Source: Methanothrix harundinacea 6Ac
Lineage (GTDB): Archaea; Halobacteriota; Methanosarcinia; Methanotrichales; Methanotrichaceae
DNA length: 64,000 bases
Assembly: GCF_000235565.1 (NCBI RefSeq)
Contig: NC_017527.1
Location: 806,001 to 870,000, forward strand
Direction: 5' to 3'
This document shows positions 1 through 64,000 of this stretch, piece after piece. Position 1 is the first letter of the stretch; each line of letters opens with the position of its first letter. The notes under the pieces were generated by a model. The model made no database searches and was not told the DNA's origin. It saw only the letters and a program-made list of their open reading frames with translations. Both the position numbers and the translations under genes were made by a program.

Positions 1-979
1 TCCAGCCTACATCGGCGGTGCACCAGTAGATGTCATCCTCGTTCAGGTCGAAGACCCACTTGCAGGTGTAAGCGGGGCCAACGCAGTATCCGCCGTGGGC
101 GTGCTCGATCCCCTTGGGCTTTCCGGTGGTGCCGGAGGTGTAGAGGATGAAGAGCCTCTCCTCGGCGTCCATGACCTCGGTTGCGCAGTCGGCGGACTGC
201 TTGTCCACGAGCTCGTGGAACCAGACGTCTCTCCCTTCGGTCCATGGGACCTCCAGGCCAGTCCTCTTGAGGACTATGACGTTCTTGACGCTTGCTGCGT
301 CCTTGACGCCCTCGTCAGCCTGGGGCTTGAGGGGCATCGGCTTTCCACGCCTGTAGAAGCCGTCGGCGGTGAAGACGACCTTCGCCTCGCAGTCCTGGAC
401 CCTGTCGCCGAATCCCTTGGAGCTGAACCCGGAGAAGACGAGGCTGTGGATGGCGCCGATCTTGGCGCAGGCGAGCATCGCCATGACGGTCTCGGGGAGC
501 ATGGGCATGTAGATGGATATCCTGTCGCCCTTCTTTACGCCGAGGCTCTTGAGGCCGTTGGCCAGCTTGTTGACGGTCTCGTAGATCTCCTGGTAGGTGT
601 AGGCCCTCTCGGGCTGGTCGGTGGCCTCGGGGATGAAGTGGTATGCGACCCTCTTGCCCTTCCCCGCCTTGATGTGCCTCTCGACGGCGTTGTAGAACAT
701 GTTGATCTTGCCGCCGATGAACCACTTGAAGTAGGGCTTCTCAGAGTCGTCCATCACCTGGGTGTAGGGCTCGTACCAGTCGGCGTAGGTCTTGGCCATC
801 TCGTCCCAGAACTCGAGGTAGTGCTCGCCGCACCAGGCCCGCATCTCCTTCTCAGTCTTGAACCCCTTCTTCTTCGCCCACTGCCATGCGTTGCAGTTCT
901 CGGCCAAGGCCTTTGGCGGCTCGAAGATCCTAGTCTCTTCCATCAGAACCTTGGTCGTTCCAGTTTTTCCATCAGCCAC
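1..979 (-). CDS. acs: acetyl-CoA synthetase, copy 1 (3' part outside window)
   Basis: AMP-forming acetate:CoA ligase, the first step of acetate use in Methanothrix (acetate + ATP + CoA to acetyl-CoA + AMP + PPi). The frame is open from the left edge to a GTG start at 979, preceded by a strong AGGAGGT site, so about 326 N-terminal residues are present and the C-terminal half with the catalytic lysine is missing. The AMP-binding P-loop [11 protein letters not shown] is visible near its inner end. The protein closely matches the complete copy at 1658-3646, and stretches of more than 100 bases are nearly identical in DNA, for example about 840-975 against about 3510-3640. It is transcribed leftwards from a TATA box near 1200 and probably has a leader of about 190 bases. 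The family is certain; only the absent 3' part is unknown. Confidence 0.95.
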
Positions 980-1165
980 TTTTCTACCTCCTTTCACCTT
1001 TTAGCTTGAAGCGTCTCCGGAAAAGGCCCTTCCAAAAGACGAGATCGATCTGGAGAAGGATATGGGTTGGATGGAGCCGCGTCTCCCAGCTGGCATGCAG
1101 CTCAGGTTGGCGTCTCTCTTTTCGCGATCGACCGCCAGCAAACTCCATTTTATCCGGGGCATTTT

Positions 1166-1204
1166 CGGAAACACTGATGGGATCTCCCCCTTATCGTTTA
1201 TAAA
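1166..1204 (-). promoter_or_regulatory. acs copy 1 promoter and leader start
   Basis: On the minus strand TTTATAAA (1204-1197) is a good archaeal TATA box. About 25 bases downstream lies GTGTTTCCG (1174-1166), where transcription would begin. The same two elements with similar spacing occur before copy 2. This puts the start of transcription about 190 bases before the GTG codon, giving an unusually long leader. The promoter is read from sequence; the start site is inferred. Confidence 0.6.
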
Positions 1205-1619
1205 TGTGTCGAAAAATGTTCTTTTATAAGGAATTATAACGATATATGATTGTAAATTGTTAAGAATTATCGCAAATTTTAATTCTCAAAGTGGATTATC
1301 TCTTTTCATCAACTTGGAGGAGAAAAGATGGGGATGTAGTCCATCGGATTGATGGGAAAAAACGCACTTTTCCTCCTTCCGATCGGTCTGGACCTTTGAT
1401 CCCGAGCCATAACGAGCAAATCGAGATGCTTCAATCCATCAAGGCACCACCTCAGGATGGCCTCGAGGCGGTCCTCCCTTCATCAACTGGAGGGAGACCC
1501 TTTGGAGGAATGGGGATGGACCGCAGTGATAAAATGCCGACGTCTCTCCGGCCTCACGATGAAAAAAACATGATGACGAGGCTCATATCGATCTCGTCCC
1601 AGCCGTCAGCCCCGGGGAC

Positions 1620-1638
1620 TTAAAAAAATAAAAAAGGT
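1620..1638 (-). terminator. oligo-T terminator after acs copy 2
   Basis: Read on the minus strand, two T runs (six and seven T) start about 20 bases after the TGA of copy 2. Archaeal RNA polymerase terminates at such T tracts. Confidence 0.6.
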
Positions 1639-1657
1639 AGAAGGTGGCCTCCCGCCT

Positions 1658-3646
1658 TCAGATGAGGGGGATGCCGTCCACAGCCTCGGGGTTGGCGAGG
1701 GCGGAGGTGTCTCCGGTGGGGTTTCCGAGGGCCTTGGCCTTGACCACCCGGCGCATGATCTTGCCGGACCTGGTCTTGGGCAGGTCGTCGACGAAGTAGA
1801 CGCCGGCGGGTATGGCCAGGGGTCCCATGGTCGTCCTGACGTGGGTCTTCAGCTCCTTGGCGAGATCGTCGGAGGGCTTGACGTCCTTCTTCAGGATGAC
1901 GAAGGCGATGATCGCCTCGCCCTTGATCTCATCGGGCTTGCCGATGACTGCAGCCTCAGAGACGTCCTTGTGGGCTACGAGGGATGACTCGACCTCGGCG
2001 TTGGCGATCCTGTGGCCAGCGACGCTGAGGACGTCGTCGATCCTTCCCTGGACGAACCAGTATCCGTCCTTGTCCCTGGTGGCCTTGTCTCCGGCGAGGT
2101 AGGTGCCGGGCTTGACCTTCCAGTACATGTCCCAGTACTCTTTCTTGTACCGGACTTCGTCCTTGTAGAAGGCCCTGAGCATCGACGGCCAGGGGGTGGG
2201 GTTGACTATGTTCCCGCCCTCTCCCAGGGGGACCTCGTTTCCTTCCTCATCGTAGATGGTGGTGTTGAAGCCGGGCAGGGGGTACGCCACGGAGCCGGGC
2301 TTGCAGGGGGTCATGGGCAGCGGGGATATGACGAAGCAGCCCGTCTCCGTCTGCCACCAGGTGTCCATGATGGGGGCCTTGTCGTAGGCGAAGTTCTTCC
2401 GGTACCAGATGTACGCCTCGGGGTTGAGGGGCTCGCCGACGGACCCCAGCAGCCTTATGCTGGAGAGGTCGTACTTGGCGGGCCATTCCTCGCCCTGCTT
2501 CATCAGCATCCGCACCGCGGTGGGGGCGGTGTAGAAGACGGTGACCTTCTGCTCCTGGATGATCTTGTACCAGCGGCCGAAGTCGGGGAAGTCGGGAGAG
2601 CCCTCGTACATTATGGTGGTCGCGCCGAGACAGAGGGGTCCATAGGCGACATAGGAGTGGCCTGTGATCCAGCCTACGTCGGCGGTACACCACCAGACGT
2701 CGTTCTCCTTCAGGTCGAAGACCCAGTGGAGGGTCTGGGCTGGGGTGACGCAGTATCCGCCGTGGGCGTGCTCGATCCCCTTGGGCTTGCCGGTGGTCCC
2801 GGAGGTGTAGAGGATAAAGAGCCTGTCCTCGGCGTCCAGCTCCTCGGTCTTACACTCGGCAGACTGGCCCTTGATCAGCTCGTGGAACCAGACATCTTTG
2901 GCGTCGTTCCATGGGACCTCGATCCCCGTCCTCTTGAGGACGATGACGTTCTTGACGCTCTGAATCCCCTTGGTCGCCTCGTCGGCCTGGGGCTTGAGGG
3001 GCATCGGCTTTCCGCGCCTGTAGAAGCCATCGGAGGTGAAGACGACCTTCGCCTGGCAGTCGTCGACCCTGTCGCCGAATCCCTTGGAGCTGAACCCGGA
3101 GAAGACGAGGCTGTGGATGGCGCCGATCTTGGCGCAGGCGAGCATCGCCATGACGGTCTCGGGGAGCATGGGCATGTAGATGGAGACCCTGTCGCCCTTG
3201 ACTACGCCGAGGCTCTTGAGGCCGTTGGCCAGCTTGTTGACGGTCTCGTAGATCTCCTGGTAGGTGTAGTCCTTCTCGGCTTGGTCGGTCGGCTCGGGGA
3301 TGAAGTGGTATGCTACCTTTGCGCCCTTTCCTGCCTTGATGTGCCTCTCTATGGCGTTGTAGAAGACGTTGACCTTGCCGCCAGTAAACCACTTGAAGTA
3401 CGGCATCCCGGAGTCGTCCATCACCTTGGTGTAGGGCTTGTACCAGTCGGCGTAGGTCTTGGCCATCTCGTCCCAGAACTCGAGGTAATGCTCGCCGCAC
3501 CAGGCCCGCATCTCCTTCTCAGTCTTGAACCCCTTCTTCTTCGCCCACTGCCAGGCGTTGCAGTTCTCGGCCAAGGCCTTTGGCGGCTCGAAGATCCTCG
3601 TCTCTTCCATCAGAACCTTGGTCGTTCCAGTTTTTCCTTCAGCCAA
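1658..3646 (-). CDS. acs: acetyl-CoA synthetase, copy 2 (complete)
   Basis: Complete 662-residue AMP-forming acetyl-CoA synthetase, normal length for the family. Visible landmarks are the P-loop [11 protein letters not shown] (about residue 280), the WWQTETG core motif (about 425-430), the hinge region around [14 protein letters not shown], and [12 protein letters not shown] near residue 622, whose SGK lysine is the catalytic residue that is acetylated in regulated homologues. The start is TTG at 3646, six bases after GGAGGA; the equivalent codon is GTG in copy 1 and TTG in copy 3. It has its own TATA box about 200 bases upstream and a T-rich terminator, so it is probably a separate transcript despite the tandem arrangement. 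It supplies acetyl-CoA to the CODH/ACS complex encoded at 41.4-46.5 kb. Confidence 0.97.
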
Positions 3647-3811
3647 TTAAAATCCTCCTTTTAGCCCTCAAATTGAGATGTTCCCGCTCCTCCGAACTCT
3701 TTTGGGGATCAATCTGACGATGGGTTTCCATTTGGATTCCATCTCTCTGGATAAATGAGCACATATAGCCCACCATCGTCGGCATATCTCCGTTCCATTT
3801 TGGAGTAGCTC

Positions 3812-3851
3812 CGGAAACACCTGGGTACACTGTACTTCCTTTGTTTATAAA
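3812..3851 (-). promoter_or_regulatory. acs copy 2 promoter and leader start
   Basis: The minus strand shows TTTATAAA (3851-3844) and, about 25 bases downstream, GTGTTTCCG (3820-3812), matching copy 1. A further TCCATTTT-type element follows in both leaders (1144-1151 and 3794-3801). The inferred transcript starts about 172 bases before the TTG codon. Confidence 0.6.
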
Positions 3852-4361
3852 TCTATCGAGAACGAATATTATAATGATTTATCGTGATGTATTCTGCACA
3901 ATTATTAAGAATATCCAAATAATCTAATTCTAAATGTTGATTTGCGAGTTTCGAATACAAAGCCTCCAATGGGGAGGTTCAAAATCTGCTATAATTGAGG
4001 ACCAGATCGGCTCAAACCCGGTGGACCCGTCGCCTTATTGGTATAAATAAGATCCGATGGTATCTTCATAAAAATAAATATAAAAAATATGTATTTAATT
4101 TTTTCAGCCCCGAGCTGGATGCTGAGAAGCTCCCTGCAACCCCTGAGGGTGGCGAGAAGAACCTGTTATTAATTTCCATAGTTTTTGATTTATTAAAAAC
4201 ATTTCCTCACAATAATGATGTTAAATCCCACGAAGATCCCAAGGGTTGAAATGATAATTACAGATTTCTCCCTGTATCTGGGGATTATCTGCTTTGTCAA
4301 TCTCTGAAGGTGTTGGGCCGAAGCGGATCCTCTATCTAGGGGGAAAAGCGCCCACACCAAA

Positions 4362-4394
4362 AAAGATACAAATATAAATATAAAAAATATTAGT
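4362..4394 (-). terminator. T-rich terminator after acs copy 3
   Basis: On the minus strand several runs of five or six T directly follow the stop codon of copy 3, a typical archaeal terminator. Confidence 0.55.
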
Positions 4395-4404
4395 GGCCGC
4401 CCAT

Positions 4405-6399
4405 CTAAACGATGAGCGGGATGTGCTCGACAGCCTCAGGGTTCATGAGGGTCGATATGTCTCCGACGGGGTTTCCGAGGGACTTCGCCTTGATCACACG
4501 GCGCATGATCTTGCCCGACCTCGTCTTGGGGAGGTCGTTGACGAAGTGGACCTCAGAGGGCGCTGCCACTGGGCCGAGGGTCTTCCTGACGAAGTTGATG
4601 GCATCCTTGGCCAGCTCTGGTGTCGGATCATTGCCAACCCTCAGGATGACGAAGGCTACGATCGACTCTCCCTTCACCGCATCGGGCTTGCCGACGACGG
4701 CAGCCTCAGCGATCTTGGGGTGAGCGACAAGAGCTGACTCAACCTCGGCGTTGGCGATCCTGTGGCCCGCAACGCTGAGGACATCGTCGATACGACCCTG
4801 GATCCAGAAGTACCCGTCTTTGTCTCGGGTTGCCTTGTCGCCGGCGAGATAGGTTCCGCGCTTAGGAGTGTCCCAGTAGAACTGCCAGTACTCCTTCATG
4901 AACCTCTCTTTGTCGCCCCAGAAGGCCCTGAGCATCGACGGCCAGGGTGTCTGGCTCACGATGTTGCCGCCCTCGCCGAGGGGGACCTCGTTCCCTTCCT
5001 CGTCGTAGACTGAGATGTTGAATCCTGGCAAGGGGAAGGTGCACGATCCGGGCTTCAGAGGCGTGATCGGCAGCGGCGAGTTGAGGAAGGTCCCCGTCTC
5101 CGTCTGCCACCAGGTATCCATGATCTGGAGCTTGCCTGCGCCGATGTGCTCACGGTACCACATCCATGCCTCGGGGTTGATCGGCTCGCCGACGGACCCC
5201 AGGAGCCGCAGGCTCGATAGGTCGTACTTGTCGGGCCACTCAGCGCCCTGCTTCATGAACATCCTTATCGCCGTGGGGGCGGTGTAGAGGACTGATACCT
5301 TGTTCTCCTGGATGATCTTCCACCATCTCCCGAAGTCCGGGTAGTCTGGAGCGCCCTCGTACATGACTCCCGTCATACCGAGGACTAGCGGACCGTAGAC
5401 GATGTAAGAGTGGCCGGTGACCCATCCGATATCCGCGGTACACCACCAGACGTCGCTCTCCTTCAGGTCGAAGACCCAGTGGAGGGTCTGGGCCGGTCCG
5501 ACGGCGTTTCCGCCCTGGGCGTGCTCGATCCCCTTCGGCTTTCCGGTGGTGCCGGAGGTATAGAGGATGTAGAGCCTGTGCTCCGGGTCGAGCTTCTCCG
5601 GTTCGCACTCTTCAGACTTGCCAGCGACGAGGTCATGCCACCAGACGTCTCTTCCGTCCTTCCATGGGACCTCGATGCCCGTCCTCTTATAGACGATCAC
5701 GTGCTCTACGGATGGGGCACCCGCAAGGGCTTCGTCGACATTCGGCTTCAGAGGCACCGGCTTTCCGCGCCTGTACAGGCCGTCTGTGGTGATGATGGCC
5801 CTGGAACCGCAGTCGGCTGCTCTGTCCGAGAGGCCCTTAGAGCTGAAGCCTGAGAAGACGACGCTGTGGATGACGCCGAGCTTGGCGCAGGCGAGCACAG
5901 TGATGGGTAGCTGGGGTATCATCGGCATGTAGACGCTGACCCTGTCCCCCTTCTTTAGGCCGAGGCTTTTGAGGCCGTTTGCCAGCTTGTTGACCTCTTT
6001 ATATAGGTCGCCATAGGTGATCTTCTGGGTGGGCTGGTCCGTCGGCTCCGGGACCCATATGTAGGCGACCTTGTCCTTCTTGGCCCCCTTTGCATGCCTG
6101 TCGACGGCGTTGTATGTGATGTTGACTTCGCCGCCGGTGAACCACTTGAAGTAGGGCATCCCCGAGTCGTCCAACACCTTGGTATAGGGTTTGAACCAGT
6201 CGATATACTCCTTTGCCATCTCGTCCCAGAACTCGATGTAGTTCTTGGAACACCACTCCCGCAGCTCCTTCTCGGTCTTGAACCCCTTCTTCTTCATGTA
6301 CTTCATCACGTTGGAGTTCTCGACGAGCTCCTTTGGCGGCTCAAAAATTCTCGTCTCTTCCTGGAATACCTTCGTCTTTCCGGTTTTTGCTTCAGCCAA
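4405..6399 (-). CDS. acs: acetyl-CoA synthetase, copy 3
   Basis: Third complete AMP-forming acetyl-CoA synthetase, about 664 residues, more diverged from copies 1 and 2 than they are from each other (for example [20 protein letters not shown] against [20 protein letters not shown] near residue 35). The P-loop [18 protein letters not shown] and the catalytic-lysine segment [12 protein letters not shown] are all intact, so it should be active. Two in-frame TTG codons are possible starts, 6405 and 6399. GGAGGG lies immediately before the first but seven bases before the second, and the second aligns with the starts of the other copies, so 6399 is preferred. Multiple Acs copies are known in Methanothrix; differences in affinity or expression are possible but cannot be read here. 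Confidence 0.95.
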
Positions 6400-6683
6400 T
6401 TTCAACCCTCCTTAATCAAAGATCGAATATTTTGCACTCTTCTCTCCCCAGATCCCCGGGCAGATACCAGCTCCAATACGGAGATTTCAAACCAGAATCT
6501 GCCACGCATTCTCTCCGTTTGTCTATAGAGAACGCTCGACTGGACCATGTCGATTAGTAATCTTCATGATTAATAAGGTTAGTGGCCTTTTAATCATTAT
6601 AGATTCCAAAATATGGAATATCGGCCGGGTATAAATCCTGAAAATCAAAAACAGCTGAATCGACGGCTCCTAATGGTATTAGG

Positions 6684-7976
6684 CTATTCGCGAATTATCG
6701 CCTCACCTTTCAGGTAGAAGGGGGTGGTCCTCACGATCTTGAATCGATGGACGCTTCCAAGAGGGAGGGGCTCGTTGACCACAATCTTCCTGTAGTTGGC
6801 TGACCTCGCCATCACCGTCCCCCCTCTTCCCATCTCCGTCACCTGCGCGATGATCTCCTCCCCGAGGTAGCGGCCGTTTCTTCGCCCTGCTATCTCCTTC
6901 CAGAGGCGGGTCATCCTCCTCGAGCGGTCCTTCTTGAGCCGGGACGGCATATCCTTCAGCCTGCTCGCCTCCGTCCCGGGGCGGGAGGAGTACATGGTGA
7001 CGTTGACCTTGTCAGGCTCTGCCTTTTTGATCAGCTCCTCGGTGGCGGCAAAGTCCTCCTCCCTCTCGCCGGGGTGGCCGGCGATGACGTCGGTGTAGAG
7101 AGTGAGGCCGGGGAAGGCCGCCCTGAGCCGCGCCGCCATAGAGAGGAAATCCTGGGGGGTGTAGCCCCTCCTCATCGATCGGAGGACCTCCGCCGATCCG
7201 GACTGGACCGGCAGGTGGAGGAACTTGTAGACCTTGGGGTCGTCGTAGGAGCGGATCAGCTCCTCCAAGATCGGCTTCACCTGTCCCGGGTTCATCATTC
7301 CTACCCTGATCCGAAAGTCGCCCTCGATCTCGGCGACGGCGTCGATCAGCTCCGGGAGGGAGGAACCCAGGTCCAGGCCGTAGGCAGCGGCGTCCTGGGA
7401 GGCGAGCTGGACCTCCACCGCCCCCTCTTTCAGCCGGCGACGGACCTCCTCGGCCACCTCCTGGACGGTCCTGCTCCGGAGGGGGCCCCGCGCCCTCCGG
7501 ACGATGCAGTAGCTGCAACTTCCGAGGCACCCCTCCGATATGTTGACGACGGCGCAGAGGTCCCTCGTCATCCGTCCGGATCCCGCAAGCTCCGGCTCTG
7601 GGGGGAAGGCCTCGCCGATCCTCCGCCCCGAGGGGGCGGAGAGGATCCCCAGCACCTCGCGGCACCTCAGGTCCCGGACCGCCTCGGGGATCGCCGATGG
7701 GAGGCAGCCGGCGACGATGAGCCTCTCCCCCTGGAGCTCTGAGAGCCTCCTCCGAATATCCCTCTCCGTCCTTTCGGTGACGGCGCAGGTGTTGACGATC
7801 ACCAGGTCCGCCTCCTCCTGAGACGATCGTCGGTGGCCCGCCTCCACCAGGGCAGAGGCGAAGGCCTCCGAGTTCCCCCGGTTTGCGGCACAGCCGTAGG
7901 TCTCGATATAAAATCTCATCCGGGATCTGTCCATGGAACCCGGGGCCGGGGCGGCATGGGGCGGCTTCTCATCCAT
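6684..7976 (-). CDS. MiaB-type tRNA methylthiotransferase, archaeal e-MtaB class
   Basis: Radical-SAM methylthiotransferase, probably converting t6A to ms2t6A at position 37 of tRNA. An N-terminal UPF0004 domain carries three cluster-binding cysteines (in YGCAANRG, NTCAVTERT and AGCLPS). The radical-SAM domain has CLGSCSYC (CxxxCxxC), and a TRAM RNA-binding domain lies at the C-terminus. The open frame extends to 8000, inside the upstream permease gene. I prefer the ATG at 7976, one base after that gene's stop, because it gives a normal coupled junction; the core family sequence begins a few residues later at MRFYIETYGC. The tRNA target is inferred from the archaeal/eukaryotic CDKAL1-like branch. 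Confidence 0.9.
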   Translation of the reverse strand: MDEKPPHAAPAPGSMDRSRMRFYIETYGCAANRGNSEAFASALVEAGHRRSSQEEADLVIVNTCAVTERTERDIRRRLSELQGERLIVAGCLPSAIPEAVRDLRCREVLGILSAPSGRRIGEAFPPEPELAGSGRMTRDLCAVVNISEGCLGSCSYCIVRRARGPLRSRTVQEVAEEVRRRLKEGAVEVQLASQDAAAYGLDLGSSLPELIDAVAEIEGDFRIRVGMMNPGQVKPILEELIRSYDDPKVYKFLHLPVQSGSAEVLRSMRRGYTPQDFLSMAARLRAAFPGLTLYTDVIAGHPGEREEDFAATEELIKKAEPDKVNVTMYSSRPGTEASRLKDMPSRLKKDRSRRMTRLWKEIAGRRNGRYLGEEIIAQVTEMGRGGTVMARSANYRKIVVNEPLPLGSVHRFKIVRTTPFYLKGEAIIRE

Positions 7977-7977
7977 C

Positions 7978-9153
7978 TCATCTCCCGGAGCCTTGGCCAC
8001 CCTCCGGAGGCAGGGCGGACTCCGATCCGCCAGCCTCCTCCTCGACCTCCGGTGGATCGGTCCCCTCCGTCGGCGTCCCGTCTCCAGAGGATGCCGCCAT
8101 CTTCTCCTCCTTGTGGACCTGATATACCCCGACGACGACCCCCATCAGGGCGGGGGCGAGGAAGAACCCTCCAAGCCCCGCCACCAGAACTCCCCCGACG
8201 AAGGCGAGGACGACGAGGAGCGGATGGATCGTCGACTTGACGGAGACGATGTAAGGCCTGATGATGAGGTCGGAGGGGATGTAGATCATCGCCGAGGAGA
8301 CGACGAAGAAGAGGATCCCATCGAAGGGGCTCAATTCGATGTACATCCAGGCTGATATCGGTATGATGACGAGCCAGGAGGAGAGGATGGGGATCACCCC
8401 CGATATGAAGACCAGGGCAGCCAGGGCGAAGGGGTTCGGTATCCCGAAGGCGTAGAAGACCAACACCGAGAGGATTCCGCTGAGGATCGAGGTGTAGATG
8501 GCGCCGATGAATATCCCGGAGAGGATGCTGTCTATCCTCGCTTCATACTTCTTGTATATCGCCAGGTGCTCTGTGGGGAGGATGGTGGATATCCCCGTGG
8601 CGAGCTTCCCTCCATCCATCAGGAGGAAGTAGCAGACGTAGATCGAGGCGATGAGGTTTAACCCTATCAGAATTATCGACATGCCGTATGAGAAGACCGG
8701 GAAGCTCGATAGGATCCTTGCCAGAAGCTCTATCATAGTCTTTAGGCTTCCCGTCAGATCGTCATAGATGGCTGGGGGTATCTCGTAGATCGCCGGTAGT
8801 ATGTCGTACCCGGCCAGAGGGGTCTCAAGCTCGGCCAAAAAGGACCCCGCCCTCTTGACGATCTCGGCCTGGTTCTCCACAACCCAGTTCAGCTGGGATA
8901 CCACCTCCACCCCTCCTAAGCCGAGGATGAGGGCTATGGGAAGGACTATCGCGGTGGTGGCGACGGCCGAGCCGAGCCGCTCGCGTCTGCCGAACCTCTC
9001 TTTGATCGGCCTTCCGACGTAGGCGAAGACGACCCCCAGGATGATCCCGTCCATCAGGGGGAATAGAAAGTAGGTTATCAGTAGCAGCAGGAACAGGACC
9101 GGGATTAGGATCCAGGCGTTCTTGGTGATTTGTGATCTGAGGTCTCTCTCCAA
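7978..9153 (-). CDS. AI-2E family transporter (UPF0118 permease)
   Basis: A 391-residue membrane protein of the AI-2E/PerM family. Two hydrophobic helices open the protein (about residues 14-45), then comes a second hydrophobic pair after a charged RPIKERFGRRER segment, a long extracytoplasmic-like middle with few hydrophobic runs, and a C-terminal group of four or more helices. The last 35 residues are hydrophilic and rich in Glu, Gly and Pro. Members export or exchange small solutes, including autoinducer-2 in bacteria and Na+/H+ in some; the substrate here is unknown. The start is TTG at 9153 after GGGGAG. The stop lies one base before the downstream methylthiotransferase start, so the two are likely cotranscribed, though a functional link is not evident. 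Confidence 0.88.
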   Translation of the reverse strand: MERDLRSQITKNAWILIPVLFLLLLITYFLFPLMDGIILGVVFAYVGRPIKERFGRRERLGSAVATTAIVLPIALILGLGGVEVVSQLNWVVENQAEIVKRAGSFLAELETPLAGYDILPAIYEIPPAIYDDLTGSLKTMIELLARILSSFPVFSYGMSIILIGLNLIASIYVCYFLLMDGGKLATGISTILPTEHLAIYKKYEARIDSILSGIFIGAIYTSILSGILSVLVFYAFGIPNPFALAALVFISGVIPILSSWLVIIPISAWMYIELSPFDGILFFVVSSAMIYIPSDLIIRPYIVSVKSTIHPLLVVLAFVGGVLVAGLGGFFLAPALMGVVVGVYQVHKEEKMAASSGDGTPTEGTDPPEVEEEAGGSESALPPEGGQGSGR

Positions 9154-9359
9154 CAGATTCTCCCCACTTCAGATCTCGTAAGCATATCGATAAATAGCTT
9201 TGCCGAGGGGTTGGAAGGAAGATCCTCCAAACCCCCTCCCCCCCATCAGGGTGCAGATTATGAAGCTCTATCTCATTTTGGCAGGACGAATCCGATAAAG
9301 CCGGCCAAATTCCATAACCTGGGTCTGTCTTATCTAGACAGGTTATTTTGGTGGATCGA

Positions 9360-10400
9360 TCACCGCTTGGGAAGCTCCACCGTCGATAGGACCCTATCCG
9401 CTCCCTCGACGATCTCCTGCTGGGTGACGCCCCGGAGGCTTGCCGCGAGGACGGCTCCGCCGGCCCCGACCCCCTCCTTGGCGCTCCCCCGGGCGTAGCA
9501 GCTGAGGGGCGGCATCTTCGACCTATCCAGGCCCGGGTCCGCCATGTACCAGCTCCTCCCGAGGGTCTCCACCGTCTCGACGAAGCTCGCGTTCCGATCC
9601 TCTACGATGTACCTGGTGGTGGCGATGGAGATGTCGCCTTCCAGGCCAAAAGCATCGGCGGCGCATAGGACGGCGGCCATCTGGGTTCCTCCCGCCAGGA
9701 CCACCTTCGACCCCCCCATCCCCCTCAAGAGCCCCAGGACGGCGGGGATCATGGGGTCGCCGACCTCTTTCAGCGCCCTCAAGGGGTCGGACCTCATCGA
9801 TCCGAAGGAGGCGCCGCAGCGGTCCAGGGCGGCGTCGACGATCTCCTGCTTCTTGGCCAGGGGGTGGTCGAGAAGGCTGCTGGAGACCCTGCCCGGATAC
9901 CCCAGGGCCTGCATCACCGCCATGGCGGTCGTCGTTCCGCCGGCGATCGACTCGCCGATGAAGATGCAGTCGGAGAGGCTGGCGAGCTTCTTTCCGAGAA
10001 GGGCGGACCGGTCCATGATCTCGGCGGCGTCGGGGACCGCCGGAGCGAACCGGATGTCGCTTCCGGGAGAGCCGTTCATGTCGACGTAGGGGACGGCGGG
10101 CTTTCTCCGCAGGCCGCTGGTCACAAAGAGGGAGGGGATCCCCGAGAGGCTGAGGGCTGCCTTCGTCACCACCGCCGGGGTCGTCGCCCCCTCCGGGGAC
10201 TCGGGGATCGCGGGGATCGTCACGATCTTGTGGAGCTCGACAAGCTCCGCGTCGGCGCTGGGGGTGTAGTCGGTGAGGTCGGGGGAGGCGCCGGCGGCGC
10301 TCACTCCGGGGATTTTGCCGGTGTCGGTGTTGGAGAGGACGCAGAGGAAGAGGGGCCTCTCTGGCCGGTAATCAAAGTGAGGGTGGATCCAGTCTCGCAT
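9360..10400 (-). CDS. cobT: CobT-like nicotinate-nucleotide phosphoribosyltransferase, archaeal UPF0284 type
   Basis: The archaeal form of the enzyme that activates the lower-ligand base for corrinoid (B12-type) assembly, needed for the methyl-transferring corrinoid proteins of methanogenesis. Family landmarks are VSAAGASPDLTDYTP near the N-terminus, a glycine-rich segment IGESIAGGTTTAMAVMQALG (about 155), VVLAGGTQMAAVLCA (about 232) and a C-terminal KEGVGAGGA. The frame extends upstream to 10436, but a TATA box (minus strand TTTTTATATCC, about 10430-10420) overlaps that extension. The ATG at 10400 lies about 25 bases downstream, so a leaderless transcript is likely and gives 346 residues. 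A perfect palindrome sits just before the TATA box, suggesting a dedicated repressor. It is separated from moeA. Confidence 0.88.
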   Translation of the reverse strand: MRDWIHPHFDYRPERPLFLCVLSNTDTGKIPGVSAAGASPDLTDYTPSADAELVELHKIVTIPAIPESPEGATTPAVVTKAALSLSGIPSLFVTSGLRRKPAVPYVDMNGSPGSDIRFAPAVPDAAEIMDRSALLGKKLASLSDCIFIGESIAGGTTTAMAVMQALGYPGRVSSSLLDHPLAKKQEIVDAALDRCGASFGSMRSDPLRALKEVGDPMIPAVLGLLRGMGGSKVVLAGGTQMAAVLCAADAFGLEGDISIATTRYIVEDRNASFVETVETLGRSWYMADPGLDRSKMPPLSCYARGSAKEGVGAGGAVLAASLRGVTQQEIVEGADRVLSTVELPKR

Positions 10401-10416
10401 GATCAATATGGTGTCG

Positions 10417-10470
10417 TCCGGGATATAAAAACTCAACGCCAGAGGAGTTAAGGCAAGTAAATTTTACTTG
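10417..10470 (-). promoter_or_regulatory. cobT promoter with a perfect 17-base palindrome
   Basis: CAAGTAAATTTTACTTG at 10454-10470 is an exact inverted repeat (8-base arms, one central base). It lies directly upstream, in the cobT direction, of a TATA box at about 10420-10430. That position is typical of an operator for a dimeric regulator acting on BRE/TATA recognition. The regulator is unknown; corrinoid- or cobalt-responsive control is a guess from the target gene. Confidence 0.6.
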
Positions 10471-10622
10471 ATAGGCGGAAAAGCGGGGTTGCCGATCGAG
10501 GGTGCCCCAGAAGAGATCGCGCCATCGATGAAGTAGGGATGCGGATGGTTGGCGGACTTCTTCTGTCCGCCAGTCGTTTTCTCCGGCAGCAGCAAAGATC
10601 GGCTCCACCGTATCCGCCCCCA

Positions 10623-11828
10623 TCACTCGATCAAATTCACCTCCACCATCTCCCCCTTCTCCCGCCCCTCCAGCTCCTCCGGCACCAGGACGTACCCCTC
10701 GGCCCGAGCCACAGAGCTGAGGATCCCGGCTCCGGTGGTCATGATCGGCGTCGCGACGCCCTCCTTGAGGCTCACCCTCGCGAAGGTGAGGTAGCCGGGG
10801 CGCGAGACGATCTTTCCGGCGAGCTTGGCGGGGAAGGTTCGCGGAAGGTCGGTCCTGTGGGCCATCATGGTGATGAGGGGACGGGCGAAGATGTAGAGGG
10901 CGGCGAGGGCGGCGACGGGGTAGCCTGGAAGGCAGATAACCGGCTTTCCATCGATGACTCCGAGGGCGGTGGGCTTTGCGGGGGTGATCCGGACGCCGTG
11001 GACGAGGAGCTCCCCCATCTCCTCGATGATCGGGGGGGCGTAGTCCTCCTCCCCGATGGAGGTGCCGCCGGAGATGAGGATCAGGTCGGCGTCGAGGCTT
11101 CGGGCGATAGCCTCTCGGATGAGGCGAGGGTCGTCCTCGACGATGGACGTCTTCTGGGGCGACCCGCCCCAGATCTCAGCGTACATCTCGCAGATCAGCC
11201 CATTCGCCTCCCGGGCTTGGCCGGGCAAGAGCTTCTGGTCGGAGAAGAGGGGGACGAGTTCCCCCCCCGTGGGGATGATCGCGACCTTCGGCCTCGCGAA
11301 GACCTGGACCGTCGAGAGGCCGAGGGAGGCGAGGAGGGCTATGTCGGGGGGCCTGAGCCGATGGCCTTCTTTTAAAACCGTCTCCCAGAGGGCTACATCC
11401 TCGCCTACCCGGGCTAGGTTGCGGTAGGGGTGGACCTCCGCCGTCGCCTCCACCTCCCGTCCCCGGAGGAGGGCGTCCTCTATCATCAAGACGGCGTCCG
11501 CCCCTGGAGGCGCCGCCATCCCCGTCCGGACGGGGACGCACCTCCCCTCTCCGGCCTCGTCGCCGACCTCGAGGTATACTGGGGCGAGGGGGGTCGCGCC
11601 CCTGGTATCCGCCGCCCGAACGGCGTAGCCGTCCATGGCGGCCCTGTTGAAGGCGGGAAGGTTCACCGGAGAGGCTAGGTCACCAGAGAGGACCCTGCCC
11701 CGGGCGCTGGCGAGATGGACCGGCTCGGACCTCGTCACCGGTCTGCACCTCTCAAGGAGATCCTTCAGGGACTCGGAGGCGCTGGCAAGCTCTTTGAACA
11801 TGTTTCCAGCTATTTCCGTCCAACCCAT
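10623..11828 (-). CDS. moeA: molybdopterin molybdenumtransferase MoeA
   Basis: Inserts molybdate or tungstate into adenylylated molybdopterin, the last step of cofactor synthesis for enzymes such as formylmethanofuran dehydrogenase. Visible features are the N-terminal MoeA domain (PVHLASARGRVLSGDL and FNRAAMDGYAV, about residues 33-70), the MogA-like domain with PTGGELV and LILISGGTSIGEEDYAP (about 225-280), PVICLPGYPVA (about 310) and a C-terminal domain ending in VEVNLIE. The frame runs to 11951, but a TATA box at 11917-11924 lies inside that extension. The ATG at 11828 (401 residues, AAGG upstream) fits both family length and promoter. It is divergent from ppsA across a 176-base gap. Confidence 0.93.
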   Translation of the reverse strand: MGWTEIAGNMFKELASASESLKDLLERCRPVTRSEPVHLASARGRVLSGDLASPVNLPAFNRAAMDGYAVRAADTRGATPLAPVYLEVGDEAGEGRCVPVRTGMAAPPGADAVLMIEDALLRGREVEATAEVHPYRNLARVGEDVALWETVLKEGHRLRPPDIALLASLGLSTVQVFARPKVAIIPTGGELVPLFSDQKLLPGQAREANGLICEMYAEIWGGSPQKTSIVEDDPRLIREAIARSLDADLILISGGTSIGEEDYAPPIIEEMGELLVHGVRITPAKPTALGVIDGKPVICLPGYPVAALAALYIFARPLITMMAHRTDLPRTFPAKLAGKIVSRPGYLTFARVSLKEGVATPIMTTGAGILSSVARAEGYVLVPEELEGREKGEMVEVNLIE

Positions 11829-11916
11829 CTTTAGCCTTCCGTCGGGATGAAGTCCCTCCATCCGGGGATCGGCGGTCCTATCCTTCTTCTTCTTCCGCCC
11901 CTCCCCGTGAAAACAG

Positions 11917-11924
11917 ATATATAC
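11917..11924 (-). promoter_or_regulatory. moeA TATA box
   Basis: The minus strand reads CGTATATATC around this position, a good archaeal TATA element. Transcription would begin near 11895, about 65 bases before the chosen moeA ATG, which rules out the longer reading-frame start. Confidence 0.55.
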
Positions 11925-12004
11925 GGTCCCGCCGCCATCTCCCCGCAACAAGATCGAACATTATAGATCGAAATTTCGCTTCCTAGATAGAAGGTGGAGA
12001 TCCC

Positions 12005-14275
12005 ATGGCTGCTGTAGTTTGGCTGGAAGAAGTTGGAAAAGAAGACGTCGCCGTCGTCGGCGGGAAGGGCGCAAGCCTTGGCGAGATGATAAACGTGGGC
12101 GCTCCCGTGCCCGGGGGCTTTGCGGTCACCGCTCAGGCTTATCGAGAGTTCATCACCCGATCGGGAATCGCGGAGGATATATTCGAGGCTCTGAAGGTGG
12201 ACGTCCACGACCCTGAAGCCCTCAGCGGCGCCGCGGAGAGGGCGAAGCGGCTCGTCCTGGAGGCGAAGGTCCCAAAAGAGATCGAGAAGGCGATCAGGGA
12301 CCGGTATCTAGAGATGTCCAAGAGGGAGGGAAAGGAGGTCCTCGTCGCCGTCAGGTCCAGCGCCACCGCCGAGGACCTCCCCGACGCGAGCTTCGCGGGG
12401 CAGCAGGAGACCTTCCTGAACATCCTGGGGGAGGACCAGGTCTTCGAGGCGGTCCGGAAGTGCTGGGCCTCTCTCTACGGGGCGAGGGCGATCTTCTACC
12501 GGGTCGAGCAGGGCTTTGAGCACGAGAAGGTGAACATCTCCGTCACCGTCCAGAAGATGATAAACTCCGAGAAGTCCGGGGTGATGTTCAGCTCCCACCC
12601 CAGCACTGGCGAACCCCATGTGATCATCGAGGCTGCCTGGGGGCTCGGGGAGGCGGTCGTCAGCGGGAGCGTCTCGCCGGACAACTACGTCGTCGACAGG
12701 GCGGACAAGAAGATCGTGAGCAGGTTTGTCGCGAAGAAGGAGATCATGATCGTCCGGGACAAGAAGACCGGCAAGACCGTCACCAAGAAGGTTCCCGCCG
12801 ATAAGAGGGAGAAGGTCGTCCTCTCCGACGAGGAGATCCTCCAGCTCGCAGCCCAGGGCGAAGCCCTGGAGGAGCACTACGGCATCCCCCAGGACATAGA
12901 GTGGGCCTTCGAGGGGGGGAAGATGTACATCCTCCAGTCGAGGCCGATCACTACCATATCGAAGGGCGATGGAGGCGGGGCGGAGAAGGCTATGGGAAGC
13001 GGAAAGGTGATCCTCACCGGCCTCGGCGCCTCTCCGGGGGTGGCGACTGGCGAAGTGAAGATCGTATCGGGTTCCGGGGACCTGGGGAAGATCAAAGAGG
13101 GGGACATCCTGGTCACGGTGATGACGGAGCCGGATATGGTCCCGGCGATGAAGAGGGCGGGGGCCATAGTCACCGACGAGGGAGGGATGACCTGCCACGC
13201 CGCCATCGTCAGCCGAGAGCTGGGGTTCCCGGCCGTCGTCGGGACGAAGGAGGGGACTAAGATCCTCACCGAGGGGATGATCATCACCGTCGACGGAGGG
13301 AAGGGGAAGGTCTACGAGGGGCGGCTCAAGACGCCGAAGGCTGCGGAGGCGGCCGCGTCTCCCGTATCCTTCGTCTACAAGCCGATAACTGCGACCGAGA
13401 TCAAGGTGAACGTCAGCATGGCCGAGGCGGCAGAGCAGGCGGCAGCGACCCTCGCCGACGGCGTCGGCCTCCTCCGGATCGAGCATATGATCCTGGGGCT
13501 CGGCAAGACCCCCCGGTACTACATCAACGCCGGCAAAGAGGATGAGTACCTCGACGAGCTGGTGGGCGGCGTCAGGACCGTCGCGGAGGCCTTCTACCCC
13601 AAGCCCGTCTGGGTCAGGACCCTCGACGCCCCCACCGACGAGTTCCGGGGGATGGAGGGGGGGGAGAACGAGCCCCACGAGCACAACCCCATGCTCGGCT
13701 GGCGAGGCATCCGAAGGGATCTGACGGAGACCGACCACTTCCGGCTGGAGATGAGGGCCTTCAAGAAGCTCCACGAGATGGGCCTCTCCAACGTCGGTAT
13801 CATGCTCCCTCTCGTCCAGCACGTCAGCGAGTTTCAGAGGGCTAAGGCCCTGATGGTGGAGGAGGGGCTCGACCTGGAGAAGATCGACGTCGGCATTATG
13901 GTCGAGACCCCCGGGGCCGCCCTCACCATCGACGACTTCATCGAGGACGGGATCGACTTCGTCTCCTTCGGGACCAACGACCTCACCCAGTACACCCTCG
14001 CCGTCGACAGGAACAACCAGAACGTGGCATACCTCTATACCGAGCTCCACCCGGCGGTCCTAACCCTGATCGAGTACGTCGTCGAGCGGTGCAACCGGGC
14101 CGGGGTCACCACTTCCATCTGCGGCCAGGCCGGGTCCTACCCCGAGATGGCGAAGCGGCTCGTCGAGATCGGGATCACCAGCATCTCCGCCAACATCGAC
14201 GCCGTCGCCACCGTCCGGGAGACGGTGGCCCGGGCGGAGCAGATAATCATGCTGAGGGCTGCAAGAGAGGAGTGA
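12005..14275 (+). CDS. ppsA: phosphoenolpyruvate synthase
   Basis: Pyruvate, water dikinase (pyruvate + ATP + H2O to PEP + AMP + Pi), the gluconeogenic entry for carbon fixed as acetyl-CoA and pyruvate. At 756 residues it has the usual archaeal length. The domain order is an N-terminal ATP-grasp pyruvate-binding domain (VGGKGASLGEM, about 18-28; VRSSATAEDLPDASFAGQQ, about 115-135), then the swivelling phosphohistidine domain with GGMTCHAAIVSRELG (about 395, catalytic His), then the TIM-barrel PEP-binding domain with VWVRTLDAPTDEFRG, FGTNDLTQYTLAVDRN (about 655) and SICGQAGS (about 705, catalytic Cys). Start ATG follows GGTGGAG. mfnA follows after 34 bases and is probably cotranscribed. Confidence 0.97.
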   Translation: MAAVVWLEEVGKEDVAVVGGKGASLGEMINVGAPVPGGFAVTAQAYREFITRSGIAEDIFEALKVDVHDPEALSGAAERAKRLVLEAKVPKEIEKAIRDRYLEMSKREGKEVLVAVRSSATAEDLPDASFAGQQETFLNILGEDQVFEAVRKCWASLYGARAIFYRVEQGFEHEKVNISVTVQKMINSEKSGVMFSSHPSTGEPHVIIEAAWGLGEAVVSGSVSPDNYVVDRADKKIVSRFVAKKEIMIVRDKKTGKTVTKKVPADKREKVVLSDEEILQLAAQGEALEEHYGIPQDIEWAFEGGKMYILQSRPITTISKGDGGGAEKAMGSGKVILTGLGASPGVATGEVKIVSGSGDLGKIKEGDILVTVMTEPDMVPAMKRAGAIVTDEGGMTCHAAIVSRELGFPAVVGTKEGTKILTEGMIITVDGGKGKVYEGRLKTPKAAEAAASPVSFVYKPITATEIKVNVSMAEAAEQAAATLADGVGLLRIEHMILGLGKTPRYYINAGKEDEYLDELVGGVRTVAEAFYPKPVWVRTLDAPTDEFRGMEGGENEPHEHNPMLGWRGIRRDLTETDHFRLEMRAFKKLHEMGLSNVGIMLPLVQHVSEFQRAKALMVEEGLDLEKIDVGIMVETPGAALTIDDFIEDGIDFVSFGTNDLTQYTLAVDRNNQNVAYLYTELHPAVLTLIEYVVERCNRAGVTTSICGQAGSYPEMAKRLVEIGITSISANIDAVATVRETVARAEQIIMLRAAREE

Positions 14276-14309
14276 TCCCGAGGAAGAGACGGCGGAAGAG
14301 GTATCCCCC

Positions 14310-15443
14310 TTGAGAGATCGAGGCCTATCCGAAGAGGAGGTCATGAGGGGCCTCCTGAAGATGAGGGCGAAGGATCTGAGCTACGATCGGATCTTCTCCT
14401 CCATGTGCACCCCCCCCCACCCGATAGCTCTGAAGGCGCACCAGCTCTTCCAGGAGACGAACCTCGGGGACCCGGGGCTCTTTCCCGGGTCTGCCGAGCT
14501 GGAGGCGGAGGCGGTGAGGATGATGGCGGAGCTCCTCGGCCATCCCGAGGCCTGCGGCTACCTCTCGACGGGGGGGACGGAGTCGAACATCCAGGCGATC
14601 CGGGCGGCGCGAAACTCCGCCGACTTCCGGGATGGAAACATCGTCGTCCCTAGGTCCGCCCACTTCTCCTTCGACAAGATCGGAGACCTTCTATCCCTCG
14701 AGATCAGGAAGGCGGACCTCGACGGCGACCTGAAGGTGGAGGTCGGGTCCGTCGAGGAGCTGATCGACGAGAAGACGGTATCCCTGGTGGGGATCGCCGG
14801 GACGACGGAGTTCGGCCAGGTCGACCCCATCGACCGCCTCGGGAGGCTCGCCCTGGACTGGGGGATACCCCTCCACGTCGACGCCGCCTTCGGAGGCTTC
14901 GTCCTCCCCTTCCTCGGAGGAGACTGGAGGTGGGACTTCTCCGTCGAGGGGGTCACCTCCATCACCATTGACCCCCACAAGATGGGGATGGCGACGATCC
15001 CCGGAGGAGGCCTCCTCTTCCGCCACCCTGAGGACCTGGAGCGGCTTGCCGCCTACGCCCCCTATTTGACGGTGGCGAGGCCCAAGGCCCTGACGGGGAC
15101 GAGGAGCGGCGCGGCCGCGGCCGCCATCTGGGCGGTGATGAGCCACCTCGGGATGGAGGGGTTCAAGGAGGTCGTCAACGGTTGCATGGCGCTATCGCGG
15201 AGGATGGCCTCTGGCGCGAAAGAGATCGGGATCGAGCCCGTCATCGAGCCGGTGATGAACGTCGTCACCCTGAGGATGGAGGATCCCGAGGGGGTGAGGG
15301 CCGCCCTCCTCGGCCGCCGGTGGAGGGTCTCGACGACCAGGTCCCCGAAGGCCCTGAGGCTGATCATGATGCCCCACTCGACCGCCGAGAACGTCGACCT
15401 ATTCCTGGGAGACCTGGAAGACGTCCTGAGAAAGAAGGCCTGA
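14310..15443 (+). CDS. mfnA: L-tyrosine/L-aspartate decarboxylase MfnA
   Basis: PLP-dependent group II decarboxylase that makes tyramine for methanofuran, and can make beta-alanine for CoA in some archaea. Visible are the substrate/PLP region GYLSTGGTESNIQAIRAARN (about residue 90), HVDAAFGGFVLPF (about 190, Asp that binds the pyridine nitrogen) and ITIDPHKMGMATIPGG (about 217, Schiff-base lysine in PHK). The length of 377 residues matches archaeal MfnA. Start is a TTG with GAGGT upstream; no nearer ATG fits the N-terminal family sequence. It follows ppsA by 34 bases on the same strand. Confidence 0.93.
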   Translation: MRDRGLSEEEVMRGLLKMRAKDLSYDRIFSSMCTPPHPIALKAHQLFQETNLGDPGLFPGSAELEAEAVRMMAELLGHPEACGYLSTGGTESNIQAIRAARNSADFRDGNIVVPRSAHFSFDKIGDLLSLEIRKADLDGDLKVEVGSVEELIDEKTVSLVGIAGTTEFGQVDPIDRLGRLALDWGIPLHVDAAFGGFVLPFLGGDWRWDFSVEGVTSITIDPHKMGMATIPGGGLLFRHPEDLERLAAYAPYLTVARPKALTGTRSGAAAAAIWAVMSHLGMEGFKEVVNGCMALSRRMASGAKEIGIEPVIEPVMNVVTLRMEDPEGVRAALLGRRWRVSTTRSPKALRLIMMPHSTAENVDLFLGDLEDVLRKKA

Positions 15444-15521
15444 CTCCCGGGAGAAAGCGGAAAAATAATGGTTTGATCAGCCCTTCTCGGGCTGAGATAT
15501 CTTTTTGACGTCCTCTCTTGC

Positions 15522-15752
15522 TCAGACCTTGTGGCCGATGGCGAACTTTCGCATCACCCGGTCCACGGCGATGGTGACGTGGTCTCCCACCTTCGTCTCG
15601 GGGACGAATATTACGAACCCCTCGACTCTGGCGATCCCGTCGCCCTGTTTCGCGATGTCCTCGATCTCGACGTCGTACTCCTTTCCGACCTCGACAGGAG
15701 CTGTGGACTCAAAGCTGTCGTCCCGGAAAGACCCTCTATCACTTCTGAACAA
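15522..15752 (-). CDS. TRAM-domain small RNA-binding protein, paralogue 1
   Basis: A stand-alone TRAM protein of 76 residues. These archaeal proteins act as RNA chaperones resembling bacterial cold-shock proteins. The whole protein after about residue 20 is the TRAM beta-barrel (VGKEYDVEIEDIAKQGDGIA, then VEGFVIFVPETKVGD). The start is TTG at 15752, after GGTGA; the identical arrangement precedes the neighbour, which supports it. It is a tandem duplicate of 15795-16025, 42 bases away, and is transcribed against mfnA. Confidence 0.88.
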   Translation of the reverse strand: MFRSDRGSFRDDSFESTAPVEVGKEYDVEIEDIAKQGDGIARVEGFVIFVPETKVGDHVTIAVDRVMRKFAIGHKV

Positions 15753-15794
15753 CTACTTCACCTTCCTTCTGGAAATGGATAATGATCAAAACGC

Positions 15795-16025
15795 TCAGGC
15801 CTTGTGGGCGATGGCGAATCTCTGCATGACCCTGTCGATGACGACCGTGACGTGGTCCCCGACCTTGGTGTCCGGGACGAATATTACGAACCCCTCGATC
15901 CTCGCGATCCCATCGCCCTTCTTGGCGACGTCCTCGATCTCAACTTCATACTCCTTTCCGGCCTCAACGGGGGCTGAGGGTGCGAAGCTCTCGCCTCGGA
16001 AAGAACCTCTATCGTTGCCGTACAA
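15795..16025 (-). CDS. TRAM-domain small RNA-binding protein, paralogue 2
   Basis: A 76-residue TRAM protein, same length as and very similar to its downstream neighbour (VGDHVTVVIDRVMQRFAIAH against VGDHVTIAVDRVMRKFAIGH near the C-terminus). The open frame continues far upstream to 16526, but TTG at 16025-16023 aligns exactly with the neighbour's start and has the same GGTGAAG spacing. A TATA-like GATTTAATAG (minus strand, about 16093) lies about 65 bases upstream, inside the longer frame. The likely role is RNA chaperoning or translation under stress; having two copies may allow different expression. Confidence 0.88.
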   Translation of the reverse strand: MYGNDRGSFRGESFAPSAPVEAGKEYEVEIEDVAKKGDGIARIEGFVIFVPDTKVGDHVTVVIDRVMQRFAIAHKA

Positions 16026-16283
16026 ACACTTCACCGTCCTTAGCGAAAAACCGTAGAACAGTTTGCCGCATTGTCCACAGATCACTACCACTATTAAATC
16101 CTTGTGCTCCCGAGGAGGGGGCCGGACCATGGCAGGAGATGCCTGGGACGGATCTCTGGGACGGGGATGAGGGGGTGCCTCCGGGGGAGCGAGGCCCGAT
16201 CCTCCGACTGGGAGGGGCCGAGGACGGGGTCCAACCCTTCCAGACGGCGGGGAATATATCCTATAAACGCGAACTGCGGCGGC

Positions 16284-17180
16284 ATGAAAGGTCTGGAGAG
16301 GTACAGGGAGGTGATCCCCGACTTCGACCTCTTCGTCGAAGCGATAAGAAGGCCGCTTCCTGTCACTGCGAGGATCAACACCCTCAAGGCTGATCGGGAT
16401 CGGCTGACATCCCGTCTGCGGAGGGGGAAGGTGGCCTTCACCCCCTTCTCCTGGTATCCCTTCGGCCTGCGGCTGGAGGTGGAGAAGCCCGGAAACCTCC
16501 TCGAGAGCCTGATGGGCCAGATCCACATCCAGGAGGAGATATCGATGGCATCGCCCGTCGTCCTCAGCCCCGAGCCGGGGGAGAGGGTTCTGGACCTCTG
16601 CGCTGCTCCCGGGAGCAAGACGACCCAGATCGCCATGATGATGGAGAACCGGGGGCTTTTGGTGGCGAACGACCCCGCCAACACCCGGGTCGCCTCCCTC
16701 AGGTCGAACTGCGAGAGGGCGGGGGCGGTGAACGTGGCGGTGACCAGATACGATGGCCGCCGCTTTCCCGACCGGGGGTTCGACCGGGTCCTCGTCGACG
16801 CCCCCTGCACCGGCCAGGGGATGGCGAGGAAGGACATTACCGTCCTGGGCCGGTGGAGCCTGAAGCGGTCCCTGGGGATTCAGCGGCTCCAGCGGGCCCT
16901 CCTCAGGAGGGCGTTACAGGTGACAAGGTCCGGGGGGACGGTCGTCTACTCCACCTGCACCTTCGCCCCCGAGGAGAACGAGGGGGTCGTCTCCTGGGCC
17001 CTGGGGCAGGTCTCCGGGGTCCGCCTCCAGGAGGCCTCCGTCCGGGGGCTGGCGGGGAGCCCCGGCCTCGCGGAGTGGGCCGGATCCCGGTTTGGAGACG
17101 AGATGGAGCTCTGCACCAGGTACTACCCCCACCAGAACGACGCGGGAGGGTTCTTTGTCGCAAAGCTCATTAAAGAATAG
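16284..17180 (+). CDS. NOL1/NOP2/Sun-family RNA m5C methyltransferase
   Basis: SAM-dependent cytosine-C5 methyltransferase of tRNA or rRNA, 299 residues. An N-terminal substrate-binding part (TARINTLKAD) leads into the Rossmann fold with motif I DLCAAPGSKTTQIA, the conserved DAPCTGQG (Cys of motif IV) and YSTCTFAPEENEGVV (catalytic Cys of motif VI). The frame begins at 16104, but a TATA box (ATATATCCTATAAA, about 16254-16267) lies about 25 bases before ATG 16284, so transcription is almost leaderless and this start is preferred. The separate PUA-type gene follows after 16 bases; in bacterial RsmF the two parts are one polypeptide. Target RNA is not readable from sequence. Confidence 0.9.
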   Translation: MKGLERYREVIPDFDLFVEAIRRPLPVTARINTLKADRDRLTSRLRRGKVAFTPFSWYPFGLRLEVEKPGNLLESLMGQIHIQEEISMASPVVLSPEPGERVLDLCAAPGSKTTQIAMMMENRGLLVANDPANTRVASLRSNCERAGAVNVAVTRYDGRRFPDRGFDRVLVDAPCTGQGMARKDITVLGRWSLKRSLGIQRLQRALLRRALQVTRSGGTVVYSTCTFAPEENEGVVSWALGQVSGVRLQEASVRGLAGSPGLAEWAGSRFGDEMELCTRYYPHQNDAGGFFVAKLIKE

Positions 17181-17196
17181 GTCGCCCCTCCAGCCG

Positions 17197-17652
17197 ATGG
17201 ATCGGGCAACCGTGGCGGAGATTATGGGATCGAGGTTCGGGATCCCTCCCGAAGCCTTCGAGGGGGTGAGCTTCTTCCTCCGGGGGAGGAACGTATGGGC
17301 CTTCAGCCTCCCCGAGATCCCCGACCTAGCCTGGGAGACGGTGGGGCTCCGTTTCATCTCGGTCCGGGGGCGGGTCCCCAAGCCCACCACCACCGCCCTC
17401 CAGCTCTTCGGCCGTCATGCCACCAAAAACGTCGTCGACCTCGGGACGGAGGAGGCCCTCAGGTTCGCGGCGGGGGAGCGGCAGAGGATCCCGGCACCCG
17501 TCGAGGAGGGGTACGTGGTGGTATCTCATGGGGAGGACGTCCTGGGGTGCGGCCAGTACCTGGATGGGGAGCTGATCTCCCTCCTCCCAAAGGAGCGGAG
17601 GATCGGGAGGGCGGAGCCGGAGGAGGATCGGTCGGGGGGGAGCGACCTCTGA
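17197..17652 (+). CDS. PUA-like RNA-binding protein, partner of the m5C methyltransferase
   Basis: A protein of 151 residues. The second half (YVVVSHGEDVLGCGQYLDGE followed by ISLLPKERRIG) resembles the PUA-like RNA-binding domain found at the C-terminus of RsmF-type m5C methyltransferases. The middle segment VPKPTTTALQLFGRHATKN is typical of archaeal stand-alone homologues. The gene lies 16 bases after the methyltransferase and shares its direction, so it probably supplies RNA binding in trans. Start ATG 17197 was chosen because the longer frame overlaps the methyltransferase. The last four bases overlap the proposed cofH start. The exact family name is uncertain. Confidence 0.75.
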   Translation: MDRATVAEIMGSRFGIPPEAFEGVSFFLRGRNVWAFSLPEIPDLAWETVGLRFISVRGRVPKPTTTALQLFGRHATKNVVDLGTEEALRFAAGERQRIPAPVEEGYVVVSHGEDVLGCGQYLDGELISLLPKERRIGRAEPEEDRSGGSDL

Positions 17653-18722
17653 TCTCATCCCTGGTCCGGAAGGCAGGTTCGGAGGGCACTGGTCCCTCTC
17701 GGGGAGGCGGGATCGACCCCGCCGCCCTCCTATCTCTATACCGCGAGCCATTGAGGCTCTTTCGGCTCGCAAACCTCCTCCGGGAGGAGATCTGCGGCGA
17801 CGAGGTCTCCTACGTCGTCAACAGGAACATAAACTTCACCAACCGGTGCGTCGGAAGCTGCAGCTTCTGCGCCTTCAGGAGGGCCGACGGCTACCTCCTC
17901 ACCGAGGAGGCGATCCTGGAGAGGGTGGAGGCGGCGGAGAGGTCTTCTGCCACCGAGATCTGCCTCCAGGGGGGGCTGGCCCCGGGGCTCGTCCTGGAGG
18001 ACTACTGCCGGATCCTGGAGGCGATTAAGGAGGATTATCCGCTGATGCACCTGCACGCCTACTCCCCCATGGAGGTCCTTTACATGTCGGAGAGCTCCGG
18101 GACTACCCCGGCGGAGTCGATCCGGGAGCTACAGCGGGCAGGGCTCGGATCGATGCCGGGAACCGCCGCCGAGATCCTGGTGGACCGGGTTAGGGGGGAG
18201 ATCTGCCCCTCCAAGCTCTCCACCGCCCAGTGGCGGGAGATCGTCACCACGGCCCACCGGCTGGGGGTTCCCACCACCTCCACCATCCTCTACGGCCACG
18301 TCGAGAGGCTGGAGGACCGGATAGCTCACCTCCTCCTCCTCCGGGAGATCCAGGCGGAGACGGGCGGCTTCACCGAGTTCGTCCTCCTCCCCTTCATGCC
18401 GAAGAACAACCCCCTGGGTGCCCGGGCCCGGAGGATGGAGATCCTAGAGAACCTGAAGATGCACGCCCTCGCCCGGGTCGCCCTCCACCCCCTCATCCCC
18501 AACATCCAGGCGAGCTGGGTGAAGCTGGGGAGGGACCTCGCCGCCAGGACCCTCCTCTGGGGGACAAACGACCTTGGCGGAACCCTCATGGAGGAGAACA
18601 TCTCCCGGACCGCCGGGGCCACCGAGGCGGAGGGGATAACCCCCGGGGAGCTCTCCGACCTGATCGAGAGGCATGGGCGGATCCCGGTCCAGAGGACGAC
18701 CCTCTACGGCCGGGTAGGGTGA
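17649..18722 (+). CDS. cofH: CofH, radical-SAM subunit of F420 chromophore (FO) synthase
   Basis: Joins a tyrosine-derived 4-hydroxybenzyl group to 5-amino-6-ribitylaminouracil on the way to the deazaflavin F420. The radical-SAM motif is CVGSCSFC after NRNINFTNR, and the C-terminus GRIPVQRTTLYGRV is characteristic of CofH. No ATG, GTG or TTG gives a normal length: the GTG at 17547 lies deep in the upstream gene, and the TTG at 17751 would remove conserved sequence (ALLSLYREPLRLF). CTG at 17649 overlaps the upstream TGA as CTGA, has GGGGGAG six bases before it, and yields 357 residues, the usual CofH length. I therefore propose a CTG start. The CofG partner is not in the window. Confidence 0.9.
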   Translation: MISSLVRKAGSEGTGPSRGGGIDPAALLSLYREPLRLFRLANLLREEICGDEVSYVVNRNINFTNRCVGSCSFCAFRRADGYLLTEEAILERVEAAERSSATEICLQGGLAPGLVLEDYCRILEAIKEDYPLMHLHAYSPMEVLYMSESSGTTPAESIRELQRAGLGSMPGTAAEILVDRVRGEICPSKLSTAQWREIVTTAHRLGVPTTSTILYGHVERLEDRIAHLLLLREIQAETGGFTEFVLLPFMPKNNPLGARARRMEILENLKMHALARVALHPLIPNIQASWVKLGRDLAARTLLWGTNDLGGTLMEENISRTAGATEAEGITPGELSDLIERHGRIPVQRTTLYGRVG

Positions 18723-18889
18723 TCTCGGGGATGGGGCCCGCTGGTCTTCCGTCCAACATCGCCCCTCCCGTTGGCGGCAACTTCATCCGGGCTGCTTTCC
18801 CCTCGCCCCCGGTCCGGGGGAGGCTCTGAGGCGGCAATGACGACAAGTATGATATACTACGAGCAATTCTATTTTGGGGAGTTTATCCG

Positions 18890-19714
18890 ATGACCAGATC
18901 GGCATCTTTGATCCTGATATCTTCCGTGATCTGCCTCCTGGCCCTGGCCGGGGCCACCGAGACGGTCACCGTCACCGGTTCCACGACGGTGATGCCCCTG
19001 GTGGAGGTCTCCGCCGAGAGGTTCAACCTGATCCAGGATCGGGTCATGGTGACCGTCAGCGGCGTCGGGGGATCGGGGGTGGGGATAAAGAACGTCGCGA
19101 GCGGCTTCTCCGACATCGGGATGTCCTCCAGGATGGTGAGGGAGGACGAGGTCGAGCTCTACGGCGACAACTTCTCCGTCTACCTGATAGGCTACGACGC
19201 CATCTGCATCGCCGTCAGCGAGCCGATATACGAGGCCGGCGTCACCAGCATCAGCCGCCAGCAGCTCCGGGCGATATACGACGGGAACCTGACCAGCTGG
19301 CGGGATCTGGGGGGTCCCGATGCCGACATCTACGTCGTGGCGAGGATGGTCGGCTCGGGGACCGGCGACCTCTTCAACGAGATGGTGATGGGGGACCTCC
19401 AGACCGAGACCCTCGGCGCCGACACCTACGCCCAGAACAACGGTGAGATGAAGACCGCCATAACCAAGAGCGATAAGGCGATCGGCTACCTGGGGTTCAA
19501 CTACGTCCAGGACGGTCCCCTGAGGCCGATCGCCTACGAGGGGGTCGCCCCCTCGGCCGAAAGCATCAGGGCCGATGACTATCCCCTATCTCGCCCCCTC
19601 TACGTCATGACCTGGAACGAGCCCGACGCTGGTGAAGAGGCCTTCATCGACTTCCTTCTGGGGGAGGAGGGGCAGTCGCTGGTGGAGGAGATAGGCTTTC
19701 TCCCGATCGGCTGA
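18890..19714 (+). CDS. PstS-like phosphate-binding protein
   Basis: Secreted phosphate-binding-type protein of 274 residues. It has a signal peptide (about residues 1-24, hydrophobic run then ALAGA), and the mature part begins with VTVTGSTTVMPLVEV, the PstS phosphate-loop region. GVGGSGVGIKNVASGFSDIG and GSGTGDLFNE match the other ligand loops. No lipobox cysteine is visible. PstS normally works with PstC, PstA and PstB, none of which is in the window, so it is an orphan here. A TATA-like element (GTATGATATACT, about 18847-18858) lies about 35 bases upstream. Transport and a scavenging or sensing role are both possible. Confidence 0.85.
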   Translation: MTRSASLILISSVICLLALAGATETVTVTGSTTVMPLVEVSAERFNLIQDRVMVTVSGVGGSGVGIKNVASGFSDIGMSSRMVREDEVELYGDNFSVYLIGYDAICIAVSEPIYEAGVTSISRQQLRAIYDGNLTSWRDLGGPDADIYVVARMVGSGTGDLFNEMVMGDLQTETLGADTYAQNNGEMKTAITKSDKAIGYLGFNYVQDGPLRPIAYEGVAPSAESIRADDYPLSRPLYVMTWNEPDAGEEAFIDFLLGEEGQSLVEEIGFLPIG

Positions 19715-19799
19715 AACTGATAAATCGATTAAAAAAGTTGGAGGGAGCGGCGCTTGGCCCTAAGGCGGCAAGCGCCTCTCAAATACCATCGTGATCTTC

Positions 19800-20861
19800 T
19801 CATTTGCAGTCTTCACAGTATTGGGCCTTGGAGGTGTCGTTCCAGGCCTGGCCCCAGGCCTTCTCGCGGCAGGTGCAGTCGAAGATCTCCTCCTCGCCCC
19901 AGAGCTTGTCGGAGTCCTGCATGGAGCCGTAGCCGCCTATGCAGCAGGAGAGCCAGTCGTCCCTCGGCTTTGATCCGGTGCAGCTGGTGCAGATCTCCAT
20001 GTTCTTGGTGATCTTGAAGGTGCCGATGTAGTTCTCATCGATCTCGACGAGGGGGTTTTTCAGACCGTACAATGATCTGGTCGTCGGTTTATTAGTCTTT
20101 GTGTCATAGGGCAACGCCCTCGTCACAAGCTGGCCGATGTGCACCGTCCCTTCCGTGACCTCCTCCTCGATCTTCATTTTGGTGAGGCTGGAGCCTTTCG
20201 TGGGCTTTAAGCTGTAATAACCCGTGGGAGGCCATTTGTCGATGTTCTTGAGGGTAACCCCGATGTCCTTTTTGAACGCCGAAGCATACTCAATCTGATG
20301 GACCATGGAGACGCCCTCGTCTGAGCACGAGCCATCGTAGTTCTTGGCCTCCGTCCTCTCCTTCAGCTTTGAGTTGAAAACTATCGGATTTTCAGCGTAG
20401 TATCCCGTGCCGTAGGCCATAGCCACGGGGGCATAGGTCATCTCATTCTGCTCGAGAAATGTGATGTTCTCCGCATGGGGTTTCTCACAGCCTTTGTATG
20501 GATCGCAAGTGGAACTGCATATTGTTTTGTTACCTTTTTTCTCGGTTTTCCACGATTCATATACCCACGTGTTCCGATCATTATAATCTCCGCTTACGCT
20601 GGATTGGTTGGAGTAAATCAGGGTTGCACCATCCATGGTGCCGCTCCCGTGAAGGTAGTTCTTGAGCTGGAGAGACTCGGTGTTCACCCTCTGGTAGACC
20701 ATGACGTAACCTTGTCCCTCGACATCCTGTTCGAAGACTTGCTCGTTCTTTACGTAATATCCGTCCGGGTTATTGGCCGCCCACGCGGGGCCTGAGATCG
20801 CGAGCAACACCAGAAGCAACGGCCAGATCCTCATAATCGTCCCTACACCGCTCATTTTCAT
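19800..20861 (-). CDS. secreted Cys-rich protein of unknown function
   Basis: A 353-residue protein with an N-terminal signal peptide (RIWPLLLVLLAISGPAWA) and no recognised domain. The mature part is polar, with several N-glycosylation-type Asn-X-Ser/Thr sites and cysteines grouped in pairs: CSSTCDPYKGC in the middle, and CTSCTG, CCIGG, CTC and CEDC in the last 65 residues. This pattern suggests disulfide bonds or metal binding outside the cell. ATG at 20861 was chosen over the longer frame because GGAGG lies five bases upstream. A TATA box (about 20911-20922, minus strand GCATATATAGC) fits. It is monocistronic and convergent with pstS. Confidence 0.75.
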   Translation of the reverse strand: MKMSGVGTIMRIWPLLLVLLAISGPAWAANNPDGYYVKNEQVFEQDVEGQGYVMVYQRVNTESLQLKNYLHGSGTMDGATLIYSNQSSVSGDYNDRNTWVYESWKTEKKGNKTICSSTCDPYKGCEKPHAENITFLEQNEMTYAPVAMAYGTGYYAENPIVFNSKLKERTEAKNYDGSCSDEGVSMVHQIEYASAFKKDIGVTLKNIDKWPPTGYYSLKPTKGSSLTKMKIEEEVTEGTVHIGQLVTRALPYDTKTNKPTTRSLYGLKNPLVEIDENYIGTFKITKNMEICTSCTGSKPRDDWLSCCIGGYGSMQDSDKLWGEEEIFDCTCREKAWGQAWNDTSKAQYCEDCK

Positions 20862-21378
20862 CCCGTCCTCCGATATCTTAATATTAAACAGCGCGTACAT
20901 GACATTTATTGCTATATATGCTTTTCTAAGTCTGATTTATCCTTAAAATCAGGAAAAAGTTAACATTATATCTTAAAATAATGACCTTTTAACCGAAATA
21001 CCTCGTCGCCGGGACCTTCCCATCGCCTTCCGGAGGGGGCGGAGGCTCTCCGTCAGGTCCTCAGAATCGACGGGGATTGGATCTTTACATCTTGGAAGGG
21101 CGGTCCAAGGGGCGCAGCCGGGGATTTAATCAATTTATATTGACTTATAGCAAACATATTTGATTGTTATTTATCTGCTTATACTTAAATTCACCTCCCC
21201 CACCCTCGGCTGAGCCCTAAGGATCGGTGCGGAGAGGGAGGCCGATTTTTGTCGCGGCCCTCAGAAAGATCCGTCGCCCCGGGCCACGGGGGATCGGCGT
21301 CGTTCTTTCATACGTATCTATGGAAAAGAATATATTCATGCGAAGCTCAAATTTACAATCCTGGGAGATGAATTTTGT
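20862..21378. other. intergenic region, promoter of the 19800 gene
   Basis: The first 70 bases hold the leader and TATA box (about 20911-20922) of the minus-strand secreted protein. The rest alternates between AT-rich (20930-21000, 21130-21200) and GC-rich blocks without a recognisable gene, tRNA or repeat. A TATA-like TTAAATTC near 21185 and the sequence just before 21379 may serve the next gene. Confidence 0.4.
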
Positions 21379-22266
21379 ATGTTCGATAGAGGAATCTTCT
21401 GCATCCTGATCGCCCTCTCGTTATCCCTTGCCGTCCAATCGACTTCGGCGCAGGATGGCGATCCTGGGGTGAGGCCTGTCCTGGATGATCTTGATGGAGA
21501 GGTTGAAGAAGGTGGATCTTTTAACGAAACATCGTCTTTCAACGAGACCGCCCCCTCCGGAGGTGCTGCGATCTTTGGGGAGGGGGCCGAAGATACCGGC
21601 GAAGAGGGTCTGATCGCCGTTGATGATGGAAACAAGACCGCCTCCGAGGTGCTCTCGCCCGAAACGCCGGCAGGCGAGATCCCCGGCCACCCAGCGGCGT
21701 ATGGCTGCCCAGGGGCGGTCTATCTGGCAGCCGAGGACGTTTACGTGGACTTGATGGAGGAGATGGTCTACAACGACGACCATCTGGTCTGCGAATACCT
21801 GAAGGGCCGCGGTTACGAGGCGGAAGAGTTTCCAGCGATGGCCATGATCCAGTTCAACATATCCGACCTGGTGGTGGAGGAGGACGACGTCGCCGTCCTC
21901 GTTCTGAAGGCGGAGGCGATCGATAAGGCGGGCGACGAGAATTCGGGATTGATCCTCGTTCCCATAACCTCCGAGTGGACCGAAGGCTCGAGCTTCCCAG
22001 CCCTGGCGTTGAACCTCCTCTCGATGATCTCCATCCTGGAGGATAGCTCCGAGATCGACCTCGGCCGGATCGGGATGAGCTTCGGCCAGGACCGGATCGT
22101 CGTCTTCGACGTAAAAGAGCTCCTCAAGGCGGCGGAAGGCGAGAGGTTATCCTTCGCCGTGATGGCGGTGGCGGATGTCGACTACAGGGTAAGCTTCAGG
22201 TCGAGGGAGACGGGGGAGGGGCCCGCCATCCTGATCGCGCCCTATCCGACGGCGGTCTCCGGCTGA
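21379..22266 (+). CDS. secreted protein with a DNRLRE/CBM96-like domain
   Basis: Predicted secreted protein of 295 residues: signal peptide (about 1-24, ending STSA), an acidic low-complexity region rich in Glu, Gly and Ser (about 25-110), then a beta-rich domain (about 120-290). The domain starts with AEDVYVDL and contains MAMIQFNISDL and alternating hydrophobic strands, a pattern I associate with the DNRLRE/CBM96 carbohydrate-binding group common at the surface of Methanosarcinales. That assignment is by pattern only. ATG 21379 follows GGGAGAT at about ten bases. It is possibly a sheath or S-layer component. Confidence 0.65.
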   Translation: MFDRGIFCILIALSLSLAVQSTSAQDGDPGVRPVLDDLDGEVEEGGSFNETSSFNETAPSGGAAIFGEGAEDTGEEGLIAVDDGNKTASEVLSPETPAGEIPGHPAAYGCPGAVYLAAEDVYVDLMEEMVYNDDHLVCEYLKGRGYEAEEFPAMAMIQFNISDLVVEEDDVAVLVLKAEAIDKAGDENSGLILVPITSEWTEGSSFPALALNLLSMISILEDSSEIDLGRIGMSFGQDRIVVFDVKELLKAAEGERLSFAVMAVADVDYRVSFRSRETGEGPAILIAPYPTAVSG

Positions 22267-22463
22267 GCCTCCCGTCGGCGGCCCGAAGGATCGATAGGGA
22301 GGCCGAAGGGGGAAGCGGCCGCCCTTGGGACCGAGTTCCCTCTCCTCCCACCCTCCTCTCTCAAGATCGGGGCCCTCGGGCCCGCCGGGCCTGAGGGATG
22401 CGGCCCCCTTTTCTGCGGCACTGGCCGAAAGCTTTAATATCGTACGCTTAAGTTCTCAAGCCA

Positions 22464-22486
22464 ATCGCTAGAATATTCAAGGCGAT
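22464..22486. promoter_or_regulatory. imperfect palindrome, candidate ArsR-type operator
   Basis: The arms ATCGCTAGAAT and ATTCAAGGCGAT form an imperfect inverted repeat around the perfect 8-base palindrome GAATATTC. It sits between a TATA-like GCTTTAATATC (about 22431-22441) and the ATG at 22491, where a bound dimer would block transcription of its own operon. Confidence 0.5.
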
Positions 22487-22490
22487 CATT

Positions 22491-22805
22491 ATGTGCCACG
22501 GACAAAGCCAGGCCCTGAGAGAGGTTCAGAGGTGCATCCGCGCTCTCCACTGCCCCACGAGGTGGAGGATCATCCAGTGCATCGGCGCGGAGGAGAGGAG
22601 CACGAGGGAGATCTTTGAAGAGCTGGGGCTGGGGGAGGAGATATCCCTAGCCGGGCTTTACTATCACCTCTCCGCCCTCAAGGGGGCAGGGATCGTCGAG
22701 GTGGCCTCTTATAGAGAGTCAAAAGCCGGAACTCCGGAGAAGGTCTGGAGGCTGAAGACCCGGAGAATTGTCATAGATCTTCTGGAAGATTGCGAGGTGA
22801 AATGA
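22491..22805 (+). CDS. ArsR-like winged-helix regulator
   Basis: A 104-residue helix-turn-helix protein. Residues about 20-75 fit the ArsR winged helix (PTRWRIIQCIGAEERSTREI, then LYYHLSALKGAGIVEV as recognition helix and wing). The N-terminus is rich in Cys and His (C2, H3, C15, H20, C21, C30), which could bind metal. Start ATG 22491. The next gene begins two bases after its stop and an ABC exporter follows, so it most likely controls this four-gene operon and itself through the palindrome just upstream. The inducer is unknown; metal is suggested by its own cysteines and the Cys/His-rich neighbour. Confidence 0.8.
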   Translation: MCHGQSQALREVQRCIRALHCPTRWRIIQCIGAEERSTREIFEELGLGEEISLAGLYYHLSALKGAGIVEVASYRESKAGTPEKVWRLKTRRIVIDLLEDCEVK

Positions 22806-22806
22806 T

Positions 22807-23076
22807 ATGCGCTGCGGAGATGATGCAGGTTATCGCGCACCCCCCCTGGGGAGGGGTGCCGGCAGAGATGAGGGTTGCGGATGCCAGGGCCACGGCCACG
22901 ACCAGGCCGGCCACCACGGTCTCGGCCGTTCCGGAGAGGGCGGAGGCTGTTGCTGTGGAGGCCACCCCCCCGTCAGCCGGGAGGAGATGATATCGACCCT
23001 GGAGGAGTACAGGGGTTCCCTCAGGAGGGAGCTGGAAAGGGTTGAGGCGAAGCTGAGAGAGCTGACCGGGGATTGA
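22807..23076 (+). CDS. small Cys/His/Gly-rich protein with coiled-coil tail (DUF5320-like)
   Basis: An 89-residue protein in two parts. Residues about 1-54 are glycine-rich with many Cys and His (GCGCQGHGHDQAGHHG, then GGCCCGGH), a probable metal-binding region. Residues about 57-87 form a charged amphipathic helix (ISTLEEYRGSLRRELERVEA), likely coiled coil. This layout resembles DUF5320-type small proteins of methanogens and anaerobes. GAGGTG lies upstream of the ATG. It starts two bases after the ArsR-like gene and 67 bases before the ABC exporter, so it may sense, buffer or deliver the exporter's substrate. Very high GC makes the exact composition partly a base-use effect. Confidence 0.65.
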   Translation: MRCGDDAGYRAPPLGRGAGRDEGCGCQGHGHDQAGHHGLGRSGEGGGCCCGGHPPVSREEMISTLEEYRGSLRRELERVEAKLRELTGD

Positions 23077-23143
23077 GGCTGGAGACCCCCGCCTTTTTGG
23101 GGAGGGCGTTGGCAGAGGGACCGTTGGGTTTTGGGGGTGAGGT

Positions 23144-24112
23144 TTGAGATCGATTGAAGTCCGGGGGCTGACCAAGCGGTTCGGCGATCTGGTCGCCGTC
23201 GATGGCATCAGCTTCGATGTAGAGGAGGGGGAGGTCTTCGGCCTCCTCGGCCCCAACGGCTCGGGGAAGACCACCACCATCAGGATGCTCGTCGGCCTCT
23301 CCCGGCCGACGGCGGGGACGGCCAAAGTCCTCGGATACGACCTCTCCTCGGGGATCGTCGAGGCTAAAAGGCGGATCGGGGTCGTCCCCGACAGCTCAAA
23401 CCTTTACGAAGAGCTGACCGCAAGAGAGAACCTCCTCTTCATGGCTGGTCTCTATGGGGTCCCCAAGGCGGACCGGGAAGATAGGGCGGAGGAGCTCCTC
23501 AGGGCCTTCGGCCTCAGCGGCCGGGGCGACGACAGGTTCGGAACCTTCTCCCGGGGGATGAAGCGGGCCCTCACCATCGCCGCAGCTCTCATCCACGATC
23601 CCCACCTCCTATTCCTCGACGAGCCGACGGTGGGGCTGGACGTGGTGGCGGCCCGCTCCCTCCGAAGCCTGATCTCGGATCTCCACGATAGGGGGCTGAC
23701 GATAGTCCTCACCACCCACTATCTGGAGGAGGCGGACCATCTCTGCGATCGGATCGCCATCCTGGTCCGGGGGAAGGTCGTCGGGATCGATACGCCTGAG
23801 GGTCTGAAGAGGTCCGCCGACGAGGAGCCCGTCATCGAGGTCACCTTCGGCAGATCCGCCTTTGACCTTTGGCCCCGCCTCTCGGAGCGGCTCCCCGGCT
23901 CTGGGGTGGTCCTCCTGGAGGGGTCCCGGGTCAGGATCACCGGAGGAGACCCCTCCCGGGTCCTGGAGGAGGTCTTCGAGTTCTCGCGAGGCCACAACCT
24001 GGGGCTCCGGGCGATAAACAGCTTGACTCCGAGCCTCGAGGACGCTTTCGTCAGGATAACCGGCCTCAGCCCGACGGTGATGGCAAAGGAGAAGGGGGGG
24101 AAGGGGGTATGA
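23144..24112 (+). CDS. ABC transporter ATP-binding protein (ABC-2/drug-type)
   Basis: ATPase of a two-component exporter, 322 residues. The Walker A is GPNGSGKTT (about 37), Q-loop region VVPDSSNLYEELT, a signature variant TFSRGMKRAL (in place of LSGG), Walker B LLFLDEPTVGLD and the switch His in LTTHYLEEAD. The C-terminal 90 residues are the regulatory extension typical of CcmA/DrrA-type exporters. The start is TTG at 23144. The stop overlaps the permease start (ATGA), so the two are translationally coupled. The substrate is unknown; the operon context suggests metal or a toxic compound. Confidence 0.9.
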   Translation: MRSIEVRGLTKRFGDLVAVDGISFDVEEGEVFGLLGPNGSGKTTTIRMLVGLSRPTAGTAKVLGYDLSSGIVEAKRRIGVVPDSSNLYEELTARENLLFMAGLYGVPKADREDRAEELLRAFGLSGRGDDRFGTFSRGMKRALTIAAALIHDPHLLFLDEPTVGLDVVAARSLRSLISDLHDRGLTIVLTTHYLEEADHLCDRIAILVRGKVVGIDTPEGLKRSADEEPVIEVTFGRSAFDLWPRLSERLPGSGVVLLEGSRVRITGGDPSRVLEEVFEFSRGHNLGLRAINSLTPSLEDAFVRITGLSPTVMAKEKGGKGV

Positions 24113-24834
24113 TCCAAGACGACCTCCGGTGCATATGGCTGATAGCGGCAAAGGACATGAGGACCTACTACCTCAAGCCCCCGGCGATAAGCTGGGGGAT
24201 CGTCTTCCCCCTGGCCTGGACCCTCGCCTTCTTTCTTAGGAGCCCCGGGGACTTCGAAGACCTCGTCCCGGGGCTGATCGCCATGACGATCCTCTTCAGC
24301 ACGACGGCGGCGGAGGCGGTGGTGATAAACTTCGAGCTGAGGATCGGATCCCTGGAGCGCCTCCTCCTGGCCCCGGTGAGGACCGACGCCGTCCTCCTGG
24401 GGAAGGTCCTGGGCGGCTTTCTCTTCGGGCTGTTGATGACCTCGGTGGTGACGTTGAGCACCGTCGTCGGCCTCCGCCTCCGGCCCGATCTTGCGGCCCT
24501 GATCCCGGTGGTTTTGATCTCCCTTTTGGTCTATTCGTCGATGGGGGCCCTCTTCAGCGTCGGCTTCAAGGAGGTCTTCGAGGCCCAGACCTTCTTGAAC
24601 CTCCCCAGGTTCCTGATGGTCTTCCTCTGCGGCGTCGTCTATCCGATATCAGCGATGCCCGAGGGGCTTCAGCTCTTGAGCCGGGTCCTCCCCCTCACCT
24701 ACACCGTCGAAGGGCTCCGAACCGCCTTCTTTTCCGGATCATCAAGCCCGCAGACCGCCTCCCTCGTCCTCGCCGGCTTTCTTTTGATCTTCATCTATCC
24801 GGCGGCGAAGATCCTTCAGAAGAGGTTTGAGTGA
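24109..24834 (+). CDS. ABC-2 type permease
   Basis: Membrane partner of the preceding ATPase, 241 residues from ATG 24109, which overlaps the upstream stop by four bases. About six hydrophobic segments are visible: AISWGIVFPLAWTLAFFL near residue 30, GLIAMTILFSTTAAEAVV, FLFGLLMTSVVTLSTVV, LIPVVLISLLVYSSMGALF, FLMVFLCGVVYPISAMP, and SLVLAGFLLIFIYPAAKIL at the end. The conserved ABC-2 region with PISAMPEGLQLLSRVLPLTY precedes the last helix. It is the last gene of the regulator, small protein and exporter operon. Confidence 0.88.
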   Translation: MIQDDLRCIWLIAAKDMRTYYLKPPAISWGIVFPLAWTLAFFLRSPGDFEDLVPGLIAMTILFSTTAAEAVVINFELRIGSLERLLLAPVRTDAVLLGKVLGGFLFGLLMTSVVTLSTVVGLRLRPDLAALIPVVLISLLVYSSMGALFSVGFKEVFEAQTFLNLPRFLMVFLCGVVYPISAMPEGLQLLSRVLPLTYTVEGLRTAFFSGSSSPQTASLVLAGFLLIFIYPAAKILQKRFE

Positions 24835-24996
24835 TCGGTCGAGGGATCTATGAGATCTTCTGGACGATCTTTAGATGAACTTCAAGATGGGGCTTCCTTG
24901 GTCGCCGAGATCCGATGGATATTTAGCTTGTGCTGACGAGATAGAATACAAGATCTGGATGAGCCGGATCTTTGACGTAAAGGGAGTTGAGATGAA

Positions 24997-25392
24997 TTGA
25001 GATCGATAGTACTGTTGGTCCTGGCGATGATGGCCCTCGCCCCCGGGGCAGCGGCCTGCGGCTGCAGCGGCGGCCTCGACGGTGTGGGGGGGCCGAAGAT
25101 GATGAGCGATATCTGCCCTGAGGATTACGCCATCCGGGGGCCCAGGATGACCTTCCAGGAGGACGCCCGGTATGGGGTGGCCCTTTCGATCGACCCCGCC
25201 GGAGGCGCCAGCATGGCCTTCGTCGGAGGCGAGGACGGCCGCAGGCTCGGGGCTCCGGCCCAGGGCGGAAGCCCGGCCCCTTCGGGCGGCCTCTCCTTCA
25301 GCCAGCAGGTGTCCCACCGCCTCAACCTCGTCCCCGGGGACCTGGGGGCCTTCCGGGGGATGATGGGGGTGTGGGGCGGGTCCGGCCCGTGA
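24997..25392 (+). CDS. small secreted Gly-rich protein, unknown
   Basis: Predicted secreted protein of 131 residues with a signal peptide (RSIVLLVLAMMALAPGAAA) directly followed by CGCSGG. The mature part is rich in Gly, Ala, Met and Pro with no known domain. The start is TTG at 24997 with GGGAGTTGAG upstream. No family is recognised. The reading frame is well separated from neighbours and the signal peptide is convincing, but the rest could be weakly conserved. The Cys right after the signal could be a lipid-anchoring site, although the lipobox (GAAAC) is imperfect. Confidence 0.55.
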   Translation: MRSIVLLVLAMMALAPGAAACGCSGGLDGVGGPKMMSDICPEDYAIRGPRMTFQEDARYGVALSIDPAGGASMAFVGGEDGRRLGAPAQGGSPAPSGGLSFSQQVSHRLNLVPGDLGAFRGMMGVWGGSGP

Positions 25393-25493
25393 GGCCCTAG
25401 AGGGCGATAGGTCCACGGCAAGGCCCCCCGGCCGGGGGGCCAAACCGAAACATTTTTCGCCGTGGAAGCCTGATGTGAGGGCGGTGATCTCCG

Positions 25494-25589
25494 ATGGGGT
25501 TGGCCAAGAAGCTCTTCAAGGCCCTGGCCCTCATAGGCCTCGGCAAATTCGTCTCCCGCCTCAAAAAGGGGCGGAAGCGGCGTAGGTAA
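25494..25589 (+). CDS. possible 31-residue basic amphipathic peptide
   Basis: A short frame starting MGLAKKLFKALALIGLGK and ending in a run of Lys and Arg. GGTGA lies eight bases before the ATG. The hydrophobic centre flanked by basic residues suggests a membrane-associated peptide. No homologue is known to me, and frames this short arise by chance; its only support is the ribosome site and the non-random amphipathic composition. Confidence 0.35.
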   Translation: MGLAKKLFKALALIGLGKFVSRLKKGRKRRR

Positions 25590-25612
25590 ATTCTATAATT
25601 TTTTATCTCATA

Positions 25613-26324
25613 AACCTGAGGTGTGCGGGCCGGAGCCCCGAGGAGATCTCGCGGCTCATCCTGACCCACGCCCACCCCGACCACATGGGGGCGGCCCGGG
25701 CCGTAAAGGAGGCGTCGGGCTGCTCTGTGGCGTGCCACCCGGCCGATAAGGGATGGATCGAGGACGTTTGCCAGCAGCTCGCCGACCGCCCCGTCCCCGG
25801 CTTCGAGGACCTGGTGGCCGGCTCCGTCGGGGCCGACGAGGAGCTCCTCGACGGGGACCGGATCGACCTCGGCGGCGGGCGGGATCTGGAGGTGATCCAC
25901 ACCCCCGGCCACTCCCCCGGCTCCATCTCCCTCTGGATGGCCGAAGGGGGGGTCCTCTTCTCCGCCGACGCCATCCCCCTGCCGGGAGGGATGCCGATAT
26001 ACGACGATGTCTTGAGCTCCGTCCAATCGGTCCGGAGGTTGAGGGGGATCGAGGGAGTCCGGCTCCTTCTATCGGCCTGGGACGATCCCCGGACCGGGGC
26101 GGACGCCCGCCGGATCATCGACGAGGGGGCTCCTTCATCTCCAGAGGATCCACGCCGCCGTCATCAGGGCGGCGGGGTCTGCCCCGTCGCTGGAGAGGGG
26201 GGAGCTATGCCGCCGGACCCTCCGGGAGATCGGCCTCCCCGAGGCGATGGCAAACCCCCTCACCTGCCGGTCCTTCGCCTCCAGCCTCAAGCTCCTCCAC
26301 CGAAGGGACCTCCCGGAGGGTTAG
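25613..26324 (+). pseudogene. metallo-beta-lactamase-fold hydrolase remnant
   Basis: The frame enters in mid-domain from AT-rich sequence: there is no start or first strands, but LILTHAHPDHMGAARAV (metal-binding HxHxDH), a second-site HTPGHSPGSISLW and FSADAIPLPGG follow in order. Near 26130, inside a G run, the sense passes to another frame, which then reads LHLQRIHAAVIRAAG and on to a TAG at 26322-26324. The gene has therefore lost its 5' end and carries a frameshift. The protein family (glyoxalase-II-like hydrolase) is clear; function is presumably lost. Confidence 0.75.
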
Positions 26325-26413
26325 GGTTGAGGTGGGGCGGCCCATGCCATCTCACCCCCTCAAACTCCGTAGGGACGGGGGCCTGCATACTTCAGAGGGG
26401 GCTCGCCTCCGCC

Positions 26414-27568
26414 TCAATCCCTCATCTCGAAGGGGTAGGGGAAGATCTCCGAGACCATCTTCGTCGAGTAGTTCCCCTCCTCTCCCAGGACGACCAGGAT
26501 CCCCCGGCCGAACTCGAAGAGGATCTGCCGCTCCTCCCCCGTCGGGGCCGCGGCCCTCCCGTCGGGGAGACGGTTTATCACCGCCCGGATCTCGGAGTCC
26601 CCCTCGGAGATCGCCTTATAGATCGCCACCTTCAGGGCGCTGGTGGTGAGGCCGTAGAGGGCGTTCTCGACGTTGCAGCCGGTGTAGATCCTCCCCGAGG
26701 AGGTGAGGACCGCAGCGCCGACGGGGTAGCGGGAGTAGGGGGCGTAGGCGGACAAGCTAGCCTTCCGGGAGGCTTCTGCCAGGGCCGAAACCTCCGAGTC
26801 GTCCAGCTCCTGGACAAACCAGCTGCGGTAGAGCTGATCATATCTCCCGTCCTCCAGGAGCTCCACCATCGCCGCATCGATGGACCTGAGGAGCTCCGGA
26901 TCTCTCACCCCAAAGTAGAGGGAGTGCATCTCCCAGGGGGTGGCGAGAGGCCTGATCCCGGAATCGTCATGCAACCTCATCCAGAACCGGGTGGTGGAGC
27001 CTCCGCCGACGAAGGCGTCGGCCTCTCCCCCTTTGAGGGCCTGGAGGGCCTCCCCCTCGGATTCGTAAGCCAGAACCTCGATGCCGTTTCGATCCTTCAG
27101 GAGGTCGAAGGAGATGCTCCCGTTCTGCACCGCCACCTTTCTCCCTGCTAGCATATCGGCCGATATGACGTCGCCGTCATCCCGGACGAAGGTGAGGATG
27201 TCGAAGGTCCCGTGGGGGCGGGCTGTGAAGTTGAACTCGGCGAGCCTCTCCTCGGTCTTGACCAGACCGCCGATCACCTCCGCCACCCCCCGCTGGAAGG
27301 TGCGCTGCGCCTCGGTCCAGACCATCGGCTCGGGGATCAGCCGGAACCCCACCTCCTCCCCCAGGAGCCGGAGGAGGTCCAGCTCGAAGCCCCGGAGGGA
27401 GCCCCCCTCCTCATAGGTGAAGGGGGCGAAGTCCCGGTCGAATACAAACCGGAGATCGGCATCGTAGGACGCCTCTTCCGAACCATCGGCGAGGGCGCCG
27501 GAGGCGGGAGATCCGGCGGCAAGGATGATCGAAACCAGAAAGCCGATAAATGGCCAGATGCCTCTCAT
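26414..27568 (-). CDS. secreted solute-binding domain fused to a zinc-less cytidine-deaminase-like domain
   Basis: A continuous 384-residue frame. Residues 1-27 form a signal peptide. About 35-255 match a family-3 solute-binding (amino-acid type) domain: FVFDRDFAPFTYEEGGSLRG, GFELDLLRLLGEEVGF, then AGRKVAVQNGS and KGGEADAFVGG. About 265-384 resemble cytidine deaminase: AYAPYSRYPVGAAVLTSSGR, YTGCNVENALYGLT. However, the zinc and catalytic motif (C/H)AE reads SAL, and PCxxC reads PTGEE, so all three zinc ligands and the catalytic Glu are missing. The deaminase fold probably binds a ligand rather than reacting. Start ATG 27568 lacks a strong ribosome site. No transporter genes adjoin it. A secreted binding or sensing role is inferred; the fusion itself is read directly. 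Confidence 0.8.
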   Translation of the reverse strand: MRGIWPFIGFLVSIILAAGSPASGALADGSEEASYDADLRFVFDRDFAPFTYEEGGSLRGFELDLLRLLGEEVGFRLIPEPMVWTEAQRTFQRGVAEVIGGLVKTEERLAEFNFTARPHGTFDILTFVRDDGDVISADMLAGRKVAVQNGSISFDLLKDRNGIEVLAYESEGEALQALKGGEADAFVGGGSTTRFWMRLHDDSGIRPLATPWEMHSLYFGVRDPELLRSIDAAMVELLEDGRYDQLYRSWFVQELDDSEVSALAEASRKASLSAYAPYSRYPVGAAVLTSSGRIYTGCNVENALYGLTTSALKVAIYKAISEGDSEIRAVINRLPDGRAAAPTGEERQILFEFGRGILVVLGEEGNYSTKMVSEIFPYPFEMRD

Positions 27569-27736
27569 GGATGTACATGGCGGACTTGAGAATAAATTCT
27601 TTGTCGGTCCACCTTCATAGGTCCCGGTATCCCTCCCGGAGATCTCATCTTCTGGACGGGTGGGAGGTGGGATGATAATAAATTAATATGATCAAATCGA
27701 ATATTCTCCTCCATCCTGGGATAGAGCGAGGGGTCG

Positions 27737-27856
27737 ATGATGATCAAGCTCTTCAAGAGAGATAAGGAGATGACAGAGAAGGAGAGGGAGAGGAAGAAGA
27801 AGCAGGAAGAGAGGCGAAAGAGGGCTCAGGCCAGGGGTGAGAAGCCCATAAAATAG
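27737..27856 (+). CDS. possible 39-residue highly charged small protein
   Basis: The frame starts MMIKLFKRDKEMTEKERERK and consists almost wholly of Lys, Arg, Glu and Gln, predicting one long charged helix. GAGGGG lies three bases before the first ATG and six before the second. Its stop is 20 bases before the nucleotidase gene on the same strand, so the two may be cotranscribed. Such small charged proteins are common in archaea but poorly known. Confidence 0.5.
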   Translation: MMIKLFKRDKEMTEKERERKKKQEERRKRAQARGEKPIK

Positions 27857-27876
27857 GTCCCGGGAGGCGGACGGAT

Positions 27877-28473
27877 TTGAAGATTGCCGTGGACATCGAT
27901 GGGGTGCTGGCCGATCAGGTGGGTGCGGTCCTGGAGGTGATCGAGAGAGAGTATGGCGAGAGGTACCATAAGGGCGACGTCGACCGGGCAGACTGGACCT
28001 TCGGCGGGCGAAGGTTGTGGTCGGAGGTCGGGAGGCTATTGGCAGACCCGGAGTACACCTTGAACCTGCCGCTGATAGAGGGCTCTCAGGGTGGGGTAGA
28101 ACGGCTGAAAGACCATGAGGTCTTCGTAGTGACCGCCAGGCGCCCGGATGCGGAGGAGGCCACCAGGCGTTGGCTCAAAGCCCACTTTCCGTGCCTGAGG
28201 GGCTACTTCACCGCCGGGACCGGAACCAAGCATAAGATCCCCTCCGACGTATTGATCGACGACCTCGACCTCAACATCGTGGAGTTCGTCAGGAGCCACC
28301 CCCATCGCCGCGGGATCCTCTTCGTCCATCCCTGGAGCATCAACGGCACCGATATCGAGGATTACGCCGACCAGGTCTATTATTGCCCCGGATGGCCGAG
28401 GGTGGTGGAGGCGGTCGAGGAGATCGGAGGTCTGGGGTTGCCTCCATCCACCCATCGGCGGCCGCCGGTCTGA
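27877..28473 (+). CDS. HAD-family 5'(3')-deoxyribonucleotidase-like protein
   Basis: A 198-residue HAD hydrolase. The nucleophile motif DIDGVLAD opens the protein (residues 6-13). VVTARRPDAEEATRRWL (about 84-100) provides the Thr of motif II, and the acidic motif DVLIDDLDLNIVEF (about 127-140) binds Mg2+. The layout matches the 5'-nucleotidase, deoxy (NT5C) group, which dephosphorylates nucleoside monophosphates; related phosphatases are possible. The start is TTG at 27877 after GGGAGG. The last 12 residues are low-complexity. The charged small gene lies just upstream. Confidence 0.82.
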   Translation: MKIAVDIDGVLADQVGAVLEVIEREYGERYHKGDVDRADWTFGGRRLWSEVGRLLADPEYTLNLPLIEGSQGGVERLKDHEVFVVTARRPDAEEATRRWLKAHFPCLRGYFTAGTGTKHKIPSDVLIDDLDLNIVEFVRSHPHRRGILFVHPWSINGTDIEDYADQVYYCPGWPRVVEAVEEIGGLGLPPSTHRRPPV

Positions 28474-28512
28474 CCCCTCCTGGGATTTTGTCTCCTCTCC
28501 GCCGCATCAAGA

Positions 28513-28884
28513 TCATGCCAGCGCCTTCAGCCTCCGGATCTTCTCCATCACCTCGGCGTGCTCCCTCCTCTTCTCCTCTTCAAGCCGCCTTATGATCCCC
28601 TCGAGGGGGGTGCTGAGGGAGTAGACCGCCGGAGGGCGCCCTTTCCCCTGGGGCTGGGCCGTCCGCTCATCAATCCAGTCCTCCCCCCGGAGGCCATGAA
28701 CGGCGACGCTCACCTCGGACTGGCGTAGCCGCGTCGCCTCCTCGATCTCCTTTGATGTGGCCTCGCCAGCCTTGGAGATGTATGTGATCACCACCGCCAT
28801 CGCCCGCTGGATGCCGAGGCTCTGGAGGATCTCGACGAACTCGAGGTCCCCGTCGTCCAGCGACCTCGTCGATCCTTCGGTCAT
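28513..28884 (-). CDS. winged-helix regulator (archaeal TrmB/MarR-like)
   Basis: A 123-residue DNA-binding protein. A winged helix occupies about residues 25-95: IQRAMAVVITYISKAGEATS, EIEEATRLRQSEVSVAVHGL (recognition helix), then a wing with KGRPPAVYSLS. A charged helix at the C-terminus (about 98-120) probably mediates dimerisation. It is a common type among Methanosarcinales. AGGAGGTGAGATAA before the ATG is an excellent ribosome site. It starts five bases after the Sm-like gene stop, so it is cotranscribed with that gene. Targets are unknown. Confidence 0.8.
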   Translation of the reverse strand: MTEGSTRSLDDGDLEFVEILQSLGIQRAMAVVITYISKAGEATSKEIEEATRLRQSEVSVAVHGLRGEDWIDERTAQPQGKGRPPAVYSLSTPLEGIIRRLEEEKRREHAEVMEKIRRLKALA

Positions 28885-28889
28885 TTATC

Positions 28890-29183
28890 TCACCTCCTCC
28901 CAGCCCTCTTCTCCGGCCTCTCCTCGGCCTCGATCGAGGATATCGCCCCCTTGAAGATTATCAGCCTCTTACTCTGGCCCAGGTCTATCAAAAGCTCGTA
29001 GTTGTTGTATGCCTCAAGGACGCCCTTGATGGGCCGACCGTCCTTCATCCTGACCATGATCGGTCGATGGAGAAGCGAATCGAGGAACTGGGGAGGCCCT
29101 CCCTTAAAATCGTCCTCAGAACCCCCTGAGACGCTCTCCGGTTGGTCATCGACATTCTGGCCTATGCTAATGCTCTCCTTCAT
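28890..29183 (-). CDS. Sm-like protein with Hfq-like Sm2 motif
   Basis: A 97-residue RNA-binding protein. Residues about 1-30 are a polar tail. The Sm fold runs about 32-88: FLDSLLHRPIMVRMKDGRPI (Sm1, with VRMKDGRPIKGVLEAYNNY), then RLIIFKGAISSIE (Sm2). The Sm2 signature FKGAISSI resembles Hfq's YKHAIS more than the IRGD motif of typical archaeal SmAP. It probably forms a ring that binds U- or A-rich RNA. The TATA region (ATATATATCTTTATAG, minus strand, about 29215-29230) gives a short leader, with GGGAG before the ATG. It is cotranscribed with the winged-helix gene. Confidence 0.82.
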   Translation of the reverse strand: MKESISIGQNVDDQPESVSGGSEDDFKGGPPQFLDSLLHRPIMVRMKDGRPIKGVLEAYNNYELLIDLGQSKRLIIFKGAISSIEAEERPEKRAGRR

Positions 29184-29370
29184 TGCCGGCTCCCTCAGAG
29201 AGTAAGGGGCGCTATAAAGATATATATTTTTTGATATCTAAAATCCGCCGGGCCGCCGGTGGAGCGAGGGCGGAAGGAGGCGGGCCACCATCGGCGATGG
29301 TCTCTCTGGTCCTTCGGATTCAAAAAGGGGCGGCGTCCTTCGAGGTGCCGCCGACGCATCCGATGGCGGA

Positions 29371-29880
29371 TCACCTCCAAAAGATGGGAACGAACCGAGG
29401 CTCAGGTTTGTATATGGGCCTATAGCCTCGCGGATCCTTCCACCAGCTGCCATCTATGTGAGCCGGTTGGACGGGGCCGTAATAATACATCGGCGGGGCG
29501 GCATCATCCAGGAAGGATCGGGCAACGGGATACCATTCGTCCTGGCCGGCTCTATCATCGTAGAGCCCCCCGAAGATGGGATAGCTGTAGAATCCGTAGC
29601 GGCTCCGGTAGATGCTGCCATCCAGGAAGGATCGGGCTACGGGATACCACTCATCGTGAAATAACCTGTCATCATAAAGGCCGACGGCGATAGGATAGCC
29701 GAACCGGCCATAGGTGGTGATGAAGCCGACGTCGGATGAAAGCCAGTCCGGCGGCACCAGGCTTGATCCCTCTTGGAACGGCTCCGCCGCATCCCTCCCC
29801 GTTGGCGCCTCCGGTGGCGGCATCCCTCCGGCGGCCGATGCCAGAAGGAGGCAAAATATAGCCAGCACAGGTCCTCTCAT
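29371..29880 (-). CDS. secreted Tyr-rich protein with two 38-residue repeats
   Basis: A predicted secreted protein of 169 residues: signal peptide (GPVLAIFCLLLASAAGG), a Pro-rich linker, then two tandem repeats of about 38 residues sharing GLYDDR, DEWYPVARSFLD and an aromatic YGF/YP segment. The C-terminal 40 residues are rich in Tyr, Pro and Trp. The repeats are also visible in DNA (about 29507-29580 and 29624-29700). ATG 29880 has GAGGAGG upstream and lies about 45 bases after a TATA box (GTTATAAACC, about 29922-29932, minus strand) that overlaps the longer frame. Unknown family, possibly a cell-surface or sheath component. Confidence 0.65.
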   Translation of the reverse strand: MRGPVLAIFCLLLASAAGGMPPPEAPTGRDAAEPFQEGSSLVPPDWLSSDVGFITTYGRFGYPIAVGLYDDRLFHDEWYPVARSFLDGSIYRSRYGFYSYPIFGGLYDDRAGQDEWYPVARSFLDDAAPPMYYYGPVQPAHIDGSWWKDPRGYRPIYKPEPRFVPIFWR

Positions 29881-30143
29881 ATCACTAACCTCCTCTTCTC
29901 CGGTATAGCATTTTATGATCAAGGTTTATAACAATTACGCCGATACGAAAAGCTGACACCTAGCAGATCTGGGAGGCATAATCCGCAGTCCCATCAATCT
30001 GGGGACTGTGGGCCGTCCAGAGGGCGCCCCGCCGCCGCCATCCTCCATTCTTCATGCGTCCACCCCCGAGAAGGAGCCTCTCCCGGTCGGGGGCGGCGAG
30101 AAGCCTTTAATGGAGGAAGGAGAATATGGATAGGAGGATAATC

Positions 30144-30416
30144 ATGGTTAAGCTATCAGGTGAGCCGGGAAAGAGCTCGATGAAGTTCAGCGCTGAGAAG
30201 GGTTTTGATCAGTTCAAGCAGAAGTTCTCCTTGACCAGCTCGGAGGCCGCGGCCTTTCTGAGGGCGCTCGCCGAGGAGATCGAGGCCGGAGGGGCGGTCA
30301 GCATCGCCTACGGCGAGGTCTCCATCTCGGTAAATGCCGCGCCTCCCATCGAGCTTGAGGTTGAGCTGGAGGAGGGCGAGCTCGAGATCGAGATGAAGCT
30401 GAAGGCGAGGGCCTGA
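30144..30416 (+). CDS. amphi-Trp domain small protein
   Basis: A 90-residue protein resembling the amphi-Trp family of haloarchaea and methanogens. LTSSEAAAFLRALAEEIEAG forms a helix, then strands follow (VSISVNAAPPIELEVELEEG, ELEIEMKL), the acidic beta-hairpin of the family. The signature Trp at the end appears replaced by Leu (KLKA). Two ATGs are possible, 30126 and 30144, each with a GGAGG-type site; 30144 is chosen because its site is closer to optimal. Function in the family is unknown. It stands alone. Confidence 0.7.
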   Translation: MVKLSGEPGKSSMKFSAEKGFDQFKQKFSLTSSEAAAFLRALAEEIEAGGAVSIAYGEVSISVNAAPPIELEVELEEGELEIEMKLKARA

Positions 30417-30597
30417 GCCTTGAAACGGACGGCTCAAATCTGAGATCGGCCCGCCAACGGCGGCCGATGGCGTCCGCCATTTTTCCAACGCCCCTTATCC
30501 TTCCTTGATCATGGGCCGCGGCCCTTCGGAAGGGCGGATCTTCCCTCTCGCCACCCCATAACCTCTCAGGATCGAGGATGAACGATGGTTCTTGCCA

Positions 30598-30888
30598 TCA
30601 TCCCGCCCCGCCCCTCTCCGCCTGGGCCCTGACCAAAGCGCCGTAGGCCTCCCCCGCCTCCGTCAGGGCGATGGTCCCGTCGGCGACCTCGATCAGTCCC
30701 GCCAGCTCCAGCCGATGGAGGTGGTAGCCGAGCATCTTAGGGCCGACGGCCCCGGAGATCCCCTCGACCGAGAGGCACCCCTCCACCATCAGGATGATCA
30801 TCCTCCTCCGGATCGGGCTCTCGAGGGCGTGATGGACGAGGGCCATCTCCTCGGGGGACTCGGGCTTCGGCTTCTTTCCGATCTTCAT
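30598..30888 (-). CDS. winged-helix regulator (ArsR-like)
   Basis: A 96-residue DNA-binding protein from ATG 30888. VHHALESPIRRRMIILMVEG begins the winged helix, VEGISGAVGPKMLGYHLHRL is the recognition region, and AGLIEVADGTIALTEAGEAY the wing and end. The frame extends to 31074, but the extra 62 residues are low-complexity and overlap the next small gene, so I exclude them. No strong ribosome site precedes the ATG, so a leaderless transcript is possible. Target unknown. Confidence 0.75.
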   Translation of the reverse strand: MKIGKKPKPESPEEMALVHHALESPIRRRMIILMVEGCLSVEGISGAVGPKMLGYHLHRLELAGLIEVADGTIALTEAGEAYGALVRAQAERGGAG

Positions 30889-31070
30889 GGAGGTCTGATG
30901 GCGGAGGGGGAGTATCCCCGTTTCGGTGGCGGATTGAGGGTCGGCGGCTGAACGATAATCTCGGAGCTCCGGTCCCTCGGTCCGCTGGACCATCGGTTTC
31001 TGGGGCACCGGGTTGAGAAAGGGTCTAGAAAAAAAGTATGGTGCGGCTCCAGCGCCGTCGCCATCATCCT

Positions 31071-31259
31071 TCAACGATCCTTGAACCTCGTCCTCGGCTC
31101 CTCTCTGGCCATGCCGTCATCGGGGGGCTCGCCCGGCCCGCTGCTATGCTCTTCGCTGTGGTCGTAGTAGTTCTCGTCGCCGGAAGCCACGTCGGCGACC
31201 CCTCCACAGAATATGCCGAGGGCCGCCAGGGCGGCCAATATGAGAAGGGCTCTCTTCAT
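31071..31259 (-). CDS. small secreted acidic protein
   Basis: A 62-residue protein: signal or anchor segment (RALLILAALAALGIFCGGVA) followed by a polar tail rich in Glu, Asp, Ser and His. The ATG at 31259 lies eight bases after GGAGG; the longer frame (from 31274) contains that ribosome site. A TATA-like TTTAAGTATAATT (minus strand, about 31292-31304) is upstream. The cysteine in IFCGG might be lipidated but the lipobox is poor. Unknown function. Confidence 0.6.
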   Translation of the reverse strand: MKRALLILAALAALGIFCGGVADVASGDENYYDHSEEHSSGPGEPPDDGMAREEPRTRFKDR

Positions 31260-31536
31260 CGAAGACGCCTCCATCTTTAATGTAGTATGTAATTATACTT
31301 AAATGCTTTGAAATTATCCTGAAGGGATGGAGATGGTCATCGGCAAATTCCCTGATCGAAACCCTGACGATAATTGATCTGACATTAGCGATGGGCTTGG
31401 ATTCGATGGGTGGGAGATCGGCCACCCAGGGAGGCCCAACCGGAGGCCTCTGGGGCAACTCCCCAGATTTCGCCGTTTGAGCCTCTTCAGAGCCGGTCCG
31501 CCCTCCTCCTCTTGAGGTCAAGGCGGCCGGTACTCC

Positions 31537-32049
31537 TCAGGCCGATAGGATCTTCTCAGCCTCCAGCTCCTCCGCCGGAACCGGCTCCTTCTCCTCGTCG
31601 GGATAGCCGAAGGCGATCATCGACTCAACCCTGATATATTCGGGAAGACGAAGAATTGAACGGACGTACTCCTCACTGGTCACGGAATCGGTGTGCATCC
31701 GGAGCCTTATCTGGATCCAGCAGGATCCGAGGCCGAGGCTCTGACCCGCCAGCTGCAGGATGATCGATGCTATGGAGCAGTCCTCGATCCAGACGTCCGA
31801 CTCTCCCTCGTCGGCGCAGACGACGACCCCTAGCCTCGCCCCCGCGAGGAAGGACGACCCGCTCTCCTTCGCCCTCGACAGGGCCGCAAGCTTTCCTCGA
31901 TCTGTGACGAAGACGAACCTCCAGGGCCTGAAGTTCCTCGACGTGGGCGACCTGAGGGCCGCCTCCTTCAGAAGCTCCACGACCTCGGCCTCTATATCCT
32001 CGTCCCTGTACTTCCTCACGCTCCTCCTCTTTCTCAGCAAATCCAGCAT
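31537..32049 (-). CDS. nitroreductase-family flavoprotein
   Basis: A 170-residue FMN-binding oxidoreductase. RKRRSVRKYRDEDIEAEVV, then LRSPTSRNFRPWRFVFVTD, are the N-terminal FMN-contact region. WIEDCSIASIILQLAGQSLG with GLGSCWIQ form the central dimer and flavin segment, and MIAFGYPDEEKEP is the C-terminal motif. The length and layout fit small archaeal nitroreductases that reduce quinones, nitro compounds or flavins with NAD(P)H; the natural substrate is unknown. ATG follows GGAGCAGG. It borders the AT-rich island at 32.1 kb. Confidence 0.88.
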   Translation of the reverse strand: MLDLLRKRRSVRKYRDEDIEAEVVELLKEAALRSPTSRNFRPWRFVFVTDRGKLAALSRAKESGSSFLAGARLGVVVCADEGESDVWIEDCSIASIILQLAGQSLGLGSCWIQIRLRMHTDSVTSEEYVRSILRLPEYIRVESMIAFGYPDEEKEPVPAEELEAEKILSA

Positions 32050-32367
32050 GAATCCTGCTCCGATCTATTCCGTGGCTTTTCATATATCACATAAATAATC
32101 TTAATTCTTCGGCCAGAGGCGCATGAAATCCTATTCGAATTTTCCTCAATAGCGTTGATGGTTCGCGATCGCAGAGTCGTGAGATTCATAGTCTTTGACT
32201 TAGCATTGAGGAATCTCGTCTTGTTTCAGCTCTATTCGCCCTTAGCCTAAACCGCTAATTCTATTAGCGCTATCATATTAGGCTATTTAAACTCAATTAT
32301 ATCAGATTGCATAAGAGTATATGATGTCGTTATGTTTATAAATGATTGGGGACACAAGGGACTAGAT

Positions 32368-32796
32368 ATGTTAAAAGAATATGTTGAAAGAATTAGCATG
32401 AATATGGTAATCTTCGCTTTATCTCTTGTTTTTTTTTGTCTCTGCCAAGTATCTGGCGCCATAGGATGCGGCGAGTTGTCTACTAATCATGCGATATCCG
32501 AGACATATACTGATACAACAATTCCGCAATCAACGGCAACGATTTATTGTAGCTATTCTAATGCTAAAATCTTGCGTAGAACTTATTCTAATGGTATCCT
32601 CAGTAAATGGAAAAATATAGGCACAACTAATGATCAAGGAAGTATTTCTGTGAATAATTTGTCTCCGGGTATCTGGTATAAATTTTATTGTGAAAAGAAA
32701 TCAGGCAGTTGTACGTACTATGGATACTCTAGATGGTTTATGGCTTATTCAGGAAGAAATGAACAGGTGTATATATCAATGATGAAAAAATGTTAG
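32368..32796 (+). CDS. small secreted protein, unknown, AT-rich
   Basis: A 142-residue protein with a signal peptide (about 12-34, MVIFALSLVFFCLCQVSGA) and a short beta-rich mature domain with about six cysteines. TNDQGSISVNNLSPGIWYKF resembles the repeat of carboxypeptidase-regulatory or Ig-like domains. The frame opens at 32332, but TATA box GTTTATAAATG (about 32334-32344) overlaps that start; ATG 32368 lies about 25 bases downstream, so a leaderless start is preferred. It ends 29 bases before the pentapeptide-repeat gene, likely the same operon. Confidence 0.65.
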   Translation: MLKEYVERISMNMVIFALSLVFFCLCQVSGAIGCGELSTNHAISETYTDTTIPQSTATIYCSYSNAKILRRTYSNGILSKWKNIGTTNDQGSISVNNLSPGIWYKFYCEKKSGSCTYYGYSRWFMAYSGRNEQVYISMMKKC

Positions 32797-32825
32797 ATTT
32801 GACAAAATTTGATCTATAAGGGAAT

Positions 32826-34670
32826 ATGATGCTAATAAATTGTATTATTCGTGTATGTTTGATATCCCTTCTACTTGTTTCTACTCCTCAGGCCCAGTTA
32901 TATTGGGGGTTTGATAATAATTTTGATGACTGGAAACGTATCGGTTCTGCGCCTCAGTGGGAGAACTATAGCCTAGAAGAAGCGATTAAGTGGTATGATC
33001 AATGGGGTGGGTATCAAGGAGTAATTGTTATTGATGCAGGATACCATCCCAGACTTGGCATTGATGCAAGTGGTGGAATTGAAAAAAAAATATTGTTGCC
33101 CGAAAATGCTCGTAATATAATATTTAATATCGCAAAAGAAGATCATGATGGCGGTTTTCGAGCAATATTAATAGATCAAAACGGTTATCAACATTCTTTA
33201 GGGGATATTATTCTTAAATCTGGAGATAAACGACAGATTTGCTACGATATATCGACCTTAGCCGGATCAAGAATCACCTTGCAAGCTTATGCATTTGGAG
33301 CTGGAACTGATAATTCAGGTTGTGATTCAGATGCCGGAAAGTGTTGTTTTGAGTATATTGGCATAGATTCAATTGAAATTAAATCTTCTGAAGATATTTT
33401 TCCAATCCAAGAAGTGAATGATGCTATTAATCCACCTGATTATCTAGAGAATAATATTAAAATAATTTATGCCAGCGATATTTTAAAAAATATTTCCTAT
33501 AAAAATCATGTAAATTATGACAACTGCGTGATTAAAGGAGATATTGACTTAGAAGACAATGTTATAGATTCGCCATTATATATAACTAATTCAATATTCG
33601 AAGGAGATATCAACTTTAAACGCACTAAATTTAATAATAATATTAGTTTTTATGGATCACATTTCCTAAACGATGTTCACTTCGAAGAATCTGTCTTCAG
33701 TAGAACTGCTACTTTTACTTATGTTTATTTCTATGGATTCGCCTTCTTTAAGAATTCCCAATTTAATAATGATTCTTATTTTAATTATGCCGATTTTAGT
33801 ATGGATGCTTACTTTAGCATGTGCAAATTTAGTGGTTATGCATCCTTTCTGAGATCGCAGTTCCTCGGCGATTCTAATTTTGATGATACTGAATTCCAAA
33901 AATACGCTGACTTCAAAGAATCAAATTTTGTAGGATTAGCAGATTATTCGAGAGCTATTTTTATAGTTGATGCTGACTTTATCGGTTCGCATTTCTCAGA
34001 TAATTTAATTTTTAATGAATCTAAGTTCTATACATTGAAACTAAATAGCATATCGCTTGATAGTGATTCTGAATTGTCATTAACAGATTCAGGAATTACC
34101 CGATACGATTACAGTAACATTTTAGTTGATTGGAATGATATTAGAGATCATCTATCCTATGATGAAGTTGTATATTTAAGTTTAATAAGAAACTTTAAAG
34201 ATTTAGGTGTATTCGACGATGCTTATAATTGCTATTATCAATACAGAAGAGAAAGCCAATCAATAAAGCCGTGGAAAGATCTAACTAAATACGTTGATAT
34301 TTTAAGTGGTCTATCCTGCGGTTATGGGGTACGTCCCAGTTATCCTCTCGCTTGGAGCTGTAGCTTAGTGCTTTTTTTTGGATTACTATTCTGGAGCCAG
34401 AAGAGTCTTCAAAAATCGATTTGTCCTTTCATGCCAAGAGATGTAAATAATAAAATTAGCTCTTCAAATAAAAACGAGAGATCAAGCGAATCGATATCAA
34501 TCTCAGAAGCTATCTATTTCAGTACTCTTATTTTCTTTCACACTCATCCACCAGCTCATTGGTATCCTTCAGGAAAATGGAAGTTTGTTGTAGTAATCGA
34601 AGATATAGCTGGATGGCTATTCTTAGCTATTTTTGTAGTTGTTTTAGTAAATAGAATTATCACTTGGTAG
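32826..34670 (+). CDS. membrane protein: jelly-roll domain, pentapeptide repeats and channel-like C-terminus
   Basis: A 614-residue protein in three parts. After a signal peptide (about 1-23), residues about 24-190 form a beta-rich domain beginning LYWGFDNNFDDWKRIGSAPQ, like a carbohydrate-binding jelly roll. About 225-430 are degenerate pentapeptide repeats with Phe or Leu at the core (ADFKESNFVG, ASFLRSQFLG, AYFSMCKFSG). The C-terminal part has a hydrophobic segment (PLAWSCSLVLFFGLLFW, about 515), a polar linker, a re-entrant-like AIYFSTLIFFHTHPPAHWYP and a last helix (WLFLAIFVVVLV). This resembles two-helix channel modules, but the TxGYGD filter is replaced. Base use is AT-rich, unlike neighbours. 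A pore or anchor role is inferred. Confidence 0.75.
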   Translation: MMLINCIIRVCLISLLLVSTPQAQLYWGFDNNFDDWKRIGSAPQWENYSLEEAIKWYDQWGGYQGVIVIDAGYHPRLGIDASGGIEKKILLPENARNIIFNIAKEDHDGGFRAILIDQNGYQHSLGDIILKSGDKRQICYDISTLAGSRITLQAYAFGAGTDNSGCDSDAGKCCFEYIGIDSIEIKSSEDIFPIQEVNDAINPPDYLENNIKIIYASDILKNISYKNHVNYDNCVIKGDIDLEDNVIDSPLYITNSIFEGDINFKRTKFNNNISFYGSHFLNDVHFEESVFSRTATFTYVYFYGFAFFKNSQFNNDSYFNYADFSMDAYFSMCKFSGYASFLRSQFLGDSNFDDTEFQKYADFKESNFVGLADYSRAIFIVDADFIGSHFSDNLIFNESKFYTLKLNSISLDSDSELSLTDSGITRYDYSNILVDWNDIRDHLSYDEVVYLSLIRNFKDLGVFDDAYNCYYQYRRESQSIKPWKDLTKYVDILSGLSCGYGVRPSYPLAWSCSLVLFFGLLFWSQKSLQKSICPFMPRDVNNKISSSNKNERSSESISISEAIYFSTLIFFHTHPPAHWYPSGKWKFVVVIEDIAGWLFLAIFVVVLVNRIITW

Positions 34671-34747
34671 CTATCCTTGATTAGCTCCATTAGGAGAAAA
34701 TGACGAATAATATTTATGAGGAATTCAAGTTGAATAATCCTTCAACC

Positions 34748-35152
34748 TCAACTTAAATCGATACATCTCTCCAGCCGTCTGATGGCGTCGTACTTCTCCC
34801 TCCGGTCGAGCTTCCCGTTCTCAACCGCCTCTTTGAGGGTCGATATCGAGCAGTCGAAGGTCTCCCGGTCGACGGGGTAGGGGTGGCCGTCTTCGCCCCC
34901 GTGGGCGAAGCTGTACCTCGCCGGGTCCCTCCAGCTCGTCTCGGCACCGTAGATCAGCTCGGAGATGAGGGCGAGAGCCCGGACCCTCCTTTGCCCCATC
35001 CCCCGCAGGGAGATCAGCTCCTCGTAGCTCTCGGGCTGGATCTCGTAGGCCAGCTCCAGCGCCCTGATCCCGTTCTCCTCCAGGTCGTCGGGGAGGAGGA
35101 GGTTTGCGGTGCCGGTTCTGATATTCGACCACCATCGGAGGGTCTGAAGAGC
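34748..35152 (-). pseudogene. DUF763 protein, C-terminal fragment
   Basis: The frame reads LPDDLEENGIRALELAYEIQ, SLRGMGQRRVRALALISELIY and GAETSWRDPARYSFAHGG, which is the C-terminal helix-hairpin and tail of DUF763 proteins (usually over 350 residues). Only about 115 residues are recognisable; an in-frame TGA at 35155-35153 closes it upstream and no 5' part is visible. Its end touches the AT-rich island. An internal ATG at 34999 could start an 83-residue peptide, but that is probably nonfunctional. Confidence 0.75.
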
Positions 35153-35344
35153 TCAAAGTCGCCGGAAGTTCTATCTCAAGAGCTAGATCGCCGAAAGACA
35201 GCGGACGAATCGTTTATTATCTCTATCGAGGAGCGATACGCCTTGAAATCTTCGATCGAGCCCTGCCGTCCCCGAAGAATTTCCTCCTCTCCTATCTCAC
35301 ATCTCCGTCCGTTTCCACCATCGGCGACCTGATTTATTATCGGC

Positions 35345-36199
35345 TCATCGTCCCTTCTCCCTTCTGCCACCGCCCCGGCCCCCGTAGGCATAGTACCTGC
35401 TCTGGTCGATCAGGTCGGCGAGGGCCTCCTCAGGTCCGGCCTCGCCGCCCCGGCCGAGGGGGCCCAGGATCTGGGCGATCTCCTCCAGGGTCGGAGTTTC
35501 CTCCTCGCACCTCGATACGACCCGGGCGAGGAGGTCGATGATCGGGTCGACGGAGGGGCCGGAGGTGAGGAGGAGGAGGAGGACGTCCCCGTGGGTGAGG
35601 CGGTAGTCCCTCCTCATCTTCGCTATCGCGAGGAGGGCCGAGGTCGAGATCGTCCGGAGCTGCCCCGCCTCGTCCCCCTCCAGGATCGCCTCCTCGACCC
35701 GGAGGACCTCGGAGTCGTCGGCGACTAGAAGGCCGAGGGCGCTCAGCTCCTCTCCTCCCTCCCCCTCCCTCTCCGCCGCCTCCGCCCCTTCCCTCCGCCC
35801 CTCCCCCTCTACCCCGGCCGTCGGATCGCCGGCCTCCCCCGCCGGTGGGGCGGAGGCGGCCGATTCGATCCTTTCAATCCTCCGAGCGACGGCGGCGAGG
35901 TCCGGGGTCTCCCCCTTCCGGACGATCTCGAGGAGGAGGTGGACCCCCGAGGGGGAGATCCACTCTCCATCAAACCCCGGGCCCGGCGAAAAGCCGAGGG
36001 GAACTCCGAGGGCCCACACCAGGTCCCGGAGGGCGATATCATGCTCGAGGTCAAAGACCAACGCCGCCGAGGCGAGGAGCTCCACGATGGCGTCGGCGTC
36101 CTTCGTCGATTCGAGGAGGAAGCGGCGGAACCGGTCTCGGTTCCTCTCATCGGCCAGGTCTCCAGCGAGGGCGAGGATCTGATCGAGGTCGACCTTCAT
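35345..36199 (-). CDS. unknown protein with two helical domains and an acidic linker
   Basis: A 284-residue protein I do not recognise. The N-terminal part (about 1-110) is helical: DLDQILALAGDLADERNRDR, FRRFLLESTKDADAIVELL. A linker of about 50 residues rich in Glu, Gly and Ala separates it from a C-terminal helical part (about 160-255, EVLRVEEAILEGDEAGQLRT, ALLAIAKMRRDYRLTHGDVL). It ends in a Gly/Arg-rich tail (YGGRGGGRREKGR) that may bind nucleic acid. It has no signal or membrane helix and stands alone. Confidence 0.6.
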   Translation of the reverse strand: MKVDLDQILALAGDLADERNRDRFRRFLLESTKDADAIVELLASAALVFDLEHDIALRDLVWALGVPLGFSPGPGFDGEWISPSGVHLLLEIVRKGETPDLAAVARRIERIESAASAPPAGEAGDPTAGVEGEGRREGAEAAEREGEGGEELSALGLLVADDSEVLRVEEAILEGDEAGQLRTISTSALLAIAKMRRDYRLTHGDVLLLLLTSGPSVDPIIDLLARVVSRCEEETPTLEEIAQILGPLGRGGEAGPEEALADLIDQSRYYAYGGRGGGRREKGR

Positions 36200-36525
36200 C
36201 GATCGATCCTTATCGATACGGCTTTAGATATAGCTATCTAAGAGCCTCAGGAAGACAAAAGGATCCGAAGGCATCGGGGGGCTTCCAGAAGGATAGGGAT
36301 CGCCTCGTCGATCTTTCCCCCTGGCGATGAACTGGAGCCGAACCTATAAAAAGATTCACTGTTTTTCCAGTCGATTCCGGCTTTTATTTGAAGAGCAGAT
36401 CGGGACAATGGATGATAGGAGTGCGTATGGAGGCCGAAATAGGCCCGATGAGGCCGGCGAACTCGCCGGAGCGGACTAATTAAATATAGGATATTATACC
36501 CATTACTACAAAAAGAGGTGCTTAC
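36200..36525. promoter_or_regulatory. intergenic region with promoter of the PPC-repeat gene
   Basis: The 5' end of the minus-strand unknown gene lies on the left. On the right a TATA element TTAAATATAGG (about 36480-36490) and ribosome site GAGGTG lead to ATG 36526. I see nothing else in the stretch between. Confidence 0.5.
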
Positions 36526-37707
36526 ATGAAGGCCAAATTGATGGCAATTCTGGCGATCCTTCTCCTCTCTGGAGGGATCTCTATCGCCTCGGCGGAAGAC
36601 CAGGCTCCCGACGTCGCCGGCGCTCATCCCGCGACAGACCTCGGGGTGATCGGGGCGGGAGGCGAGGCGATCTCCTCCAGGGCCGACCTCGCATACCCCG
36701 GCGAGATCGACTGGTTCAAGTTCGCCGTCGAGACTCCTACCGCCGAGCTGGTCATCTCCTCTGATATGACCAAGGCCCTCCGCTTCGTCCTATACGACGA
36801 AAGCTTGGAGTACATCGACCACGGCGAGGACCTCCTGAGGATGACGGCGGATGCAGGGACCTACCTCCTCCGGGTAGATTCGATCCTCTCCCAGACCGGA
36901 AACTACACCGTCTCCATCAGCAACGTCATCTCCGAGGCCGAGCCGAACGACTGCATCACCGAGGGGAACATCCTCGGTCCCCTGGCCAATACTACGATCC
37001 TCTCCGGCTCGATCGATCCCCTCGCCGATACCGACTTCTTCCTCTTCGAGATAGGTCCGGATTCGGAGGGGTATCTCAAGGTGACGAGCGAGACCTACGA
37101 GGTGGACGAGGAGGATGAGGAGGAGTACGACCTCTGGTCCTATTCTGACTACCTCTCCCTCGTCCTCTACGGATTCAACGAGAGCGAAGGCCGCTACATG
37201 CCGATAGAGAGCGGCGACGGCGAGATGGCCGCCGACCTCTCCGCCGGAAGGTACGCCCTCAGGGCCCAGTCGGGGAGCAGCGACCCCATCTCGGGGTACG
37301 TCATAACCCTCTCCCTCCAGGACCTCGAATGTGACGACGAGCCCAACGACTCTCCCCAGGATGCCCTGGAGCTGGGGGTCCTCACTGGGGGAGGGGAGCT
37401 GACGGCGTCCGGCTGTATAATTCCCGGCGACGACGTCGACTACTACCTCCTGGTGTTGGAGGAGGCGATGGAGGTGGTCGTTGAGACCTCAGGGGACGAC
37501 CGCGGCGATTCTTACCTATACCTCTACGACGACCTGGAGGAGGAGATCGATTACGACGACGACAGCGGTGAAGACTCCTGGTCCAGGATCGAGGAGGAAC
37601 TCTCGGCCGGAACCTACTACATCAAGGTAGCGTCCTTCTGGAGCGGCGATTCGTTCCAGTACACCCTGAAGGTCGCGGGGACCGGTTCTGAAGAGAAGGG
37701 GGAGTGA
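36526..37707 (+). CDS. secreted protein with three PPC-like domains
   Basis: A 393-residue secreted protein: signal peptide (about 1-23, ending SIASA) and three beta-sandwich repeats of the bacterial pre-peptidase C-terminal (PPC) type, about 40-135, 145-265 and 275-385. Each has the pattern acidic EPND, then a D(T/V/W)D(F/W/Y)F-like strand (EIDWFKFAV, DTDFFLFEI, DVDYYLLVL) and AG(T/R)Y near the end (AGTYLLRVDS, AGRYALRAQS, AGTYYIKVAS). No protease or other catalytic domain is attached, which is unusual for PPC. The protein is very acidic and could bind calcium. It is probably displayed on the cell surface. Confidence 0.82.
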   Translation: MKAKLMAILAILLLSGGISIASAEDQAPDVAGAHPATDLGVIGAGGEAISSRADLAYPGEIDWFKFAVETPTAELVISSDMTKALRFVLYDESLEYIDHGEDLLRMTADAGTYLLRVDSILSQTGNYTVSISNVISEAEPNDCITEGNILGPLANTTILSGSIDPLADTDFFLFEIGPDSEGYLKVTSETYEVDEEDEEEYDLWSYSDYLSLVLYGFNESEGRYMPIESGDGEMAADLSAGRYALRAQSGSSDPISGYVITLSLQDLECDDEPNDSPQDALELGVLTGGGELTASGCIIPGDDVDYYLLVLEEAMEVVVETSGDDRGDSYLYLYDDLEEEIDYDDDSGEDSWSRIEEELSAGTYYIKVASFWSGDSFQYTLKVAGTGSEEKGE

Positions 37708-37897
37708 TCCCGGGCGGAAGGTCTCCCTTCGGCATATCCTTCCAGAAGACGGCGGCTCGCGGGCGGGGATGCCCGGCCGCCGCCTTTCTGCATCCATCTC
37801 CCTTCTACCTCAATCTTTGCGCCCCGGCCTTCTCCCCATTCAGATCCGGTCCCTCGGGTTCTTCTTATCGCGGAAGAGCTTCTCCGGCCCCCCCGCC

Positions 37898-38890
37898 TCA
37901 CCAGAATGCCATCACCCCGAGGGCTACCAGGGTCATCATCACGTTCCGCAGGCCCGTCGAGCAGATCACGAGCTCGGTCCCGATCCGGGGGCCGAAGATC
38001 CCGGCGTGGGATGGGATGAGCCAGCGAACGGCCCAGCCTACGCTGGTGATGACGTTTCCTATCATGAGGGTGACGACCACATCCTTCCCGGAGAGCTCTC
38101 CCGCCGCCAAAAGGCCCCCAGCCACGGTGTAGGCGGCGACGTATCCTGCGAACTGGGCGGCAATTATGCTGATCCCCGCCGCCGGCAGGGGGAGGAGGCC
38201 GCCGATCCCCCTCAGCTGTTGGGATAATAGGTCGAAGGCCCCCACCTGGATCAGAACCGAAACCAGGAACATGATCCCCGTCGTCATCTTCACCACCCTC
38301 ACCACCTTGGGGCGGGCAGATCGAGCGCTGATCTTCAGGGCCTCCCCCAGGGGCGGGCGGTTCTTCCTTGGGCTTGCGATCCTGCCCCTGAGATCTTCGA
38401 GGGCCATCTCCGCGGCCTCGGCTCCGGGTCTCCCCGGCAGGAGGAGGCGGCCCGCAGCCATCACCAGGGCGGTCTTCAAGAGCCCCACCAGCATCAGAAG
38501 GCCGAAGTAGACGAGGCCCGTAAACCCCAGGAGAGGTATCAGCACCGGGAGGAGGGCCCTCCAGTGCATGGTGGTGGCGGGGAAGGAGTTGACGAGGGAG
38601 GCGACGAAGAGCTCTCTCTTCTCGATGATCCCGTCGTGGTAGTAGCCGGCGAGCATCGAGTTTGCGCTCGCCGCCGAGAAGAAGGCCATCATGAAGCTCG
38701 CTCCTGCGGCGTCGCTGAGGTGGGAGAACCGGGTGATCGGCTTCGCGAGGAAGGCGATCCTCTCCGCCGCGTCGTAGACCACGATCAGCTCCGCCAGAAT
38801 GAGGCCCAGGACCATCGGCGGCAGGGATTTGGAGAGGAGGCCGAAGGAGGTGGATGCCGATTCGATCAGGATCTGGACCATCTCCGTCAT
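37898..38890 (-). CDS. Gate-domain (nucleoside recognition) membrane protein
   Basis: A 330-residue protein with about eight hydrophobic segments, resembling the Gate/nucleoside-recognition family (SpmA/SpmB-like). Notable are FMMAFFSAASANSMLAGYYH with GIIEKRELFVASLVNSFPAT (about 66-108), and in the second half KMTTGIMFLVSVLIQVGAFD and GYVAAYTVAGGLLAAGELSG. A cytoplasmic loop of about 45 residues lies between the halves. The role in archaea is unknown; some members transport small molecules or ions. GGAGGTAGG precedes ATG 38890. It stands alone. Confidence 0.82.
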   Translation of the reverse strand: MTEMVQILIESASTSFGLLSKSLPPMVLGLILAELIVVYDAAERIAFLAKPITRFSHLSDAAGASFMMAFFSAASANSMLAGYYHDGIIEKRELFVASLVNSFPATTMHWRALLPVLIPLLGFTGLVYFGLLMLVGLLKTALVMAAGRLLLPGRPGAEAAEMALEDLRGRIASPRKNRPPLGEALKISARSARPKVVRVVKMTTGIMFLVSVLIQVGAFDLLSQQLRGIGGLLPLPAAGISIIAAQFAGYVAAYTVAGGLLAAGELSGKDVVVTLMIGNVITSVGWAVRWLIPSHAGIFGPRIGTELVICSTGLRNVMMTLVALGVMAFW

Positions 38891-39056
38891 CGCCCTACCT
38901 CCCCCCCTGGGGCCATCACCATCATGGGGATACCCTCTAGTCTGAACCCCTTATTAAGTAGCACGGAAGAGCGCACCTTTCACATACTCCGGCGGCGGTC
39001 TGGATTCCGAAGGTATCCAAAAGAAATTAGTAACCTTAGCCCATACTCCGGCACCC

Positions 39057-40181
39057 ATGAAAGAGAAGTGGATGATGGCCAGCGACGGCCCCTGGGAGGA
39101 GATGAAGCCCCGGATCACCACCGCCCTCGAGTCCGGATTCGACTGCGTGGTGGCGAGACAGGAGGACGTCGAGAGGATAAGAAGGCTCGGCGATATCAGG
39201 ATCGGCTCCTTCGGCACCGAGAGGGGGGGCGAGGATATCCTCATCGTAGGCCGGGGCGGCGAGGGGGACGGGTCGGTCCCCCTCCCCGAGGATCTCGGCG
39301 CCTCTCTGGACATAAGCCTCGCCCGGGCCGCCGACGGGGTGGTGGCGGGCTACGTCGAGATCCGGGGGAAGAGGTACGAGGAGTTCGCGGTGGAGCTGGG
39401 CAAGAGCGTCGACTACCTGGTAGTCGTCGGCACCGACTGGAAGGTGATCCCCCTCGAGAACATGATCGCGGGCCTCCAGGGCGCGAAGGTGAAGATCATC
39501 AGCGGCGTCAAGACCGCCGAGGAGGCGGAGGTCGACTTCGCCACCCTGGAGAAGGGGGCCGACGGGATCCTCCTCGACACCTCGGACCTATCGGAGATCA
39601 AGAGGGTTCAGAAGCTGGCGGAGAAGGCGGGGATGGCGAGGCTGGACCTATCCATCGCCAGGATCACCACCGTCAGGCCCGTCGGGATGGGGGACCGGGT
39701 CTGCGTCGACACCTGCACCATGATGCGGCCAGGAGAGGGGATGCTCGTCGGCTCCCAGTCCAAGGCCGCCTTCCTCGTCCAGAGCGAGTCCGAGGAGAGC
39801 TCTTACGTCGCAGCCCGCCCCTTCCGGGTTAATGCGGGGGCGGTCCACGCCTACGTCAAGGTCGGTGAGAAGACCCGGTATCTATCGGAGCTGAAGGCCG
39901 GGGACGAGGTCACCATCGTCGACGCTGAGGGGGGGACGAAGACCGCCGTCGTCGGCAGGGTCAAGATCGAGAAGAGGCCTCTCATGCTCATTGAGGCGGA
40001 GGTGGATGGGGAAAAGATCAGCACCCTCCTCCAGAACGCTGAGACGATCAAGCTAGTCGGCAAAGGCGGCGGACCCAAGGCGGTGACGGACCTCCAGCCG
40101 GGGGACGAGGTCCTGGTCCACTTCGAGGGGAAGGCCCGCCACTTCGGGATGAGCATCGAGGAGAGCATCCTCGAGAGGTGA
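39057..40181 (+). CDS. aroB': 3-dehydroquinate synthase II (archaeal AroB')
   Basis: Archaeal enzyme that converts the aldolase product 2-amino-3,7-dideoxy-D-threo-hept-6-ulosonate to 3-dehydroquinate with NAD+, bypassing the bacterial route to shikimate. The 374-residue length and segments GYVEIRGKRYEEFAVELG, VVGTDWKVIPLENMIAGLQG, GADGILLDTSDLSEIK and VDTCTMMRPGEGMLVGSQSK match the family. The C-terminal third is a beta-rich domain ending HFEGKARHFGMSIEESIL. ATG 39057 has no clear ribosome site, so it may be leaderless; ATG at 39072 or 39075 is possible. aroD follows after 16 bases as an operon partner. Confidence 0.93.
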   Translation: MKEKWMMASDGPWEEMKPRITTALESGFDCVVARQEDVERIRRLGDIRIGSFGTERGGEDILIVGRGGEGDGSVPLPEDLGASLDISLARAADGVVAGYVEIRGKRYEEFAVELGKSVDYLVVVGTDWKVIPLENMIAGLQGAKVKIISGVKTAEEAEVDFATLEKGADGILLDTSDLSEIKRVQKLAEKAGMARLDLSIARITTVRPVGMGDRVCVDTCTMMRPGEGMLVGSQSKAAFLVQSESEESSYVAARPFRVNAGAVHAYVKVGEKTRYLSELKAGDEVTIVDAEGGTKTAVVGRVKIEKRPLMLIEAEVDGEKISTLLQNAETIKLVGKGGGPKAVTDLQPGDEVLVHFEGKARHFGMSIEESILER

Positions 40182-40197
40182 GGTCGGCAGAGCATCG

Positions 40198-40992
40198 ATG
40201 ATGCGGTTGAACGGAGGCTGGAAGATGGTAGCCGGGAGGGATGAGGTGAGGATCGGCGATATAGGTCATGAAGGGCGGGATCGGATCGAGCTTAGGCACC
40301 ATCGGCGGCGGCTCGAAATCGGGGACCTGGAGATCGAGGTCCCGGCCGTCGTCGCCGTCCTCAGCGGTGAAGGCGCCGGCGGGGAGGCTTATATCGCGGA
40401 GGGGCTTGGGGCAGACCTGGTGGAGGTGAGGCTCGACCTCATCCCCGGGGACGGGATGAAGATCCTCCGGGAGGTCCGGCAGGCGACGACCCTCCCCATC
40501 ATCGCCACAAACCGTTGGGCTGTGGAGGGGGGCGCCTTCCGGGGCGGGGAGGACGAGAGGATCGAGATCCTGGCGGAGGCTTCGGCCTGGGCGGACCTCG
40601 TCGACGTGGAGGTTATGGCCGAGGGGCGCGACCGCCTCCTGGAGATGGTGGATAGGCCGGCGATCCTATCCTACCACGACTTTTCTGGGGTGCCGGGGAT
40701 CGAGGAGGCGGGGTCGATCCTCAGAGTGGCCTTCGAGGCGGGGGCCGGGATCGCCAAGCTCGCCCTCACCCCCGCCTCCCTGGAGGAGTGCCTGGCCCTT
40801 CTGAGCCTCCTCCTCTCCGCCCCAGGCCCCACCTCCCTCCTGGGGATGGGGGACGTAGGAAGGCACCTGCGGGCCCTGGCTCCAATATACGGCTCTGTCC
40901 TCACTTACGGATACATCACAGCTCCGGCGGCCCCAGGCCAGATCCCAGTGAAAGACCTGAGGGGGGTCCTCGACGTGCTGATGGGGCGGTAG
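40198..40992 (+). CDS. aroD: type I 3-dehydroquinate dehydratase
   Basis: Schiff-base dehydratase that makes 3-dehydroshikimate. VEVRLDLIPGDG holds the conserved substrate-binding Glu and Arg, ILSYHDFSG contains the catalytic His (about residue 160), and IAKLALTP the Schiff-base Lys (about 183); LLGMGDVGRHLRALAPIYGS and TYGYITAPAAPGQIPV are the C-terminal substrate region. The first 45 residues are not conserved. Starts at 40198, or ATG 40225 with GGAGG 7-8 bases before it, are both possible. It follows aroB' directly; together they catalyse consecutive steps. Confidence 0.93.
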   Translation: MMRLNGGWKMVAGRDEVRIGDIGHEGRDRIELRHHRRRLEIGDLEIEVPAVVAVLSGEGAGGEAYIAEGLGADLVEVRLDLIPGDGMKILREVRQATTLPIIATNRWAVEGGAFRGGEDERIEILAEASAWADLVDVEVMAEGRDRLLEMVDRPAILSYHDFSGVPGIEEAGSILRVAFEAGAGIAKLALTPASLEECLALLSLLLSAPGPTSLLGMGDVGRHLRALAPIYGSVLTYGYITAPAAPGQIPVKDLRGVLDVLMGR

Positions 40993-41398
40993 GGTCGAGA
41001 TTTTGGCGGAGCTGCCGTCCCGCGATGAGCTTTTTCCCCGTTGAAGTTGAAGGCGGGGGGAGGGTCCAACTGAGCCCTCCCGACCGCTGATCGATTAATG
41101 TAAAATATTTGCCCGAATTTTTCTCCAATTTCTCACCATATGGAGGGAGAATTTTAACATAATTTTGTCAAATATTAGTTTTCCATCCTATCTTCTATCT
41201 GGGGCATGGCGGAAAAAATTGTTCCATTTCTTTGTAAAATGATTCTTTTAAATTTGGTCTTTCAACCATTTGTAAATCCTATTTATTCGATTTAAATGTC
41301 AAATATACATCCACTTTATATGACATGATCCCACAAGGTTTATATCAAGCAATTAACCCACTATAGCGCGCGGATATTTGTCAGATAGAGGTGAAATG
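40993..41398 (+). promoter_or_regulatory. cdh promoter region
   Basis: An AT-rich 400-base region between aroD and cdhA. GTTTATATC (about 41338-41346) is the best TATA box, predicting a start near 41370 and a short leader of about 30 bases. GAGGTGA at 41388-41394 is the cdhA ribosome site. Another TATA-like CTTTATATGAC (about 41315) and repeated TTTGTAAAT-like words upstream (41230-41280) could be regulatory. Confidence 0.55.
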
Positions 41399-43828
41399 AT
41401 GGATAAGATGGAAGGCAGTTTCTCCGTTGAGGACATGCAGAATGTCCAGATCAACATCGGCGCGGTAGTGAAGGAGGTGGAGGAGTGGGACCAGCCCATG
41501 GGACCGTTCCCGTACCCGAGCATCGCCACCCTTCGAGACTGGGACTTTAAGCTGATAAACAGGTACAGGGTGTTTTACTCGCCCATCTGTGACCGTTGCA
41601 CCCTCTGTACCTACGGCCCCTGCGACCTGACGGGGGACAAGAGGGGCGCCTGCGGCCTGGACCAGGCGGCCCAGCAGGGGAGGATCGTCCTCCTCGCCGT
41701 TCTGATGGGCTGCACCGCCCACTGCGCCCACGGCCGACACCTCTACCACTGGACCCTGGAGAAGTTCGGAGACCTCCCCTTCAAGATGGGCGACGAGATC
41801 CTGGTGGACGCGCCTCTGACGAGGACGATCACCGGGACCAAGCCCAAGACCCTGAAGGAGTTCGGGCCGGTCCTCAGCTACGTCGAGGAGCAGGTGGCCC
41901 AGCTTCTCGCCTGCACCCACACCGGCCAGGAAGGAAACTACAGGGACTTCGAGTCGAAGGCCCTCCACGCCGGGATGCTCGACTCCCTCGGCAAAGAGGT
42001 CTCGGACATGATCCAGATCATCGCCTACGATATGCCCCGGGGTGACGAGGACGCTCCCCTGGTGGAGTGCGGGATGGGGACCCTCGACAAGGAGAAGGCG
42101 ATCCTGATCACCTACGGCCACAACCTTGCGGGCTCTGCAGAGGCGATGTTCTACGCCGAGGATAACAAGCTCTGGGACAAGGTCGACATCGGCGGCGTAT
42201 GCTGCACGGCCATCGACAACACCAGGATCGGCGAGGGCCTCGGCTACCCTGAGGAGATCAACACGAAGTACAGGATGGTCGGGACCAAGGCCAAGATCGC
42301 CGGAGCCATGGGCTGGTGGAGGAAGATGGTCGAGGCAGACGTCATGGACTGCGTCATGGTCGACGAGCAGTGCGTCTATACCAACGCCCTCCAGGAGTGC
42401 CAAGAGAAGAAGGTGCCCCTGATCGCCACCAACGAGAAGATCATGCTCGGCCTCCCCGACAGGACGAACGATCCCGTCGACGAGATCGTCGACGACCTGG
42501 TTAACTTCAGGATGCCGGGCGTCGCCATCATCGACCCGATCAAGGCCGGAGAGGTGGGCGTCAGGACCGCCATCGCCGTCAAGCCGAAGCGCGCCGATGA
42601 GAGGAAGAAGGCCTTCATCACCGAGGAGGAGTTCAAGAAGTACGCCGAGTCCTGTACCTACTGCCACTCATGCCAGTTCGTCTGTCCTCCCCACATCAAG
42701 ATAGGCGACGTCGTCCAGGAGGCGGCGAAGGGCAACCTAGAGCCTCTCAGCTCGACCTACGAGATCTGCGTCGGCTGTCGAAGGTGCGAGCAGGCCTGTC
42801 CCCAGGATATACCGATCCTCAGCCTCTACGCCTACGCCAACCAGGAGTACATAAAGAACCAGAAGTTCAAGATGAGGGCCGGAAGGGGTCCAGTCAAGGA
42901 CACGGAGATCAGGCGTGTGGGAGCGCCTCTGGTTCTGGGAACGATCCCCGGGGTCATCGCCATCATAGGATGTGCGAACTACCCGAACGGGACGAAGGAG
43001 TGCTACGACATCGCCCGGGAGTTTGTGGACAGAGGCTTCATCGTCACCACCACCGGCTGCATGGCGATGGACATGTCCCTCTACACCGACGCGGACGGCA
43101 AGACGATCTGGGAGCAGTTCCCCGGCGGCTTTGACGGCAGAAACATCTGCAACATAGGCAGCTGCGTCTCCAACGCCCACATCCACGGCGCTGCTATCAA
43201 GGTGGCTACCATCTTCGCCGGGAGGAACGAGCGGGCTAACTACGACGACATCGCCGACTATATCCTCTCCAAGGTGGGAGCCTGCGGCGTCGCCTGGGGA
43301 GCCATGTCTCAGAAGGCGGCCTCCATCGCCACCGGGTTCAACAGGCTCGGGGTCCCGGCCGTCGTCCAGCCCCACAGCGTCATGTACAGGAGAGCGTTCC
43401 TCGGCAGGACCGACAAGAAGGAGGACTGGGAGATCATCGACGCCCGTGACGGCTCGCGGGTATACTGCGAGCCCGCTCCGGAGCACATGCTCTACGTCGC
43501 CGAGTCGGTGGAAGAGTGCATGCTGATGATGGCCAAGCTCTGCTTCCGGCCGAGCGACAACAACTCGGGCAGGATGATCAAGCTGACCCACTACTGCGAC
43601 ATCAGCATGAAGTACTTCGGCTGCATGCCTCCAGACTGGCCGATCTACGTCCGCCACGCCTCGGACCTTCCCCTCAAGTGGAAGGAGGATATGCTCAAGG
43701 AGCTGGAGTCGAAGTACGGCTGGGAGATCGACTGGAAGAGGAAGGCGATAGTCAGCGGCCCGATCCGGAAGTCCGACGTCAGCTTCGACCCGACGAACAT
43801 CGAGAGGAAGATCAGGGTGAAGAAGTGA
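41399..43828 (+). CDS. cdhA: CO dehydrogenase/acetyl-CoA synthase alpha subunit
   Basis: Catalytic carbon monoxide dehydrogenase subunit of the archaeal acetyl-CoA decarbonylase/synthase complex. It oxidises the CO released from acetyl-CoA at a Ni-Fe-S C-cluster and feeds electrons to ferredoxin. Cysteines for the B and D clusters occur in PICDRCTLCTYGPCDL (about 65), with MGCTAHCAHGRHLYH just after. Two ferredoxin-type 4Fe-4S motifs follow, CTYCHSCQFVCP (about 420) and CVGCRRCEQACP (about 460), an archaeal-type feature, then C-cluster ligand regions (GCANYPNG, NIGSCVSNAHIHGAA, GACGVAWGAM). ATG 41399 is four bases after GAGGTGA; TTG 41378 would be upstream of it. About 809 residues. First gene of the cdh operon. 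Confidence 0.97.
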   Translation: MDKMEGSFSVEDMQNVQINIGAVVKEVEEWDQPMGPFPYPSIATLRDWDFKLINRYRVFYSPICDRCTLCTYGPCDLTGDKRGACGLDQAAQQGRIVLLAVLMGCTAHCAHGRHLYHWTLEKFGDLPFKMGDEILVDAPLTRTITGTKPKTLKEFGPVLSYVEEQVAQLLACTHTGQEGNYRDFESKALHAGMLDSLGKEVSDMIQIIAYDMPRGDEDAPLVECGMGTLDKEKAILITYGHNLAGSAEAMFYAEDNKLWDKVDIGGVCCTAIDNTRIGEGLGYPEEINTKYRMVGTKAKIAGAMGWWRKMVEADVMDCVMVDEQCVYTNALQECQEKKVPLIATNEKIMLGLPDRTNDPVDEIVDDLVNFRMPGVAIIDPIKAGEVGVRTAIAVKPKRADERKKAFITEEEFKKYAESCTYCHSCQFVCPPHIKIGDVVQEAAKGNLEPLSSTYEICVGCRRCEQACPQDIPILSLYAYANQEYIKNQKFKMRAGRGPVKDTEIRRVGAPLVLGTIPGVIAIIGCANYPNGTKECYDIAREFVDRGFIVTTTGCMAMDMSLYTDADGKTIWEQFPGGFDGRNICNIGSCVSNAHIHGAAIKVATIFAGRNERANYDDIADYILSKVGACGVAWGAMSQKAASIATGFNRLGVPAVVQPHSVMYRRAFLGRTDKKEDWEIIDARDGSRVYCEPAPEHMLYVAESVEECMLMMAKLCFRPSDNNSGRMIKLTHYCDISMKYFGCMPPDWPIYVRHASDLPLKWKEDMLKELESKYGWEIDWKRKAIVSGPIRKSDVSFDPTNIERKIRVKK

Positions 43829-43841
43829 GGAGGCGATAAAA

Positions 43842-44387
43842 ATGGCAGTCGACACCACCAAGAACGCTGTACCCTTTGAGATGGCCCAGATCCCGGGGCC
43901 TGAGATGGCTAAGGCCTACAACACCGCGGTGATTGGGGCCATCATCAAGAAGGCGAAGAGGCCCCTCCTCGTGGTGGGGGCCGAGCTCTTCGAGGACCCC
44001 GTGATGTTCGATAAGGCGATCGCCATCGGGAAGACTGGAGTTCCCATTGCGGCCACCGCCCACTCCATCAAGGGCTTCGTCGAGCGGGGCTACACCGAGA
44101 ACGTAACCATGATCGGCCTGCACCCCCTGACCAACTACCTCCGGTTCAAGGACTGGCAGGGGCTGGACGGGAAGGGCCAGTACGACGTGGTGATCTTCAC
44201 GGGGATCTTCTACAAGTTCGCCAGCGCCATGTTCTCGACGCTGAAGAACTTCAACCGGGATATCAAGCGGGTCTCCATCGACCGGTACTACCACGTCAAC
44301 GCCGACATGACCTTCGGAAACCTGGCCTTCGACCCGGAGAAGTACCACGAGGCTGTAGACGAGGTCATCGCAAAGCTGAAGGCGTGA
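43842..44387 (+). CDS. cdhB: CO dehydrogenase/acetyl-CoA synthase epsilon subunit
   Basis: The 181-residue epsilon subunit that binds CdhA in the alpha2epsilon2 subcomplex and may take part in FAD or electron handling. KAYNTAVIGAIIKKAKRPLL, VVGAELFEDPVMFDKAIAIG and TGVPIAATAHSIKGFVERGY match the family (DHS-like fold). GGAGGCGATAAAA precedes the ATG, 13 bases after cdhA. A CCCC-ATTTTTT-GGGG hairpin with a T run follows the stop by about 12 bases, so the first transcript may end here. Confidence 0.95.
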   Translation: MAVDTTKNAVPFEMAQIPGPEMAKAYNTAVIGAIIKKAKRPLLVVGAELFEDPVMFDKAIAIGKTGVPIAATAHSIKGFVERGYTENVTMIGLHPLTNYLRFKDWQGLDGKGQYDVVIFTGIFYKFASAMFSTLKNFNRDIKRVSIDRYYHVNADMTFGNLAFDPEKYHEAVDEVIAKLKA

Positions 44388-44894
44388 TCTCCCACCCCAT
44401 TTTTTGGGGGATGATCCGACGCTTAGACCCAGCGGATCGATCAAAATCGAGATGATCGAGCTCATGAAACTCGGATGATCCGGGTTTGAGCTCTGTATGG
44501 CAGCGGAGGGGGGCGAAGATGGGCGGGGTCAAGGCCGGCGGTCCATCGCTGGGAGATCCCGCCCCAGAGCCTCGGCTCAAGTGGCCAGAACGATGGACCG
44601 ATGATATGGAGGGTGATGGCTTGACCTCCTTTGCCCTCTGGTTTGCCTGCGGACTTCTGACAGGGCCACGAAAACGGGCGACGGATCTCTTGACCTCCTT
44701 CGTCCTCCCTCCGACTTCCATGCATCCAGATCGAGGCTTTGAAAGATCTCATCCTCTCAGGAGGGTACGAGCGGCTCTATTTTTCCTTAAAACGGTCCGT
44801 GAGAGGTTTCTAATCAGCGGAAATGGGCGTGAATGCCGCTTCGAAATATGCGAATTTTGTTCTGATCATGGAATCCCAGACGGGAGTTGTAGAA
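44388..44894 (+). other. long gap between cdhB and cdhC
   Basis: It begins with a T-run hairpin (about 44393-44410), a likely terminator or attenuator. The remainder has overlapping open frames in several phases without ribosome sites or motifs, so I call no gene. A possible TATA-like CCTTAAAA (about 44784-44791) would give cdhC its own promoter with a leader of about 80 bases. GGGAG lies before the cdhC ATG. Confidence 0.5.
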
Positions 44895-46301
44895 ATGGCA
44901 GAAGAAATCGAACTGGACATGTCCCCCATGTACGAGGGGGAGCGGATCAGGAAAGGCGATATCTGGGTAGAGATGGGCGGTCCGAAGGCGAAGGCCTTCG
45001 AGCTCTCGGTCGCAGGGTCGATGAACGAGGTTCAGGACGGTAAGGTTACTGTGGTGGGCCCCGACATCAGCGCGATCCCCGAGGGTAGCACCATCCCCTT
45101 CGGCATGATCTTCAAGGTGGCCGGCGAGCTCATCGAGAAGGACTTGGAGTCGATCATAGAGCGGCGGAACCACGCTCTTCTCTCCTACGTCCACGGCCTG
45201 ATGCACTTAAACCAGCGTGATGCGATCTGGATGAGAGCGGGCCTCGACCTGAAGAAGGCTGGAGTAACTTCCTTTGAGCAGGTCTTCAAGAACGTCATGA
45301 ACCTCTACAAGGCTGAGATGCCCTTCATCGAGAAGATGGAGGTCACAGTCCTGACGGACCCCGCGGCCGTGGAGAAGGGTCTTGAGCAGGCCCACGCCGC
45401 CTACCACGCGAGGGACGAGCGGGCTAAGGGGCTCCACGACGAGGAGGTTGACGTCTTCTACGGCTGCACTCTCTGTCAGGCCTTCGCCCCGACGAGCGCC
45501 TGCTGCGTCACCCCCGACAGGCCATCGCTCTGCGGAGCCATCACCTGGTTCGACGGCCGTGCTGCGGCGAAGGTGGACCCCGAGGGCCCCCAGTTCGCGA
45601 TCCCCAAGACCGGGGTCATCGACGAGATCGCCGGCGAGTACGAATCTGTGAACGAGATGGCAGGTTCGAGATCCGGCGGCGAGTATTCGAGGATGGCTCT
45701 GTACACCTTCTTCGACGCCCCCCACACTTCCTGCGGCTGCTTCGAGACGATCGGCTTCTACATGCCCGAGGTGGACGGGATCGGCGTCGTCGACCGTGAC
45801 TTCAGGAACCCGACCCCGAACGGTCTTCCCTTCTCGACCATGGCCGGCCAGGCTGGCGGCGGCAAGCAGGTAGTCGGGTTCCTGGGCATGGGGATTCTCT
45901 ACTACTTCTCGCCGAAGTTCCTCCAGGCTGATGGCGGCTGGAGACGTATCGTCTGGATGCCGAAGCAGCTCAAGGAGCGGGTGAAGGACGGTATCGACCC
46001 CGAGATGTTCAGTAAGATCGCGACCGAAGAGGACGCGCCAGACCTTGCTGCTCTGAAGGCCTTCCTTCTGAAGGTCGACCACCCCGTCGTCGACGGCGTC
46101 GAGCGGAAGGTCGACGGCAAGAAGGTCACCGAGGGCTGGAAGGTGGAGGACCCGTCGGAGTACGAGGAGCAGGTGATCGCCTTCATCGAGGAGACGGGCG
46201 GCGACATCGACGTCGATGCGATCAAGGCGAAGCTGAACATGAGCGAGGGCCAGTTCATGCAGGTGATCGAGTACCTGCAGAACGAGGGCATACTGGAGTA
46301 A
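44895..46301 (+). CDS. cdhC: acetyl-CoA synthase (CdhC, beta subunit), without its usual C-terminal tail
   Basis: Beta subunit with the Ni-Ni-[4Fe-4S] A-cluster that makes or breaks the acetyl C-C and thioester bonds. A-cluster cysteines are in VDVFYGCTLCQAF (about 190) and DAPHTSCGCFET (about 278). GAITWFDGRAAAKVDPEGPQ and GQAGGGKQVVGFLGMG are further family segments. The frame begins at 44823; I choose ATG 44895 (GGGAG upstream), which gives the usual start MAEEIELDMSPMYEGERIRK and 468 residues. The C-terminus differs from Methanosarcina CdhC as I recall it: instead of an Ala/Pro-rich linker and GGIKL tail it ends in a small helical segment (AIKAKLNMSEGQFMQVIEYL). The tail appears as the next gene. 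Confidence 0.95.
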   Translation: MAEEIELDMSPMYEGERIRKGDIWVEMGGPKAKAFELSVAGSMNEVQDGKVTVVGPDISAIPEGSTIPFGMIFKVAGELIEKDLESIIERRNHALLSYVHGLMHLNQRDAIWMRAGLDLKKAGVTSFEQVFKNVMNLYKAEMPFIEKMEVTVLTDPAAVEKGLEQAHAAYHARDERAKGLHDEEVDVFYGCTLCQAFAPTSACCVTPDRPSLCGAITWFDGRAAAKVDPEGPQFAIPKTGVIDEIAGEYESVNEMAGSRSGGEYSRMALYTFFDAPHTSCGCFETIGFYMPEVDGIGVVDRDFRNPTPNGLPFSTMAGQAGGGKQVVGFLGMGILYYFSPKFLQADGGWRRIVWMPKQLKERVKDGIDPEMFSKIATEEDAPDLAALKAFLLKVDHPVVDGVERKVDGKKVTEGWKVEDPSEYEEQVIAFIEETGGDIDVDAIKAKLNMSEGQFMQVIEYLQNEGILE

Positions 46302-46346
46302 GAATTTATAGTATCTCTGTATTTGAGGGTGTAGGAGGTTATAGGA

Positions 46347-46541
46347 ATGGCCAAGAAACTGTCACTGAAGCTGAAGTCGAAGGAACCTGGAGCACCTGCC
46401 GCGGCGGCTCCGGCCGCAGCAGCAGCCCCGGCGGCAGGAGCTGCCCCCGCCTTTGCCATGTCGGCGGGCGGAGCGGGCGGGATCAAGCTGATCCTCAAGG
46501 ACGCCAAGGTTACCATCGAGAAGGTGACGCTCGCCAAGTGA
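46347..46541 (+). CDS. free-standing CdhC-tail-like protein
   Basis: A 64-residue protein: basic start (MAKKLSLKLKSKEP), an Ala/Pro-rich linker of about 22 residues, then SAGGAGGIKLILKDAKVTIE and a short end. The last part closely resembles the C-terminal tail of Methanosarcina CdhC, from memory. GGAGG lies about eight bases before the ATG, and the gene follows cdhC by 45 bases, so it is probably cotranscribed. No frameshift links the two, since cdhC ends with its own distinct segment. It may complete the beta subunit in trans or bind another subunit. cdhD and cdhE are not in the window. Confidence 0.75.
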   Translation: MAKKLSLKLKSKEPGAPAAAAPAAAAAPAAGAAPAFAMSAGGAGGIKLILKDAKVTIEKVTLAK

Positions 46542-47032
46542 GCGTCCACCTCTTCTTCATTTATCCTCCCTTCCTCTCCTCCCGTTCTCTCTCCTCCACC
46601 TGGTCCTAAGCCCGGCAGTTCGTAGGGGAAACTCCGTCCATCTCCCGGGCAGCCTCTCCTTCTGGACGGCCTCTCTCACGATTTTCCCTACCTCCCCGGC
46701 CCCGGGGGCTTCAGGCCCCCCCGTGGCCCTCTCCTCGCTTCCTGGTCGGCGGGGCTGGCCGGAAGATCGGGGCCTTATTTTACCGCAGGCCTCTTAATTT
46801 TCCCACCTCCGGCGCTCCACGAGGATCGAGGAGACCCTCAAAGGATATGGAGGAGGGCCCTCCAGATCAGGCCGGTGGGGGGAAGGGGAGGTCCCAAGAT
46901 CCGCCAGAATTATTATTCGATACCAAAAATGACCAGAAGGGAACGTTTAAGTATTAGTTTCTCAGGTAGGTTACTCTCAAATGAAAAGGATGGTTGGACG
47001 GAGTCGGCGTGGTTTAAAAAGGAGGATATAAG
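46542..47032 (+). promoter_or_regulatory. intergenic region with terminator-like tract and hdrED promoter
   Basis: Directly after the small gene lies about 65 bases of nearly pure C/T (46545-46610). The next 300 bases are GC-rich with no recognised gene. A TATA-like GTTTAAGTATTAG (about 46942-46954) precedes hdrE by about 80 bases, and GGAGGATATAAG is its ribosome site. Confidence 0.5.
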
Positions 47033-47785
47033 ATGGCGTTTTACACCCTTGGTCTCACCTTCGGGATCGTGATAGCCCTTACCGTAGCAACCTTGGCAAT
47101 CTGGATCTACGGCCTCTACTTCAACTTCAAAAAGTGGGGGATGGGGTCGACCGGTTATCAGGACGAGCTTCGAAACAGCTTCTGGCTATTTATTGCAACA
47201 TGGATTCATCAGGCCTTCAAAGACGGCGTCTGGGTATTTGTCAAAACCCTCATCCTCGACGTCCTCCTTCTCAGGCGGACCCTGAGGAGGAGCCCCATCA
47301 GATGGGTGATGCACATGACCATATTCTACGGTTTTGTCGCCCTCGCCGCCATGTCTGGCTTCGCCCTCTTTATGGACATAATTGAGCACTTCAACCTCTT
47401 GGGGCTCGCCCACGAGGCTGAGATGGTGAAGGAAATGATGGCTCTCCCCTTCGACATCTTCGGCTACCTCCTCCTCTTCGGGGCGACGATAGGGGTCGCG
47501 AGGAGGATCTTCCTCCGAGAGGTGCGGTCCAGGACCTCGGCCTACGACGTGGTCCTCCTAGGCGGAGTATTTCTGATCACCATCACAGGCTTCTATGCCC
47601 AATGGATGCGGGGCAACTCCTTCCTCGTCGGAGACGTCTTCGCGTACCCGATATACGCTCCCCACTTCGCCCTAGTCCATACGATCCTGGCCTTGGCCCT
47701 CTTCGTAGTGATCCTTCCCTGGAGCAAGTACATGCACATAATAGCTGCACCGATGACGATTCTAGCAAACAGAGGAGGCGAGTAA
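47033..47785 (+). CDS. hdrE: heterodisulfide reductase subunit E (cytochrome b)
   Basis: Membrane b-type cytochrome subunit that takes electrons from reduced methanophenazine. The 250-residue protein has about five hydrophobic helices: LGLTFGIVIALTVATLAIWI, then MHMTIFYGFVALAAMSGFAL, IFGYLLLFGATIGVA, VVLLGGVFLITITGFYAQWM and LVHTILALALFVVILPW. Histidines in or near helices (MH, EHFNLL, PHFALVH, MHI) are candidate haem ligands. GGAGGATATAAG precedes the ATG. The next gene, hdrD, starts one base after its stop. The pair works as HdrDE in the membrane. Confidence 0.95.
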   Translation: MAFYTLGLTFGIVIALTVATLAIWIYGLYFNFKKWGMGSTGYQDELRNSFWLFIATWIHQAFKDGVWVFVKTLILDVLLLRRTLRRSPIRWVMHMTIFYGFVALAAMSGFALFMDIIEHFNLLGLAHEAEMVKEMMALPFDIFGYLLLFGATIGVARRIFLREVRSRTSAYDVVLLGGVFLITITGFYAQWMRGNSFLVGDVFAYPIYAPHFALVHTILALALFVVILPWSKYMHIIAAPMTILANRGGE

Positions 47786-47786
47786 G

Positions 47787-49163
47787 ATGGCAGAAGCAGG
47801 AAAAGAGAAGAAGCCCCTCGTATCAGGATTCCTCATGTCCACCCAGCTGATGGAGCTGGACGGATGCACCCGATGCCAGGAGTGCATGAAGTGGTGTCCG
47901 ACCTTCGACGTGAGGCAGGACCGCCCCGAGATCACCCCCATGTACAAGATCGCCAAGTTCAGGGAACTCCTGGGAAGCCAGCACGGCCTCCGGGCGAAGC
48001 TCTTCGGCCCCAAGCCCCTCAACGAGGATGAGATCAACAGGTTCACGGAAGATACCTACTACTGCACCACCTGTGGGGTCTGCGGCACCGTCTGCGAGTC
48101 CGGGATCAACACCGTCGAGCTCTGGGAGGCGATGAGGCCAAACCTCGTAGCTCGGGGGAACGGCCCCTACGGGAAGCAGTCCTTCTTCCCCGGCCTCCTC
48201 GGAAAGGACAGGAACCCCTTCCAGGCAAAGCAGGAGGAGCGGCTCTGCTGGGTTCCCAGTGATGCCACCGTTCTGGAGTCGTCGGAGATCGCCTACTTCG
48301 CCGGCTGCACCGCTGCCTATAGGCAGCAGGCCCTCGCCGTCGCCTCCGTCCGGCTGATGAACGCCCTGGAGATACCCTTCTGCATGCTCGGAAAGGACGA
48401 GTGGTGCTGCTCTTCGGCTCTGGTGAGGACGGGCCAGCGGAACATCATGAAAGAACATGCAGTCCACAACGTCGATGCTCTAAAGGATCGCGGGGTAAGG
48501 ACGGTCCTATACGCTTGTGCGGGTTGTCAGAGAACCGCCACCATCGACTGGCCTAGGTGGTACGAGGGCTACATCCCCTACAAGAACATCCCCCTCTCCG
48601 TTTACCTGAGGGAGAAGATCAGGAGCGGCGAGGTGGAGTGGAAGCGGCCCCTCAACTTCAAGGTCACCTACCACGACCCCTGCCACAACGGTAGGCACCT
48701 GATGCACGTCAATGGGAGGGACGTGGCCTTTGAGGCCCCCAGGGACATCCTGAAGTCCATCCCCGGGGTTCAGTTCGAGGACATGGCCCGTTCCAGGGAG
48801 TTCCAGAGGTGCTGTGGCGCTGGCGGCGGCGTCAAGGCCGGGATCCCCGATCTCGCCCTCGACTGCGCCAAGGCGAGGATGGGCGACGCCCAGCTGATAG
48901 CAGCGGACGTGATCACCAGCACCTGTCCCTTCTGCAGGCGGAACATCATGGACGGGAGAGCAGCGATGGAAGGATGCGACGTCAAGGTCTTGGACGTAGT
49001 CGAGATGATGACTGCAGCCATGGGCTTGGACATCACGATCCCCGACAATCCCTACATGAAGTTCCAGGAGCAGGACGTTCTGGTATGCGATGAGGACGTC
49101 TGCAAGGTCGAGACGATCGAGAGGAAGGCTGAAGGGAAGGACCTAGTAGGAGAGGCCCACTGA
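47787..49163 (+). CDS. hdrD: heterodisulfide reductase subunit D
   Basis: Catalytic subunit that reduces the CoM-S-S-CoB heterodisulfide in the last step of methanogenesis, conserving energy with HdrE. Two N-terminal 4Fe-4S motifs, CTRCQECMKWCP (about 27) and CTTCGVCGTVCES (about 92), are followed by two CCG domains carrying the non-cubane clusters: DEWCCSSALV with CAGCQ, and FQRCCGAGGG with STCPFC (about 350-380). At 458 residues it is slightly longer than I expect, with a polar C-terminal tail. GAGGAGG precedes the ATG. Confidence 0.97.
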   Translation: MAEAGKEKKPLVSGFLMSTQLMELDGCTRCQECMKWCPTFDVRQDRPEITPMYKIAKFRELLGSQHGLRAKLFGPKPLNEDEINRFTEDTYYCTTCGVCGTVCESGINTVELWEAMRPNLVARGNGPYGKQSFFPGLLGKDRNPFQAKQEERLCWVPSDATVLESSEIAYFAGCTAAYRQQALAVASVRLMNALEIPFCMLGKDEWCCSSALVRTGQRNIMKEHAVHNVDALKDRGVRTVLYACAGCQRTATIDWPRWYEGYIPYKNIPLSVYLREKIRSGEVEWKRPLNFKVTYHDPCHNGRHLMHVNGRDVAFEAPRDILKSIPGVQFEDMARSREFQRCCGAGGGVKAGIPDLALDCAKARMGDAQLIAADVITSTCPFCRRNIMDGRAAMEGCDVKVLDVVEMMTAAMGLDITIPDNPYMKFQEQDVLVCDEDVCKVETIERKAEGKDLVGEAH

Positions 49164-49349
49164 GCCCTTGAGGATCAGGCCCGGGTATTTTCCGGCCCCG
49201 GGCCTTCAATTTCTCCTCTTTTTCATCTCCGGAAGGATCGTCTATCCATCCGTTGATCCCCTTAAACCTACAGATCGCCGTTTTTGCTCGTCCCTATCAT
49301 GAAATAAAAAGATTAGAGGTATCTGCAGCGATCCTGGAGGGTCTGCCCA

Positions 49350-50006
49350 TCAACCGATCCTCTTCCAGTGCTCGTGCTCGTGGGTCCAGAGGTCTTTATT
49401 CATCTCCACCAGTCTGCGGAAGTGTTCCCTCATCTCCCGGTGGACTTCCTCTTGCTCGGGATAGACCTTCTTCTCCCTGATCGCCTCGACGAGGGACTCT
49501 CCGAGAGCGAAGGCCTTCTCCTCCGCGGCCTCCATCTCCCCCGGTATCCGGGGCGAGGCTCCCGCCTCCCCGACGACGTTGGCCCCGAAGCCGATCAGGA
49601 TCTTGTTCAGGTAGCCTGTCACCTCTCCCGAGGCGGGGCTTCCCGCGGTGGCCACCGAGCAGCCGTACTTGCCGGTGAGGAGCTGACAGTGGACGGCATC
49701 GGCCATCCTGTCCACCAGTGTCTTCATCTGGGCTGTGACGGTCTGGAAGTAGTTGGGCGATCCGAGGACCAGCCCGTCGCACCCCAGGATCTTCTGGTAT
49801 AGCTCGTCGAAATCGTCGTCGTATACGCATCTGCCTGTAGCAAAGCAGGTGGCACAGGCGTTGCAGTACTTGATATCGAGCTTGCAGAGGTCGACCAGCT
49901 CCGTCTCCGCCCCTCCCTCTCGGGCTCCTTCCAGGACTGCCTTCACGAGCCTCAGGGTCTGGCTCTTGGAGCCCCGAGGGCTCGCATTTATGCCGATGAT
50001 CTTCAA
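49350..50006 (-). CDS. iron-sulfur flavoprotein (Isf-type NADPH-dependent FMN reductase)
   Basis: A 218-residue flavodoxin-like redox protein. NASPRGSKSQTLRLV is the FMN phosphate loop. CNACATCFATGRC (about 48-60) is the compact Isf-type CX2CX2CX5C motif for a 4Fe-4S cluster. GLVLGSPNYFQTVTAQMKTL and TAGSPASGEV are further FMN contacts. Isf of Methanosarcina accepts electrons from ferredoxin and reduces O2 or peroxide, or other acceptors. TTG at 50006 has AGGTGA eight bases upstream. It is convergent with hdrD; cooperation with CODH or ferredoxin is plausible but not shown. Confidence 0.9.
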   Translation of the reverse strand: MKIIGINASPRGSKSQTLRLVKAVLEGAREGGAETELVDLCKLDIKYCNACATCFATGRCVYDDDFDELYQKILGCDGLVLGSPNYFQTVTAQMKTLVDRMADAVHCQLLTGKYGCSVATAGSPASGEVTGYLNKILIGFGANVVGEAGASPRIPGEMEAAEEKAFALGESLVEAIREKKVYPEQEEVHREMREHFRRLVEMNKDLWTHEHEHWKRIG

Positions 50007-50239
50007 AACCCATTCACCTCAAGTCCGTCTTCTGAAGGAGGTTATCCTCCACCCCCATAGAAAAGTCTTCTCTCCGTCTCGTATTGGGTCTGGCTCAGGG
50101 GTCGTCACCGGATCGACCATCTCATCTCTCTTAAGAGGAGGGTTGGGGGGCTATGGGATGACGCCTCATATAAGCCAGCGGTTCTGCCTGGAAGGGAACC
50201 AAACTCCCCATCCCAGGTACGTTGATATCGACATCGTGT

Positions 50240-50620
50240 CTAACCCATCACCAACGAGTACCTCGTTCTATAGTAGTACCCGGTGGGATACCTGTAGTAT
50301 GGGTAGTAGTAGCTGTACGGTGGAGAATACGAATAATAGTAGCTGCTCGGGTAGTAGTAGGTGTAATAGTACCCGCTCGGGTAGTAGTAGGCGTAGGGAT
50401 AATAGGTGTAAGGATAATAGTCGTAGGGATAATAGGTGTAGCTGTAATAAGAGCTGTAATAAGAGTCCCAGGGAGAGAGCCAGTCGTGGGGAGGGGTATG
50501 ATCTGGAGGAGCGATAGAGGATCTCGGACCTTCATCTCCCGGAGGATGGGCGGAAGCGGTGGCGCAGAGGAGCGCCAGGGCCACTATAGGTAGCATAATA
50601 ATTGCCTTAATAACTAACAC
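50240..50620 (-). CDS. Tyr-rich secreted small protein, paralogue 1
   Basis: A 126-residue protein: signal peptide (about 1-24, AIIMLPIVALALLCATASA), a Pro-rich segment, then about 75 residues very rich in Tyr, with Ser and Pro (YYSSYYSYTYYPYDYYPYTY and similar), ending YRYPTGYYYRTRYSLVMG. The start is unclear: a GTG at 50620 opens the frame, while the paralogue has ATG four codons on, where this gene has ATT. The leader sequence of the two is nearly identical. Not related to a known family in my memory; it could be a sheath, adhesion or aromatic-fibre protein. Confidence 0.7.
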   Translation of the reverse strand: MLVIKAIIMLPIVALALLCATASAHPPGDEGPRSSIAPPDHTPPHDWLSPWDSYYSSYYSYTYYPYDYYPYTYYPYAYYYPSGYYYTYYYPSSYYYSYSPPYSYYYPYYRYPTGYYYRTRYSLVMG

Positions 50621-50879
50621 CCCAACTCTCTGAGGGGCGATCCGAGTATTAAAGCCTGTTGCTCCTGCTCGTCTCTTTTGGGAAGTTGGGCGGATCGGAA
50701 GATATCGGGATGGAGTTAGATACGTTCAGGGGGCGCCTCAGAGCCTGATCTGGATAATCCTTGGCGTACGGTCAGAAGGGCATGGGGGGCGACGGCTCCC
50801 TTCCCCAGGCCAGGAGGGCGGATTGGGAGGAGCCTACGTTCGTCATCGATGGCAGCGAGAGATCTTCCTCGGCGGGTCC

Positions 50880-51251
50880 TCAACCTATGACCAAAGGATA
50901 ACCGGCCCTGCCATAGAAGTACCCCGTGGGGTACCTGTAGTAGCTGTACGGAAAGTAGTACCAGGTGTAATAGCGGCCCATCGGGTATGGATAGGTATAA
51001 TAATAACCCGCCGGCCTGGAGTGCGCGAAGCAGGATCTTTTATGGTAGCAGTAATCGTAGGGGCAGTTGGCTTGGCTGGAGAACGACTTATAGTTCGAGG
51101 GAGACAACCAGCCCTTCGGTGGCTCCTTTTTATACAGAGACTCGGTCCCATCCCCCGACCCCCCGCAACATGGAGAATCTGCGGCTCCAGTGGTGCAGAG
51201 GAGCCCCAGGGCCAACAGTGGAAGTAAGATCATAGCCTTCATAGCTAACAC
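50880..51251 (-). CDS. Tyr-rich secreted small protein, paralogue 2
   Basis: A 123-residue paralogue of the preceding gene in tandem. The signal peptide (MKAMILLPLLALGLLCTTGA) is followed by a Cys-containing segment (DSPCCGG, NCPYDYCYHKRSC), then the Tyr/Pro-rich end YYTYPYPMGRYYTWYYFPYS and YRYPTGYFYGRAGYPLVIG. ATG at 51242 after GGGGTG is an alternative to GTG 51251. The shared leader (ATCGCCCCT, then GGGGTGTTAG) suggests common control. Cysteines may form disulfides not present in paralogue 1. Confidence 0.7.
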   Translation of the reverse strand: MLAMKAMILLPLLALGLLCTTGAADSPCCGGSGDGTESLYKKEPPKGWLSPSNYKSFSSQANCPYDYCYHKRSCFAHSRPAGYYYTYPYPMGRYYTWYYFPYSYYRYPTGYFYGRAGYPLVIG

Positions 51252-51462
51252 CCCAGAATTTAGGGGCGATCAAAGTATTAAAGTCTGTTGCTCCTGCTAG
51301 GCTCTTTTAGTAAGTTGCCGGCATCGGGTCGGGGGCAGGGCCAACGGCTGAGGTCCTCCAGAGGAAGCCCCCCCAATTGACCATTTTTCCTCAGATCGGA
51401 TAGAGGATCGGGCCACGCCCTTGGCGCTTCCTCGATCTTCCATGCCATGAACGATAACGGCA

Positions 51463-51711
51463 TCATCCGATCTTCTTCAGGTACCTCGTCAGGTATATGA
51501 ACGCCACCGCGCCGACGGTGGCTGCTATGATCGATCCCACAAAGCCGTGGGCAGAGAGGCCCACCAGCCCGAAGAGAAAACCGCCAACGAAGGCTCCGAT
51601 GACCCCCATCACCATGTTCCCTACAAGGCCGAAACCCTTCCCTCGTGTGATGCGGCCTGCCAACCAGCCTGCGATGATCCCAATGATCAGAAACCAGAGC
51701 CAACTGAACAT
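51463..51711 (-). CDS. GlsB/YeaQ/YmgE family membrane protein
   Basis: An 82-residue protein with three hydrophobic helices and the family pattern: WFLIIGIIAGWLAGRITRG, then GLVGNMVMGVIGAFVGGFLF and GFVGSIIAATVGAVAFIYLT. In bacteria it is a stress-associated protein of unclear role. GGAGGATCTGAAT precedes the ATG. It ends in a basic KKIG tail, facing the cytoplasm. Confidence 0.88.
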   Translation of the reverse strand: MFSWLWFLIIGIIAGWLAGRITRGKGFGLVGNMVMGVIGAFVGGFLFGLVGLSAHGFVGSIIAATVGAVAFIYLTRYLKKIG

Positions 51712-52191
51712 ATTCAGATCCTCCTGCCTGATTTAGGATCTAAAAGGAGCTCTGGGGTTAAAGACTTTTGGTAACTGATCAAATTCAGGTGAATACCGAT
51801 GCACCATTTAAAGAGAAGGACTCTTCCATTCAATTCCACAGTAGGCCAGGAGAACAGCCCCTGGGCGACCGATCGGGAATGAGGAGGCCCCAGGGGTCCA
51901 CCACCTCTTTCCCGGCTCTCCGGCGATAGGGAGTTATGCAATGTACGCATTTAGCTCGCCAGAGAGCTCTCGGGGCGGCGGGTCCCCCAAAACATCCTTG
52001 AAGCTGGGTAGATCTTCCCGCCCCGGGCCCCATGCGCTTTGCAGCGATGATGGTGACGGAAGGGTTGAGGTTAACGATCAGCCGCGGATTTCAGGGCCGG
52101 GGCAGGAAGTCGGATCTACGGTTATCAGTCATTGAGTATTAACTTATCGATCAAAAAAACGTATCTACTAATATTATAAAGAATTTTTTTG
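51712..52191. other. intergenic region, no gene seen
   Basis: The 480 bases between the GlsB-type gene and the remnant at 52192 show no convincing frame, tRNA or repeat. The last 60 bases (52130-52190) are strongly AT-rich, in contrast to the GC-rich rest, and coincide with the end of the truncated gene. Confidence 0.4.
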
Positions 52192-52548
52192 TTACAACGC
52201 CCGAGATCGGGGTGATGGGGAGGAGGTGCGAGCCGGTCTGGAGCCGATACCGCACGTCACCATGAACTCGGACATGTCATGGAGCATCCCCGGGTCGTTT
52301 GTCGGCACCCCCGGCGGGATGGTGATCCCCCGGAAGAACCTCTTTCGGGAGAAGCCTTCGGCCTGGCCCGTCCTCGCGTTAATCTCCTCGGCTACATAGC
52401 CGTTGGTCGTTCCGGCGATGATGACGACGGTTCCAGATTTCAGGGCAGCTTCGACGGCTGGATGGATCGTCAGGGCTTTTCCGATCAGATGCTTTAGCGT
52501 TGCTGGGGGGCGGACGAATGATCTGATGGGCCGCGTATTTGCTACCAT
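52192..52548 (-). pseudogene. conserved archaeal protein remnant (GTTNGYVAEEI family)
   Basis: From ATG 52548 the frame reads RPPATLKHLIGKALTIHPAV, then LKSGTVVIIAGTTNGYVAEE, GFSRKRFFRGITIPPG, a pattern I associate with a conserved methanogen protein of unknown role. After PPG the sequence loses that character and ends in a Ser/Pro/Arg-rich stretch at a TAA, next to AT-rich DNA, so the C-terminus appears lost or replaced. It is divergent from the PadR-FmdE fusion gene. Family recognition is from memory only. Confidence 0.5.
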
Positions 52549-52708
52549 GGGCGAATATCTCTCTGTTCTGACAGCTGCGACGGACGGGATCATCGAGGGG
52601 TGCAGTCGAACGAGTTGGCGTAAGCAAAATACGAGATTAGAACATACGAATGGCGAATATCAATCCAAAAAGTATATGTATCTGCACCGATATGTCGATG
52701 CCGATATA

Positions 52709-53863
52709 ATGGCGGCGGGTATCTTGAAGATGATGACGCTTCACTTCATGAAAGAGGGTGAAGTATCAGGCTATGACATAATGAAGAAGGTGGAGTCTCT
52801 CACCGGAGAAAAGCCCAGCACGGGGTCGGTCTATCCGCTATTGAAGAAGATGGAACGTGAGGGCTGGATCTCCGGCAGGACCAAAGACGGAAAGACCTGC
52901 TATAGTTTGACCGAGGTCGGGAAAGAGCATGTAGCCCAGATAAAAGAGGCAAAATGCGGCTTCATCAAGAACATCTATCAGTCGATAGCCCTGGCCAACG
53001 AGACCTTCGATGACGCTGAATTACAAGCCCTCATGGAAGACATGCACAACCTTCACAGGGGCTTTCATCCTCCCGATGGGCAGGGGAGGACAGGGTCCGT
53101 CTCCTCAAACTCCGATATTGACGCTCTGGAGAAGGCGAGAATAGAGCGTCTGAAATTGAATCCGAGAGAGGAGTTCGTTCAGGCGGTACTTGATAACGAT
53201 CTCGCCCGCTGTCTTTTGAAGACCGCAGAGATCCACGGCCACTTCTGCCCCGGAAGCGCCCTCGGCGTCATGGCCTCGGCGTACGGCCTCAACCGGCTGG
53301 GGATGGAGTCAATATCCTCTGACGGATTGGAGAACCTCATGGCCGTCGTCGAGATCAACGCCTGCTTCGCCGATGGGGTTCAGGCGGTCTCGGGCTGCAC
53401 TTTGGGGAACAACGCCCTGGTCTATCGGGATCTGGGGCGGCTCGCGGTGACCTTCGCCGTCCGGGGAAGGGATACGGGGGTGCGGGTCCGGGTCCTGCCC
53501 GACTTCCGCGAGAAGGTGGCCGAAGCGGCTCCGGAGTTCTATCCCCTCATGGAGAAGGTCATCAAGGACCGGGCAGGGGACAAAAAAGATGCTGCATCCT
53601 TCAGAGAGACGGGCCGGGAGGCGGCCTTCGCCCTTATCGAGCTTCCCTTCGAGGAGCTCTTCGCCATCGAGACGGTCCGCCCAGATCTGCCGGATTACGC
53701 GCCAATAACCGAGAGTGTAATCTGCCCAGGCTGCGGTGAGATGATCATGGCCACAAAAGTCATCGCCGAAGGGGATGGTCGTGGCCTCTGTTTTTCTTGC
53801 GCGGGTGGGGAATATCGCCAGGTTGAGGGCCGGGGTATCGTCGGAAGGTGTTACTATGACTGA
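52709..53863 (+). CDS. PadR-FmdE-zinc-ribbon fusion, predicted transcriptional regulator
   Basis: One 384-residue polypeptide joining three parts. Residues about 3-95 are a PadR winged helix (GILKMMTLHFMKEGEVSGYD, then GSVYPLLKKMEREGWISGRT). About 165-330 are an FmdE domain (TAEIHGHFCPGSALGV, then INACFADGVQAVSGCTLGNN). About 345-384 are a zinc ribbon (CPGCG ... CFSC). FmdE domains carry His/Cys ligands for metal, so this may be a metal-sensing regulator; that is inference. ATG 52709 was chosen because it begins the PadR helix and lies about 35 bases after a TATA-like AAGTATATG (52667-52675); the longer frame has no such support. It overlaps the following methyltransferase by eight bases. Confidence 0.85.
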   Translation: MAAGILKMMTLHFMKEGEVSGYDIMKKVESLTGEKPSTGSVYPLLKKMEREGWISGRTKDGKTCYSLTEVGKEHVAQIKEAKCGFIKNIYQSIALANETFDDAELQALMEDMHNLHRGFHPPDGQGRTGSVSSNSDIDALEKARIERLKLNPREEFVQAVLDNDLARCLLKTAEIHGHFCPGSALGVMASAYGLNRLGMESISSDGLENLMAVVEINACFADGVQAVSGCTLGNNALVYRDLGRLAVTFAVRGRDTGVRVRVLPDFREKVAEAAPEFYPLMEKVIKDRAGDKKDAASFRETGREAAFALIELPFEELFAIETVRPDLPDYAPITESVICPGCGEMIMATKVIAEGDGRGLCFSCAGGEYRQVEGRGIVGRCYYD

Positions 53864-54455
53864 CAATGATCGGCGGTGTTGTCAAGAACCTGGACAGAAG
53901 GGACAGAGGCGAGGTAAAAGCAGCTTCTGGATGCAGGACCCTGAGCTCGTCTTCGGCGCTCTTTCGCTGGAAGAGGGGGACAGTTTCCTCGATATGGGTT
54001 GCGGCCCGGGAGATTACTCGATGAGAGCTTCCGAGATCGTCGGGGATTCGGGTGCGGTCTATTCTCTGGATCGATGGCAGGACGTCATCGACGATCTGGC
54101 TGAAAAGGCCCGTTCTCGGGGATTTCGGAATATCAGGGCTGTTGTCTCTGATATCTCCGAGCATCTTCCTGTCGATGATGAATCTGTGGATCTCTGCTTC
54201 ATCTCCACCGTCCTCCACTCCCTCGATCTAGCCGATGTTGAGACGTCTCTATTCGGCGAGATTCGCCGGGTTTTGAAGCCCGGCGGCCGTGTGGCGATCA
54301 TCGAATGCAAAAAAGAAGAGCAACAATTTGGCCCTCCGATGTCCATGCGCCTTTCGCCGGAAGAGATCCAGGGTTCAATAATTCGATATGGGTTTGAGAC
54401 GATGGATCTTGTCGACCTCGGTTACAACTATATGATAACATTCGTTAAAACTTAA
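53856..54455 (+). CDS. class I SAM-dependent methyltransferase (UbiE-like)
   Basis: A 199-residue methyltransferase. FLDMGCGPGDYSMRASEIVG (about 44-63) is SAM motif I, VYSLDRWQDVIDDLAEKA motif II, VDLCFISTVLHSL and LKPGGRVAIIECKKEE the later motifs. The N-terminus has a CC pair in a basic segment (RRCCQEPGQKGQRRGK). It overlaps the FmdE fusion stop by eight bases, with GGAAGGTG upstream of its ATG, so it is translationally coupled to the regulator. The substrate is unknown; a small-molecule metal ligand, a quinone-like compound or arsenite-type methylation are options. Confidence 0.85.
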   Translation: MTDNDRRCCQEPGQKGQRRGKSSFWMQDPELVFGALSLEEGDSFLDMGCGPGDYSMRASEIVGDSGAVYSLDRWQDVIDDLAEKARSRGFRNIRAVVSDISEHLPVDDESVDLCFISTVLHSLDLADVETSLFGEIRRVLKPGGRVAIIECKKEEQQFGPPMSMRLSPEEIQGSIIRYGFETMDLVDLGYNYMITFVKT

Positions 54456-54523
54456 TTGGATAGTTTTGGCGATTTCTATGCGCAGAACCACCTGTAATCC
54501 TTTGTCCAAAAGGAGTGACAAAA

Positions 54524-55114
54524 TTGAGAGAAGATGACGACTTACGCGACGAAGAACAAACCGGCTTCATAAAGCCGACCGATATGACGCTGCGACCAGT
54601 GGGTTTAATCAAAAACAGGATCGATGAGCTTTCCCTGGTGGCAGGAGGCGCGGGCCTGGAGATGCGAGGAGAACTCGACGCCACCATGGAGCAAGTTCGT
54701 GAAGTGCGCCAGGCGATCTCAGAGATCGTCATCGACGAAACTCTGACTGGGATCCTCGACGGCATCGAAGAGTACTCTCATCTGGTGGTCTTGTACTGGG
54801 CGCATAAAGTGCCAGAAGAGGGCCGCTCCCTGGTCAAGGTCCACCCCATGGGGAGAAAGGATATCCCCGAGGTGGGCATCTTCTCTACCTGCAGCCCCGC
54901 CAGGCCAAACCCAGTGCTTACGACCGTCGTCCGGCTCTGCGGACTAAGAGGTAACGTGCTGGAGGTGGCAGGCCTTGACGCCGTCGACGGAAGCCCTGTT
55001 GTCGATATCAAGCCTTACGTCAAAGACTCTTATCCCAAAGATGGGGTTACGGTTCCCGATTGGATGGAACGGCTCCAGAATGAAGTGCGTGGACGAGGGC
55101 GCAGGGATGGTTAA
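54524..55114 (+). CDS. TrmO/TsaA-family protein
   Basis: A 196-residue SAM-binding beta-barrel protein of the YaeB/AF_0241 family, some of which N6-methylate t6A37 of tRNA. LRPVGLIKNRID begins the domain. VVLYWAHKV, GRKDIPEVGIFSTCSPARPNP and VLEVAGLDAVDGSPVVDIKP match the core; the usual TRSPxRPNP reads TCSPARPNP, a Cys in place of Arg. The start is TTG 54524, eight bases after AGGAG, rather than GTG 54515, which would lie on that site. Its place in a transport island is shared with a methyltransferase, so a role on a small molecule rather than tRNA is possible. Confidence 0.82.
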   Translation: MREDDDLRDEEQTGFIKPTDMTLRPVGLIKNRIDELSLVAGGAGLEMRGELDATMEQVREVRQAISEIVIDETLTGILDGIEEYSHLVVLYWAHKVPEEGRSLVKVHPMGRKDIPEVGIFSTCSPARPNPVLTTVVRLCGLRGNVLEVAGLDAVDGSPVVDIKPYVKDSYPKDGVTVPDWMERLQNEVRGRGRRDG

Positions 55115-55177
55115 ACGCCATTTGATTTTCTTGTCATAAGGGCTTCACTATCGACTAAGGATAACGGAGAAATCTGC

Positions 55178-56728
55178 ATGAAAGGGAAGTTATCGATGGG
55201 ATCGGCTATCGGGCTGCTCCTGGCGGCAGGATTGCTGATCATGACGGCCCTCAGCGGTGCAGCAGCCGCGGAGGAAGATGTAGAGGTATACACTATGGGA
55301 GATGCCACCGGCGACTGGGGCTATCCCTCTCCTTACGCCCACTACGTGAGGGGGCCGGGGATCGTCCGGATGACCTTCATCTTCGATACCCTGGTCTGGA
55401 AGAACGATACAGGCCGCGTTCCAGCCCTGGCGGAGAGCTGGGAGATGGAGGGGGACGACGTCTTCCTCTTCCGCCTGCGAGAGGGGGTCACCTGGCACGA
55501 CGGTGAGCCCTTCGGCGCCGATGACGTAGTCTTCACCGTGGAATACAACAAAGAGCATCCCTATCCGTTGGTGGACAACGGGATCATAGACCGCGCGGAG
55601 AAGGTGGACGACTATAAGGTGAGGATTTACCTCTCCGAGCCCTATGCTCCTTTCCTCGATCAGGTGGCTGGGACCCTGCCCATCCTCCCCGAGCACATAT
55701 GGAAAGACGTCTCCGACCCGACCAGCTTCCTTGAGGATGAGGCCCTGATCGGGACCGGCCCCTACACCCTGGCGGATTACGACAAAGTCCAGGGGACCTA
55801 CCAGTACAGGGCTTACGACGATTACTATCTGGGCGCCCCTCGGGTCAAGGAGATCCGATACGTCAAGATATCGTCAGCCATTGCCGCTGCATCCTTGATG
55901 CAGGGAGACGTCGAAGCTGTGGATATCCAGCCGGGGATGATAGATCAGCTGAGCGGGTTTGAGATCCTCGAAATGCCGGAGCACGCCTCCGTCTACAAGC
56001 TGATGATCAACCACCAGAAGGAGCCGATGTCGGACAAGAGGTTCAGGCAGGCCCTCGCCTACGCCATCGATCGGGACGAACTGGTGGAGATCGTGGTCCA
56101 GGGTTATGGCCTTGCCGGAAGTCCTGGGTTCATACCCCCCGACAACGACTGGTACAACCCCGAGATGGAGGGGCTTTACCCCCACGACCCCGCCAGGGCA
56201 GAGGAGCTTCTCGAGGATATGGGATATGGCGGGGAGACGGTCGAGCTTCTCATCAACGGTGGCGACACCAGGGCCGGGAGGATCGGCGAGCTGATAAAAG
56301 AGGACTTGGAAGCGGTCGGGATCGGCGTAGATCTGAGGGCCATGGACTCGAAGACGATCGACTCCAAGGTCCAGGGATGGGAGTTCGATCTGACGGTTAA
56401 CTCTCATGGCGGCCTCATCGGCGATCCCAGCATCCTGGCCCTTCTCACCACCAGCTGGGAGCACTTCAACAGCGCCCGATACCAGGAGAGCGACGAGCTG
56501 GCCGATCTTCTGGAGGCGCAGGTCAGGGAGATGGACGAGGACGAACGGGGCGAGCTGATCGATCGGGCCCAGGCGTTACATGCTGAGGAGGTTCCCACGT
56601 TGGCGCTCTTCTATCCCGACTCCTTTGTCGCTCACGATGGCGTGGTGGACCTCTACTACACCTGGAACGGGATAACCTTGGGGACTCCCACCGCCCTCGG
56701 AAACAAGCTGGCCTTCGTCGGAGTCTAG
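55178..56728 (+). CDS. family-5 solute-binding protein (peptide/nickel type)
   Basis: A 516-residue extracytoplasmic protein of the OppA/DppA/NikA family. Signal peptide about 1-30 (IGLLLAAGLLIMTALSGAAA), then LVWKNDTGRVPALAESWEME, WHDGEPFGADDVVFTVEY and DKRFRQALAYAIDRDELVE are family signatures. No lipobox is visible. Its permeases (DppB, DppC) and ATPases are not in the window, so it would work with a distant transporter. It may bind a peptide, nickel or a metal chelate. It follows the TrmO-like gene by 63 bases on the same strand. Confidence 0.9.
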   Translation: MKGKLSMGSAIGLLLAAGLLIMTALSGAAAAEEDVEVYTMGDATGDWGYPSPYAHYVRGPGIVRMTFIFDTLVWKNDTGRVPALAESWEMEGDDVFLFRLREGVTWHDGEPFGADDVVFTVEYNKEHPYPLVDNGIIDRAEKVDDYKVRIYLSEPYAPFLDQVAGTLPILPEHIWKDVSDPTSFLEDEALIGTGPYTLADYDKVQGTYQYRAYDDYYLGAPRVKEIRYVKISSAIAAASLMQGDVEAVDIQPGMIDQLSGFEILEMPEHASVYKLMINHQKEPMSDKRFRQALAYAIDRDELVEIVVQGYGLAGSPGFIPPDNDWYNPEMEGLYPHDPARAEELLEDMGYGGETVELLINGGDTRAGRIGELIKEDLEAVGIGVDLRAMDSKTIDSKVQGWEFDLTVNSHGGLIGDPSILALLTTSWEHFNSARYQESDELADLLEAQVREMDEDERGELIDRAQALHAEEVPTLALFYPDSFVAHDGVVDLYYTWNGITLGTPTALGNKLAFVGV

Positions 56729-57085
56729 AACTCGGCAAATGGGTATCACTGACGAAGAGAAGGAGAAGCTGAGGGTGTGACTCGACGTCGCACCCTTCTC
56801 CATTTTTTGGCCGCCGTTGTCATCCATCCGGCATTCTCATGTAAAACCATGTGAGATAAATAACTTGGGCTGCCATCATCCGGCTTAAGTAAAACCAAGG
56901 ATATCTGATTTAGTAATACCTATTTTCTATCAAGACAAAAGTTTTATTAATTACCTTCTCTATCTTATGATCAAAAATCAGGCACCCGTGGTTAAAATCC
57001 GCTGAGCAGGAAATTACGGAGGCTGTGATTAGATGAACCTGATGATAAGAGCATCATCGTTCAATCACATAAAGGTGGTATTAAA
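56729..57085 (+). promoter_or_regulatory. intergenic region before the first FepB-like gene
   Basis: After the stop a hairpin and T-run (CGTCGCACCCTTCTCCATTTTTTGG, shortened here to about 56787-56811) may terminate the upstream transcript. AT-rich sequence follows (56840-56960), with TATA-like TTTTATTAATT (about 56941-56951). The 130-base leader to ATG 57086 contains AGGTGG as ribosome site. Confidence 0.45.
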
Positions 57086-58255
57086 ATGAATAAATGCGCT
57101 AGAGTGCTATTTTCTGTGCTCCTATTGCTGACGTTTGCCGTCCTAACGGTAGAGCCGATCGGAGCAGAGGAGTTCAAAACCGTCACGGACATGCGCGGCG
57201 TTGAGGTATCGATCCCAGAAGATCCCCAGAGGGTCGTAGCCATCAGCCGCTCCCTCATCGACACTACGATGTACATATTCGGAGTGGAGGATAAGCTCGT
57301 AGGCGGAAGCGTTTGGAAACGAAACGACGGATATGAAGACTACACCTGGGGGAGTGAGACGTACCACGTATGCCCCTGGATCTCCTTTGTGCTCAACCCC
57401 AACTATAGGAACCTCACCAACGTAGGCGGATTCGGCGGCCCTTACGGGACGGTGAACGTGGAGACGATCGCGTCTTTAGAGCCCGACCTTCTCATACTGA
57501 GAGACCTCGGGAACGATGACGAGGCCGTCCAGAAGTTCCTGGAGTCCATGGAACAGCTGAACATCCCCACGGTCGTCCTGAAGTACCCCGACTGTTACGA
57601 CGATATCGACGTCAGCACCATCTACGAGGAGGTCAGGCTTCTCGGAGAGGTCTTCGACCGACAGGAAGAGGCGGAGAGGATCGTCGATCATATGGATGCG
57701 CAGGTGCAGCTGATCCGGGAGAGGACGGCGGATGTTGATGAAGATGAGACGCCTCGCGTCCTGTACTTCGGCGCTCCGAGCCAGGCTGCTGACAGCGGCG
57801 GCGTAGGCTACGCCTTCGGCACCGAAACCATCGAGTCGATTTTCCTTGAGGATATCGTCAACGCCAAGAACGCCTACGATGGCACGGGGACCGACATCAT
57901 ATCGACGGAACACCTATTGGCTCTGGACCCGGACGTCATAATCCTCTCGACCTACTCCGGCTACCACCCGCCAAGGGAGATGTACGAGGCCGAAAGATTC
58001 GGGAAGGTTCAGGACCTGAGGGCCCTCAAAGAGGGGAAGGTCTACTCCCTATCCGCCACCCCATGCAAATCTGAACGGCTGGAGTTTCCGATAAATCTGA
58101 TGATCGAGGCGAAGGCGATATATCCGGAACGGTTTGAGGACATCGACCTCGACGAGTGGATAAGAGACTACTTCATGGGACTGTACAACGTCGATGAGGA
58201 GAAAGCAGAAGAGCTGATGGATTCGCTCCTTCTCCGATATCTGGAGATAATTTGA
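57086..58255 (+). CDS. FepB/BtuF-like solute-binding protein 1
   Basis: A 389-residue binding protein of the iron-siderophore/cobalamin (Fe/B12 periplasmic) family. Signal peptide about 1-28; TVTDMRGVEVSIPEDPQRVV is the first-lobe start, VETIASLEPDLLILRD the hinge segment, and ALDPDVIILSTYSGYHPPRE with YPERFEDIDLDEWIRDYFMG the second lobe. Compared with the siderophore type it has a His/Cys/Trp-rich insertion (WGSETYHVCPWISFVLNPNY). No lipobox, so anchoring may use the uncleaved signal. It lies upstream of another binding protein and the permease. Confidence 0.88.
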   Translation: MNKCARVLFSVLLLLTFAVLTVEPIGAEEFKTVTDMRGVEVSIPEDPQRVVAISRSLIDTTMYIFGVEDKLVGGSVWKRNDGYEDYTWGSETYHVCPWISFVLNPNYRNLTNVGGFGGPYGTVNVETIASLEPDLLILRDLGNDDEAVQKFLESMEQLNIPTVVLKYPDCYDDIDVSTIYEEVRLLGEVFDRQEEAERIVDHMDAQVQLIRERTADVDEDETPRVLYFGAPSQAADSGGVGYAFGTETIESIFLEDIVNAKNAYDGTGTDIISTEHLLALDPDVIILSTYSGYHPPREMYEAERFGKVQDLRALKEGKVYSLSATPCKSERLEFPINLMIEAKAIYPERFEDIDLDEWIRDYFMGLYNVDEEKAEELMDSLLLRYLEII

Positions 58256-58457
58256 TGGGATTTTTTAGGTTAGGATAGTATAATCCTAATTACTAATTTT
58301 TTACCAAGTACTCACGGATTTATTTATAGCAGACGGTCACAATTTAAGTCTGATAATCTACTTAATTTTCATATTTAATCTGAATTTTATTGATCAAAAT
58401 CATTATATATGTGATTAATAATCACTAAATTAGCAATAAACTGGATGGATTGATTGG

Positions 58458-59681
58458 ATGTGCGAATGGCAAGGATCAGATAAGCGAAAGTTACGCAGAC
58501 TTGGAAGCTGGAATTCATATCTGCAAAGAGCCTGGGCTGGCATTAGATTGCGATCATCTCTTGCTACGGTGGCATGTATCCTGATGCTATCCTTTGCAGT
58601 AATGCCCGCGAATGCGGAATATTGTGAAATAGTAGACATGATGGACAGAACCGTAAACGTCGACAGACCTATTGACAAAGTAGTTACCGCGGGTTATGGA
58701 TTCATTCCTTGTGCCATGGCAGCACTTGGGGTGGGGGATAGGATTGTCGGTACGGGTGGGGCCATTTCGGCATTAACAAATGAAACGATAGCTACATACC
58801 TCGTTCCACAGATCAAGGAACTCCCGGATCTAGGTAGGGGTTACAATCTCAACTTTGAATCTGCAGCTGCACTAGATCCTGATGTCATAATATTGGAGAG
58901 AGATGGAGCAGGACAGGGGACTGGCTTGACAGAATACGACAAACTCATCGAGAAGCTAGAGCTTTTTGAAGATAGTTTTCCAACAGTTGTTTTAAATAAT
59001 CCCGCCTGCTACGCACCGCCAGATGTGAGTTCCATCTACCGAGAGATCGGTATTTTGGGGGAACTATTCGATATGGAGGATAGGGCAACTGAGATTGTGG
59101 ATCATCTTGAGGCAGAGGTGCAACTCATAAGAGACAGGACGGCAGATATAGACGACGAAGAGAAACCTAGGGTTTTGTATATGGGTCTTATGGGCGGAGT
59201 TGATTCTGGAAAAGGAGCCGTAGCTCTCGCACTTCCAGATTATGATTGTGGAACATTATATCCTGACATCACCAAAATAAAAAATGCCTATACAGAAGAA
59301 TCTAGAGGCTACCTTTCTACAGAGCAGATATTGGCAGTAGATCCAGACTTGATAATTCTAGTTCGAAGTCCCGGTGGATACGAAGTACGACAGCTGTATG
59401 AGGAAGATTATTATACCGGTCTTAGCGAACTGAGGGCTATAAAAGAAAGGCGAGTATATTCTACAGGCCAATTTCAGCTACACAGAAATTTAGCAGGTTT
59501 GGATTATCCCATCGAGATGATGATCGAGGCCAAAGCTGCATATCCTGCACGATTCGAGGATGTCAAGGTTGGCGAATCGCTGACAAAGCACTATAGAGCG
59601 CTTTACGGCCTGAACGATGAAGAAATCGATGAACTCAAGTCCATTATGGGGCTGAGCTGGATGGACGATGCAGGATTTTGA
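58458..59681 (+). CDS. FepB/BtuF-like solute-binding protein 2
   Basis: A 407-residue second member of the same family, with clearly more AT-rich codons than its neighbours. Family segments: EIVDMMDRTVNVDRPIDKVV, LDPDVIILERDGAGQ, DPDLIILVRSPGGYEVRQLY, YPARFEDVKVGESLTKHYRA. The signal-like hydrophobic stretch ATVACILMLSFAVMPANA is preceded by about 30 basic residues; a TTG at 58548 would give a normal signal peptide, but ATG 58458 is the only ATG. It is divergent from protein 1 (lacks the CPW insertion), suggesting a different ligand. The permease follows after about 95 bases. Confidence 0.85.
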   Translation: MCEWQGSDKRKLRRLGSWNSYLQRAWAGIRLRSSLATVACILMLSFAVMPANAEYCEIVDMMDRTVNVDRPIDKVVTAGYGFIPCAMAALGVGDRIVGTGGAISALTNETIATYLVPQIKELPDLGRGYNLNFESAAALDPDVIILERDGAGQGTGLTEYDKLIEKLELFEDSFPTVVLNNPACYAPPDVSSIYREIGILGELFDMEDRATEIVDHLEAEVQLIRDRTADIDDEEKPRVLYMGLMGGVDSGKGAVALALPDYDCGTLYPDITKIKNAYTEESRGYLSTEQILAVDPDLIILVRSPGGYEVRQLYEEDYYTGLSELRAIKERRVYSTGQFQLHRNLAGLDYPIEMMIEAKAAYPARFEDVKVGESLTKHYRALYGLNDEEIDELKSIMGLSWMDDAGF

Positions 59682-59776
59682 ACTAAATCCTACAAAAATT
59701 TTTTATATTTTTGAGGAGTGGACATGTATCTCAAGCAGCTAACCGGGATTGAAGGTGTCTTGAAGGTGAATATATC

Positions 59777-60859
59777 ATGGCTGAAGAGTTGAAACGCCTC
59801 AGCATCCTGGAGCGGCTGGGATATGAGCGGATCGAGGGCTTTTCGGACGAGCGAAAGGTCGGCGTTCTAATATCGCTATTGTCTTTGATGATAGTCACAG
59901 CAGCCATCGCCATATCCCGTGGGGTCTATGAGATCTCGGTGGTCGACGTATACACCATCACTCTGGCCCATCTGTCACCTATCGTTGACGTATCCACCGT
60001 CAACAAGCTTCAAAACACCATCGTATGGGATCTGAGGATTCCGAGGATACTGTTAGCGATCACTGTCGGGGTTGCCCTCGCCACATCCGGAGCCGTCTTT
60101 CAGGGCTGTTTCAGAAACCCTCTGGTCGAGCCCTACATACTAGGCGTATCATCGGGGGCGGCCTTCGGCGCATCCCTTGGCATCGTATATCCCCAGTTCT
60201 TCCTCTCGATCCAGGTCTCTGCTTTCATATTCGGATCGGTGGCGGTGGCCCTCGCCTATCTTCTGGCACGGACGAGAGACGAAACGCCCATAGTCACCTT
60301 GATTTTGGCAGGAGTGATCATCGGCTCGGTCTTCTCGGCTCTCGTATCCATTTTGAAGTACATCTCCAATGACAGCGCCCTTAGAGAGATCGTCTTCTGG
60401 CTGATGGGAGGATTTTACTACGCCTCATGGAAGGACGTGGCTCTCGTATCGCCGGTAGTCATCGCCTCGTTTCTGGTTCTCTGGTTTTTTGGCTGGAAGC
60501 TTAACATCCTCTCCATGGGGGACGAAGAGGCTAGGACCCTCGGCGTAAACCCCGAGAAGTACAAGTTTCTCTTGATCTCTATTGCTACCCTCATCACGTC
60601 CCTTGCGGTCTCCACGGTGGGGATCATCGCCTGGGTGGGGCTGATGATGCCCCACGCAGCGAGGCTGATACTGGGCCCGGATCATAGGTTTGTCATTCCG
60701 GCAGCGGCGATGCTCGGCGGGACGTACCTCATCGTCTGTGATACCCTGGCGAGAACCCTGACGTCGGCGGAGATTCCTGTGGGGATCATCACGTCGATCC
60801 TGGGAGCTCCTTACCTATTCTACCTTCTGAGAACGAGGGGTCGAGCCATATTCGGGTGA
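59777..60859 (+). CDS. FecCD-family ABC permease
   Basis: A 360-residue permease of the iron-siderophore/cobalamin importer type, with about ten hydrophobic helices. WDLRIPRILLAITVGVALAT, SGAVFQGCFRNPLVEPYILG, SGAAFGASLG and EARTLGVNPEKYKF are family signatures, and GLMMPHAARLILGPDHRFVI the C-terminal one. Functions as a homodimer with the ATPase encoded six bases downstream. One permease here serves up to three binding proteins. ATG 59777 follows AAGGTGA. Confidence 0.93.
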   Translation: MAEELKRLSILERLGYERIEGFSDERKVGVLISLLSLMIVTAAIAISRGVYEISVVDVYTITLAHLSPIVDVSTVNKLQNTIVWDLRIPRILLAITVGVALATSGAVFQGCFRNPLVEPYILGVSSGAAFGASLGIVYPQFFLSIQVSAFIFGSVAVALAYLLARTRDETPIVTLILAGVIIGSVFSALVSILKYISNDSALREIVFWLMGGFYYASWKDVALVSPVVIASFLVLWFFGWKLNILSMGDEEARTLGVNPEKYKFLLISIATLITSLAVSTVGIIAWVGLMMPHAARLILGPDHRFVIPAAAMLGGTYLIVCDTLARTLTSAEIPVGIITSILGAPYLFYLLRTRGRAIFG

Positions 60860-60865
60860 TCTATC

Positions 60866-61711
60866 ATGCTCCAAGTGAACGACTTGTATTTTAACTATGG
60901 AAAGAAGGCCGTCTTTGAAGGGGTCTCCTTCGACGTCGATGAGGGGGAGCTCTGCGGCCTCTTCGGCCCGAACGGCTGCGGAAAGACTACGCTCTTCAAG
61001 TGCTGCCTCAAATTTCTGAAGTACCATCGGGGCTCGGTGGTCATGAACGGGATCGACATCACCGACCATCGGATCGAGAATATGGCGCGACTTGTCGCCT
61101 ACGTCCCCCAGGAGCATAAGCCACCATTTCCCTATCTAGTCAAGGAGGTGGTGCTGATGGGAAGGACTCCCCATCTCCGGGGCGTCTTTGGGATCAGCCG
61201 GAAGGACAAGGAAAGAGCTCTGACCGCCCTCGAAACCCTCGACATCGCCCACCTTGCAGACCAGCCCTACAACCAGCTCTCGGGAGGCCAGCGCCAGATG
61301 GTGCTGATGGCGAGGGCGATCGCTCAGGATACGAAGATCATGTTCTTGGACGAGCCGACATCGGCCCTCGATTTCAGCAATCAGATCAGGATCTGGAATA
61401 TAATGCGACGGGTGGCAGAGGAAGGGGTCACCATCCTGGCCTGCAGCCACGATCCCAACCACGTATCCTGGTTCTGCAACAAGGTGGTGGTGATGAACAG
61501 GAACGGGATAGTAGCCGAGGGCGCGCCTCATCATGTAATAACGGAGCCGGTCCTGGACGAGATCTACGAAGGGATATGCTCAGTTCGGAGCGTTGGGGGC
61601 ACCAGGATGGTGATGCCGAGGAAGGTGGCGGAGAGGGAGTATGGTGAGATATCTTTAGAGAACCTACGAGGAATACGACGCGCCTCAACTGTTGAGATGA
61701 AGCGCCTATGA
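60866..61711 (+). CDS. FecE/BtuD-like ABC transporter ATP-binding protein
   Basis: A 281-residue ATPase for the FecCD permease. Walker A GPNGCGKTTL (about 36), Q-loop AYVPQEHKPPFPY, signature QLSGGQRQMVLMARA, Walker B KIMFLDEPTSALD and switch His in ILACSHDPNH. The C-terminal 35 residues (after GTRMVMPRKV) extend beyond the usual end. ATG 60866 starts six bases after the permease stop, so they are cotranscribed. Energises uptake of a metal chelate or corrinoid. Confidence 0.93.
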   Translation: MLQVNDLYFNYGKKAVFEGVSFDVDEGELCGLFGPNGCGKTTLFKCCLKFLKYHRGSVVMNGIDITDHRIENMARLVAYVPQEHKPPFPYLVKEVVLMGRTPHLRGVFGISRKDKERALTALETLDIAHLADQPYNQLSGGQRQMVLMARAIAQDTKIMFLDEPTSALDFSNQIRIWNIMRRVAEEGVTILACSHDPNHVSWFCNKVVVMNRNGIVAEGAPHHVITEPVLDEIYEGICSVRSVGGTRMVMPRKVAEREYGEISLENLRGIRRASTVEMKRL

Positions 61712-61965
61712 GGTCGATAGATCTGATAGATTGATCAGAAATCTGAACGGATTCAATGAAATATTTACATAAACATATGAATGCCAGCATCGAATGTGAA
61801 GGGCGGTCAGTATCAGGCTGAGGCCTACGATCAGAGGTCGAAGTTGAAAGTCAGCCTGTCGCAGATGGTAGAAAAAATAACTAATGTAACGATCTGGTAT
61901 CAATCTCTATTAATGATGATTTGGTGGGATAAACGCCACCAAGAAAAGCAAATGAGGATACGAAT

Positions 61966-63147
61966 ATGAATCGTTTGAGATGTTGTATTCTTGTAGTCGC
62001 ATGCGTCGCGCTCATTTTAGGAGCAGGATGTGCGGACGGGTATAGAACCATAGTCGACAGCAGAGGGGTCGCCGTCCAGGTGCCGCTGGAGATCGAGCGC
62101 GTGGTCACCATCAGCGATGGTCTGGTGGAAGGGGTAATGACCAGCTTGGGCGTAGAGGAGAAATTGGTGGGTTTGGGAACCGATTGTCTTCCCAAGCTGT
62201 GGGAGTGGGAATATCCCACAGTGTATGGGAAAAATTACACATTGGAGGGGATGAACACCGTAAATTATCTGAATCCGTGGATTCGCGATCTTCCATTGGT
62301 CGCCTCATACGGCATGCCGCCTAACTACGAAATGCTGGTCAGCCTGGATCCGGACTTGGTCATCATCAGGGGTGGAGACTGTACCTTTTGGACGGACGAA
62401 GATGGCATGCAACAGGCCATCAATACGATAGATTCCCTTGGTATCCCTCTCATCGTAACGTATGGACCAAACACCTACGATGAACCGAACATGTCAATTA
62501 TCTCCGAAGAGATTCGAATCATTGGTCAGATATTCGGCATAGAGGAGGAGGCTATCGAGCTTGCAGATTACCTGGAGAGAGAAGTAGAATTCGTGAGAGA
62601 GCGGACGGAGGACATACCAGATGACGAAAAACCGCGCGTTTTATTATTCGGCCTATCGCCGCGATCCAGAGATGGTGGGGGAGCTGGAGATATTGAAGGC
62701 ATCGACACCATTGAATCGTTCTTCTTAGAGGAGATAGTCAACGCCAAAAACGCCTTTCAGGAGCCGGCCCATTTCAGGTTGGTTAGTGCCGAGCACGTCT
62801 TGGCACTGGATCCTGATGTGATCGTTCTGCCAACAGATTGGGGATATCACCCCCCACGAGAGCTTTACGAAGCGCCTTACTATCAGAACCTGCAGGAGCT
62901 GACAGCAGTCAAGAATAGACGAGTAATTGCTCTTCCATGGTTGCCCTGCAACTGTGACAAGCGTCTTGAGTATCCGATAGAGGTGATGGTGATGGCCAAG
63001 GCTGCCTATCCTGAGCGCTTCGAGGATGTCAATCTTGCAGAATGGCTGCTGGAATTCTACATGAACGTTTACGATGTCGATCGGGAGACTGCAGAAGGGT
63101 TGCGCACAGCCCAGCTGATGGACTGGACTCTCGGAGACGGCAGCTGA
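61966..63147 (+). CDS. FepB/BtuF-like solute-binding lipoprotein 3
   Basis: A 393-residue third binding protein. The N-terminus CILVVACVALILGAGCADG contains a lipobox-like LGAGC, so it is probably a lipoprotein. TIVDSRGVAVQVPLEIERVV, VSLDPDLVIIRGGDCTFWTD and LDPDVIVLPTDWGYHPPREL match the family, and it is closer to protein 1 (shared YHPPRE(M/L)YEA and YPERFEDV/I) than to protein 2. It also has aromatic insertions near the ligand cleft (KLWEWEYPTVYGKNYTLEGM, LNPWIRDLPLV). It lies 254 bases after the ATPase gene, so it may have its own promoter. Confidence 0.88.
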   Translation: MNRLRCCILVVACVALILGAGCADGYRTIVDSRGVAVQVPLEIERVVTISDGLVEGVMTSLGVEEKLVGLGTDCLPKLWEWEYPTVYGKNYTLEGMNTVNYLNPWIRDLPLVASYGMPPNYEMLVSLDPDLVIIRGGDCTFWTDEDGMQQAINTIDSLGIPLIVTYGPNTYDEPNMSIISEEIRIIGQIFGIEEEAIELADYLEREVEFVRERTEDIPDDEKPRVLLFGLSPRSRDGGGAGDIEGIDTIESFFLEEIVNAKNAFQEPAHFRLVSAEHVLALDPDVIVLPTDWGYHPPRELYEAPYYQNLQELTAVKNRRVIALPWLPCNCDKRLEYPIEVMVMAKAAYPERFEDVNLAEWLLEFYMNVYDVDRETAEGLRTAQLMDWTLGDGS

Positions 63148-63287
63148 TTCAACCCATCTATTTTTTTCAACGATGGAGATGAGAATTTGGAGTCTTTGAG
63201 ATCGAGAGGCTGGGTAGTCGTGATATCACGCCAGTATTTAGCCTTCAACGCGGGATACACCGCGTCAGTTGGGGTGGAGGGAATCCG

Positions 63288-64000
63288 ATGGCGACATATC
63301 CGATAGAATGGTCAGAGGTCTGGATTGACCAGATGAAACGGCACAACGAGATGAACGGCGGCATGGACTGTGCAGCTTACTGGGACAGCGAGGAGGAGGC
63401 CAGAAATTACTGGAGGATGATAGAGCGTGACGGCGGAGAGTATGTAAAGGTCCTGCTAGACAAAATCACAATCAAATCCACATATAGAGTTCTGGATATA
63501 GGTGCAGGGCCCGGAACCCTGGCGATCCCCTTCTCCAAGGTGACCGCCCATGTAACCGCCGTCGAGCCCAGCGCCTCCATGGCCAGGGTGCTCCAGGAGA
63601 ACCTCGAAGAGCGCAGGATCGGAAACGTCGACTGCATTCAGAAGAGATGGGAAGAGGTGGATGTCGAGAGGGATCTAAAACCTCCTTACGACCTAGTCGT
63701 CGCTTCTTTCTCCCTGGGGATGACCGATATCAAAGCGGCTGTCCAGAAGATGACCAAGGTTTCGTCAGGGTTTGTGTACCTGGCCTGGTTTGCAGGTGAT
63801 ACCTCCTGGGACGTTCAAGCCCGGGAAGTGTCTGCCCTTCTATTCGGTGATGTTGAATACCATCCGATGCCGAAGTCGGACGTGCTATTCAACGTCCTCT
63901 ACCAGATGGGCGTCTACCCCAACATTCGGGTCTTTCCTCTCAAGATGTGTCATCGTTTTCCCTCCCTGGACGACGCTTTGAATTATTTTGGCGGCCAGTA
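63288..64000 (+). CDS. class I SAM-dependent methyltransferase, cut by right edge
   Basis: An open frame from ATG 63288 (GGAGG eight bases upstream) to the window end; about 237 residues are present. VLDIGAGPGTLAIPFSKVTA is SAM motif I (about 65-84), VTAVEPSASMARVLQENLEE motif II, and PPYDLVVASFSLGMTD motif IV. The N-terminus (TYPIEWSEVWIDQMKRHNEM, DCAAYWD) is distinctive. It follows binding protein 3 by 140 bases. A second methyltransferase in the same island as the one at 53856 suggests modification of the transported ligand or a link to its use. The stop codon is outside. Confidence 0.88.
   Translation, partial: MATYPIEWSEVWIDQMKRHNEMNGGMDCAAYWDSEEEARNYWRMIERDGGEYVKVLLDKITIKSTYRVLDIGAGPGTLAIPFSKVTAHVTAVEPSASMARVLQENLEERRIGNVDCIQKRWEEVDVERDLKPPYDLVVASFSLGMTDIKAAVQKMTKVSSGFVYLAWFAGDTSWDVQAREVSALLFGDVEYHPMPKSDVLFNVLYQMGVYPNIRVFPLKMCHRFPSLDDALNYFGGQ

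Follow-up and report, generated by a model that had tools for sequence, protein, structure and literature searches.

Cytidine deaminases (CDAs) and family-3 solute-binding proteins (SBPs) are both well known. Conservation of the CAE and PCxxC motifs in active CDAs is textbook knowledge, and family-3 SBPs carry an Arg that binds the alpha-carboxylate of the ligand. Secreted deaminase-fold toxins are known as well, and the premise of the original prediction for this DNA, that deaminase-fold enzymes are cytosolic, was therefore too strong. Within active CDAs, the Asn and Glu of the NxEN motif contact ribose, and the integrity of the CDA tetramer has likewise been attributed to this motif (PMC9897663). 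An exported fusion of a pseudo-deaminase and an SBP, with a loss shared across domains, is apparently undescribed. Neither an inactive extracellular CDA nor an SBP-CDA fusion was found in the literature searched, which consisted mostly of papers available without subscription, and in the papers searched we found no zinc deaminase superfamily pseudoenzymes acting as conserved extracytoplasmic binding modules.

The window, a 64,000-nucleotide stretch of DNA from Methanothrix harundinacea 6Ac (genome of 2,571,034 bases in two contigs; the new name Methanocrinis harundinaceus has been proposed, PMC10598746), encodes such a fusion. Considered jointly, our results are best explained, with a probability of roughly 45%, by a once-evolved archaeal-bacterial family of non-catalytic extracytoplasmic oligomers in which the CDA part would hold a nucleoside and the SBP a carboxylate, the whole serving as a sensor or scavenger.

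The deaminase-like domain and its metal site

The fusion is read from a single unbroken frame of 384 codons (window 27568 to 26414, minus strand; Table 1), and the frame and the Pfam and NCBIfam matches agree on the family-3 SBP and C-terminal CDA domain that had been predicted. The protein is exported, to judge from a signal peptide predicted by sequence reading; signal-like N termini were read in the same way in all 11 members of the fusion family with a readable start, and three bacterial members (G082, G099 and G222) have a Cys within this segment.

Table 1. Features of the fusion gene, in window coordinates
Feature	Position	Strand	Evidence or conservation
Complete gene for the 384-aa protein, with signal peptide, SBP_bac_3 and zinc-less cytidine deaminase-like domain	26414..27568	-	ORF, Pfam, NCBIfam, AlphaFold2 pLDDT 90.3
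Segment resembling a signal peptide (residues 1-27, MRGIWPFIGFLVSIILAAGSPASGALA); lipobox Cys absent from the window protein	27488..27568	-	Hydrophobic core and A-x-A sites, sequence reading
Family-3 solute-binding domain, about residues 36-252	26813..27463	-	SBP_bac_3 (PF00497), residues 39-252, E 6.9e-21; Foldseek matches to amino-acid SBPs
TEER (105-108), whose Arg corresponds to the one that binds the alpha-carboxylate in amino-acid SBPs	27245..27256	-	Present in all members that include this region
DAFVGGGST (184-192), alpha-amino-binding Asp position is Gly189	26993..27019	-	No Asp in any of 13 members
Cytidine deaminase-like domain, about residues 258-383	26420..26797	-	PRK05578 (cytidine deaminase, NCBIfam), residues 257-383, E 1.3e-29, 102.9 bits against a cut-off of 74; Pfam dCMP_cyt_deam_2, residues 258-325, E 2e-9, and dCMP_cyt_deam_1, E 4.7e-7; mouse CDA 1zab, E 1.5e-24; domain model
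NVENA (299-303), retained motif with the ribose-contacting Asn/Glu and a part in the tetramer	26660..26674	-	N299 in 12/13, E301 in 13/13, N302 in 13/13
SALK (310-313) for CAER; the first zinc Cys, the catalytic Glu and the Arg are missing	26630..26641	-	C, E and R kept in 0/13 fusions; at least 99% in 94 active CDAs
PTGEERQ (342-348) for PCxxCRQ; neither the second nor the third zinc Cys remains	26525..26545	-	E346 is Glu in 12/13, Asp in 1/13

An AlphaFold2 model of the full-length protein, built on a 44-row alignment, had a pLDDT of 90.3, with most of the CDA-like domain exceeding 90, and the C-terminal 135 residues folded alone reached 95.3. The domain was modelled singly because SBPs fill the top ranks of the full-length Foldseek listing. 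Compared with mouse CDA (1zab), the single-domain model gave a TM of 0.87, an rmsd of 1.8 and 41% identity (Foldseek, E 9.4e-16), a fold match that is not independent of the sequence match since the model's alignment included active CDAs. The deaminase fold is thus predicted to be retained, as had been proposed, and by modelled fold and by descent the domain qualifies as a T-CDA.

We compared the domain with solved CDAs and with 94 active CDAs from other genomes, a set picked by its CAE and PCxxC motifs, such that conservation at those motifs is there by construction. Relative to the published numbering (PMC9897663), Cys53, Glu55, Arg56, Cys88 and Cys91 map to S310, L312, K313, T343 and E346 of the window protein. 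The three zinc Cys (S310, T343 and E346 in the window) and the catalytic Glu (L312 in the window; Leu, Met, Thr or Val across the family) are missing from all 13 fusions that we found, and none keeps any zinc Cys. Thirty-one positions are at least 95% conserved in the 94 active CDAs, and exactly five of these are gone from all the fusions, namely the four catalytic or zinc positions and the neighbouring Arg (chance of drawing those four among five random losses, P = 1.6e-4). The replacement of (C/H)AE by SAL (310-312) and of PCxxC by PTGEE (342-346), first read in the window, accordingly recurs as conserved losses in 13 of 13 members, and the domain is predicted from sequence to be catalytically dead, as a secreted copy, in the window protein and the other members alike. 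Among the new residues fixed in the fusions, P335 and E346 (replaced by Asp in one member) stand out; a salt bridge of K313, E346 and R347 replacing the metal is conjecture. The domain passes the threshold of the NCBIfam model and receives the name cytidine deaminase despite the lost chemistry residues, a risk for automatic annotation.

The remaining near-invariant CDA positions are largely preserved, with 22 of 27 kept in at least 12 of the 13 fusions. Asn42, Glu44, Ala46, Tyr48, Tyr24, Pro123, Phe126 and Glu97 (mapped with PMC9897663) correspond to N299, E301, A303, Y305, Y281, P377, F380 and E352, all retained in the window protein. In bacterial members, the Tyr of the neighbouring subunit (305) is often lost and one member has Thr for N299; the ribose pocket appears less clear in these proteins.

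A serious competitor to our preferred reading is that the CDA-like domain serves the SBP only as a scaffold for oligomerisation or as a stabilising cap, with an empty and meaningless old pocket. The NXEN motif, the C-terminal Pro and Phe and other T-CDA subunit-contact residues are kept and the base-binding catalytic residues are gone, as a scaffold would have it, and the pocket positions Tyr281 and Tyr305 vary within the fusion clade. The near-invariant N299 and E301 contact ribose in active CDAs and would be needless in a pure scaffold, but they also support the tetramer. Because these two residues serve both functions in known CDAs, the evidence for nucleoside binding and that for a scaffold are close.

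The solute-binding half and its surroundings

The top Foldseek matches of the full-length model were amino-acid SBPs, with TMt values of about 0.8-0.89 for the best. The position of the amino-binding Asp is Gly, Ser, Thr or Ala across all 13 fusions, and 10 of the 11 SBP-only controls have the Asp. The closest SBP-only relative found (L163:1492-2295, minus strand; E 1.6e-38) is also without this Asp, and it is possible that it pictures the SBP before fusion.

No ABC genes were recognised among the nearest neighbours of any fusion copy, neighbours that were mostly judged by sequence reading and in ten cases by Pfam. The polar-amino-acid permease model TIGR01726, found in 11 of 14 genomes in a control that included Methanosarcina acetivorans, was absent in all 6 Methanotrichaceae and three bacterial hosts searched; three other bacterial hosts (G098, G099 and G222) do have polar-amino-acid permeases. 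In two genomes, G000 and G006, the window's among them, the fusion is the sole PF00497 (SBP_bac_3) protein. Since the permease is missing and no second SBP_bac_3 protein exists in these two genomes, service to a polar-amino-acid ABC importer is unlikely, in archaea at least. The fusion is an orphan binding protein.

The SBP half might nevertheless feed a transporter in trans, with the CDA half as a docking or regulatory element. Its fold is intact, the permeases of the three bacterial hosts are of the right family and could accept an SBP in trans, and APC-type amino-acid permease genes adjoin the fusion in one genome (G076). We consider this improbable: the permease is missing in 9 of the 12 searched hosts, all six archaea included (several of the nine being incomplete MAGs), and conserved linkage was not found. 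Less probable still is a new catalytic activity, either in the SBP clamp, as in cyclohexadienyl dehydratase, or at the old deaminase site through E346 or E345. In favour of such an activity, the acidic residue at 346 (Glu in 12 of 13, Asp in one) is absent from active CDAs, the amino-binding Asp is missing, and the solved SBPs closest to the fusion include AncCDT-1. AncCDT-1 itself binds amino acids, however, and the archaeal and bacterial members have no catalytic-looking cluster in common at 188-192.

Gene neighbours differ between genera, and none is conserved beyond the genus. An NT5C-like pyrimidine deoxynucleotidase gene (window 27877-28473, plus strand) adjoins the fusion here and in G006, but not in other genera. 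The window also holds an MBL-fold hydrolase gene (25508-26312, plus strand) that is broken, with an unrecognisable N-terminal part and a frameshift near 26125; the corresponding neighbour in G006, of the same genus, is intact at 293 aa (the label is from sequence reading). In two genomes of one Methanotrichaceae genus, similar secreted-looking proteins adjoin the fusion (L172:5424-6398 and L165:8160-9128, both minus strand), the former carrying a PA14 domain. Pfam detected no kinase, cyclase or chemoreceptor domain in the chain, and none is conserved among the neighbours; a histidine kinase lies near the fusion gene in G606.

Distribution, descent and selection

The 13 fusion genomes comprise 7 of 50 Methanotrichaceae, spanning three genera, 5 of 155 from the class of a Syntrophaceae MAG (Syntrophia by NCBI taxonomy) and 1 from another class of the same phylum. 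All four catalytic and zinc positions are replaced in each, in line with the expectation that the fusion would recur with the same lost residues. The expectation that other Methanothrix genomes would carry it held in part: relatives do, but 7 of the 8 further genomes searched in this genus lack it, and the distribution is patchy, most Methanotrichaceae being without it. In bacterial members, identity to the window protein drops as low as 38-40%. Two genes entered the trees as partial sequences: that of G078, split over contigs, and a Syntrophaceae MAG copy (L034:424-1548, plus strand) with one in-frame TAG, which reflects a sequencing error or recent decay.

A pattern scan of public genomes needs near-exact peptides and so matched only three full-length relatives. 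Among 394 sampled genomes of the window's phylum there was no full-length match outside Methanotrichaceae, and none among 201 genomes of the phylum of an Anaerolineales MAG or 396 of the phylum of an Acidobacteria MAG, two sets with no internal positive in which absence is suggestive only. Carriage by phages or plasmids was rejected, neither collection having yielded a match at 80% query coverage; viral contigs matched the CDA domain only.

In a 107-row tree, the CDA domains of the fusions form one clade (support 100/99) apart from the 94 active CDAs, a grouping recovered in 100% of 200 bootstrap trees; the longest branches are those of bacterial members in this unrooted tree, which gives no direction. 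Because the fusions share a single CDA clade and the same losses, fusion and inactivation look ancestral. The simplest reading is a single fusion event and a single inactivation, with later spread, and transfer between bacteria and Methanotrichaceae is implied. The dN/dS of the CDA domain is 0.06, 0.06, 0.05 and 0.12 in four pairs, and 0.40 between the window protein and G006, a weak estimate at a dS of only 0.10; that of the SBP domain is 0.10-0.27. Both halves are maintained by purifying selection.

An artefact or decaying pseudogene, whether a frame join or a neutral remnant, deserves almost no credence: the broken MBL-fold neighbour and a split CofE frame suggest indels in the window's genome, and one bacterial copy has an internal stop, but the same fusion and losses occur in 13 genomes at identities down to 38%, within one clade and at low dN/dS. 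The sequencing-error join near 26790 that had been raised as a danger is ruled out by same-frame fusions in the 12 other genomes, including the 38-40% identical ones, and decay of a standalone pseudogene is rejected on the low dN/dS and clade-wide conservation.

Proposed role and relation to known systems

In the reading that we prefer, the fusion would be a ligand-binding protein without catalytic activity that works outside the cytoplasmic membrane. Its CDA-like part would assemble chains into a predicted CDA-type oligomer with SBP clamps attached, and the ribose side of the old pocket, being kept, would most likely hold a nucleoside or ribose-containing compound without turnover. The SBP clamp, with its carboxylate-binding Arg kept and its amino-binding Asp lost, would probably take a different carboxylate ligand, and the protein would be an extracellular sensor or scavenger rather than the feeder of an ABC importer. 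The original prediction of a nucleoside-binding or sensing module fares unevenly: nucleoside binding is plausible, N299 and E301 being kept, whereas the one hint of sensing is the missing cognate transporter, and we identified no kinase, receptor or operon partner. More tentative is the fuller picture of an exported pseudo-deaminase family whose CDA-type oligomers bind extracellular nucleosides without turnover and a second ligand in the SBP clamp. If that picture were true, acetate-using methanogens and Syntrophia-class bacteria would share a two-input extracellular module for binding or sensing, derived from a nucleotide-salvage enzyme that is now dead, and the binding of nucleosides would suggest that methanogenic consortia handle nucleosides outside the cell. 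The single ancestral loss of a whole metal site across archaea and bacteria also offers a natural experiment on the CDA fold without its chemistry.

A different CDA fusion occurs in the same archaeal family. In Methanotrichaceae, the housekeeping CDA follows CofE in one chain, joined to its C terminus (L002, L006, L008, L009, L013, L014, L016 and L022), with CAE and PCxxC intact; the CofE frame of the window's genome (L002) is split. These proteins (L006, L009, L013 and others) resemble the SBP-CDA fusion in joining a CDA to an N-terminal partner, but that partner is of a cytosolic type (F420-0:gamma-glutamyl ligase), the motifs are intact and the CDA belongs to a different clade.

With T-CDAs such as mouse CDA (1zab, 2fr5 and 2fr6) and Bacillus subtilis CDA (1jtk), the fusion shares the fold, about 41% identity, NVEN, PxxxxRQ and the C-terminal Pro and Phe. 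Unlike them, it has lost the three zinc Cys, the catalytic Glu and the following Arg, and its CDA-like domain is predicted to be exported, is attached C-terminally to an SBP and ends soon after the conserved Phe. With family-3 amino-acid SBPs (AncQR 4zv1 and 4zv2, Thermotoga maritima ArgBP 6svf, GlnBP 1wdn) it has in common the fold, the carboxylate-binding Arg and the QxGS/T loop, but it is without the alpha-amino-binding Asp and nearby cognate ABC genes and carries the extra CDA-like domain. Cyclohexadienyl dehydratase (5jos), a histidine-kinase sensor domain (3h7m) and BvgS (4q0c) likewise place SBP_bac_3 outside ABC transport; those proteins, however, are enzymes or kinase-linked receptor domains, whereas the partner of the SBP in this fusion is, by prediction, a dead deaminase.

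Follow-up and report, generated by a model that had tools for sequence, protein, structure and literature searches.

A separately encoded C-terminal tail of the acetyl-CoA synthase subunit CdhC in Methanotrichaceae

The C-terminal tail of CdhC, the beta subunit (acetyl-CoA synthase, ACS) of the ACDS complex, is encoded in Methanotrichaceae by a small gene of its own, designated T1 here, that lies downstream of cdhC. The separation is real, is family-wide and is undescribed as far as literature searches reach: a search of titles and the beginnings of abstracts, with most subscription journals outside its scope, found neither a separate CdhC tail nor a winged helix mentioned together with acetyl-CoA synthase and CODH. 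According to a published account of the complex (PMC11474084), ACDS cleaves acetate in the archaea responsible for some two thirds of biological methane production, limited proteolysis of ACDS gives a truncated beta subunit, and the CdhC extension of roughly 75 residues, which is not resolved in the one structure that the account names and whose function is unknown, may help ACS to swing between CODH and CFeSP. A tail that exists as a separate small protein in one lineage makes tail function testable by mixing parts.

The window (the whole stretch of DNA analysed) comprises 64,000 nucleotides from Methanothrix harundinacea 6Ac, and its features are collected in Table 1. The cdhC product consists of the A2 and A3 domains of acetyl-CoA synthase followed by a probable C-terminal winged helix (WH) and reaches 619.9 bits against the TIGR00316 profile, well within the family (cut-off 355.95). 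Alignment with Methanosarcina thermophila CdhC (PDB 9c0s_E) covers residues 4–407 only and leaves the last 60 CdhC residues outside, in agreement with an earlier, sequence-only reading of this DNA in which CdhC lacked its usual tail and ended in a helical segment instead. That reading also placed a 64-residue tail gene with its own ribosome-binding site 45 bases downstream; the gap (46302–46346) and an AGGAGGT site ahead of the T1 start are both found. The cdh operon in the window is a shorter accessory operon without T2 (a second tail gene, see below), cooC, cdhD and cdhE. T1 is followed by two genes, one for a membrane cytochrome and one for an iron-sulfur protein; weak family matches suggest that they are hdrE and hdrD. 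Further downstream, on the minus strand, two adjacent ORFs (50240–50620 and 50880–51251) encode small Tyr/Pro-rich proteins with signal-like starts.

Table 1 Features of the cdhC–T1 region, in window coordinates
Feature	Position	Strand	Basis or remark
cdhA, ACDS alpha subunit (context)	41378..43828	+	TIGR00314, 1079.9 bits
cdhB, ACDS epsilon subunit (context)	43842..44387	+	TIGR00315, 153.9 bits
cdhC, ACDS beta subunit, acetyl-CoA synthase, tail absent	44895..46301	+	TIGR00316; PF03598, PF19436; ATG 44895, stop 46299-46301, product 468 aa
Tract identical to second genomic copy (G000:C2:2.488-2.490 Mb)	46014..46551	+	cdhC 3' end, gap, T1
Probable winged-helix domain, CdhC residues 419-468	46149..46298	+	stops at second strand (GILE) and lacks the third
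AGGAGGT ribosome-binding site of T1	46333..46339	+	7 nt ahead of T1 ATG
T1, CdhC tail as own gene, 64 aa	46347..46541	+	homology, selection
T1 N-terminal strand motif MAKKLSLKLKSKE	46347..46385	+	proposed WH docking strand, binding predicted
T1 Ala/Pro linker	46386..46475	+	
T1 C-terminal basic hairpin GGIKLILKDAKVTIEKVTLAK, tail proper	46476..46538	+	

The identification of T1 as the CdhC tail, encoded apart, is based on homology. A phmmer search aligned T1 with residues 417–465 of 9c0s_E at E 4.4e-6, the top match among 177,635 distinct PDB sequences, and the small protein is related to the CdhC tail as had been proposed. The NCBIfam cdhC models match T1 weakly (E 0.003–0.005) over their last ~35 positions (421–457 of NF003379 and 429–459 of TIGR00316). 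T1 also carries the basic hairpin of CdhC tails, with the pattern GG(I/V/F)(K/R)xxxK(N/D)A(K/R)(I/V)xxx(K/R/Q)(V/I)xx; it is not joined covalently to the ACS A3 domain, being set apart by a stop codon and the intervening gap. The A2 and A3 domains and T1 thus each find their counterpart in M. thermophila CdhC (9c0s/9c0t), where the tail is covalent and there is no WH, whereas in Methanothrix the WH and the tail reside on two proteins and a paralogue, T2, is added. Bacterial AcsB (the CODH/ACS alpha subunit) likewise shares the A2 and A3 domains, with Z scores of 30–49 for full-length or truncated ACS, but has an A1 domain, and the bacterial-type ACS proteins encountered here are tail-less and are accompanied by a CdhD without an acidic N-terminal hairpin.

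T1 was searched for in 60 related genomes, to which the listing adds the M. harundinacea genome itself (G000), and a match was found in 52 of the 60. Within Methanotrichaceae (f1, 37 genomes listed, G000–G036), 32 genomes have a match, always in a short open frame (56–129 aa), whereas in f3, the sister family, it falls at the end of frames of 466–483 aa, indicating that the tail is fused there. In the family search T1 was not found in G001 and G014, where a CdhC match is absent too, in G032 and G035, where CdhC is broken by contig ends, or in G002, where cdhC is present without T1 after it. Thirty Methanotrichaceae loci with T1 were fetched (L003–L032), 28 of which show the end of CdhC together with T1; the two are separate in all 28, with a spacing of 13–51 nt, and the same helical segment ends CdhC in each, so that no family member with a readable cdhC 3' end holds both ends in one protein. 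We rejected a kept CdhC–T1 reading frame as a trace of recent fission, since only 8 of the 28 gaps are multiples of three, about as expected by chance. Most Methanotrichaceae genomes also contain T2, a divergent second tail gene whose product starts as T1 does but has an altered hairpin, GG(I/M)xxELRGAxIxxxEVxI. Complete operons have the gene order cdhA-cdhB-cdhC-T1-T2-cooC-cdhD-cdhE, as in L033; the CdhC–T1–T2 part is fixed in the family, with cooC, cdhD and cdhE next where the sequence allows. The earlier reading had recognised T1 and missed T2, which belongs to the full operon and lies outside the window.

The end of CdhC that takes the place of the tail (residues 419–468) gives weak matches to winged-helix families. 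We modelled CdhC and T1 of G018 as one chain, with one stop codon read through (mean pLDDT 85.5). The model has helices at 422–435, 441–448 and 452–464, and DSSP assigns short strands at CdhC 468–469 and T1 481–482 that are placed as if pairing. In searches with Foldseek and VIA, the best fold matches beyond ACS entries for model residues 419–483 are complete winged helices of the Zalpha, LexA and MarR class, among them 4kmf_A, with a Z of 8.1 (a value that can also reflect common arrangements) and an rmsd of 2.4 over 62 of 62 residues. The matched range includes the first seven T1 residues because CdhC, unlike these winged helices, stops before the third strand, which T1 supplies in the model. 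CdhC alone has the helices and a short strand, and the fold becomes complete only when the T1 strand, tethered in the model, is included; pLDDT there is 55–58 (53–54 at the T1 hairpin). As tethering by stop readthrough favours contact in the model, and as confidence is low at this point, both the strand pairing and the completion of the WH by T1 are to be taken as leads.

A WH profile run on 294 Halobacteriota genomes (threshold E 1e-5 or better) matched 32 of them, 22 in a CdhC-length frame and ten only outside such frames. The 22 comprise ten genomes of Methanotrichaceae, two of f9, four of f10 (Methanoliparia), one of f20, the single genome G062 and, as second copies, two each of f18 and f26. 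A separate tail gene follows CdhC in f9, f10, f20, f18 and f26; in G062 the WH and then the tail occupy one frame of 553 aa. The winged helices align without large gaps, at 29–64% identity to the first row of the alignment. They are probably orthologous, to judge from a profile (A2) built from Methanotrichaceae and Methanoliparia only, for which CdhC is the best genome-wide match in f9 (1.8e-15 and 2.3e-15), f20 (1.9e-6) and G062 (7.6e-6), as is the second CdhC in f18 genome G081 (2.8e-9). Scoring of 42 CdhCs, a set that excludes the orphan of G022 and two paralogues from f8, showed a WH in all 21 with a separate tail, a separate tail in 21 of the 22 with a WH, and a fused tail in 20 of the 20 without one. 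Counted as independent contrasts this comes to five, four in the same direction and one neutral, giving a sign-test p of 0.125; the association is thus suggestive and falls short of significance.

These data bear on how the separation arose. The sequence-only reading spoke of gene fission, and in its recent form this would mean that the Methanotrichaceae ancestor had a fused CdhC, that a stop codon split off the tail and that the WH was gained there. Fused tails in the sister families f3 and f4 of the same class, and in most Halobacteriota CdhCs, fit such a history, but the same WH ends CdhC in f9, in f20 and in the f18 second operons and precedes the tail in G062, the CdhC–T1 frame is not conserved, and six gains or losses of the WH are needed on the tree. 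That tree was built from the CdhC core, without WH and tail, covers Halobacteriota only and has long branches; on it the WH state lies on several deep branches, and the WH with a separate tail occurs to either side of the CdhC root. We therefore consider recent fission doubtful, and fission as originally worded is not supported. The scattered yet orthologous WHs and the fused, WH-bearing CdhC of G062 make it at least as likely that the separate tail is ancestral and was fused repeatedly in other lineages as that it arose by fission, the direction being unproven. A single deletion would suffice to join CdhC and T1 and take out the WH, whilst the reverse calls for repeated domain gain; an old separate state with repeated fusions requires fewer complex steps than repeated fission with repeated WH gain and is favoured on that count.

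As to what the detached tail does, there is in our estimation a slightly better than even chance that T1 is a two-ended adaptor within ACDS. T1 would be a small subunit of the Methanotrichaceae complex that supplies the CdhC tail in trans: its N-terminal strand, KLxLKLKKKE, would complete the WH of CdhC, which stops after the second strand, and its basic hairpin, GGIKLILKDAKxxIxKVxLAK, would bind CdhD, the corrinoid-protein delta subunit, at its acidic N-terminal hairpin. Thanks to the Ala/Pro linker joining these two ends of T1, acetyl-CoA synthase could swing from CODH to the corrinoid protein and back whilst staying in the complex, and in fused species the covalent tail would do the same job. 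T1 and T2 would then be probable added subunits of Methanothrix ACDS, and the CdhD hairpin becomes a named candidate for the partner of the tail. Short protein effectors of methanogens, MtrR and MtrI among them, are likewise reported to target an enzyme complex of methanogenesis; T1 differs from them in being a detached domain of the enzyme itself.

The case for CdhD comes from co-occurrence and charge. The N-terminal extension of archaeal-type CdhD contains an acidic hairpin (typically LEGVxIEGDIELEI), which was found in all 39 tailed operons with a readable CdhD (32 by pattern, seven by eye) and in none of the 19 readable operons with a tail-less bacterial-type ACS, one further operon being unreadable. 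Three genomes with both kinds of operon (G108, G291 and G165) keep to this rule. The co-occurrence nevertheless amounts to essentially one deep contrast, that between archaeal and bacterial-type ACS. Where found by pattern, tails carry charges of +3 to +6 and CdhD hairpins of -4 to -8. In the second operons of f18 and f26, CdhD starts with the KLKKKE motif of T in three of three cases, so that one docking site may serve both T and CdhD. AlphaFold models agree with the adaptor scheme at low confidence in the key places; in a model of the G108 tail with CdhD both hairpins form strand pairs (pLDDT about 43–57), contacts not being part of the readout. Three cases are at odds with the scheme: the T of f20 (G086) has no basic strand, G062 combines a covalent tail with a WH, and G022 has an orphan cdhC. 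One stop after the tail gene of f9 genome G064 there is an acidic ORF of 39 codons (L126:10294-10410, minus strand) that looks homologous to the N-terminal hairpin of CdhD and is degenerate in G121.

If T1 is a bound subunit, the partner of its hairpin might instead be CODH, through an N-terminal extension of CdhA, or other tails, forming an assembly core. The N-terminus of CdhA has a conserved motif of the GSFSxEDLENVQINIG type (L114–L153; GSFSIEDLENVQINIG) whose pattern is like that of the CdhC and CdhD hairpins, the tail profile places its best or second-best window at this motif in about half of 29 CdhA proteins, and PMC11493965 suggests a role for the unmodelled N-terminus of CdhA in stabilising other subunits of ACDS. 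Most of the profile scores, however, lie below background, charge complementarity is strongest with CdhD, and it is CdhD that shares the docking strand in the f18 and f26 second operons; we regard pairing with CdhA or other tails as unlikely, if far from negligible. Most scores obtained with the tail profile were negative, and the CdhD hairpin did not stand out among them. A common origin of the terminal motifs of the CdhC tail, CdhD and CdhA was set aside on these grounds, and shared ancestry is kept as speculation.

A broader proposal, which we advance tentatively and think improbable on balance, is that archaeal ACS began with a detachable tail, its WH end being completed in trans by a small adaptor through the N-terminal strand of the latter, and that exchangeable hairpin modules keep ACDS together (on T1, T2, CdhD, perhaps the CdhA termini, and, in other archaea, free peptides of ~30 residues), fused tails such as that of Methanosarcina being later, repeated simplifications. 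Short free ORFs occur elsewhere: in 13 of 30 loci of f7 (L034–L063), one of ~27–50 codons begins at the cdhC stop or slightly upstream of it and has a T2-like hairpin as its end, e.g. KKVKLILKGAQIHIPELIIEEEE, and CdhC there is already tail-fused. The separately encoded tail of Methanotrichaceae shows that core carbon metabolism includes short peptides, which gene callers can miss.

Nucleic-acid binding is common among winged helices, although it does not define all of them. A reading in which the WH is regulatory or nucleic-acid-binding, and T1 and T2 serve with CooC as factors of maturation or assembly, not as stable subunits, would also fit the full operon, where the T genes are flanked by cdhC and cooC. 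We consider it improbable: T1 and T2 of M. harundinacea contain neither Cys nor His, most relatives carry the orthologous tail covalently on ACS, and the accessory operon in the window has T1 and no cooC.

Over the last 21 codons of T1, nine comparisons with the M. harundinacea gene gave NG86 dN values of 0–0.17 and dS values of 0.14–2.2, which indicates that T1 is under purifying selection. That T1 is a functionless, decaying remnant has next to no likelihood left, given this codon analysis, which largely refutes it, the ribosome-binding site and the family-wide retention, and despite one frame-shifted accessory copy. The two cdhC copies of the genome differ at 82 of 1404 nt, with no difference beyond nt offset 1118, and the two T1 copies are identical (192/192 nt). 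Outside the shared tract of Table 1, cdhC differs from the second copy by about 7%, and the tract, which spans WH and T1, is probably the product of gene conversion.

Accessory operons of sister species have lost one or other gene: T1 is present without cdhC in G008 (L217), cdhC without T1 in G002 (L215), and in G007 (L216) T1 is frame-shifted and cdhC was not detected. The losses are consistent with a T1 that can come from another operon than its CdhC and make action of the tail in trans, as first suggested from the sequence, likely; decay of the accessory operon is a possible alternative. In G022 a solitary extra cdhC with a WH (L214; G022:C1:1657470-1658747) has no T or other cdh gene nearby. 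Divergent CdhC paralogues without a tail occur in f8 (L206–L208, frames of 489–508 aa); cdhD and cdhE were not found in the stretches fetched, and L207 has a divergent cdhA upstream. In f5 (L165 and L166) a bacterial-type ACS lies in a frame of 1378–1407 aa beside a short cdhD, possibly a larger fusion.
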